34,680 nucleotides of DNA from the NCBI GenBank assembly GCA_017991475.1, contig JAGOQK010000008.1, positions 1 to 34,680 on the forward strand, written 5' to 3'. Made by a program: the position numbers and the translations under genes. The DNA is from Minisyncoccota bacterium. Lineage in GTDB: Bacteria > Patescibacteriota > Minisyncoccia > Phycocordibacterales > PALSA-1337. The notes beneath the pieces are model-generated. The model was not told the DNA's origin, did not search any database, and saw nothing but the letters and a program-made list of their open reading frames with translations. Below are positions 1 to 34,680 of this stretch, piece after piece. Each line of letters begins with the position of its first letter. The first letter of the stretch is position 1.

Positions 1-30
1 TTGGATCAGATAGCCAAGAAGAAACAGTAG
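1..30 (+). CDS. rplJ: C-terminal end of ribosomal protein uL10 (partial)
   Basis: The first ten codons read LDQIAKKKQ followed by TAG, open to the left edge of the window. A short Lys-rich tail after an 'L(D/N)xIA' helix is usual for bacterial L10, and the next gene is L7/L12, which normally follows L10. The assignment therefore rests mainly on gene order; only nine residues are visible. L10 anchors the L7/L12 dimers to the 50S stalk. Confidence 0.6.
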   Translation: MDQIAKKKQ

Positions 31-108
31 GTAAACAGGAGATAGTAAACCGTAAACAGAATAAATACAGTTTGATTATTCTGTTTACAGTTTACTGATT
101 ACTAATCT
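31..108. repeat. Heptamer-arm hairpin element 1 (rplJ-rplL gap)
   Basis: Imperfect inverted repeat filling the gap between rplJ and rplL. The left arm is built of 7-bp words of the type GTAAACA/GTAAACC, and the right arm of CTGTTTA, CAGTTTA, CTGATTA. The innermost 19 bp pair with one mismatch around a short A/T-rich loop. The words match those of element 7 behind the 16S gene. It would fold into a strong hairpin in the rplJ-rplL transcript, ending about 14 nt before the rplL start. Confidence 0.75.
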
Positions 109-122
109 CAAATTTAATTATT

Positions 123-512
123 ATGGAAACAAATACCCCAGTAGAAGTCCCGGCAAAGTTCAAGGATATCGTAGAGACCATCGAGAAGATGTCAGTCCTC
201 GATCTCAACGAGCTCGTCAAAGTGTTCGAGAAGAAGTTCGGTGTTTCAGCTCAGGCAGCAGCAGTCGCCGCTCCAACAGCTGCAGCAGCAGGTGATGAGA
301 AGTCGACCTTCGCAGTCCACCTCGCAGCAGTAGGTGAGCAGAAGATCGCAGTTATCAAGGTGGTCAAGGAGGCTCTTGCTCTCGGTCTTGCCGAGGCTAA
401 GGCTCTCGTTGACGGTGCGCCAGCTCTCCTCAAAGACGGCATGAAGAAGGAAGAGGCAGAGGCTCTCAAGAAGGCGGTCGAGACCGCAGGAGGAAAGGTA
501 GAGCTCAAATAA
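123..512 (+). CDS. rplL: Ribosomal protein bL12 (L7/L12)
   Basis: Stalk protein of the 50S subunit that recruits and stimulates translation GTPases. The 129 residues show the family layout: an N-terminal dimerisation helix pair at about 9-40 that binds L10, an Ala/Pro/Gly-rich hinge at about 41-57 ([14 protein letters not shown]), and the C-terminal factor-binding domain at about 60-129 with the conserved [24 protein letters not shown] and [19 protein letters not shown] blocks. Length is normal for the family. The ATG follows an A/T-rich leader with no Shine-Dalgarno. It lies 92 bp after the rplJ stop, and hairpin element 1 occupies most of that gap. A stem-loop terminator follows at 522-557. 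Confidence 0.97.
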
Positions 513-521
513 CAATGAGTA

Positions 522-557
522 AAAGCCAGGCTAGCAGTTTTTCTGCTAGAATGGCTT
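522..557 (+). terminator. Stem-loop after rplL
   Basis: Stem AAAGCCA/TGGCTTT plus CTAGCAG/CTGCTAG separated by a 2x2 internal loop, with a TTTTT apical loop, starting 9 nt after the rplL stop. No long U-tract follows, so termination may be partial. It ends next to the TATAGT (558-563) that probably serves the next gene. Confidence 0.55.
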
Positions 558-576
558 TATAGTCACTATTATTTAT

Positions 577-1209
577 ATGGAAACCCTTATCGCCCTATTC
601 GGCAACCAGACCAAGGTTAAACTCCTTAGACAATTCCTCTTTAACCCGGCGACCCCATTCCTGCCCAAGGAGCTCGCATATCGTACCAAGTGTGCTCCGA
701 CTGCTGTGCGCAAGGAGCTCGGACCACTTGCAAAGGTTGGCATCATCAAGCGCAAGCATGTATTGAAAAGCGTTGAGGCACGTCAGGGAGACAAGATCGT
801 CTTCAAGAAGCTTCAGGGCGAGGGATATATCCTCGATGAACGATTCCCGTACCTCGATCCGCTCAAGAACTTACTTACTGTAGCTAGTCTCCACGCGGAC
901 GATGCGCTCGCTAAACGTTTTGCTGCCGCAGGTCGTATCAAGCTGTTCATCGCTTCTGGCATATTTATTCAGAATTGGGATTCTCGAGTAGATCTTCTCA
1001 TTGTTGGTGAGGATTTGAATCTGACCAAGATAGAGTCGGTCATCCAAACGATAGAATCGGAGATAGGGAAGGAGATCGCATATTCGGCATTTGAGATTAC
1101 TGACTTCGAGTACCGTCTCGGCATACATGATCGCCTCGTGCGAGACATACTTGATTATCCCCACATCACCCTTCTTGACCGACTTGGCATAGAGGCTCCC
1201 GTGGTATAA
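577..1209 (+). CDS. Winged-helix regulator with nucleotidyltransferase-like C-terminal domain
   Basis: 210 residues. Residues about 1-75 look like an ArsR/MarR-type winged helix: a LIALFGNQTKVKLLRQFLFNP helix pair, then APTAVRKELGPLAKVGIIKRK as the recognition helix and wing. Residues about 95-180 resemble a degenerate nucleotidyltransferase fold, with 'LFIASGIF' in the place of the GS motif and 'RVDLLIVGE' as the strand bearing one acidic residue. Proteins of this two-domain type are frequent in CPR bacteria and archaea, and their ligand and target are unknown. TATAGT at 558-563 would give a leader of about 7 nt; there is no Shine-Dalgarno. The stop codon overlaps the extended -10 of the next gene. 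The domain calls are from motif reading only. Confidence 0.7.
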   Translation: METLIALFGNQTKVKLLRQFLFNPATPFLPKELAYRTKCAPTAVRKELGPLAKVGIIKRKHVLKSVEARQGDKIVFKKLQGEGYILDERFPYLDPLKNLLTVASLHADDALAKRFAAAGRIKLFIASGIFIQNWDSRVDLLIVGEDLNLTKIESVIQTIESEIGKEIAYSAFEITDFEYRLGIHDRLVRDILDYPHITLLDRLGIEAPVV

Positions 1210-1210
1210 T
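1184..1210 (+). promoter_or_regulatory. Extended -10 promoter for the MscS-like gene
   Basis: TGgTATAAT at 1202-1210, with TTGGCA at 1184-1189 as a possible -35 (15-bp spacer). The -10 overlaps the stop codon of the preceding gene. The expected transcription start near 1217 gives a leader of about 34 nt. Confidence 0.6.
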
Positions 1211-1250
1211 AGACGCATTACAAGGAAATTAGTATTTTAACCATAATTCT

Positions 1251-1940
1251 ATGATGTTCATTGAGAATTGGGGTGATGTGTTCGCCCGTTCACTCCAGGG
1301 CGTATGGTACGGCGTTGCGAGCTTCGTGCCGAACCTCGTTATCGCTCTTATTATATTTGCTATCGGCTGGGTGCTCGCTGCACTTGTCGAGAAGCTCGTC
1401 GAGGCAGTTTTCAAGAGTCTCAAGGTAGATGCTGCGCTCAAGAGTGCAGGCCTTGAAGATGTCGTCAAGCGTGCAGGCCACAATCTCAATTCTGGCTTGT
1501 TCGTCGGATCTCTCGTCAAGTGGTTCGTGATCGTCGTGTTCCTCATCGCATCATTCGATGTTCTTGGTCTCACACAGGTCACCAGCTTCCTCCGTGATGT
1601 CGTCGGGTATCTCCCAAGTGTCATCATTGCGGTTTTGATCCTCATGGTCGCAGTCATCATCGCTAATGCGATGCAGAAGCTCGTCGTCGCTTCATCTCGC
1701 GCAGCTCATGTCGTCCATGCTGAACTCCTCGGCCGCATCACCAAGTGGGCTATCTGGATCTTCGCAGTTCTCACTGCACTCATCACTCTTGGTATCGCTC
1801 CAGGATTGATACAGATGATCCTCACCGCACTCTTCGCTGGCGCAGCTCTTGCTATTGGTCTCGCATTTGGTCTCGGTGGCAAGGATGCCGCTCAGAAGAT
1901 TGTCGAGAAGACACTTCATGGTGTTATGGAGAAGGAATAA
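1251..1940 (+). CDS. MscS-like 'conserved TM helix' membrane protein
   Basis: 229 residues with five hydrophobic segments (about 25-48, 84-104, 113-137, 160-182, 186-208). The repeated TM-plus-amphipathic pattern and the closing 'ALAIGLAFGLGGKDAAQKIVEK' segment match the conserved TM-helix family related to the pore helix of small-conductance mechanosensitive channels. The large cytoplasmic beta/vestibule domains of MscS are absent, so channel gating by tension is not established. ATG codons at 1251 and 1254 are both possible; neither has a Shine-Dalgarno. It has its own extended -10 promoter. Hairpin element 2 follows 5 nt after the stop. Confidence 0.8.
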   Translation: MMFIENWGDVFARSLQGVWYGVASFVPNLVIALIIFAIGWVLAALVEKLVEAVFKSLKVDAALKSAGLEDVVKRAGHNLNSGLFVGSLVKWFVIVVFLIASFDVLGLTQVTSFLRDVVGYLPSVIIAVLILMVAVIIANAMQKLVVASSRAAHVVHAELLGRITKWAIWIFAVLTALITLGIAPGLIQMILTALFAGAALAIGLAFGLGGKDAAQKIVEKTLHGVMEKE

Positions 1941-1944
1941 AATA

Positions 1945-2040
1945 AGTAGTCAGTTATAAGTTGTCAGTTGTAAGTAAAGGCGCCCACAAGGCGCTTTTAC
2001 TGTTTATTTACTGACCACTTACAACTTATAACTGACTACT
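1945..2040. repeat. Heptamer-arm hairpin element 2
   Basis: Long inverted repeat whose left arm reads in 7-bp words (AGTTATA, AGTTGTC, AGTTGTA) and whose right arm is their complement (TACAACT, TATAACT, GACTACT). The cap is a GC-rich stem GCGCC/GGCGC inside AAA/TTT. It lies between the MscS-like gene and the rRNA promoter and could act as terminator for the former. Confidence 0.75.
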
Positions 2041-2084
2041 CTTGTCCCCATGTTGTCCCCAAAACGCTAAAATTGGTGTAGTAC

Positions 2085-2112
2085 TTGACTTATTTTCAGC
2101 CATAAGTATACT
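2085..2112 (+). promoter_or_regulatory. Promoter of the 23S-5S rRNA unit
   Basis: TTGACT at 2085-2090, 16-bp spacer, TATACT at 2107-2112. It is the best sigma70-type match in the 400 bp before 23S. A second -10-like TATAGT lies near 2378-2383 without a good -35. Confidence 0.65.
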
Positions 2113-2439
2113 TACTCTCACTACCGAATGAATATAAAGATACACCCTATCCAGACGCGGCCATAGCCACACTCCAGAGATGGGGCGTAGCTCGTAGCCG
2201 CTCAGTGAAGCGGTTTTCTTTTGCAGAATGACTGACAGCTTGAAAATCACATATCTCAAGTAAAGTAATGTCGACTGACGCTCAGGGGAGCTCAGGTCGA
2301 CATGGCCCGCACAGGATGGCAAGTCCTGTGGCGAGGCGGTCACTGTATTCGGGTCGAATACAGTGGCATGATGTAGGTATAGTATAGACCCGCCGCTTCT
2401 CTTGTAGGGTTGCGGCGGGGTAACACAAGCGGTTTTTAG
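2113..2439 (+). other. 23S leader with stacked hairpins and processing stem
   Basis: No protein gene here. The leader contains hairpins GTCGAC/GTCGAC (about 2268-2302), CACTGTATTC/GAATACAGTG (about 2341-2366) and CCCGCCGC/GCGGCGGG (about 2390-2420). ACACAAGCG at 2423-2431 is complementary to CGCTTGTGT at 5945-5953 behind the 23S gene, the usual form of a pre-23S processing stem for RNase III-type cleavage. Confidence 0.6.
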
Positions 2440-2941
2440 ATTTCCTAGTAGGAAATTTAAGGGCGTATGGTGGATGCCTTGGCTAGAAAAAGCGATGAAG
2501 GACGTGGCGTGGCGGCGATACGCTTCGGGGAGGTGCCTAGCAACCTTTGATCCGGAGATGTCCGAATGGGGAAACCCCATCAGGTATAACCTGATGACCG
2601 ACGCAGCAATGCGCGGAGCGTACCCTGGGAAGTAAAACATTTCAGTACCAGGAGGAAAATAAACAAACATGCATTCCGTCAGTAGCGGCGAGCGAACGCG
2701 GAGAAGACTAAACTTATTGTAGCAATACAATGAGGGTTGCGAGGCAGAGACGTGCCATTTATGGCAGAGAAGTTATCAAATCTTTTGTTAGCTTGATGAG
2801 CTGGAAAGCTCGACCCTAGCAGGTGATAGTCCTATAAGCGAAAACACAAGATCTTCTTTGTTTCTGTTCTCAAGTACCCCGGGACACGAATAGCTCGGGG
2901 GAATCCGCCGGAACTAACCGGCAAGTCTAAATATTTTTCTA

Positions 2942-2981
<40 letters not shown>

Positions 2982-3036
2982 CAGCCCGGAAGGGCGGTGA
3001 AATAGATCTGAAACCATATGCCTACAAGGAGTCGGA

Positions 3037-3175
3037 GCGGTCATCACACGGGGTGTGATGACCGCAAGTCAAAGGTCAAAATTCAAAGGTCAAAATTTAG
3101 TCGCATGTGCGATTCCATTTTGCATTTTGCATTTTGCATTTTGATTTGCGGTCATCGTGCATCGCGCGATGACCG
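3037..3175 (+). repeat. H25 expansion: heptamer element 3 between two copies of a GCGGTCATC hairpin
   Basis: Where E. coli 23S has the short helix 25, this gene has three consecutive hairpins. The first (3037-3065) is GCGGTCATC.../GATGACCGC. The middle one (3066-3147) has arms of 7-bp words (AAGTCAA, AGGTCAA, AATTCAA against ATTTTGC three times) capped by TCGCATGTGCGA. The third (3148-3175) is GCGGTCATCG.../CGATGACCG. The outer hairpins share stem sequence, as if the element had been inserted into a hairpin that was then duplicated. It is probably retained in, or trimmed from, the mature rRNA. Confidence 0.75.
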
Positions 3176-5186
3176 TGACGGCGTGCCTATTGAAGAATGA
3201 GCCAACGAGTTTATGCAAGCTGCTCGACTAAGGACGAGAGTCCGGAGTCACAGGGAAACCGAGTCTGAACAGGGCGCTCGTAGTTTGCATAAGACCCGAA
3301 GCCAGATGAGCTTGCCACGCGCAGGGTGAAGTTCGCCGAAAGGCGAATGGAGGCCCGAACCGTTTAGCCGTGCAAAACTATCGGATGACGTGTGGTAAGG
3401 AGTGAAAAGCTAATCGAATCTGGTAATAGCTGGTTCTCTCCGAAAGAACTTTTGGGTTTGCGTCAGATGTACCTCTGTGGGGTAGAGCACTGGAAGGTCT
3501 CGACAGGTCGAAAGACCGCGAGACCTATCAAACTCCGAATACACAGAGTCATTATCTGGCAGTTAGTCTGTGGGGGCTAAGCTCCACTGGACAAAAGGGA
3601 AACAGCCCATGATCTCTATTTAAGGTCCCTAAATTGACGTTAAGTGCGCTTAAGGTGGTGAAATTTCTTTTACAATGAGGATGTAGGCTTAGAAGCAGCC
3701 ATCATTCAAAGATAGCGTAACAGCTCACTCATCGAGAAATTTCGCGCCGCAGATAATCGGGGCTAAAACGTCGTACCGAAACTGAGGACTGAATGATACT
3801 TCGGTATTATTCATTGGTAGGAGAGTATTCGCACTGCGATGAAGGTGAAGGGGTGACCCACACTGGAGCGCTGCGAAGTAAGAATGTTGGCACAAGTAAC
3901 CGCAATGCGGGTGAGAATCCCGCACGCCGAAAAATCAAGGTTTCCTTGGCAATGTATATCAGCCAAGGGTTAGTCGGTCCTAAGGGGATGGCGAACGCCG
4001 CACCCGATGGATACATGGTTAATATTCCATGACTTTTGTTTATTGCGATGGGAGGACGAAGTGTAGTATGTTCTGCGCATTATGGATTTGACGTTCGTAT
4101 TATAAGGATGGGTCCTGGTAAATCCGGATCCTGCTTTCAATGGTGGTTCCAAGTAATATGAAAATCTTTACCTTCGGGTAGGGGAATAAAACAAAGCACA
4201 CTTCCAAGAAAAGTCTCTAAGCATAAATAAACAAAAACCGTACCGCAAACCGACACAGGTGATTAGGTCGAGTAGACCTAGGCGAACGAGTGAGTGGTCT
4301 CCAAGGAACTCGGCAAAAAAGCAGCCGTAACTTCGGAATAAGGCTTGCCCTTTGTTAACTCAAGGGGCCGCAGCTAAAGTATCTCTGGCAACTGTTTATC
4401 AAAAACACAGCTCCCTGCGAACTCGTAAGAGGAAGTATAGGGGGTGACACTTGACCAATGCGAGAAGGTCAAATAACGGCGTTCTTATGTCGCAAGATGT
4501 AAGGGTGACTGTTATAAGCCCTCGTGAATGTCGGTCGTAACTATAACGATCCTAAGGTAGCGCAATTCCTTGTCGGGTAAGTTCCGACGCGTTGAATAGT
4601 GTAATGACTGGAGAACTGTCTCGGAGACCAGCTCGGTGAAAATACAATACCGGTGAAGATGCCGGTTACCTGCAGTTAGACGAAAAGACCCTAGAAGCTT
4701 TACTGTAATTTGATATTGACCATACGTTCTTGATGCGTAGCGTAGACGGTAGGATTTGAAGCGTCCCTTTCGGGGGGCGTGGATCCGACGATGAAACACC
4801 GTTCTTTAAGCATGTATGTTCTAACCTCGGCGGAATAAACGCCGGGAGACAGTATCTGATGGACAGTTTTAGTGGGGCGCTATCCTCCTAAACAGTAACG
4901 GAGGAGCCTAAAGGTCAGCTAGCCGTGAATGGAAACCATGGCGATAGTGTATGGGCACAAGCTGGCTTGACTGCAAGACGTACGTGTCAAGCAGACGCGA
5001 AAGCGGAGCCAAGTGAACCGACCATTCGCATTAGATGCGGTGGAAGATTATCGGACAAAAGCTACTCTAGGGATAACAGGCTAGTTCCGCCTAAGAGTTC
5101 ATATCGACGGCGGAGTTCGGCACCTCGATGTCGGCTCACCACATCCTGGGGGTGGAGAAGCTCCCAAAGGTTTGGCTGTTCGCCAA

Positions 5187-5218
<32 letters not shown>

Positions 5219-5642
5219 TCAGAAAAAGGAGAGGTATGAGATAGGAGATATGAGCCATGATTGTTGCAACTGCGATTTTCGTATCTCATAGCTCTTATCT
5301 CATATCTCCTGTTCTGGGCAGTCTGAATCACTTCGAGAAACTTTTCGTGAAATAGTCATATCGGGTCCTTTAAGCCCGGTGTGATAACAGATGCAAATTC
5401 CGATCGAGCGCACAGAAATGCGCTTGTGAGGATGAGGAATGATCAATCAACCACGGCGGTCGCATAGAGCAATCTATGTTGATCAAGTCGATTAGTATCG
5501 GTGGAGTCCATTTAAAGTGGATGATACCGAGGGAAGGTTACGAATAATAATCACCCGTAGAGACTAAACATCGACGTTCCATATTCAAGGGGAATAGGGA
5601 ATAAGCTATAGTCCAATGCACAAAGTAATTTGTGGTAACATG
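5219..5642 (+). ncRNA. Group I self-splicing intron at 23S position 2593
   Basis: The exon sequence AGACCGT|CGTGAGACAGG is continuous in other bacteria but is split here after the U equivalent to E. coli U2593. P1 is visible: exon bases 5209-5218 pair with 5318-5327 (one C/A mismatch), placing the splice-site U5218 opposite G5318. P7 is recognised from AGAGACTAAACA (5560-5571) and AAGCTATAGTCC (5603-5614), close to the group I R and S motifs. The last intron base is G5642. The length is 424 nt, with no homing endonuclease ORF. Heptamer element 4 occupies the P1 loop. Site L2593 is a known group I intron position. Confidence 0.88.
5228..5310 (+). repeat. Heptamer-arm hairpin element 4 (in intron P1 loop)
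   Basis: Arms made of 7-bp words of the ATGAGAT/AGGAGAT type on the left and ATCTCAT/AGCTCTT on the right, with a cap containing TTGCAACTGCGA. It lies wholly between the 5' splice site and the internal guide sequence of the group I intron. Confidence 0.75.
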
Positions 5643-6013
5643 CGTGAGACAGGTTGGTCTCCTATCTGCTGTAGGCGTTGATACTTGAGGGGCTTTGACT
5701 CTAGTACGAGAGGACCGAGTTGAACGAACCTCTGGTCTACCTGCTGTCCTGCCAAGGGCACCGCAGGGTAGCTAAGTTCGGACCGGATAACCGCTGAAAG
5801 CATATAAGCGGGAAGCCGACCCCAAGATTAGGTATCGTTGAGACCCGTAAGAGATGATTACGTTGATAGGCTTTAGGTGTACGCACCGCAAGGTGTTGAG
5901 CCGTGAAGTACTAATCCGTCGATCTTACTAGGAACTCTGAACGTCGCTTGTGTGATACGATAAATACATCATTTTACTGATATTTGAGATATGTGAGCAG
6001 GATCGAATCCTGC

Positions 6014-6124
6014 GTTCTGGTGATTTGGCGCTATGGCAACACCCGTTCCCATTCCGAACACGGAAGTGAAACATAGTTGCGGCGATGATAGTCCTACGGG
6101 GCGAAAGTAGCTTGTCGCCAGAAC
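6014..6124 (+). rRNA. rrf: 5S ribosomal RNA
   Basis: About 110 nt with the conserved CCCATTCCGAACACGGAAGTGAAAC core. Terminal helix TCTGGTG/CGCCAGA closes near 6016-6022 and 6116-6122. A perfect 10-bp flanking stem ATCGAATCCT (6002-6011)/AGGATTCGAT (6127-6136) looks like a maturation stem. GCAGGAT/ATCCTGC at 5997-6013 could form a competing local hairpin. No tRNA lies between 23S and 5S. Confidence 0.95.
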
Positions 6125-6141
6125 AGAGGATTCGATAGGAA

Positions 6142-6170
6142 AACACCACCGTTGTAGGCGGTGTTTTTTT
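6142..6170 (+). terminator. Intrinsic terminator of the 23S-5S unit
   Basis: AACACCACC/GGCGGTGTT stem (one mismatch), loop GTTGTA, followed by a run of T (TTTTTTT), 18 nt after the 5S end. Confidence 0.9.
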
Positions 6171-6200
6171 GTGGGATAATACGGATATTACAAATGTGCA

Positions 6201-6206
6201 TATAAT
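6201..6206 (+). promoter_or_regulatory. -10 box 7 nt before the 6214 start codon
   Basis: TATAAT followed by 7 nt and then ATG, which predicts a start of transcription at or next to the start codon. A second candidate, TGgGATAAT at 6172-6180, would give a leader of about 25 nt. Confidence 0.55.
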
Positions 6207-6213
6207 GAATTCT

Positions 6214-7191
6214 ATGGAACCAACTATTCCGACTCCAGCCCCTTCAAATGACCAGGCAGTGTCTGCTCAGCTCGTTAAGATAGAAAGTCCTTTTGTTACT
6301 CTGAAGTTTGCGTGGGACATGTTTCTGAGTAATTGGCAGAAGCTCGTCCCCGTCGCTATTGTACCTTCAGCAATAATGTATGTGGGCACACTCAGCTTCA
6401 CACTCGGGGGTAACATATTCTTTGCAATCCTTGGCATCCTGTGTGTTGTTGCGGGAATAATTCTTTCAGTCGTAGCACTTGTTGCGGTTATCAAGGCTGT
6501 TGAGCGATTGAATACTGATCAGACGGCTCAAATAGCTCTCAAGGAGTATTATAAGATGGCCTTTACTTATTTCTGGTCGGTCATCCTAGTTGGGATTATT
6601 TCGGCACTTGTCGGTATTGGAGGATTCATGCTCCTTATCGTGCCGGGCATCATCGTGAGCGTATATGTGATTTTCTACAACTACGCATTGGTCATAGATG
6701 GTAAAAGAGGATTCGGCGCTTTACTAGAGAGCTATCAGCTCGTCCGCGGCCGTTGGCGCGCGGTGTTGGGCCGAGCGGTGCTCATCGGCCTCGTGAGTAT
6801 GGCTATCTCATTGATTGCAAGTCTTATTGTAGGTTTGTTTGGTGGCGAAGAAGCGCCTGCAGCTGTCTCAGGTCTGATGAATATATTGACTACAGCAGTA
6901 ATTTCTCCTCTGACGGTCCTCTTCACCTATCGAGTATACGGTGCGCTCAAAGCAGTCCGTCAGCCTGAGGTGGATGCGAAGAAATTCAAGAATGTTCTTA
7001 TAGGATTCATATGTGTAGGTGCGCTTACGATCATATCTGCAGTTGTGATTACTCCCGTATTGATGATGAAAGGTGCAGATATAAACTCTATACGCATGAA
7101 TGTCGAAGCAGCACGAAAAAATGCCGAAATGAAATCTGCTGAAGTACAGAAATTGATCCAAGAGGCTCAATCATCTGCAGTAACTGAGTAA
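6214..7191 (+). CDS. Multi-pass membrane protein of the GPDPase-membrane-domain type
   Basis: 325 residues from the ATG at 6214; ATG 6205 lies in the same frame but overlaps the -10 box. About six or seven hydrophobic helices span residues 40-285. The central 'VPGIIVSVYVIFYNYALVIDGKRG...SYQLVRGRWR' block is typical of the membrane domain found in glycerophosphodiester phosphodiesterase-associated and DUF975-like proteins: a re-entrant 'PGI' turn followed by an amphipathic 'S..LV.G...' helix. No catalytic domain is attached, so the function is unknown. The C-terminal 40 residues are soluble and probably helical. The next gene starts 18 nt downstream, probably in one operon. Confidence 0.75.
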   Translation: MEPTIPTPAPSNDQAVSAQLVKIESPFVTLKFAWDMFLSNWQKLVPVAIVPSAIMYVGTLSFTLGGNIFFAILGILCVVAGIILSVVALVAVIKAVERLNTDQTAQIALKEYYKMAFTYFWSVILVGIISALVGIGGFMLLIVPGIIVSVYVIFYNYALVIDGKRGFGALLESYQLVRGRWRAVLGRAVLIGLVSMAISLIASLIVGLFGGEEAPAAVSGLMNILTTAVISPLTVLFTYRVYGALKAVRQPEVDAKKFKNVLIGFICVGALTIISAVVITPVLMMKGADINSIRMNVEAARKNAEMKSAEVQKLIQEAQSSAVTE

Positions 7192-7209
7192 ACAATTTCA
7201 AATTTCCTC

Positions 7210-7965
7210 ATGTCCTCCTGGTCAAAACGCCGCAGAACACTCTACGCAACCGTTATCGTAGTTTTCTTGGTAGGTGCAGTGCTTGTTCCTGCATTCTTGA
7301 TATTCTACAAGGCGCCAACATGTTCTGATGGCAAGAGGAATGGTAGTGAGCAGGGAGTTGATTGTGGAGGGTCATGCGAGCGCCTCTGTCAAAGCGCCTT
7401 CTTGCCCCCATCGCTTGCGTGGGCACGCTTCGAGGAGGTTGCGCCGAAGCTCTACAATGTTGCAGCATATATTGTAAACCCCAACACTGAGGGGGAAGCC
7501 ATCGATGCTCCTTTCCACTTGGCACTGTATGATAGCAAGGGAATTCTGATCACTGATACCGTAGGCACCGTGACACTGCCTCCGCACAGGAATACGCTCG
7601 CATACAAGGGGGCAGTAGCGGTCGGTGAACGTATTCCAGCCAAGGCACTTTTTGAATTCACCGCAGCTCCTGTGTGGCGCAAGAAGTCTGACACGCTGGC
7701 TCCACTTGTGATTGGGGACAAGAAGTATACTGAAGATGAGTCTGGCTCATCGCTTCTAGTGACCCTCAAGAACCCAAGTGTGTATCCCATAGGCGAGATG
7801 TCAGTGTATGTCGTGCTTTATGATAAAGATGGTAATGCTCTGGGTTTCTCAAAGACGACTGTCGACGAAGTTCCTGCCAAGGGTGAAGCACTTGCGCCAT
7901 TTACCTGGCCTGTAAATCGTAACGGGGCAGTTATCTCTATCGAAGTGTTGCCCGTGGCTGAATGA
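7210..7965 (+). CDS. Membrane-anchored protein with CPR-type CxDGxxN...GVDCGGxC motif
   Basis: 251 residues. An N-terminal basic stretch and one TM helix (about 13-34) put the rest outside the membrane. Immediately after the helix comes 'PTCSDGKRNGSEQGVDCGG' then SCERLC, a Cys-rich motif that recurs in CPR surface proteins. The four cysteines could form disulfides or bind metal. Residues about 65-250 are beta-rich and resemble two FxLxH-type immunoglobulin-like repeats ('LYNVAAYIVNPN' and 'SLLVTLKNPSVYPI' begin similar units). I do not recognise a function. It sits between a membrane protein and rodA, so a cell-envelope role is plausible. UGA is its stop codon, which supports the standard code. 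Confidence 0.7.
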   Translation: MSSWSKRRRTLYATVIVVFLVGAVLVPAFLIFYKAPTCSDGKRNGSEQGVDCGGSCERLCQSAFLPPSLAWARFEEVAPKLYNVAAYIVNPNTEGEAIDAPFHLALYDSKGILITDTVGTVTLPPHRNTLAYKGAVAVGERIPAKALFEFTAAPVWRKKSDTLAPLVIGDKKYTEDESGSSLLVTLKNPSVYPIGEMSVYVVLYDKDGNALGFSKTTVDEVPAKGEALAPFTWPVNRNGAVISIEVLPVAE

Positions 7966-7976
7966 AGCGGTAGACT
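7948..7976 (+). promoter_or_regulatory. Predicted leaderless promoter of rodA
   Basis: TTGCCC (7948-7953), 17-bp spacer, TAGACT (7971-7976), then 6 nt to the ATG. It overlaps the end of the upstream gene. Confidence 0.5.
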
Positions 7977-7982
7977 CAGGTA

Positions 7983-9143
7983 ATGGATTCACTCCCAATC
8001 AAATCATCCTCCTATAGGCTTTTCGGCGCAATCCGCCGTGGTATGGACTGGTGGATCATTGGTGCCGCAGTACCTATTCTGTTCGCAGGCCTGATGACAA
8101 TGTATTCGTTCACAGGTGACAATTCATTTGCGAGCAATCAGTTTGTCTGGATTCTTGTTGCAATTGCAGCCTTTTTCATTGTAAGTTCGATCGATGCACG
8201 ATTCTTGAGAACAACATGGGTATCAGTTGGTGTATTCGGTGTTTCGTTTACGCTCTTGGTCATTCTTTCAATTCTTGGAAAAGTTGTGAATGGTGCGCAA
8301 GGATGGTTTGATCTCGGTACGTTTTCTTTCCAGCCCTCTGATTTCGCGAAGATAGCATTGATTATTGTGCTTGCGAAGTACTTCTCTCGACGTCATATCG
8401 AGATCGCAAATGTAAGGCATATCATTGTATCAGGGCTGTATGCATTCGTACTTTTTACACTTGTCCTCCTACAGCCGGATCTCGGTTCTGCCATGATGAT
8501 TTTCTTCATATGGCTCGGTATGACCATAGTTTCGGGTCTTTCCAAGAAACACTTGTTCGCCATGCTCGGTATCGGACTCGTAGCATTCATCCTGCTCTGG
8601 AGCTTCGGATTCAAAGAGTACCAAAAGGATCGTATCCGTAACTTCGTCGACCCACTCTCGGACATTCACGGTGCGGGCTACAACGCGTATCAGTCTACTG
8701 TCGCAGTAGGATCAGGGGAAATGTGGGGTAAGGGACTTGGATATGGCACGCAGTCGCGCCTCAAGTTCCTCCCGGAGTATCAGACTGACTTCATTTTCGC
8801 GGCATTTGCCGAGGAATGGGGATTTGCTGGGGTCGTTATATTGTTCGGTCTTTATGGAATAATAATCTGGCGCATCATCCGTAACGCGATGTATGGAGCG
8901 ACAAATTTTGAAATATTGTTCAGCGCAGGGGCGGCAGTCTTCTTCATCGTGCATATCGCAATCAATGTAGGCATGAATATGCAGTTACTTCCTGTTACGG
9001 GAACGCCGCTTCCGCTCATGAGTTATGGTGGAACGCATCTCCTGACGGAGTTCATTATTCTCGGTCTTGTCGTATCGATGCGTCGATACTCCCGTGGTGC
9101 ACATCGTGATGCGGTCAACAACGAATTTATTGGGCCGCAGTAA
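7983..9143 (+). CDS. rodA: Rod shape-determining SEDS protein RodA (FtsW/RodA/SpoVE family)
   Basis: SEDS peptidoglycan glycosyltransferase that polymerises lipid II together with a class B PBP. 386 residues with about ten TM helices. Family blocks are present: 'FSFQPSDFAKIALI' (about 114-127), 'LLQPDLGSAMMI' (about 161-172), the large extracellular loop with 'FVDPLSDIHGAGYNAYQS', 'FAAFAEEWGFAG' and the signature 'GTPLPLMSYGGTHLL' (about 340-354). Its length is like RodA rather than the longer FtsW. No PBP2 or MreB gene is in the window. It probably has its own leaderless promoter. It converges on the GT4 gene across cruciform 9152-9276. Confidence 0.93.
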   Translation: MDSLPIKSSSYRLFGAIRRGMDWWIIGAAVPILFAGLMTMYSFTGDNSFASNQFVWILVAIAAFFIVSSIDARFLRTTWVSVGVFGVSFTLLVILSILGKVVNGAQGWFDLGTFSFQPSDFAKIALIIVLAKYFSRRHIEIANVRHIIVSGLYAFVLFTLVLLQPDLGSAMMIFFIWLGMTIVSGLSKKHLFAMLGIGLVAFILLWSFGFKEYQKDRIRNFVDPLSDIHGAGYNAYQSTVAVGSGEMWGKGLGYGTQSRLKFLPEYQTDFIFAAFAEEWGFAGVVILFGLYGIIIWRIIRNAMYGATNFEILFSAGAAVFFIVHIAINVGMNMQLLPVTGTPLPLMSYGGTHLLTEFIILGLVVSMRRYSRGAHRDAVNNEFIGPQ

Positions 9144-9151
9144 AGGTGGTA

Positions 9152-9276
9152 TAAACCGCCGCGCAGGGAGGCATGTGTGCTCCTGCTGTGACTTCGTTGT
9201 ATTTGTACACTACTCTTTGGCGAACCGTTCTGCGAAGCCACGGCAGGAGCACACATGCTCCCTGCGCGGCGGTTTA
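9152..9276. repeat. Long cruciform with conserved apical loop, copy 1
   Basis: Between the convergent stops of rodA and the GT4 gene. Two arms of about 45 bp (9152-9196 and 9233-9276) are reverse complements except for one 1-bp bulge and two mismatches. They enclose a 36-nt loop beginning TTGTATTTGTACACTAC and ending GCGAACCGTTCTG. The same loop, with two substitutions, tops a hairpin with different arms at 29242-29376. The loop itself contains a TGTACA palindrome and a GAAC-C-GTTC inverted repeat. No T-run follows, so this is not a typical intrinsic terminator. Confidence 0.9.
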
Positions 9277-9278
9277 GT

Positions 9279-10409
9279 TTACTTATAGATAGCTTCGACG
9301 CCGTTCACCATTTTCTCGAGAGAGAATTTCGTCGTTACGCACTCCTTGAGAGCGACTCCGTATTTCTTGCGCTCATCTGGATGCTCGATCATGAATGAAA
9401 TCGCGTGTGCAAGTTCGCGGATATTCTTGGGTTGGACGAGGACACCCGAGCGCATATCCTCGATAACATCAGGGATGCCGCCGACTGTGGTCGCGACGAC
9501 CGGGAGGGATGCTGCACCAGCCTCTAGGATGACGTATCCCAGGGCTTCCTTGATAGAGGGTAAGATGAACAGGCTAAATGCTTTGAGAAGTTCTGAGGCA
9601 TTATCTACGTATCCTGTCAGATAGACATGTTGTTCCAGTTTCTTCTCCTTGATCAACATATTGAGCATAGCCTTGTCCTGTCCATCGCCCATGATTACAC
9701 ATAGTGCATTGGGATGGTCTTGTATGATCGATTCCATGGAATGCAAGAGATGGATGAGTCCCTTGTTGGGGTGGAGCTCTGCTATCGTACAGAATGCAAA
9801 TCGTTTCGAGAATTCAGGCAAGCTAATGGCGAGCATCTTTGCGACCGTCTGCTTGGCCCCGTCGATAGACATGAATATCGGAGATTGTATGCCGAGTGTC
9901 ACAAGCTGCAACTTGTCTTTTGTGCCAGGGAAGTAGAGTGTCTGGCGCAGTTCGCGTTCTGATATGAGTACGGTGGTGTGAGTGAGGATCATAGTGATCC
10001 ATGAGGCGAATGCTATCAGAGCGCGCTGGTGGAATGGACGCTCTTCATTGAATGCCCATCCATGGACAGTGTAGATGATCTTTGGGACTCGAAGAAGTCT
10101 GCCTGCAAGCGCGCCGAGGCCGGCTGCCTTGGGGCTGTGCAAGTGAAGCACATCGGGTTTGCGATGCCTGATGATCGAGAATATCTCTTTGAATGAGCCA
10201 GCATCCCTGCTCGGAGATATATCTCTCTCGAGTCCAGCTATTGAGTGCGTGAATATGCCCCGATCTTCAAGCCTCTTCCTCAAGATACCGTCTCCGCCGA
10301 GCGCAACTGCCACGTCGTGTCCGCGCTCTTTCATGGATGTTGCAAGGTCGAATACGTGCCTCTGTGCACCGCCCCAATTGGACTTCGTGATGACGTAGAG
10401 TATCTTCAT
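9279..10409 (-). CDS. Family 4 glycosyltransferase (GT-B fold)
   Basis: 376 residues from the ATG at 10409, where the sequence begins MKILYVITKSNWGGAQRHV, the usual GT4 N-terminus with the acceptor-side GGAQ loop. Residues about 1-185 form the acceptor domain, with 'DVLHLHSPKA' and 'YTVHGWAF'. Residues about 200-376 form the nucleotide-sugar domain, with 'IAELHPNKGLIHLL', 'VIMGDGQDK', 'VYLTGYVDN' and the E-x7-E motif around 'SIKEALGYVILEAGAASLPVVAT'. Donor and acceptor are not deducible. The divergent neighbour is a sugar-phosphate transferase, so both probably build one polyprenyl-linked glycan. Longer in-frame extension upstream of 10409 is judged not coding. Confidence 0.9.
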   Translation of the reverse strand: MKILYVITKSNWGGAQRHVFDLATSMKERGHDVAVALGGDGILRKRLEDRGIFTHSIAGLERDISPSRDAGSFKEIFSIIRHRKPDVLHLHSPKAAGLGALAGRLLRVPKIIYTVHGWAFNEERPFHQRALIAFASWITMILTHTTVLISERELRQTLYFPGTKDKLQLVTLGIQSPIFMSIDGAKQTVAKMLAISLPEFSKRFAFCTIAELHPNKGLIHLLHSMESIIQDHPNALCVIMGDGQDKAMLNMLIKEKKLEQHVYLTGYVDNASELLKAFSLFILPSIKEALGYVILEAGAASLPVVATTVGGIPDVIEDMRSGVLVQPKNIRELAHAISFMIEHPDERKKYGVALKECVTTKFSLEKMVNGVEAIYK

Positions 10410-10415
10410 GCAGTA

Positions 10416-10424
10416 AAAATACCA
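10416..10424 (-). promoter_or_regulatory. Extended -10 of the GT4 gene (leaderless)
   Basis: On the minus strand, TGgTATTTT (10424-10416) is followed by 6 nt and then the ATG at 10409. Confidence 0.5.
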
Positions 10425-10512
10425 CACCTTCCGTATTTTCACCACGAAATAGAGGACTATAGCAAAAATACTATTTTTATTGTACAATCCACGCACTATA
10501 CGTGCAACCACC

Positions 10513-11847
10513 ATGGTCACTGCCATACACAAGAAGGAGCCAATAATACTCGCTATCGGGGATGTCGCCATGCTCGTTGTATCCCTTGTCATCGCGCTCG
10601 CTATCCGTTATCGAGAGATTCCTTCAGAGGGGCTTATCGAAGCGCATGCGTTGCCGTTTGTCATCATATTTGTGTATTCGATAGTTGCTTTCTACATATC
10701 TGGACTCTATGGACGCATGATATCCCTTGCGCGATCTTCGGTGCCGGGATCTATCATTCGTGCCCAAGTTGCCAATGGTCTCATTGCGGTCGCGTTGTTC
10801 TATTTCATACCGACCTTCAGCGTCACGCCGAAAGTAAATTTATTTATCTATCTTGGTTTGTCCATCTGTCTGCTTATCATCTGGAGACTTAGCACCTACT
10901 CGTTGTTCTCTTTGCGCAGGAAGGCCCCCGCGCTTGTCATAGGGGTGGGTGATGAGGTCAACGAGCTCATCAGCGAGATGACATCGAGCCAGAGGATCGC
11001 TATGTATTGTGCCAAAAAGGTCGATCCCAAAGATCAGGTAGCATTGACCGAGGCGATAGGAGACGGCTCCCCGACATTCCAATACATCGTTGCCGATGTC
11101 AACGATCGGCATTTCGAGGCCGCTTTGCCGGAGTTGTACATGAGATTTTTCAAGCAAGCGAATATTATCGATCTCCAGGAGCTCTATGAAGAGGTTTTCG
11201 ATCGTATTCCGCTCTCGCGCATGAATTATGTGTGGATCATGACGCATGTGAGCTCGGTTTCTCCAGTATCGTATGATGCCCTCAAGCGAGGCGTTGATAT
11301 TATTCTTGGTGGGATTATCGGAATCGTGGCGCTCATCCTGTATCCATTTGTTGCTACAGCTATAAAGCTTGAGGATGGAGGCTCGATATTTATTTTCCAG
11401 GAACGCGTCGGTAAGAATGGTAAGCCCATCCGCATTTACAAGTTCAGGAGTATGCAGAGGAATGAGTCTGACAAATGGATTGCTGAGGGTTCGAATAATC
11501 GCGTGACGAACATCGGTCACTTCATACGCAAAACTCGTATCGACGAGTTGCCGCAAGCCCTCTCGATACTCAAAGGCGACATGTCTCTCATAGGTCCGCG
11601 CACTGACGTGAATGGGCTGGCTGATCGGCTTCAAAAAGAGATTCCATATTACTCGGTGCGCACGGTCATCAAGCCGGGCCTTACTGGGTGGGCGCAGGTC
11701 AATCAAGAGAAGCCGCCGCAATCCGTCGAGGAAACCAAGATTCGCCTCTCATACGATCTTTATTACATCAAACATCGTTCGATCAGCCTCGATTTTCGCA
11801 TCATACTGCGTACGATCAGGACCGTGTTGTCCCGCGGGGGCATGTAA
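10513..11847 (+). CDS. Polyprenyl-phosphate hexose-1-phosphate transferase (WbaP/PglC superfamily)
   Basis: Initiates glycan assembly by moving a sugar phosphate from UDP-sugar to undecaprenyl phosphate at the inner face of the membrane. From ATG 10513 it has 444 residues: four N-terminal TM helices (about 10-130), a divergent cytoplasmic domain (about 130-255), then the bacterial sugar-transferase domain. That domain starts with the re-entrant helix 'VDIILGGIIGIVALILYPF', followed by 'FQERVGKNGKPIRIYKFRSM', 'KTRIDELPQALSILKGDMSLIGPRTDV' and 'GLTGWAQVN'. DELPQ and GPR are intact, but the usual GPRP is GPRT here. TACAAT at 10483-10488 gives a leader of about 18 nt. It is divergent from the GT4 gene. 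Confidence 0.92.
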   Translation: MVTAIHKKEPIILAIGDVAMLVVSLVIALAIRYREIPSEGLIEAHALPFVIIFVYSIVAFYISGLYGRMISLARSSVPGSIIRAQVANGLIAVALFYFIPTFSVTPKVNLFIYLGLSICLLIIWRLSTYSLFSLRRKAPALVIGVGDEVNELISEMTSSQRIAMYCAKKVDPKDQVALTEAIGDGSPTFQYIVADVNDRHFEAALPELYMRFFKQANIIDLQELYEEVFDRIPLSRMNYVWIMTHVSSVSPVSYDALKRGVDIILGGIIGIVALILYPFVATAIKLEDGGSIFIFQERVGKNGKPIRIYKFRSMQRNESDKWIAEGSNNRVTNIGHFIRKTRIDELPQALSILKGDMSLIGPRTDVNGLADRLQKEIPYYSVRTVIKPGLTGWAQVNQEKPPQSVEETKIRLSYDLYYIKHRSISLDFRIILRTIRTVLSRGGM

Positions 11848-11855
11848 TATATAAT
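11826..11855 (+). promoter_or_regulatory. Predicted leaderless promoter of the epimerase gene
   Basis: TTGTCC (11826-11831), 18-bp spacer, TATAAT (11850-11855), then 7 nt to the ATG. It overlaps the end and stop of the sugar transferase gene. Confidence 0.55.
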
Positions 11856-11862
11856 CAGCCCC

Positions 11863-12927
11863 ATGGATACTTCTAAAAAATACGTAGTCTTCATTACGGG
11901 CGGGGCAGGGTATGTCGGAGCCATGCTCATAGATCTCTTCTCCAGGCGAGATGATGTGGAGCGTATTATTGCGCTCGACAAGGAGTCGTTGCCAGAATTC
12001 ATCAAGGATGCGCCTAAACTCACCTACATCCTCGGCAATACCTCGGACCCGACATGGCAGAAGCAAGTCGCTGATGCCAAGCCCGATATCGTGATACATA
12101 CCGCGTGGCAGATCCGCGAGATGTACGGCAAGAAGAAGCTCCAGTGGAAGTGGAATGTCACTGGTTCGGATATGGTTTTTGATTTTGCTTTCTTGACCCC
12201 CTCAGTCAAGAAGTTGATTCATTTTTCAACAGTGGCTTCATATTCAGCACTTTCGTCGAATACTGTAGGGCATCTATTCAGAGAAGAAGAAGGATTCAGG
12301 GAAAGTGACTATCTCTATGCGGAAGAGAAGCGTGTTGTCGAGAGGCATCTCGAGGAGAAGTTCGCTGCTGCAAAATCAAAAGGATCGAAAGTTCAGGTTG
12401 CTATCATTCGTCCTGCGGCTATCACTGGTCCGCGTGGAAGATATATGCGCATCCGGTTTGGCCTCCAAGCAGCTCTCTCTGGCCAGCTCAAGGAGTCATT
12501 TGTACACCGCATGATTTCAGCCATGGTTTCATTTGTGCCAGTCACCCCGAAATGGTGCCGTCAGTTCATTCACGAAGATGATATAGCTGATGTGGCGACA
12601 CTGCTCGCATTCTCTGATCTCAAGAATCAATATGATGCCTTCAATGCGTGTCCTCCTGGACCCGTAGTTAGAGGACAAGACATGGCCAATGCGGTCGGCA
12701 AGAAACCGATCTTGATCCACCCCTATCTCATCCGTATCGTATTCGCGATTATGTGGAATCTTACACGTGGGAAAGTTCCAACTTCTAAGGGAGGCTGGAA
12801 GTCCTACTCGTATCCTATCGCCGTGGATGGTTCGAAGCTTACTCAGATGTACGGGTATGTCTATAAGTGGCAATCCAAAGACGCTTTCGTCAAGAGGGAG
12901 GGGAGGTATATGAAGTATGTTGCGTAA
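11863..12927 (+). CDS. NAD(P)-dependent epimerase/dehydratase (extended SDR)
   Basis: 354 residues. The Rossmann motif 'FITGGAGYVGAML' lies at about 10-22 and a family-typical acidic residue ('ALDKE') at the end of beta-2. 'YLYAEEKRVVE' (about 148-158) supplies the catalytic YxxxK-like pair, since Tyr and Lys are four apart in Y-A-E-E-K. The Ser/Thr partner probably lies in 'FSTVASYSALSS'. 'VAIIRPAAITGPR' is the usual substrate-domain entry. The substrate is probably a nucleotide sugar, given the neighbouring glycan genes, but this is inference. The gene starts 15 nt after the sugar-transferase stop and has a strong -10 of its own. Confidence 0.85.
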   Translation: MDTSKKYVVFITGGAGYVGAMLIDLFSRRDDVERIIALDKESLPEFIKDAPKLTYILGNTSDPTWQKQVADAKPDIVIHTAWQIREMYGKKKLQWKWNVTGSDMVFDFAFLTPSVKKLIHFSTVASYSALSSNTVGHLFREEEGFRESDYLYAEEKRVVERHLEEKFAAAKSKGSKVQVAIIRPAAITGPRGRYMRIRFGLQAALSGQLKESFVHRMISAMVSFVPVTPKWCRQFIHEDDIADVATLLAFSDLKNQYDAFNACPPGPVVRGQDMANAVGKKPILIHPYLIRIVFAIMWNLTRGKVPTSKGGWKSYSYPIAVDGSKLTQMYGYVYKWQSKDAFVKREGRYMKYVA

Positions 12928-12940
12928 TAAGCAAAATGGT

Positions 12941-12969
12941 TTACAAATGCTCGCGTATCGTTATATGAT
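12941..12969 (+). promoter_or_regulatory. Promoter of secD, near-leaderless
   Basis: TTACAA (12941-12946), 17-bp spacer, TATGAT (12964-12969), then 9 nt to the ATG. The predicted leader is about 3 nt. Confidence 0.55.
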
Positions 12970-12978
12970 ACCCCTACT

Positions 12979-14343
12979 ATGTTAAAACACCGCGCACGAG
13001 CAATCATGCTCCTGATTTTGGCCGCAGCAGTCGGTTATTTCGTTTATTCATCGCAACAGCCAGGAGGATCAAGACCTTTCCGTCTAGGTCTCGATCTTTC
13101 GGGAGGCACACACCTCGTTTATAAGGCAGACGTTTCCAAGATCGCAGAGTCCGACATATCAGACTCGATGTCGTCGCTTCGTGATGTCGTCGAGCGCCGC
13201 GTCAACATGTTCGGCGTCTCAGAGCCTCTCGTACAGACAGAGCAGGCCGCAGCCCTCTCATCCAAGGAGAGTGCCTACAAGCTCATCGTAGAGCTTCCAG
13301 GGGTCACTGATGTCGATGAGGCTGTTAAGTCTATCGGAGCTACGCCTGTCCTCGATTTTAGGCTGGTAACTGCAGATGCAATGCGTGAGTTTGAGATCAA
13401 GGCCGCATCATTCTCAAGTACCACAGGTCAGACGCTTGAGATCGAGTATCTTTCTCTATTCAAGGATACGGGCCTCACCGGGAGCATGGTCGCCAAGGCC
13501 AATCTAGAGTTCAATACTACGACCAATCAGCCTGTAGTCGGTCTCGTTTTCACCACGGAAGGTCGTGATCTTTTCTCGACAATTACCAAAGATAATATCG
13601 GCAACTATCTCGGCATCTTCCTCGATGGTGTTCCGATCTCTGTACCGGTCATCCGCGACCAGATTGCTGACGGTAGGGGACAGATCAGTGGCACATTCAC
13701 GCTCGATGAGGCCAAGAAGCTCGTCCGCGATCTCAATTATGGCGCGCTTCCCGTCCCGATCACATTGATCTCTACTCAAACCATTGGTCCATCTCTCGGA
13801 CAGGCAGCAGTGAATGGGGGTATCAAGGCGGGCATCATATCCTTCTTGGTCATCGCAATCTTCCTTATCGTTTGGTATCGACTCCCAGGTGTCGTCGCTG
13901 TCATCGCACTCGCAGTCTATACAATCATCATGCTTGCACTGTTCAAGCTCATTCCTGTTACACTCACTGCCGCTGGTATCGCTGCATTCATCCTCTCTAT
14001 CGGCATGGCAGTCGATGCGAATATCCTCATCTTTGAGCGCATGAAGGAGGAGCTTGCTCGCGGTCGTGGCGTCTGGGATGCTATGCATGAAGGTTTCGCC
14101 CGCGCATGGCTCTCGATTCGTGACTCAAATATCTCGAGTATTATCACTGGCGCCATCCTCTACTACTTCGGTTCCACTGCCGTCATCACCGGCTTCGCAC
14201 TTGTGTTCGTAGTTGGTGTCATCGTGTCTATGTTCACAGCTATCACTGCATCACGATTGTTCTTGTACGCGATCGCTCCGAGCAGAACGACGAAGTTCAC
14301 CACCTTCCTTATTAGTAATGGATTTATGAAATTCAAAAGTTAG
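12979..14343 (+). CDS. secD: Protein translocase subunit SecD
   Basis: Accessory membrane subunit of the Sec translocon that uses the proton gradient to pull exported proteins. 454 residues with one N-terminal TM (about 8-25), a periplasmic P1 domain and five C-terminal TMs. Family motifs: 'LGLDLSGGTHLVYKAD' (about 35-50), 'LNYGALPVPITLISTQTIGPSLG' (about 254-276) and 'SIGMAVDANILIFERMKEEL' (about 336-355), the last holding the conserved Asp of the proton path. Length is normal for SecD of Gram-positive or CPR type. secF follows after 107 bp, filled by hairpin element 5. Confidence 0.96.
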   Translation: MLKHRARAIMLLILAAAVGYFVYSSQQPGGSRPFRLGLDLSGGTHLVYKADVSKIAESDISDSMSSLRDVVERRVNMFGVSEPLVQTEQAAALSSKESAYKLIVELPGVTDVDEAVKSIGATPVLDFRLVTADAMREFEIKAASFSSTTGQTLEIEYLSLFKDTGLTGSMVAKANLEFNTTTNQPVVGLVFTTEGRDLFSTITKDNIGNYLGIFLDGVPISVPVIRDQIADGRGQISGTFTLDEAKKLVRDLNYGALPVPITLISTQTIGPSLGQAAVNGGIKAGIISFLVIAIFLIVWYRLPGVVAVIALAVYTIIMLALFKLIPVTLTAAGIAAFILSIGMAVDANILIFERMKEELARGRGVWDAMHEGFARAWLSIRDSNISSIITGAILYYFGSTAVITGFALVFVVGVIVSMFTAITASRLFLYAIAPSRTTKFTTFLISNGFMKFKS

Positions 14344-14450
14344 AATTCAAAATGCAAAATTGCAATGCAAAAATCAAAAGTTTCGCCGCAGCTGCAATAT
14401 CGCATAGCAAATCTTACTTTTGCATTTTAACTTTTAACTTTTAACTTTTT
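14344..14450. repeat. Heptamer-arm hairpin element 5 (secD-secF gap)
   Basis: Fills the whole secD-secF gap. Left arm words are AATTCAA, AATGCAA, AAATCAA; right arm words are TTTTGCA and TTTTAAC three times. The cap is GC-richer (TTTCGCCGCAGCTGC... ATCGCAT). The right arm ends directly at the secF ATG. Confidence 0.8.
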
Positions 14451-15341
14451 ATGTGGGTCATCAAATACAGAAAAATATTCTACGCGATTGCACTCATCCT
14501 TGTCGTTGGATCATTTGTATCCTTCGGTATCTGGGGTCTCAAGCCGAGCATCGACTTCACAGGAGGAACCCTCATTGAGGTCTCGTACGCTACCGGACGT
14601 CCTTCCCAGGAAGCTATTGTTATAGCGCTTGCTTCGATTGATTCCGCAGCATCTGTGCGTGCGGCAGGAACAGACGGGTACATCGTCCGTATGAAGCCTA
14701 TCAGTCAGGAAGAGAAAGCTGCGGTATTCACGGCGCTCTCACCCGATGCCGCCAACAAGGCTATCGAGAAGAACTTCTCATCTATCGGACCAGTGCTTGG
14801 CAAGGAAGCACTTCGTAAGTCGCTCATGTCTATCCTCTTCGTCCTGGTTGCTATCGTCTTGTTCATTACCTTTGCATTCCGCAAAGTATCTGAACCGGTC
14901 TCTTCATGGAAGTATGGCCTTATCGCCATCATATCTCTCGCGCATGACGTCATCATCCCGACTGGCGTCTTCGCAGTGCTCGGTCACTTCGCTGGATACG
15001 AAGTCGATACGCTCTTCATTACCGCACTCCTCGTAGTTCTCGGTTTCTCGGTGCACGATACTATCGTTGTGTTTGACCGTGTTCGCGAAAATCTTCGCCA
15101 TGCCGCAGCCAAGAAGCCGTTCGCAGAGATCGTAGGGGAGAGTGTCAGTCAGACATTTACTCGTTCGATCAACACCTCGATGACAACCCTTATTGCCCTC
15201 GTCGTACTCTATTTCGTTGGAGGTCCATCGACTGAGCATTTCTCACTTGCACTCATCATTGGTATTGCTGCGGGTACGTATTCGTCCATCTTCATCGGTT
15301 CACCGTTGCTTGTGACGATAGAGAAGTGGGGGAAGAAGTAG
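14451..15341 (+). CDS. secF: Protein translocase subunit SecF
   Basis: Partner of SecD in the SecDF complex. 296 residues. One N-terminal TM (about 7-27), then 'KPSIDFTGGTLIEVSY' (about 32-47), a periplasmic domain, and five TMs with the SecF signatures 'LGFSVHDTIVVFDRVREN' (about 197-214) and 'RSINTSMTTLIAL' (about 239-251). The start ATG directly abuts the right arm of hairpin element 5, with a pyrimidine/A-rich leader and no Shine-Dalgarno. It is presumably co-transcribed with secD. Confidence 0.96.
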   Translation: MWVIKYRKIFYAIALILVVGSFVSFGIWGLKPSIDFTGGTLIEVSYATGRPSQEAIVIALASIDSAASVRAAGTDGYIVRMKPISQEEKAAVFTALSPDAANKAIEKNFSSIGPVLGKEALRKSLMSILFVLVAIVLFITFAFRKVSEPVSSWKYGLIAIISLAHDVIIPTGVFAVLGHFAGYEVDTLFITALLVVLGFSVHDTIVVFDRVRENLRHAAAKKPFAEIVGESVSQTFTRSINTSMTTLIALVVLYFVGGPSTEHFSLALIIGIAAGTYSSIFIGSPLLVTIEKWGKK

Positions 15342-15375
15342 ATCGAACTGGCGAGGAGGGAAGAAGGAGAAATAA

Positions 15376-15404
15376 TTGCCATCACTTGTTGATGGACGTA
15401 TAAT
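15376..15404 (+). promoter_or_regulatory. Predicted leaderless promoter of the ORF6N gene
   Basis: TTGCCA (15376-15381), 17-bp spacer, TATAAT (15399-15404), then 7 nt to the ATG at 15412. This is the clearest case of the leaderless pattern in the window. Confidence 0.65.
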
Positions 15405-15411
15405 ATCGCCT

Positions 15412-15951
15412 ATGAAAAAGGCGGTTACAAAACAAAAAACATCACTCATTCCCGTCGAAACTATCGAACGGAAGATTTTTGTTATCCGTGGAATGAAAGT
15501 GATGATTGATGCTGATATTGCAGAGTTCTATGGTGTTACCACCAAAGTATTGAACCAAGCAGTCAAGCGCAACAAGGAGCGCTTTCCAAGTGATTTTATA
15601 TTTCAACTGACTTCTGAAGAGGTTGAGTTGTTAAACCGGTCACAAATTGTGACCGGTTCACAGAAGCATCGTGATCCACGCTTCATGCCGTACGCATTTA
15701 CTGAACATGGTGTTATGATGCTATCTTCAGTGCTCAAGAGTGATCGTGCCGTAGAGATGGGTATCTTCATTGTTCGTGCATTCATCAAACTCAGAGAAGT
15801 TCTTGCGACTCATAAAGATCTTGCAAATAAATTCAATGAAATGGTACGTGTACAGGTAGTCCAAGGTAGCAAGATTGAATCCATCCAAAAGCTCCTTTTG
15901 AGGCTCACAACTGAAGCTGTACAACCCAAAGAAAGGATTGGTTTCAGATGA
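15412..15951 (+). CDS. ORF6N domain protein
   Basis: 179 residues from ATG 15412. Residues about 17-105 match the ORF6N (KilA-N-related) DNA-binding domain: 'IERKIFVIRGMKVMIDADIAEFYGVTTKVLNQAVKRNKERFPSDFIFQLTSEE', then 'RFMPYAFTEHGVMMLSSVL'. The C-terminal part is helical ('AFIKLREVLATHKDLANKFNEM'). ORF6N domains are typical of phage and mobile-element regulators but also occur as stand-alone chromosomal genes in CPR bacteria. No other phage gene is adjacent. The in-frame upstream extension overlaps the promoter and is not favoured. Confidence 0.85.
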   Translation: MKKAVTKQKTSLIPVETIERKIFVIRGMKVMIDADIAEFYGVTTKVLNQAVKRNKERFPSDFIFQLTSEEVELLNRSQIVTGSQKHRDPRFMPYAFTEHGVMMLSSVLKSDRAVEMGIFIVRAFIKLREVLATHKDLANKFNEMVRVQVVQGSKIESIQKLLLRLTTEAVQPKERIGFR

Positions 15952-15986
15952 GATTGAATGAAAACAAGGCACTAGATGACTACCCC

Positions 15987-16014
15987 TTGACTTTATTTCT
16001 GGGGCCTGTAATAT
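15987..16014 (+). promoter_or_regulatory. 16S rRNA promoter
   Basis: TTGACT (15987-15992), 16-bp spacer, TAATAT (16009-16014) preceded by TG. Alternatively TATAGA at 16012-16017 with a 19-bp spacer. It lies 36 bp after the ORF6N stop. Confidence 0.6.
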
Positions 16015-16310
16015 AGACCCTACGCCCTGAAAACAGGGTCGGTACTTTGAAAGTCGCATAAATGAGAATGTATTTAAATATCTTTCTAGGTCCCCCTAAC
16101 TAGGGACTGATGAAGGAGCCATGCGGAATGCTCTTAGCGGGGCACCCGTACGGTGAAGTGCAAATACCAAAATATTCTAAATAATAATTCAAGCAACGAT
16201 ATAGATTCAATATCAGTTGTGAGAGCTAGATCAGACAGTAAGTGAATTAAAATCAGATGTGAACTTCGCTGAGAGGCGAAATTCAGCTTTCTATTTTGTT
16301 CCGTTCGCTT
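16015..16310 (+). other. 16S leader with hairpins and 5' half of the processing stem
   Basis: No protein gene. Hairpins CCCTG-AAAA-CAGGG (near 16026-16039), GTCCC/GGGAC (near 16091-16108) and TTCGC/GCGAA (near 16264-16280) are visible. Bases 16286-16308 pair with 18092-18114 behind the gene over 23 bp with a single G-U, the classic pre-16S processing stem. Confidence 0.7.
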
Positions 16311-17872
<1,562 letters not shown>

Positions 17873-18125
17873 GAAACAACGTTGCTGTCTTTGACAGTGA
17901 CTTATAGTCGATAGTTTAGTAATCAGTAATTAGTAAACAGTAAACAGAATTGTCGCATTGCGATTCTTCTGATCTCAGTTTACTGATTACTGGTTACTAG
18001 ACTGAGTGATTGCCACACAACTCAAAATGGTGGCACTTAGTCCCCGAAGATAGGGGACACACATGGGTGATCTCAATTGAATCACTCATGGGCGAACGGA
18101 ACAAAATAGAGAGCGCTACTTCAAG
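17873..18125 (+). other. 16S trailer with heptamer-arm element 7 and 3' half of the processing stem
   Basis: No protein gene. Element 7 (17912-18001) has left words AGTAATC, AGTAATT, AGTAAAC, AGTAAAC and right words AGTTTAC, TGATTAC, TGGTTAC, with cap TTGTCGCATTGCGATTC. GCGAACGGAACAAAATAGAG... at 18092-18114 is the 3' partner of the pre-16S processing stem. No CCTCC-containing 3' exon is found here, so the missing anti-Shine-Dalgarno is not simply displaced downstream. Confidence 0.75.
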
Positions 18126-18154
18126 CAAAAAACACCTAGGAATAGGTGTTTTTT
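18126..18154 (+). terminator. Intrinsic terminator of the 16S unit
   Basis: AAAACACCT-AGGAAT-AGGTGTTTT stem-loop with A-run before and T-run after, 12 nt past the processing stem. It may work in both directions. Confidence 0.9.
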
Positions 18155-18207
18155 GTTACTCCAGTTCATGCCCAGAATGGGTCTCAACTAGGCCATATTG
18201 AGAGCTA

Positions 18208-18236
18208 TTGACTTTGATATTGAAAGGTGATATAAT
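18208..18236 (+). promoter_or_regulatory. Strong consensus-like promoter of the small membrane protein gene
   Basis: TTGACT (18208-18213), exactly 17 bp, TATAAT (18231-18236) with an extended TGa. One of the two best promoter matches in the window. Expected start near 18243. Confidence 0.75.
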
Positions 18237-18251
18237 AGTAACAGTGTACAA

Positions 18252-18506
18252 ATGGGCATTAGAAATAGTGCCTCAACAATTGAAAACCAAAGGAAACAGA
18301 TTATGAATTCGAATACAGATGCGGAAGCAGACTTGTTTCAAACAAAGAGCGGTATCACTGAAATTAAGCCTCGCCGATCAGTGAGTGAACCGCTCGAACC
18401 GGAGCCGTTGGTGAAAGGGCCTTTCACCCTGAAGTGGGCGATGAAGTTCATCGTGTCGGTGCTCCTTGCAATCGTGGTTTTGTGTGGGTTGCATATTCTC
18501 TCCTAG
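18252..18506 (+). CDS. Small single-pass membrane protein of unknown function
   Basis: 84 residues from ATG 18252, or 67 from ATG 18303. The N-terminal part is polar and partly acidic ('TDAEADLFQTKSGITEIKPRR', 'SEPLEPEPLVKGPF'), and a single C-terminal TM ('KFIVSVLLAIVVLCGLHIL') ends the protein, a tail-anchored layout. I do not recognise a family. It forms its own transcription unit, with a consensus-like promoter directly upstream and an intrinsic terminator 23 nt after the stop, which suggests high expression. The near-leaderless habit of this genome favours 18252 as start (leader about 9 nt); the alternative would have a 60-nt leader. Confidence 0.65.
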   Translation: MGIRNSASTIENQRKQIMNSNTDAEADLFQTKSGITEIKPRRSVSEPLEPEPLVKGPFTLKWAMKFIVSVLLAIVVLCGLHILS

Positions 18507-18528
18507 TTCTGCCTCAAAGATGCATGGG

Positions 18529-18562
18529 TGGGTCGCTGGTTATTCCGGCGACCCTTTTTCTT
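18529..18562 (+). terminator. Intrinsic terminator after the small membrane protein gene
   Basis: GGGTCGC/GCGACCC stem with an 11-nt loop followed by TTTTTCTTTT. Confidence 0.9.
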
Positions 18563-18599
18563 TTGCCTATTTGGTGTATTTGGAATATAGTACTTCTAC

Positions 18600-18684
18600 G
18601 GTCACGTGGCGGAATTGGTATACGCGTACGTCTCAGAAGCGTATCCCGTAAGGGTTGGGGGTTCGAGTCCCCCCGTGACCACCA
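18600..18684 (+). tRNA. tRNA-Leu (anticodon CAG)
   Basis: Class II tRNA with long variable arm. Acceptor GGTCACG/CGTGACC, anticodon loop CTCAGAA giving CAG, T arm GGGGGTTCGAGTCCCCC, discriminator A and an encoded CCA (18682-18684). A TATAGT-like -10 lies just upstream near 18586-18591. An ORF starts only 4 nt after the CCA. Confidence 0.95.
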
Positions 18685-18688
18685 GGCA

Positions 18689-19438
18689 ATGCTTTATATT
18701 ATTTTGGCGATAATAGTGCTACTTTCGATCGATTTCCTAGCGGTCATTTTTAGGTTGGGAGTATCGGGAATCTATGCGTCATATCGGTTGATATTTAACG
18801 ATATTGGATATCGTAAATCTTCACCCTCGATCCATGTGAACGATCGATACAAAACAGTCCTCGTGGTGGGCGATAGTTCGTCCGTTGGTCCAGGCGCAGC
18901 CCCAGAAGAAACCATCGCTGGTCGCCTCGCCGCTACATTTGGCGTGAACGTGGTTCACTTGAGTGTAAATGGGGCGAAAACGGGGGACATCATTCATCAA
19001 GTCGAATCGGTTTCCAAGGAAAGATTCGCGCTGACGATTATACATGCGGGGAATAACGACATAACGCATTTTACTAGACTCAATCAGTTGAAAAATGAAA
19101 TAACAACCCTTTTTGATAAGGCAAAGCACATCAGTGACGAGGTGGTTGTCTTTAGGGGTGGTAATATGGGCAACTTTCCCATTTTTCCGGTATCTGTCGG
19201 TTGGATATTCGCTACACGATCGAAGCAAGTCCGGGATTTATTTATGGAAATTGCCCGAGAAAAGTCAGTTTTGTATGTCGAAAAGTTTATGTCCAGAAAG
19301 GATGATATTTTCTTGAAAAGACCCCATCATTTCTATTGTTGGGATTTGGTTCACCTGAATGGTAATGGGTATAAAGTGTGGTTTGATTACCTTATCCAAG
19401 AGCTTAGAAAGAATAATATGAATTTGGATTCCCAGTAA
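18689..19438 (+). CDS. SGNH/GDSL-family hydrolase, membrane anchored
   Basis: 249 residues from ATG 18689, 4 nt behind tRNA-Leu and therefore very probably on the same transcript. An N-terminal TM (about 2-24) anchors it. The SGNH blocks are complete: block I 'VVGDSSSVG' (catalytic Ser), block II Gly in 'LSVNGAKT', block III 'HAGNND' and block V 'DLVHLNGNGY' with the Asp-x-x-His pair. This predicts an esterase, lipase or acetyl-esterase acting at the membrane; the substrate is unknown. Its 3' end meets the convergent alpha/beta hydrolase gene with one base between stops. The longer upstream reading frame runs through the tRNA and is rejected. Confidence 0.88.
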   Translation: MLYIILAIIVLLSIDFLAVIFRLGVSGIYASYRLIFNDIGYRKSSPSIHVNDRYKTVLVVGDSSSVGPGAAPEETIAGRLAATFGVNVVHLSVNGAKTGDIIHQVESVSKERFALTIIHAGNNDITHFTRLNQLKNEITTLFDKAKHISDEVVVFRGGNMGNFPIFPVSVGWIFATRSKQVRDLFMEIAREKSVLYVEKFMSRKDDIFLKRPHHFYCWDLVHLNGNGYKVWFDYLIQELRKNNMNLDSQ

Positions 19439-19439
19439 C

Positions 19440-20162
19440 TTATTTGCTGATAATTGTATCAAGCAGTGTTGTCATTTTGTCTCTATATTCACTATTAACA
19501 ATAAAATCGTGAGGCAAGTCGATTTTTTGGAAGTTTGAAATTGGCTTCAGTAGTTCAATCGTTTCGGTCGGGCACCAACGATCATTCGTAGCAAATAAGA
19601 AATGGATTTTGTCCTTGTAGTGTGAAATCGGCCCAGTATCCAGCTTATATTTATTAAAGTAGGTGCACTGGCGTACTCCAAATCGGAGACAGGCTGTCAG
19701 TTCGAGGTCTGAGATATTTTGTATTTCTGGGTCCCAGTGGTGGAATAGGTTCTTAAATCTCGACACCATTTCAACCAAAGGAAAGAAGCGATCAATCATG
19801 TAGGGAACAAAAGTGAATTTAAGAGCAGGCCCACTACTGTAGCCAATATAGGGGAATAGCACGATTACCTTATCGATTCGCTCTGGATACATCTCAAGCA
19901 GTCTGAATGCAAAATAACTTCCCACCGAATGTGCAATTAAGGTTACCTTTTCTGTGGATTTCAGATCAAGAAATATATCTTTATAGTGGTTCCGCATCGC
20001 ACTATCGTATTTTTCATAATTAAGTTTTCTGTCAAAGAGTACATATGAGTTTGCATACTTAATATCCATGTCCGGCCTTCTGTTTTCAATCTCTTGTATC
20101 CAGGATAAGTAGTAATCAGCAACGGCGGGGTTTCCAGGGATAAGGAGGCATCTCTTTTTCAT
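19440..20162 (-). CDS. Alpha/beta hydrolase resembling lipid-droplet-associated hydrolase (LDAH)
   Basis: 240 residues from ATG 20162. The N-terminus 'KKRCLLIPGNPAVADYYLSWI' carries the 'IPGNPG..YY' oxyanion strand typical of the LDAH family (better known from eukaryotes). The nucleophile elbow is 'AHSVGSY' with Ser79, the acid is probably Asp194 ('FATNDRWCP') and the base His218 ('DLPHDF'). All three are in correct order and spacing. It is a likely lipid or ester hydrolase of unknown substrate. TGcTATAGT on the minus strand, 7 nt before the ATG, predicts a leaderless mRNA. It is convergent with the SGNH hydrolase, and the pair could serve lipid turnover or scavenging (inference). Confidence 0.8.
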   Translation of the reverse strand: MKKRCLLIPGNPAVADYYLSWIQEIENRRPDMDIKYANSYVLFDRKLNYEKYDSAMRNHYKDIFLDLKSTEKVTLIAHSVGSYFAFRLLEMYPERIDKVIVLFPYIGYSSGPALKFTFVPYMIDRFFPLVEMVSRFKNLFHHWDPEIQNISDLELTACLRFGVRQCTYFNKYKLDTGPISHYKDKIHFLFATNDRWCPTETIELLKPISNFQKIDLPHDFIVNSEYRDKMTTLLDTIISK

Positions 20163-20463
20163 GGATGACACTATAGCATGATGCCACCCCTGACAGTAAA
20201 GCGGTGAAGGGTATCGCTTTGCATTCCTAGTCGATTTTTGGTAGTGTATGCCTACTGGTTCGAGGTATCAGCTCCAATCCTTCTCTTGGTTTTGTATCTC
20301 TAATCGGTAGCGCATATCTTCGCTTGCGCGCATACATTCGTGTGCACGCGGCGTTCGGACCAAAAGTCCAAACGAGTTTGTTAAATTGAAAATCTGGTCG
20401 AAAATTTCCAGCCGCTGACGCGACTGAAAATCTTTCGATCCGAATTTCGCAAAACCGAAATTC
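20163..20463. other. Intergenic region between LDAH-like gene and tRNA-Ile
   Basis: No convincing gene. It contains the minus-strand promoter ACTATA (20170-20175) of the LDAH-like gene, a hairpin AAAGCG/CGCTTT near 20199-20220, GGAC-CAAAA-GTCC near 20357-20369, and GAATTTCG/CGAAATTC near 20442-20463 just before the tRNA. The 9-mer GCGCGCATA of the tRNA 5' end also occurs near 20327. Confidence 0.5.
20170..20177 (-). promoter_or_regulatory. Extended -10 of the LDAH-like gene (leaderless)
   Basis: Minus strand TGcTATAGT ending at 20170, followed by 7 nt and the ATG at 20162. A TTACTG-like -35 (20199-20194) lies 18 bp upstream. Confidence 0.5.
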
Positions 20464-20539
20464 GCGCGCATAGCTCAGTTGGTAGAGCATTCGACTGATA
20501 CTCGAAAGGTCCTAGGTTCGACCCCTAGTGCGCGCACCA
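20464..20539 (+). tRNA. tRNA-Ile (anticodon GAT)
   Basis: Acceptor GCGCGCA/TGCGCGC, D arm with AGCTCAGTTGGTAGAGC, anticodon loop CTGATAC giving GAT, T arm CTAGG-TTCGACC-CCTAG, discriminator A and encoded CCA (20537-20539). The last 20 nt are duplicated 162 bp downstream. Confidence 0.96.
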
Positions 20540-20747
20540 GAAAACCGCCTTCAGGCGGTTTTTGTGCGCGCGCAAGCAAGTGCCCAATGGCACTTGCAGC
20601 TAGGGGTCGAAAAGGTTGAGTATATTTTCGAAGAATTTCATTCTGAGAAAATACGAAACCTGTACCGTTCCCGTAGGGAAAGACCCCTAGTGCGCGCACC
20701 AGAAAACCGCCTTCAGGCGGTTTTTGTGCGCGCGCAAGCAAGTGCCC
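20520..20747 (+). repeat. 66-bp perfect direct repeat of the tRNA-Ile 3' end plus terminator
   Basis: Copy A 20520-20585 and copy B 20682-20747 are identical over 66 bp: 20 nt of tRNA 3' end, the intrinsic terminator and a GCGCGCGCAAGCAAGTGCCC tail. They flank 96 bp (20586-20681) with no gene. That interval includes CTAGGGGTCGA (20602), an inverted copy of the T arm. The arrangement resembles attL/attR scars of tRNA-targeted integration, or a tandem duplication that later decayed. Confidence 0.9.
20541..20563 (+). terminator. Intrinsic terminator of tRNA-Ile
   Basis: AAAACCGCC-TTCA-GGCGGTTTTT starting 2 nt after the CCA. An identical copy lies at 20703-20725. Confidence 0.92.
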
Positions 20748-20804
20748 TGTAGCATGCGCCACTTTATATTGTATACTGTAGGTATATATCTAATCATTAC
20801 CTAC

Positions 20805-22730
20805 ATGTTTTCTGGCATCATTGTTATTCTCGTGGTGTTGTTCCTTGTATCTCGACAGAACAATCGCATTGCTCGTCTTGAGAAGCTTATTCAAGACAGT
20901 ATGGCGACCAAGTCATCTGTAGCTCCGCAAAGCCCAGCTTCACAGGTTCCTGCCTATGGCGCACAGTCAGTCTCTCCAGGAGCTGCTTCGACTGCAACTC
21001 TCACTCCTCAAGCTTCCATTCCAACAGCTTCACCTCAGGCACCCGCACCTTCTCCGAAGGTTCGTGTAGAGAAAGACGAAGAGTCATCAGGTCGATTCCT
21101 CGGTAAGCTCGGTATCGCCGCGGTCCTCATCGGCATCGCATTCTTCTTGAAGTATGCGTTCGATAGCAACTGGATCGGCGAGGCGGGACGCGTCATGATC
21201 GGTATCATTGCTGGTATCGGATTTATCGGAGCGGGCCAATTCTTGCGCACCAAGTACCTCAAATATTCAGACCTCCTCATGGGTGGTGGTAGTGCAATAC
21301 TGTATCTTTCTATATTCTCTGCGTACTCGTTCTATCACTTGATCAATGCCTCGACTGCAGGCGTATTCATGCTCTGTGTTACCGCGCTCACATTGGCTAT
21401 CAGCGTCGTCAATGCCACCCAAACGCTGTCCCTTGTCGGTGTGATCGGTGCTTTTGCGACGCCATTCTTGGTCAGTTCAGGATCGGACGATATGCTCGCG
21501 TTGTTCGCGTATATGACGATCGTCAATATCGGAGTATTAGGCATCTCATTCTTCAAGAAGTGGCCCCGTCTCAACCTCGTCACATTTGTCGGTACAGGTA
21601 TCAATTTCATTGTCTGGTATGTGTCATATTATCGTGAGGATGCCCTTGTTCCAACACTTGGCTTCGTATGTCTGACATTCCTCGTCTTCCTCGTTGCCAA
21701 CATTGCGCGTTCTATCGCAGCAGGGGTCAAGGCCGATGAAGCAGATTATCTCCTCCTGGGAGGCAATGCATCTGCGCTCGCCGCGATGATATATATACTT
21801 CTCGAGCCGATGCACGAGGGTATCCTTGGTTTTGCTGCGGTGGTGGTCGCCATCGTATACATGGCGGTGGCTTTTGCGGTAAACAATCGCAATGCGGAGG
21901 ACAAGGCTCTCAACATATTCTTGCCGGGTCTCGCGGTCACATTCTTGTCATTGGCAGTGCCGATGCAGTTCTCTGGTCCATGGATCGCGGTCGCATGGTT
22001 CGTGGAGGCGGCATTCCTCTATGGCGTCGCCTCTGTCATCAGTAACCGCGGTTTCCAGGTCATGGGCGTCGTAGTCTATGTACTCGGACTTATTGATTTC
22101 CTAGTCTGGCAATTTGATCAATTCATCCGACCAACTGTTTTTGTCCCTATATTCAATACTGCATTCATGGTGTTGGTGCTCGCAGTCGTCGTCGCATATG
22201 CTATCGCATACGTCTATCAACGTTTTGGAAGCATCACCGTCGAGATACAGAAGAGAGGTATCATGGCTTTCGTCGTTATCGCCAATATCCTTACCATCTA
22301 CGCTCTTAGCACCCAAATCATGTTCTATCATGATGCGAAAATAGCTCAGTTGAGCACTGACTATCAGAGGCAAACGACTGAGGCTCAGAGGTACAATACA
22401 GGCTATGATATATCATCTGGTACGCTGCAAGCTTCGCAGACCTACTACGCAGAAGTATCCAAGATACGCAATCAGTCCAATACGTTCGTGTCTATTCTTT
22501 GGACGCTCTATGCTGCAGCGCTTACGGGACTTGGATTTGCACGCCGTATCTCGAGTCTGCGCCGTCTCGGCCTCATGCTGTTCGTCATCACTGCGGTCAA
22601 GGTGGTCATCGATGTGTGGAGTCTCGGTCAGCTCTATCGCATCATTTCATTCATCGCCTTTGGTTTGATCGCTCTGATCGCTTCATTCGCCTACGCCAAA
22701 TACAAGGATCGTTTGAAAGATATCGTTTAA
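20805..22730 (+). CDS. DUF2339 polytopic membrane protein
   Basis: 641 residues from ATG 20805 ('MFSGIIVILVVLFLVSRQNNRIARLEKLI'). An in-frame extension to 20724 runs into the tRNA-derived repeat and is rejected. After an N-terminal TM and short coiled coil comes a Pro/Ala/Ser-rich linker (about 45-100), then about 17 TM helices. 'LGKLGIAAVLIGIAFFLKYAFDSNWIGEAGRVMIGIIAG' is the DUF2339 signature. The family has no assigned biochemical activity. The next gene, 14 nt downstream, is a DUF3999 protein, the same pair as in many proteobacteria, which suggests a joint envelope function. TATACT near 20772 is a probable -10. Confidence 0.88.
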   Translation: MFSGIIVILVVLFLVSRQNNRIARLEKLIQDSMATKSSVAPQSPASQVPAYGAQSVSPGAASTATLTPQASIPTASPQAPAPSPKVRVEKDEESSGRFLGKLGIAAVLIGIAFFLKYAFDSNWIGEAGRVMIGIIAGIGFIGAGQFLRTKYLKYSDLLMGGGSAILYLSIFSAYSFYHLINASTAGVFMLCVTALTLAISVVNATQTLSLVGVIGAFATPFLVSSGSDDMLALFAYMTIVNIGVLGISFFKKWPRLNLVTFVGTGINFIVWYVSYYREDALVPTLGFVCLTFLVFLVANIARSIAAGVKADEADYLLLGGNASALAAMIYILLEPMHEGILGFAAVVVAIVYMAVAFAVNNRNAEDKALNIFLPGLAVTFLSLAVPMQFSGPWIAVAWFVEAAFLYGVASVISNRGFQVMGVVVYVLGLIDFLVWQFDQFIRPTVFVPIFNTAFMVLVLAVVVAYAIAYVYQRFGSITVEIQKRGIMAFVVIANILTIYALSTQIMFYHDAKIAQLSTDYQRQTTEAQRYNTGYDISSGTLQASQTYYAEVSKIRNQSNTFVSILWTLYAAALTGLGFARRISSLRRLGLMLFVITAVKVVIDVWSLGQLYRIISFIAFGLIALIASFAYAKYKDRLKDIV

Positions 22731-22744
22731 TTCCTGAAATCAAT

Positions 22745-24148
22745 ATGAACATCACCTCACTAGTTACTCGAGCACTTACTATCGCCATTATCATTGTGGC
22801 GACTACGTCGTCAGCCTTGGCCGCCTTTGATTTTCAGTCATGGCCACATTCTCGACCTATCGACACCCGAGGGGCTTCAGGTATGGTCAAAGTATCACTT
22901 CCAACCGATATAGTGCTTGAAAAAGCAGATTTCTCAGATGTCCGTATTATCGATGGTCAGGGTGGGGAGGTGCCGTATCTTCTGACTCGTGGAATCACAT
23001 CTTCCGCACCTACTACCGTGGCTCGTGTCCTTGATGTGAGTACGCAAGTAGATGGCACTACGCGGTTCATCGCAGATGCAGGACGCAGCGGAGTCGTCAC
23101 TTCTGGCATCACTATCGCGACGGCATCATCGAATTTCCGCCGACAAGTGAGTGTTTATGCATCTGATAGTTTGTTGCCACTCAATGATGCGGGATGGTCA
23201 CTCGTCACTTCCACAGGCTACATTTTCGCATTTACTGATCCATACAGTGGGTATGCTTCGGGGAGGAGCTCGGTATCATTCTCGGCGAATACATCACGAT
23301 ACTTCAAGGTAGTTATCGGTGGTGGTCCCGAAGGATCTATATCAGTGAATGGTGCGTCGCTTGCGAGTGAGGTATCAGTGCAGGAGCGTTCATATACAGA
23401 GGAGCGAGGCGCTACGATATATAACGATGCAGCCAAGAAGGCAACAGAGGTTACTGTCGACCTTGGCTCCAAGAGTCGTCTTTCTGATGAGGTCACTCTT
23501 CGCGTGTCAGGAACCAACTACAGTCGCAGGGTTCTCATCGAAGCCAGTGACGAAGCTGCGGCGACTTCTTCATGGAGATATGTTGGACAAGGATCTATAT
23601 CAGGGGTTTCTACGACGGTGTTCCAAGGGTATTCAGGGACTATCTCGTATCCAGAACAGCGAGCACGGTATATTCGCGTATCGATCGTGAATGATGACAA
23701 CCCACCACTTTCCGTAGCTTCCAAAGTTACCGTTGGTGGCCCAATCCTCGGCGTGATATTCGAGGCTCAGGCTGGGAAGTCATATAGTATGTATTATGGC
23801 AACTGGTATGCGACAAAACCAAATTATGATTTGGTGCGTATATCGTCATATATTGAGGAACAGGCATTGCCCGCTGCGACCATGGGGAGCGAAATCACCA
23901 ATCCTGAGTATGTTGCACCTGAAGGACCTGTCGTACCGTATACAGAGTCTCATAAAGGTCTCTTGAATGGCGCGCTTGTAATCGTAGTTCTCATTATCGC
24001 CGCACTTATCGCTCTGTACCTGAGGATGTACATGAAGAGACATGCGGTTCCTGCAAATACGGGAAATGGATTTATGGGAGGTGCAAATCCTGTGGTGAAA
24101 GAGGATAGTCAGCAGGCAACCAACGAAGATTCTAATAAACAGGTATAA
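22745..24148 (+). CDS. DUF3999 exported protein with C-terminal TM anchor
   Basis: 467 residues from ATG 22745. Signal peptide about 1-26 ('TRALTIAIIIVATTSSALAA'). The mature N-terminus follows the DUF3999 pattern: a short strand, 'MVKVSLPTDIVLEKADFSDVRIIDGQGGEVPYLLTRG' and successive beta-rich units resembling discoidin-like domains ('FRRQVSVYASDSL', 'YSRRVLIEASDEA' begin repeats). A TM at about 415-437 followed by a short cytoplasmic Lys/Arg segment anchors it. Function unknown. It lies 14 nt after the DUF2339 gene, so they are one operon. A much longer in-frame extension upstream overlaps DUF2339 and is rejected because the signal peptide begins at 22745. Confidence 0.82.
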   Translation: MNITSLVTRALTIAIIIVATTSSALAAFDFQSWPHSRPIDTRGASGMVKVSLPTDIVLEKADFSDVRIIDGQGGEVPYLLTRGITSSAPTTVARVLDVSTQVDGTTRFIADAGRSGVVTSGITIATASSNFRRQVSVYASDSLLPLNDAGWSLVTSTGYIFAFTDPYSGYASGRSSVSFSANTSRYFKVVIGGGPEGSISVNGASLASEVSVQERSYTEERGATIYNDAAKKATEVTVDLGSKSRLSDEVTLRVSGTNYSRRVLIEASDEAAATSSWRYVGQGSISGVSTTVFQGYSGTISYPEQRARYIRVSIVNDDNPPLSVASKVTVGGPILGVIFEAQAGKSYSMYYGNWYATKPNYDLVRISSYIEEQALPAATMGSEITNPEYVAPEGPVVPYTESHKGLLNGALVIVVLIIAALIALYLRMYMKRHAVPANTGNGFMGGANPVVKEDSQQATNEDSNKQV

Positions 24149-24181
24149 TTAACACCATTAGCAGTAACCATCTATACAGCC

Positions 24182-25156
24182 ATGAAAATCACACCAAAAG
24201 ACTTCTTCATGCACCTCGGTGCCCTCGTGGCGCTCTATGTTGCCGCAGGAGCCCTTATCAATCTGTCATTCGGGGTTATTAACTATTATTTCCCTGATGC
24301 GCTTGCAGGCTATTTCTATGGCAATGCCGTAGCATGGCCGATCTCGATGCTCATTGTGCTCGTACCTATCTTGTATGTCCTCGAATGGGTCATCAATCGT
24401 GACATAGTCAAGACGCCTGAGAAGGCCCACTTCTGGATGCGCACCTGGAGGATATACATCATTCTCTTCTCTGCAGTTGTCCTCGTCGGAGGTGACCTCA
24501 TCGCACTCATCAATACATACCTCAATGGTGAGATTTCTTCACGCTTCGTCTACAAGTTTATCGCTATCCTCCTTATCGGTGGAACTGTAGGTAAGTATTA
24601 CTTCTTTAGTCTCTATCCAAAATTCCGATGGGCTAAGCTTGCGCGTACGGTCCAGCCATGGTTTGGTATCGTGCTCGTACTCGCAGCCATCATTGCAGGG
24701 TTCATCGCAGTCGGATCTCCTGCATCACAGCGCGCATATCGTTTCGATACTCAGCGCGTGAACGATCTCTCAAATATCCAGAGCCAAGTGGTGAGTTATT
24801 GGCAGCAGAAGAAGGAAAAGCTCCCTGCAACTCTGGCGGATCTCAATGATCCCCTTTCCTGGTTTACTGTTCCGCTCGATCCAGAGACCAAGGCGTCATA
24901 TGAGTATTCGACCAAGGGTGACCTTTCGTTTGAGCTCTGTGCGACATTTTCTCGTGCTACTCGAGACGATGAGGGGAGGGGTGAATATGGATATGGTAAG
25001 GGAGGTGTGAGTATGGCCTACCCTGCGTACGATGTAGGATATCCGATCATCAGTGACCAGGACAACTGGAAGCACGAAGAAGGTAAGACATGCTTTACCA
25101 GGACGATCGATCCTGACAAGTATCAGGTCGACAAGCCAGAACCGATGGGGATTTAG
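24182..25156 (+). CDS. DUF5671 membrane protein
   Basis: 324 residues. The N-terminus 'KITPKDFFMHLGALVALYVAAGALINLSFGVINYYFPD' is the DUF5671 signature common in Parcubacteria. Five TM helices lie within about 8-200, followed by a soluble C-terminal domain (about 205-324) with 'DLSNIQSQVVSYWQQKKEKLPATLADL...DPETKASYEYS', which resembles the pilin-like or type II secretion G-like domain with a periplasmic strand set. Function unknown. TATAAT at 24144-24149 gives a leader of about 26 nt. A terminator follows 23 nt after the stop. Confidence 0.85.
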   Translation: MKITPKDFFMHLGALVALYVAAGALINLSFGVINYYFPDALAGYFYGNAVAWPISMLIVLVPILYVLEWVINRDIVKTPEKAHFWMRTWRIYIILFSAVVLVGGDLIALINTYLNGEISSRFVYKFIAILLIGGTVGKYYFFSLYPKFRWAKLARTVQPWFGIVLVLAAIIAGFIAVGSPASQRAYRFDTQRVNDLSNIQSQVVSYWQQKKEKLPATLADLNDPLSWFTVPLDPETKASYEYSTKGDLSFELCATFSRATRDDEGRGEYGYGKGGVSMAYPAYDVGYPIISDQDNWKHEEGKTCFTRTIDPDKYQVDKPEPMGI

Positions 25157-25179
25157 TGATATATTCAAAAAATCGAAAG

Positions 25180-25202
25180 ATCGCCTTAATGGGCGATTTT
25201 TC
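25180..25202 (+). terminator. Intrinsic terminator after the DUF5671 gene
   Basis: ATCGCC-TTAATG-GGCGAT stem-loop followed by TTTTTC; preceding AAAATCGA extends the pairing. Confidence 0.85.
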
Positions 25203-25210
25203 GTGAGAAT

Positions 25211-25238
25211 TTGAGAATCTCTAGAAATGTGCTATAGT
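25211..25238 (+). promoter_or_regulatory. Promoter of pyk
   Basis: TTGAGA (25211-25216), 16-bp spacer, TATAGT (25233-25238) with extended TGc. Expected start near 25245, leader about 42 nt. Confidence 0.65.
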
Positions 25239-25286
25239 AACGGCTCATTTTATAGGAAAAATACATTTAACCCCCAACCAAAAGCA

Positions 25287-26705
25287 ATGAACCTCGGCAA
25301 GAAAACCAAGATTGTCTGTACTATCGGCCCTGTTACGGAAAGCGCAGAGAAGCTCACTGAGCTCGTACACGCTGGAATGAATGTCATGCGCCTCAACTTC
25401 TCTCATGGAGATTTTGCTGAGCACCAGAAGCGGGTTGATAATATTCGTGGCGTCATGGAGAAAACCGGTAAGACTGTCGCCATCCTTCAGGATCTTTGTG
25501 GTCCCAAGATTCGCATCGGTACATTCAAGGATGATAAGGCTATCACGCTCAAGGAAGGTGCAACTTTTACACTCACTACAGATGCTTTTGATGGCACAGA
25601 GGAGAAGGTTTCAGTCAACTATCCACTTCTCGCCAAGGAGGTAAAGGTGGGTGGAACTATCCTCATCCAGGATGGCCGTAAGCGTCTCGAGGTAACCGAT
25701 ATCAAAGGTAATGATATTGTCTGTAAAGTTATTATTGGCGGCGAACTCAAGGGCAGAAAGGGGGTCAATGTCCCGGGAGCAAATCTTTCTATCAGTGCGC
25801 TTACTGAGAAGGATAAGAAGGATGTTGAGTTCGGCATCAAGAATAAAGTCGATTTCGTCGCACTTTCATTTGTTCGTCGTGCTTCGGACATCCTCGAACT
25901 TCGTGAAATACTGGATAAAGCTGGTTCCAAGGCAGCCATCATCGCCAAGATTGAAACACCTGAGGCACTCGATGTAATTGATGAGATCGTAGCGGCGGCA
26001 GACGGCCTCATGGTTGCCCGTGGCGATCTCGCTATCGAGATTCCTGCGGAAGAGGTTCCGATCGCTCAGAAGCTCATGATCAGCAAGTGTAACGCTGTCG
26101 GTAAGCCGGTCATCACTGCTACTCAGATGCTTGAATCAATGATCAAGAGTCCAGTCCCGACACGTGCAGAGGTCTCAGATATCGCCAATGCGATCATCGA
26201 TGGTACCGACGCAGTCATGCTTTCTGAAGAGACGACTCTCGGGGACTTCCCGATAGAAGCAGTCAAAATCATGACCAAGGTCGCGTCACGCGTGGAATCA
26301 GAGGTATATACTCGCGACACGATCGCCGAGTATGACGAATCCCACGGCGTCACTGATGTGGTGTCGCAGTCAGCTGTCCGTGCTGCTCATGCGGTCGGAG
26401 CAAAGCTTATTGTTGCATTGACCCGCTCAGGTAAGAGTGCGCGCATGATCGCTCGCTACAGGCCCGCAGAGCGCATCCTGGCCCTTTCTGACAGCGCTGA
26501 GAATATCAATAAGCTTATGCTTTCGTTCGGCTGTTATCCGATGGTTTCCAAGACATTCAAGACTGTTGATGAGATCATGGAAATCGTCCGCTCAGCAACC
26601 CTCGATACTAACCTCGTCCAGAAGGGTGATAAGGTTGTCATCGTTGGTGGTATGCCATTTGGTACTGCCAAAGATACGAATATGATTTTGGTGGAGACGG
26701 TATAA
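25287..26705 (+). CDS. pyk: Pyruvate kinase
   Basis: Last step of glycolysis: phosphoenolpyruvate plus ADP to pyruvate plus ATP. 472 residues from ATG 25287 ('MNLGKKTKIVCTIGP'), the normal length for the family without a C-terminal PEP-utiliser domain. Conserved blocks: 'AGMNVMRLNFSHG' (about 29-41), 'ILQDLCGPKIR', the catalytic-Lys signature 'AAIIAKIETPEALDVIDEI' (about 214-232), 'DGLMVARGDLAIEIP' and 'KPVITATQMLESMI.S..PTRAEVSDIANAI.DGTDAVMLS'. It has its own promoter. Hairpin element 8 and radC follow. Confidence 0.97.
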   Translation: MNLGKKTKIVCTIGPVTESAEKLTELVHAGMNVMRLNFSHGDFAEHQKRVDNIRGVMEKTGKTVAILQDLCGPKIRIGTFKDDKAITLKEGATFTLTTDAFDGTEEKVSVNYPLLAKEVKVGGTILIQDGRKRLEVTDIKGNDIVCKVIIGGELKGRKGVNVPGANLSISALTEKDKKDVEFGIKNKVDFVALSFVRRASDILELREILDKAGSKAAIIAKIETPEALDVIDEIVAAADGLMVARGDLAIEIPAEEVPIAQKLMISKCNAVGKPVITATQMLESMIKSPVPTRAEVSDIANAIIDGTDAVMLSEETTLGDFPIEAVKIMTKVASRVESEVYTRDTIAEYDESHGVTDVVSQSAVRAAHAVGAKLIVALTRSGKSARMIARYRPAERILALSDSAENINKLMLSFGCYPMVSKTFKTVDEIMEIVRSATLDTNLVQKGDKVVIVGGMPFGTAKDTNMILVETV

Positions 26706-26766
26706 GTAGGAAAGTTAGAAAGCGGGAAAGTTACTTTGTACTTTCTTGCTTTTTAATTTATACTTA
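26702..26766. repeat. Heptamer-arm hairpin element 8 (pyk-radC gap)
   Basis: Shorter member: left arm AAGTAGG, AAAGTTA, GAAAGCG, GGAAAGT against right arm ACTTTCT, TGCTTTT, TAATTTA, TACTT. Its right arm contains the TATACT (26759-26764) that is the probable -10 of radC. Confidence 0.6.
26736..26764 (+). promoter_or_regulatory. Predicted leaderless promoter of radC, inside element 8
   Basis: TTGTAC (26736-26741), 17-bp spacer, TATACT (26759-26764), then 7 nt to the ATG. Confidence 0.5.
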
Positions 26767-26771
26767 CCTTT

Positions 26772-27506
26772 ATGCAGAAAGCATACACCATCGCACCCGA
26801 ACTCTTCATACTGGACCACTCAGGAGGTCGTGACTATCCGCTCACGATCCATGATTTGCCGGCTGAAGAGAAGCCACGGGAGAAGCTCATGGCTCAGGGT
26901 CCTGAGGCGCTCACTATGAAGGAGCTCCTCGCTGTGGTCCTCAATACGGGGACTGTCAAGGAAGATGTGATAGAGATGTCCAATCGCATCATTCGTGACT
27001 ATGGCGAGAAGAGTATCTTGGTAGAGCGAGACCCCAAGAAGTTGTCAGAGGAGATGGACATTCCTGTTGGCAAAGCGTGTCAGATCATCGCTACAGGAGA
27101 GCTCGGTCGTCGATATTACGACAAGAGCCAATCGGGATTTACTGCGATACGCAATGCGCAGGATGTGTATGAGTATCTGCGTGGTATGGGGAACCTGCCA
27201 AAGGAGCACCTGCGAGGACTCTACTTGAACAGTCACAACCGTATCATTAGGGATGAAACTATTTCCATAGGGACGATCAATTCGAATATCGTGCATCCTC
27301 GCGAGATTTTCCGTCTCGCGGTGGAGTCGAGTGCGGCAGGCGTCATACTTGCCCATAACCATCCTTCAGGCGAGCTCGAACCGAGCGCTGAGGACGTGGA
27401 GATGACCAATAGAGTTGTCCAGGCAGGGAAGATCCTGGGTATCAGGGTGCTCGATCATGTCATCATCACCAAGGACGCTTTTGCAAGTGTAAAAGCTGAC
27501 TACTAA
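26772..27506 (+). CDS. radC: RadC-family JAB/MPN metalloprotein
   Basis: 244 residues. N-terminal helix-hairpin-helix-like region (about 30-110, 'IHDLPAEEKPREKLMAQGPEALTMKELLAVVLNTGT'), then the RadC JAB domain with 'VYEYLRGMGNLPKEHLRGLYLNSHNRIIRDETISIGTINSNIVHPREIFRLAVESSAAGVILAHNHPSGELEPSAEDVEMT'. The JAMM zinc site is present: HNHPSG followed by Asp in 'SAEDVEMT', and Glu upstream in 'REIFR'. RadC is not established as a repair enzyme; a role in recombination or mobile-element biology has been proposed. It probably has a leaderless promoter. The next gene starts 11 nt after its stop. Confidence 0.93.
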   Translation: MQKAYTIAPELFILDHSGGRDYPLTIHDLPAEEKPREKLMAQGPEALTMKELLAVVLNTGTVKEDVIEMSNRIIRDYGEKSILVERDPKKLSEEMDIPVGKACQIIATGELGRRYYDKSQSGFTAIRNAQDVYEYLRGMGNLPKEHLRGLYLNSHNRIIRDETISIGTINSNIVHPREIFRLAVESSAAGVILAHNHPSGELEPSAEDVEMTNRVVQAGKILGIRVLDHVIITKDAFASVKADY

Positions 27507-27517
27507 CGAAAAATACT

Positions 27518-27862
27518 ATGAGAGATTACCAACTTATGTCCCCCTCACTTGAAGGGGTTATTCGGCATGATTCAATGGTTTACGAGGGCATTCATCGTCC
27601 AGAGGAGCTTCTGCGCATCATGGATGGTCCTGCGAGCAAGGGACCCAAAGGCAGTCGTCCGAAGCATGAATATTCAGAGAAGGATCAGCAGATCATTGAG
27701 CAGTATTTCCAGGATTTATACGGGGTCTTTGTAAAGAAATTGTCTCGGTTTGCTCTAGAGATAGAAGTGACCGACGATGAATCACTAAAGCTTCAGGCCT
27801 TCCTGCAAGAACTCATCAAATTAAAGCGGCTTATGCGAGAACGGTTCACTATTGAACATTGA
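27518..27862 (+). CDS. Small protein of unknown function downstream of radC
   Basis: 114 residues, no TM or signal peptide. The first 60 residues are polar with a basic 'SKGPKGSRPKHEYS' stretch, and residues about 55-110 are predicted helical ('KDQQIIEQYFQDLYGVFVKKLSRFALEIEVTDDESLKLQAFLQELIKLKRLMRERF') with heptad-like hydrophobics. I do not recognise a family. The 11-nt spacing to radC and the 24-nt gap to murD suggest co-transcription with radC. The reading frame has the same codon character as its neighbours, and no better frame covers the interval. Confidence 0.65.
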   Translation: MRDYQLMSPSLEGVIRHDSMVYEGIHRPEELLRIMDGPASKGPKGSRPKHEYSEKDQQIIEQYFQDLYGVFVKKLSRFALEIEVTDDESLKLQAFLQELIKLKRLMRERFTIEH

Positions 27863-27880
27863 TGCGTTCATGTGTACACT
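27852..27880 (+). promoter_or_regulatory. Predicted leaderless promoter of murD
   Basis: TTGAAC (27852-27857), 17-bp spacer, TACACT (27875-27880), then 6 nt to the ATG at 27887. It overlaps the end of the preceding gene. Confidence 0.55.
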
Positions 27881-27886
27881 GTGCGC

Positions 27887-29236
27887 ATGTCATCCAAAGA
27901 CCATTTCAAAGGCAAACGCATTGCGCTTGTCGGCCTCGGTGCGCATGGTGAGATGGTCGAGGATGCGAAGTATCTGATCAAAGCGGGGGCATGGGTATCT
28001 ATCTACGATTTGAAAAGCGAAGCTCGCCTCAAGAGCGAGTTGCTCTTCCTGCGCTCAGTTGGCCTCGCCAACTATGTATGTGGGTCTATCCCTTCTGAGG
28101 ACCTGCTTGATATGGATATCATCATCTTGTCGCATGAATATCCGCGCAACTCGTCTTTTCTCCGGGGAATCGACGCACACAATCAGTATGCCGATGAGAA
28201 TAATAAAAAGAAGATCGCTATCGAATACCCCGAGACTCTCTTCTTCAAGCTTGCGCCGCCAGTCACTCTGGTCGGGGTTATAGGTCCATGCGGTAAGTCG
28301 ACAGTTATATCTATTCTCGGACCGATGCTCGAGCATGTCTGTGAGGAGTATGGAGGTCAGTCTCTTTTCGTCATTGACCCGGAATCGTCCGAGGGTGCTC
28401 TTGCGCACCTCAAAAAAGCGAAGAGTGGTGATATCGTGCTCATGCGTATGCCAGATGTTATTCTGGGCGAGCTTCATGCGATGCGCATCAGTCCTCACGT
28501 CGCGATATTCACGGGTGTACCAGGGAAGCAAGCATACAAGGAGTCACCATTTGAGATACTGTCGTATCAAACGTATAACAACTTTCTCGTCGCATCAGAT
28601 GAACTTGTCGATGTTGCGCGTTCAGGCTCGGCTCAGCCGCGCGCCAAGATGCTTCGCACCAAGCCGTCCATCATTCCGGCTGAATGGGGATTTGTAGGCA
28701 GGGGGCCGCATGATCGTGTCAATGCGGCGCTCGCTCTTCAGGCGGGAAAACTTTTCAAGCTCGACGATGATGCGGCGCACAAGATCCTCGGTTCATGGAA
28801 GGCTCTTCGTGGTAGGTTGGAGCTGGTTAAGAAAGTAAAGATGATCGAATTCTACAATGACACTGCATCGACCGCACCTGACGCAGTGCTCGCGGGCCTA
28901 TCGGCACTTTCGAAAGGTCATGATGTTGTGCTCATTATCGGGGGTGCAGATCTTGGGCATGATTATCGCACCTTGTACGCGGAAATCCCGAAGTATGCGC
29001 ATACGGTTATCATTTTGCCAGGGAGCGGAAGTATCCGCGAGCGCAGACTAATTCAGAGTATAGAAGGATCCACGGTCAAGGTTGCTCCTACCCTCGACGA
29101 AGCAGTCCTTCTGGCTACAGAAAGCGCACAAAAAGGGGATAAGGTACTCTTCAGTCCAGGCTTCGGCGCAGTTGGTGTTGATGGATCCAAGAAAGAGCGT
29201 GGCGAGAAATTCGTCCGTGCAGTGAGGGGATTGTAG
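27887..29236 (+). CDS. murD: UDP-N-acetylmuramoyl-L-alanine--D-glutamate ligase
   Basis: Adds D-Glu to UDP-MurNAc-L-Ala in the cytoplasm with ATP. 449 residues from ATG 27887; a GTG at 27872 is in frame but overlaps the -10. Three domains: Rossmann-like N-terminal (about 9-120, 'KRIALVGLGAHG'), central ATPase with P-loop 'GVIGPCGKSTV' (about 130-140), and C-terminal domain with 'EFYNDTASTAPDAVLAGL' and 'KVLFSPGFGAVGVDGSKKERGEKFVRAV'. The P-loop has GKST where most MurD have GKTT. The C-terminal '(D/N)DT.AT.PDA' block and 'ERG..F' favour MurD over MurC, MurE or MurF. It converges on a PLP enzyme gene across cruciform copy 2. Confidence 0.9.
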   Translation: MSSKDHFKGKRIALVGLGAHGEMVEDAKYLIKAGAWVSIYDLKSEARLKSELLFLRSVGLANYVCGSIPSEDLLDMDIIILSHEYPRNSSFLRGIDAHNQYADENNKKKIAIEYPETLFFKLAPPVTLVGVIGPCGKSTVISILGPMLEHVCEEYGGQSLFVIDPESSEGALAHLKKAKSGDIVLMRMPDVILGELHAMRISPHVAIFTGVPGKQAYKESPFEILSYQTYNNFLVASDELVDVARSGSAQPRAKMLRTKPSIIPAEWGFVGRGPHDRVNAALALQAGKLFKLDDDAAHKILGSWKALRGRLELVKKVKMIEFYNDTASTAPDAVLAGLSALSKGHDVVLIIGGADLGHDYRTLYAEIPKYAHTVIILPGSGSIRERRLIQSIEGSTVKVAPTLDEAVLLATESAQKGDKVLFSPGFGAVGVDGSKKERGEKFVRAVRGL

Positions 29237-29241
29237 GGAAG

Positions 29242-29376
29242 TCTAAATTCCCCACAAGGTGCGCAGCACATGCATTTCTGCTGCGGCTTCGTTGTATTTG
29301 TACACTACACTTTAGCGAACCGTTCTGCGAAGCCGCAGCAGAAATGCATGTGCTGCGCGCCTTGTGGAGATCTTTA
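29242..29376. repeat. Long cruciform with conserved apical loop, copy 2
   Basis: Between the convergent murD and PLP-enzyme stops, and including the latter's stop codon. Arms 29250-29291 and 29328-29369 pair almost perfectly (one T/C change giving a G-U pair), with CTAAA/TTTAG extending the base. The loop starts TTGTATTTGTACACTAC and ends GCGAACCGTTCTG, identical to copy 1 at 34 of 36 positions, while the arm sequence is different from copy 1 apart from the loop-closing CTTCG/CGAAG. Confidence 0.9.
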
Positions 29377-30255
29377 GTCACCACAAATCATACACACAAG
29401 CGCACCATCAATCTCATGGCCTGTGTACGCAGCTTTCATGGCTCCGGCGACAGAGAGCGCGCTGTTCGTAGACAGTTCAAGTCCTGTTTGTTCTCGGGTA
29501 AACTCGAGGGCAGCATCAATATCCTCGTTCGTCGCAATCCAGCCCGTGCCGCCAGTTGATTCGATGAGTGGGATGAGTGCGGACTTGCGTTGAGCTATTT
29601 GATCGACTATAGCATCGGCAATGGAGAGTTCGTCAGGACCGTCATATGCCTCGAATACTTCGGCCATAGGGTGGCACGAAGATGTCTGGACGATATGCAC
29701 TTGGATGGGGACATTCTTTTTGGAGAAATATGTTGCAAGCGCCTGAGCGGTCGTGCCAGAAGAGGTGCCAATAAATACCGCGCCAATGGCGTCTTTCTTC
29801 GATTCAGCGATCAATTCTTCAGCGAGAGATTCATAACCCTTGAGAGCGATGTCATCGGTCGATTGGCGGAGGCTGCGCATGCCATCTTGCGTTGCTTGGA
29901 TGAGTGCCTGGAGAGGACGCTCTTTCCTGAGGATACGGATACGTTCCGCGAGAGCGGGATCAGATATCGCGTTGCGGAGCCTGTCCAATTTTTTGTCTGA
30001 AATATGATTGCCTACGAACACATCGAGAAATGCGTCGGTAAGCTTGGAAATATGAAGCACCGCTGCAAACGCTGCGTTACCTGATGATGAGATGGCGAAG
30101 CGTCGTTCACCTTGTGCGTAATAGTGGTCGATCATCGGTGGTATGGATCTTCCTTTGTGAGAGCCATACGGATGAAGGTCTTCGCGCTTGAAATAGAGGG
30201 CGGAGACGCCTATTTTTGCTGCGAGCTTCGGATATGATTCGAGGGGTGTAATCAT
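29374..30255 (-). CDS. PLP-dependent fold-type II enzyme, threonine synthase-like
   Basis: 293 residues. 'LYFKREDLHPYGSHKGRSIPP' (about 21-41) carries the Schiff-base Lys in SHKGR, 'SSSGNAAFAA' (about 56-65) is the substrate-binding loop, and 'GTSSGTTAQAL' (about 162-172) is the PLP phosphate-binding loop. The order and spacing fit the tryptophan-synthase-beta fold type II family, with threonine synthase or cysteine synthase as nearest relatives. It is shorter than classical ThrC, and the true reaction is uncertain; no amino-acid pathway genes are adjacent. It could be a catabolic dehydratase or lyase. A Cys pair near the end ('VCMICGD') is unusual. Confidence 0.8.
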   Translation of the reverse strand: MITPLESYPKLAAKIGVSALYFKREDLHPYGSHKGRSIPPMIDHYYAQGERRFAISSSGNAAFAAVLHISKLTDAFLDVFVGNHISDKKLDRLRNAISDPALAERIRILRKERPLQALIQATQDGMRSLRQSTDDIALKGYESLAEELIAESKKDAIGAVFIGTSSGTTAQALATYFSKKNVPIQVHIVQTSSCHPMAEVFEAYDGPDELSIADAIVDQIAQRKSALIPLIESTGGTGWIATNEDIDAALEFTREQTGLELSTNSALSVAGAMKAAYTGHEIDGALVCMICGD

Positions 30256-30307
30256 ATAGTTAAGAGGTAAATCTCATGTTGCCATGGTACCTTTTTTTCG
30301 CTACTAT

Positions 30308-30333
30308 GTGAAGAACAGCTCTAGAGCTGTTTT
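30308..30333. promoter_or_regulatory. Palindrome between divergent genes
   Basis: AACAGCTCTAGAGCTGTTTTC: perfect 7-bp arms (AACAGCT/AGCTGTT) around CTAG, followed by T residues. It sits between the minus-strand PLP gene start and the plus-strand zinc-ribbon gene. It could be an operator or a small terminator for a short upstream transcript. Confidence 0.45.
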
Positions 30334-30374
30334 CGTACTGTATTACCCGTATGTTTCATCACAACCTCAAAACC

Positions 30375-30548
30375 ATGAATATGCTCTGCGTATGCCCAGA
30401 ATGCAAAAATACCATCGATTTGTCGCGCTACCCGAACCTTGCCGCCGGCATGGTTATCGAGTGTAACCATTGCGGAATGACCCTCCTCGTGAAGGAAGTA
30501 GCTGCTGATGGTGCGGTTAAGACTGAGATCGTCGACGAAGGGAAGTAG
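30375..30548 (+). CDS. LysW-like zinc-ribbon mini-protein
   Basis: 57 residues from ATG 30375 (ATG 30351 also in frame). Two CPxC/CxxC knuckles, 'CVCPECKN' and 'ECNHCGMTL', separated by 'TIDLSRYPNLAAGMVI', match the LysW/ArgW amino-carrier zinc ribbon in length and layout ('CPECg..i.l......G.iveC..CG..leV'). The carrier proteins end in EDWGE, with the terminal Glu as attachment point; this one ends 'EIVDEGK', so carrier function is doubtful and a structural or regulatory zinc ribbon is as likely. No lysX or argX homologue is in the window. TATTAC at 30341-30346 is a possible -10. It converges on the Mur ligase gene with 4 bp between stops. Confidence 0.7.
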   Translation: MNMLCVCPECKNTIDLSRYPNLAAGMVIECNHCGMTLLVKEVAADGAVKTEIVDEGK

Positions 30549-30552
30549 GTCG

Positions 30553-31956
30553 CTAGGAGAGTTTCGATACAGTCTCTTCGATCATTCCCCTAAACCCATG
30601 TGATCCCAAGAATACAATCACATCATCTTTTTTTGCAGTTGAGACAAGGTATTCGACGAGTTTTGCGTCGTCATCCATATAGTGAGTGTCAGGATGCGTC
30701 TGTTTGATCCGATCGCTCAATTCTGGACCTTCCATCGGTTGTGCAGAAGCATCCTCAACAATCTTGAGCTTGGTAAGATGCGGGATGATGACCGTAGTAG
30801 CGTCATTGAAGGCAGCGTCATATACAGTTGCTGATGCGCGCTGGCGACCTCCTATGTTTGGTTCGTATACCGCGAATATTCTTTCTTTTGGATATACTTC
30901 TCTGATATTGGAAAGTACTGACGATGCCTTCTCCGGCGTCGGGGCATGACAGTCAAATACAGTCACATCACCATCAAGTCTTTTCTCAAAGCGTCTCTTG
31001 ATACCCTTAAAATCGTGTATAGTTTTTGCTATCTTATCTGCGGGCATGCCCAGAGAATGAGCGAGCGCAAATGCAGCAGTAATGTTTTCGACATTGAATC
31101 GTCCAAACATAGGAGATGATATCGGATAAGTGGTTTCTGCATGATGAATGACAAATTTCAATCCATCTCGGGAAGTGTTGATAGAGTCGTAGCGGTAATG
31201 TGCCAGAAGATTCTTGCCGTAGGTGATCGCGGGAGATTTGGTTGTTTCGAGTATCTTATTGACGCCTGTGTCATCAGTACATGCGATGAGGATCCCACTT
31301 GCGGGTATGCTCTTTACAAGGCTCTCAAATGTTTGGAAATAAACCTCCTCTGTCGGGTAGAGATCAGCGTGATCCCATGACACAGAAGTGAGTACGAGAT
31401 GGGTCGGCCTATACACAGCGAACTTTGGACGCTTGTCCCAGATGGCGATCTGGTATTCATCACCTTCTACAACACTCAAGTCAGCATTAGTGATAGCACT
31501 TGTATCATGTGATAGGGAGAGACCACCAGTGAAATAACTAGGATCAAATCCGCCCTGGATGAGTATGTAGGAAAGCAGAGCAGAAGTAGTCGTTTTACCC
31601 CAGGTTCCGGTGACCACAATAGATTTTTCTTTAATGACATATTTGCCAAGCGCTTCTGCAAATGAAAGAAGGGGAATGCCATGATCTTTTGCGTACATAA
31701 CTTCGGGATTGGAAAGACTCGTACCTACACCTCCAGCTATGATAAGGTCTGGGTCACCATCTACACTAATATTCTCCGGGTGCCAGCCTGCATAGTATGA
31801 GACACCTACTTCATCGAGGTGTGTCGATACGGGAGGATAAAACCCCTTGTCACTTCCCGTAACTTTCACACCTCGCTTGTGGAAAGCTATAGCGAGCGCG
31901 CTCGTGGCAACGCCGCAGATGCCGATAATATGGACTCTCTTGGGTAGTGATGACAT
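30553..31956 (-). CDS. mpl: Mpl-type Mur ligase (UDP-MurNAc:tripeptide ligase; possibly acting as MurC)
   Basis: 467 residues from ATG 31956. The N-terminus 'VHIIGICGVATSALAIAFHKRGVKVTGSDKGFYPPVSTHLDEVGV' has the Mpl-type 'GICG' and 'YPP(M/V)ST' blocks rather than 'GIGG.GM' of MurC. P-loop 'GTWGKTTT' (117-124), then 'GDEYQIAIWDKRPKFAVYRPTHLVLTSVSWDHADLYPT', also Mpl-like. Mpl links recycled L-Ala-D-Glu-mDAP peptide to UDP-MurNAc. In the absence of a visible murC this protein could instead, or also, add L-Ala. ATGATA on the plus strand at 31963-31968 (minus TATCAT) places a -10 6 nt before the start. Confidence 0.82.
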   Translation of the reverse strand: MSSLPKRVHIIGICGVATSALAIAFHKRGVKVTGSDKGFYPPVSTHLDEVGVSYYAGWHPENISVDGDPDLIIAGGVGTSLSNPEVMYAKDHGIPLLSFAEALGKYVIKEKSIVVTGTWGKTTTSALLSYILIQGGFDPSYFTGGLSLSHDTSAITNADLSVVEGDEYQIAIWDKRPKFAVYRPTHLVLTSVSWDHADLYPTEEVYFQTFESLVKSIPASGILIACTDDTGVNKILETTKSPAITYGKNLLAHYRYDSINTSRDGLKFVIHHAETTYPISSPMFGRFNVENITAAFALAHSLGMPADKIAKTIHDFKGIKRRFEKRLDGDVTVFDCHAPTPEKASSVLSNIREVYPKERIFAVYEPNIGGRQRASATVYDAAFNDATTVIIPHLTKLKIVEDASAQPMEGPELSDRIKQTHPDTHYMDDDAKLVEYLVSTAKKDDVIVFLGSHGFRGMIEETVSKLS

Positions 31957-31986
31957 GGGGGTATGATAGCGCAGAATCGTCCGTAT

Positions 31987-32026
31987 AAAAAGACATCCCC
32001 CGCCGCGTTGCCGCAGAGGGGGAGAT
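31987..32026 (-). terminator. Intrinsic terminator of the metalloprotease gene
   Basis: Read on the minus strand: CCCCCTCTGCGG-CAAC-GCGGCGGGGG type stem followed by ATGTCTTTTTA. It lies 20 nt after the protease stop and upstream of the Mur ligase start. Confidence 0.85.
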
Positions 32027-32045
32027 GATGTGTTGCTCAGTCTGC

Positions 32046-33047
32046 TCACTGAGCCATGAGTCGGAAGAATTTCTGGCTGCCGGACAGTTGTACCGTCAGG
32101 CTGTATTTTCCGTTGTTGTTGGCAATGGTTCCGTTAACCTTCGACCACGAGTTGTTAGTCAGATCGGAGCATCCCTGGACAACGTATTTTGTACCAGGCG
32201 GAGGTGGAATCGGTTGGATCCACGACAACTTCGCTTTGGTTTTTCCGTCACTCGCGACATAGGAATTTCCTATGGTAAGTACCGGAGCCATGTCGAAGTT
32301 GAGTTTTGTGAATCCGCAGAGTTGACCCCAGGCCAGTATGTCTAGAGCGCTCGGCATGACACGTTCGCCGGGAGCCCATGAACCTGACATAAGTGTCCGA
32401 GAGGACACATAGTCAATGTGACTGATGATCGCTCCAGTCATGAAGTTTGTCTGGAGGGGTATGTGTGTTTGTGCATAGGGTCCACTCGCCACATCAATAT
32501 CACTGTCCACGCATTCGTCGATGAAGGTGTAATTGCCATAGCTCATACCGAGCGCATGGCCAACCTCATGAAGGACCGCGGTGAATAGATCCATGTGCTG
32601 GCTCGACGATGGGTACTGATAGAACCGCGTCGAATTGATCGGCATGCTGCCGAGATTGATGCACTCTTCGACATAGTTTGTCGCTTCGGTGCACGCCAGC
32701 GGTGACGGGTCTAAGTACCAACTGAAGTGATGTGGATCGTTGTCGTTATTGAACAGGACCGTACCACACGTCTCACGACTTGGTATACCATCCTGCGAAA
32801 CGAGCGCATGTTGTCCTCCGCCGATAGGCGCCCATCCATAGTTGATGGTGATGACATGGTCATCGAGTATGGCTGTTTCCAGCACATCACATGCAGCGTT
32901 CACGATCGTGATCAGATTGCCGGTGCCGGTGCTGTTCGTCGGGGGTGTGCCCCCGATATAGTTCCTGATGATAGTCAGGGAACTGGCGTTCTGTGTCCCT
33001 AGTAATAGGGAAACAAACGCCACCATAAGTAGCAGTAGTTTTTTCAT
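32046..33047 (-). CDS. Secreted matrixin-like zinc metalloprotease with C-terminal adhesion-like domain
   Basis: 333 residues. Signal peptide about 1-22 ('KKLLLLMVAFVSLLLGTQNASS'). Catalytic motif 'HEVGHALGMSY' (160-170) gives His160, Glu161 and His164, but the third metzincin ligand position is Tyr170 instead of His or Asp. 'RTLMSG' (about 218-222) is a plausible Met-turn. The C-terminal about 75 residues ('YVVQGCSDLTNNSWSKVNG...GKYSLTV...GSQKFFRL') match the short beta domain that ends many exported proteins of Verrucomicrobia and Planctomycetes. The gene has a consensus promoter, a 77-nt leader and its own terminator, unlike its leaderless neighbours, so acquisition from another phylum is likely (inference). 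Confidence 0.8.
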   Translation of the reverse strand: MKKLLLLMVAFVSLLLGTQNASSLTIIRNYIGGTPPTNSTGTGNLITIVNAACDVLETAILDDHVITINYGWAPIGGGQHALVSQDGIPSRETCGTVLFNNDNDPHHFSWYLDPSPLACTEATNYVEECINLGSMPINSTRFYQYPSSSQHMDLFTAVLHEVGHALGMSYGNYTFIDECVDSDIDVASGPYAQTHIPLQTNFMTGAIISHIDYVSSRTLMSGSWAPGERVMPSALDILAWGQLCGFTKLNFDMAPVLTIGNSYVASDGKTKAKLSWIQPIPPPPGTKYVVQGCSDLTNNSWSKVNGTIANNNGKYSLTVQLSGSQKFFRLMAQ

Positions 33048-33130
33048 AAGTTTTCAAAGATCGAAAGGTTCGTTGAGGTTTGTTATCGATGTATAGCCGG
33101 TAGGTATTCGAAACCTTTACATCTATTAGT

Positions 33131-33159
33131 ATTATACCACCTTTGAGGTATAAAGTCAA
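33131..33159 (-). promoter_or_regulatory. Consensus promoter of the metalloprotease gene
   Basis: Minus strand: TTGACT (33159-33154), 17-bp spacer, TATAAT (33136-33131) with extended TGg. Expected start near 33124, leader about 77 nt. Confidence 0.75.
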
Positions 33160-33232
33160 GTATAGGTACAGTGCAGTATAATGGCTCTGTAGAGGGGTTC
33201 TATAGGCGGATATCCACAAGTCCGTACGGGAC

Positions 33233-33892
33233 TTATTGTGAACCTGCTAGGATCTTCCGGACCTTGTCGAGATCGGTAGACCAAGTAGAGCCGTCGAACC
33301 ATTCAAGGCCCTTGAACTGGAGCTTGTAAGTATCGGTGGGGCGCTGGAGAGATCCGAGATAGATGTATTTGAGGCCTGCATTCTTGGCGTATTCGATCGC
33401 GAGCGCCATCATGCCCAGGCCCATATCCTTAGGGGCGGCATTGAGGTCGTAGAATGGATAGGAGTAGTGAAGGAGATTGTTGCTCTGGTAGCAAATGGAG
33501 AAGCCGAGATAAGAATCGTCCCGATTGAATTCCAACACGGTGTTGAAATTGCTTTTAGCTTGATCGACGAGCATCTCTTTGACTTTCTGGGCACTCATGA
33601 TACCGGGACCGAACTTCACTTCATAGAAATCTTTTGCAAGCTTGCCGATCTTGAAATCGTACTCAGTCATCGGCAGGTCCTTTTTTTTGTTAGTAACACC
33701 CTCGATTTTCTTCAAGATGCGCCTATTCTCGCTGCTCAACTCAAACTTTGACAGATCGATACGCACCGAGCGCGTTTGGTGCATCACACCTTTGCCTATA
33801 CGTGTGAACACATAGCCGCGGTTGTACATTTCAGAGATATTATTCTCTGAGAAATCGGTGATGGTCGTTTCATTCCATTTTAGGTAGGGCAT
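33233..33892 (-). CDS. Arginyl-tRNA-protein transferase-like GNAT protein
   Basis: 219 residues. The second half ('VLEFNRDDSYLGFSICYQSNNLLHYSYPFYD...KDMGLGMMALAIEYAKNAGLKYIYLGSLQRPTDTYKLQFKGLEWFDGSTW') has the GNAT-type layout of the C-terminal ATE1/Bpt domain, with 'YIYLGS....YKLQFKGLEW' corresponding to 'YYLGYYI..C.KM.YK....P'. The N-terminal Cys-rich region of ATE1 is missing, so N-end-rule arginylation is only one possibility; a FemX-like or other aminoacyl transfer role would also fit next to mraY. No Shine-Dalgarno. The upstream gap to mraY is filled by hairpin element 9. A small AAGTCC/GGACTT hairpin overlaps the stop. Confidence 0.6.
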   Translation of the reverse strand: MPYLKWNETTITDFSENNISEMYNRGYVFTRIGKGVMHQTRSVRIDLSKFELSSENRRILKKIEGVTNKKKDLPMTEYDFKIGKLAKDFYEVKFGPGIMSAQKVKEMLVDQAKSNFNTVLEFNRDDSYLGFSICYQSNNLLHYSYPFYDLNAAPKDMGLGMMALAIEYAKNAGLKYIYLGSLQRPTDTYKLQFKGLEWFDGSTWSTDLDKVRKILAGSQ

Positions 33893-33897
33893 ATGTA

Positions 33898-34011
33898 ATG
33901 TAAAATTTAAAAGTCAAAATGCAAAAGTACAAGTTATAATTCAAAAGTTATCAGCGACGCAATTTTTACCTTTGAATTATAATTTTGCATTTTGACTTTT
34001 AACTTTTGATC
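33898..34011. repeat. Heptamer-arm hairpin element 9
   Basis: Best-paired member: two arms of about 47 bp with 7-bp words AAAGTCA, AAATGCA, AAAGTAC, ATAATTC and the complements GAATTAT, TTTGCAT, TTTGACT, TTTAACT. The cap is TTATCAGCGACGCAATT. It fills the gap between mraY and the arginyltransferase-like gene. Confidence 0.85.
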
Positions 34012-34641
34012 TTAGTGTAATGCAAGCCAGAACCCAAACACTACGAACATGAAATGAATGACCCAGAAGCGCATCACGGTCTTCTCTTCACTCCAACCCT
34101 TGAGTTCAAAATGGTGATGGAGAGGGGCCATGCGGAAGACGCGGCGGCCGAGAATATACTTCGATGCGACCTGGACGATGACCGAGAGCGCTTCGATATA
34201 AAACATGAAGCCGAGGAAGAAGAGTGCGACCGTCTCACCAATCGCCATGGCGTTGACCGCGAGGAGCGCACCGACGCCAAGGGATCCGACGTCTCCCATC
34301 ATGAAGCGTGCTGGTTTGATATTGAAATACGTATACGCGACGAGTGCGCCGGTAGTGGTTGCATTGAGTATGGCGATCTCACCGAAGCCGTTGATCCACG
34401 AGAGGATGGTGAGCGCGCTAAATGTGGTGATGAGCATGCCTCCCGCGAGGCCATCCATGCCGTCAGCGATATTGACCGCATTTGCGGTGAACATCACGAT
34501 GAAGATGACGACAGGAATGACGAGCCACGACAGGTCAATACCGGGGCCGAAGGGAATGTAGAGGTAGTGCCAGGCAGGACCGAGTTTGGTGTAGACCCAC
34601 CTTCCAGGAACGACACCGGCGAGGAATTGGAGAATCAGTTT
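34012..34641 (-). CDS. mraY: Phospho-N-acetylmuramoyl-pentapeptide transferase, C-terminal part (frame broken near the window edge)
   Basis: Transfers phospho-MurNAc-pentapeptide from UDP to undecaprenyl phosphate, forming lipid I. The visible 210 codons contain the MraY signatures 'TANAVNIADGMDGLAGG' (Mg-binding Asp pair), 'FMMGDVGSLGVGALL' and 'FRMAPLHHHFELKGWSEEKTVMRFW', with about six TM helices. An in-frame TAA at 34642-34644 precedes 'KLILQFLAG'. The residues before it in the same frame, 'RKGLFLH', align with the conserved 'GL..(K/R)QKL' helix of MraY, so the gene should continue through this point to beyond the window. It is either a nonsense mutation, compensating homopolymer errors (T5 and A5 runs flank it), or a true pseudogene. 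If intact translation starts downstream, GTG 34497 is the first candidate, which would lose the first half. Confidence 0.8.
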   Translation of the reverse strand, partial: KLILQFLAGVVPGRWVYTKLGPAWHYLYIPFGPGIDLSWLVIPVVIFIVMFTANAVNIADGMDGLAGGMLITTFSALTILSWINGFGEIAILNATTTGALVAYTYFNIKPARFMMGDVGSLGVGALLAVNAMAIGETVALFFLGFMFYIEALSVIVQVASKYILGRRVFRMAPLHHHFELKGWSEEKTVMRFWVIHFMFVVFGFWLALH

Positions 34642-34680
34642 TTAATGAAGAAAAAGGCCCTTCCTGGGCGGGAGGCGAAA

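Follow-up and report, generated by a model that had tools for sequence, protein, structure and literature searches.

Intergenic palindromes with conserved heads and changing arms make up a superfamily in small-genome bacteria

Two long hairpins are found in a 34,680-nt stretch of DNA, referred to here as the window, and each occupies the space between two convergent gene ends. The first lies between ftsW (7983-9143, + strand) and a group 1 glycosyltransferase gene (9279-10592, - strand). The second is flanked by a Mur ligase gene (27872-29236, + strand) and a gene for a PALP-family, PLP-dependent enzyme (29374-30255, - strand). The genes of the window are of the housekeeping type, no mobile-element gene was found among those scanned, and an Rfam scan of the window matched rRNA and tRNA only. 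Both hairpins belong to a family named W, and their parts are as follows.

9152..9276, + strand: W copy 1 (contig C4 of genome G000), a hairpin by pairing, fold energy and neighbour genes
9152..9196, + strand: left arm of copy 1, from sequence
9153-9173, + strand: outer left arm of copy 1, a 21-nt run free of T, from the outer-arm rule
9197..9210, + strand: conserved loop segment 1 of copy 1, TTGTATTTGTACAC, the same in 9 of 9 G000 copies
9211..9224, + strand: variable loop middle of copy 1, 14 nt of constant length, 62% mean identity over 9 copies
9225..9232, + strand: conserved loop segment 2 of copy 1, CCGTTCTG, with one change over 9 copies
9233..9276, + strand: right arm of copy 1, by pairing and fold
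29249..29370, + strand: W copy 2 (contig C4 of genome G000), a hairpin by pairing, fold energy and neighbour genes
29292..29305, + strand: conserved loop segment 1 of copy 2, by the W loop pattern
29320..29327, + strand: conserved loop segment 2 of copy 2, by the W loop pattern

Repeat finding places the inverted-repeat core of copy 1 at 9171-9196/9233-9258 and extends it to 9152-9276 across a one-base bulge; apart from this bulge, pairing over the whole span is interrupted by one A-C mismatch and includes one G-T pair. The arms of copy 2 were found in the same way at 29249-29291/29328-29370 (43 nt, 95% complementary, 36 nt between them), and their inner pairing, 29252-29291 with 29328-29367, comprises 40 bp with one G-T. 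Both copies fold at about -90 to -93 kcal/mol, compared with -38 to -45 kcal/mol for dinucleotide shuffles (z -11.7 to -15.6). None of 200 shuffles equalled copies 1 and 2, and the energy is low on both strands. A sequence-only reading of this DNA had reported two hairpin elements, and both are present, paired and far below the shuffles in fold energy. It had also counted loop identity between them at 34 of 36 positions, and two differences are indeed seen. Its description of the arms as different sequences, each self-complementary, is right about the pairing but not about unrelatedness: the arms are divergent homologues, alike in a CATGTG-like stretch and in the CTTCG/CGAAG that closes the loop.

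Other repeats are also present in the window. Six AT-rich imperfect palindromes (1945-2040, 3057-3156, 14329-14456, 17406-17514, 17913-18003 and 33902-34007) have words such as CAAAATGCAAAAGT and CAGTTATAAGTTGTCAGT in common, and appear to be a separate dispersed intergenic repeat, unlike the W elements. Two 73-nt copies (20520-20592 and 20682-20754) are 96% identical and 162 nt apart; each bears a terminator-like hairpin with a T-run, and the end of a tRNA gene (20464-20536) lies partly within the first. The 23S and 5S genes (2446-5932, 6016-6123) are located about 10 kb from the 16S gene (16311-17872) on the same strand, which makes this a split rRNA operon.

The genome that contains the window, G000, comprises 771 kb (0.77 Mb) in 17 contigs and is 94.8% complete. 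A search at one mismatch or fewer finds the 36-nt loop at five places in it, and a covariance model built on these five copies recovered four more in which the loop middle has diverged. The pattern TTGTATTTGTACAC-N14-CCGTTCTG, with 0-1 mismatch, is found exactly nine times in G000, a count that may miss more diverged copies and is far above chance given zero matches of the reversed-pattern control. All nine copies are intergenic, with a loop of exactly 36 nt and near-perfect paired arms of 37-45 bp. They occupy convergent pairs, divergent gaps and tandem gaps; the last include the gaps that follow a penicillin-binding protein gene and an ORF read as leuS, and one next to a thioredoxin-like gene. 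The earlier observation was right, and the family is larger than the window alone could show; a lack of further copies, or arms in them that do not pair, would have refuted that reading, and neither is the case.

The loop is not invariant over 36 nt, as had been thought from the two copies of the window. Its fixed positions number 22 only (14+8): over the nine copies the 14-nt segment is 100% identical and the 8-nt segment 97%, compared with the mean of 62% for the 14 nt between them. Arm segments are 49-68% identical. In an alignment of five W copies, pairing holds in 99.2% of cells; of 26 pairs, 17 have changed on both sides, and only one change is one-sided; none of 500 shuffles was as good in the pattern of both-sided change. 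The earlier proposal that selection holds the fold and the loop, not the stem, is therefore borne out for the fold and for compensated stem change, and for the loop only in part (22 positions). Since these 22 positions are unchanged while the loop middle and the arms have diverged, the W head reads as selected and not merely young.

Sister families first came to light in the DNA that follows ftsW in congeners, where other long hairpins are found. When three such heads served as BLAST queries, each had multiple scattered copies in G011, G028 and G032, and relatives were found in G026, G010, G021 and others. A palindrome scan then covered stretches of genomes (160 kb of G003, 378 kb of G021 and parts of others). 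The W' family of G021 has a loop of 36-39 nt and is related to W, to which it is linked, as read by eye, by loop length, the arm word ATTTTC and the loop sequence TGTACAYTACAC. The B family (G021, G028, G010 and G015) has a 63-nt head, and the head of the A family (G032, G026, G028 and others) is a three-way junction. Several families may coexist in a genome: W', B and A in G021, A and B in G028, and W and A in G000. Heads are alike within one genome and unlike between genomes. Very small genomes are thought to contain little dispensable DNA, in contrast to the density in G021, where such a palindrome occurs roughly every 10-15 kb of scanned DNA. The 160 kb scanned of G003 contains almost none.

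Compensated change is also seen in family A, where 17 of 29 pairs have changed on both sides and 98% of cells pair, with none of 500 shuffles as good. Members were found with a superfamily A model in 18 of 247 genomes of the order, among them two in G000 (C17:51768-51857, L176, and C14:27436-27525, L194), each a long hairpin whose head contains two small ones. The matches include two genomes from another genus of the same family; several read as long hairpins of this kind, and the weakest are doubtful. The superfamily as a whole belongs to one genus of bacteria with small genomes, and less similar relatives occur in other parts of the order.

Two further families look like ordinary inverted repeats with conserved arms, of MITE-like appearance, and are kept apart from the superfamily. 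Family C consists of about 20 near-identical elements of ~170 bp in G011 (L088, L097, L103, L108 and L113) with the ends AGAGCCCATCCACCATCT / AGATGGTGGATGGGCTCT, and several contigs terminate within copies; it is probably an ordinary MITE-like burst. Family D of G021 (L149:886, L152:6740, L158:19467 and L159:6425) has 37-bp conserved arms, GATGCAAATACGCAAATG..GCGAATGACGCGAAT, around variable loops of 31-33 nt, the W-family pattern reversed.

A common plan emerges from 69 elements of the W, W', A and B families: near-perfect arms, a head conserved within the genome, and arms that diverge away from the head. Their median length is 123 bp (interquartile range 120-126). The arm cells comprise 2124 Watson-Crick pairs, 17 G-T, 18 A-C and 34 others; the scanner favours well-paired arms, so that the paired percentage is biased upwards, while the G-T/A-C ratio is unbiased. 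Selection on one strand as RNA would favour G-T over A-C, and the arms show no such preference. The lack of a wobble preference on either strand is what upkeep of complementarity in the DNA itself would predict. The suggestion of a small structured RNA, made in the sequence-only reading, thus receives little support from the arms. The A heads, with 8 G-U cells and no A-C cells, do give a hint of function on one strand, as RNA or ssDNA.

The divergence of the arms can be followed in pairs of elements within a genome whose heads are at least 93% identical. With rising distance from the head, arm identity falls through 0.82, 0.77, 0.57 and 0.51 in family A and through 0.86, 0.68, 0.65 and 0.57 in family B, compared with 0.39-0.49 for a control of unrelated pairs. 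For instance, three copies in G032 (L163 8184, 8696 and 11866) and two in G021 (L127 14534 and 19548) have nearly the same heads and unrelated outermost arms, and the arms of each copy are still complementary. Some pairs (L110/L115) retain similar arms, so that the two arms may drift rapidly in step or the outer arm may be renewed. Gene conversion of heads is a possible third origin of like heads on unlike arms.

The ftsW/glycosyltransferase junction was compared across species, with one genome per species. It is free of an element, with a gap of -17 to 48 bp, in G006, G008, G009, G015, G016, G028, G029, G030 and G031. In G000 it holds the W element (gap 135), in G032 an A element (gap 159), and in G002, G014, G018 and G024 other long palindromic structures. 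The junction itself thus requires no element, and several unlike ones occur there. A junction that is empty in some species and variously filled in others would fit gain by insertion; no insertion is visible directly, since each species is represented by one genome and the DNA of congeners is more than 20% different, which puts the flanks too far apart to align. Target-site duplications at the elements are no commoner than in shuffled pairings.

Searches beyond the carriers gave no further W elements. An exact 17-mer of the loop had 25 matches in 85,000 genomes and viral contigs, none with the remaining loop or a comparable hairpin, and these are chance matches. The W loop was absent from 146 relatives; weak matches to the loop core in G172, G185 and G189 have no such hairpin and are about as frequent as reversed-pattern controls. 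B heads were not found elsewhere in the order, in a sample lacking the known carriers, and the tested motifs gave nothing beyond chance in phage, plasmid and viral collections. As for a mobiliser, Y1 transposase (PF01797) is present in some carriers and absent from G000 and from G026 (99% complete), and reverse transcriptase is absent from G021 and G026. Both enzymes were rejected as mobilisers because the distribution of their genes does not match that of the carriers.

Each element is laid out with a conserved asymmetric head at the tip (a 36-nt loop in W, a three-way junction in A, 63 nt in B), an inner arm particular to its family and an outer arm that changes quickly. The best explanation is that they are non-autonomous palindromes, comparable to REPs and MITEs, and that they spread or act as folded DNA hairpins recognised by their heads; the whole chain is given a probability of about 0.5. 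The functional form would be a folded ssDNA hairpin, for example on the lagging strand or as an extruded cruciform. A trans-acting factor would recognise its head, and the elements would spread as passengers. DNA synthesis may fold back so that one arm templates the other; the arms would stay complementary because changes in one are copied across, and the head would be held by selection during this turnover. A hairpin recognised as ssDNA is also the best of the three functions proposed in the sequence-only reading, as yet unproven. Dead passengers should show decay of the head; the nine W heads are intact, which counts against this explanation and also fits a host function.

The outer arms have a property of their own. 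T makes up 7.5% of their outer 13 nt, read inward, and 30% of the 14 nt that adjoin the arm on its outer side (p about 1e-50, with positions counted as independent). No more than one T is found in these 13 nt in 42 of 56 elements, where 3.5 would be expected. The bias is seen in all four families, while other palindromes of the same DNA contain 21% T. On the opposite side, the 3' arm is A-poor and pyrimidine-rich. One idea is that an arm of three letters would not form internal folds, and that each arm would thereby pair with its partner alone. Such arms could also mark a new class of mobile or self-renewing DNA hairpin in which head and inner arm are inherited and the outer arms are rewritten at each site, with T excluded from the 5' arm, by a novel enzyme or replication process; this is considered unlikely. 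Other accounts of the outer arms were also examined. Plain copying of the target flank is disfavoured, as the arms are T-poor and the flank is not. A model in which copying stops at the first T was rejected by eye, since in most cases the base adjoining the arm is not T. As guides to other genome sites, the arms found no matches except the 18 arms themselves.

Alternatively, the elements may work at the RNA level as 3'-end elements, either bidirectional terminators or mRNA-stabilising hairpins with a head bound by an RNA-binding protein. Coding sequences do end close to the arms, with a median gap of 15 nt and many gaps between -9 and +15, and the last bases of a stop codon sometimes lie inside an arm (in these simple ORF calls stops are exact and starts uncertain). 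The A-poor, pyrimidine-rich 3' arms would suit transcript release both ways, long dsRNA stems would suit RNase III, and the G-U cells of the A heads point the same way. However, no T-run of at least 5 was found within 12 nt of any of 138 stem ends, the longest being 4 and most 1-2. The 60 elements with a classified gene setting divide into 30 tandem, 18 convergent and 12 divergent, the tandem ones being 17 sense and 13 antisense, close to random, and no strand or gene-orientation rule was found among the 60. The same convergent junction is element-free in many species, the window has ordinary terminator-like sequences (20520-20592), and such a role needs no sequence-conserved head. The proposal of a bidirectional transcription end or RNA-stability module is accordingly disfavoured, and an RNA-level role is judged improbable.

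The elements have also been considered as host architectural or regulatory sites, kept because a chromosomal protein of the nucleoid, replication or segregation machinery binds the head in folded or duplex form. The nine W heads, kept while the remainder diverges, argue for such a role, as do heads that are uniform within a genome and different between genomes, as with a co-evolving binding protein. Yet families come and go among congeners, several occur in one genome, and element positions are not kept between species, which makes a host site rather improbable. If the elements are used by the host after all, they would point to a novel hairpin-binding factor. If they are mobile, they would represent a type of transposon whose identity mark is the centre and not the ends, and whose arms renew themselves. 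Either way, the species-specific heads offer a direct handle for a partner protein.

The elements are neither intrinsic terminators nor REPs nor standard MITEs. Rfam gave nothing above the gathering threshold for them, only sub-threshold matches to miRNA precursors, in keeping with the earlier remark that no named element has this form, and literature searches brought up no account of them in this bacterial group. Intergenic palindromes of ~120 bp with a conserved head and variable arms are thus a superfamily for which no earlier name or catalogue entry was found.

ERIC elements have a size near 127 bp. Along with Correia, RUP and the Rickettsia palindromic elements, they are prokaryotic MITEs, which are small, intergenic, multi-copy and hairpin-forming, and whose terminal repeats are conserved and often accompanied by a target duplication (PMC10969869). 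The elements described here are likewise short, non-coding, intergenic, multi-copy and hairpin-forming. Could they be ordinary MITEs, internally deleted DDE transposons with terminal inverted repeats fused round a short centre? Size, location, copy number and palindromic form are all MITE-like (PMC10969869), and MITE-like families with conserved arms occur nearby (C in G011, D in G021). However, with a conserved centre and ends that are their least conserved part, they are a terminal-repeat element reversed; they also have no target duplication, and outer arms are unlike between copies with near-identical heads. An ordinary MITE is very unlikely on these grounds.

REPs are 20-40 bp long, with a GTAG or CGTC tag and a recognisable stem sequence (PMC8266576, PMC3733652), and TnpA-REP recognises their folded ssDNA hairpin through the loop and stem irregularities (PMC8266576). 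The elements resemble the REP/RAYT system as dispersed intergenic palindromes, and the model of ssDNA-hairpin recognition is borrowed from it. They differ in their size of ~123 bp, near-perfect arms of changing sequence (37-45 bp in W) and heads of 36-67 nt. Mobilisation as REP/BIME elements by RAYT (TnpA-REP, a Y1 transposase) would fit such hairpin recognition (PMC8266576) and species-specific pairing of element and enzyme, but is largely refuted by carriers that can be without any Y1 transposase (G000 and G026), by stems far longer than those of REPs, and by the lack of a common GTAG/CGTC-type foot in the flanks and arms inspected by eye.

Two other systems vary the stem under a kept fold. 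Double-hairpin elements of fungal and algal mitochondria are mobile, and their stems reportedly vary in sequence under a constant fold. They resemble the present elements in this respect, with no sign of common descent, and are organellar and built of two adjacent short hairpins. The integron attC site is a folded single-stranded palindrome with a variable stem sequence and a kept structure. It keeps its outer ends and varies the tip, whereas the elements here keep the tip and vary the ends, which by inspection are not conserved, unlike attC R boxes. attC sits in cassette arrays, whereas the present elements are scattered among housekeeping genes. Finally, in quasi-palindrome template switching one arm of an inverted repeat templates the other (PMC7202029); it is a mutational process and not an element family, and is proposed here as the means by which the arms would be kept up.
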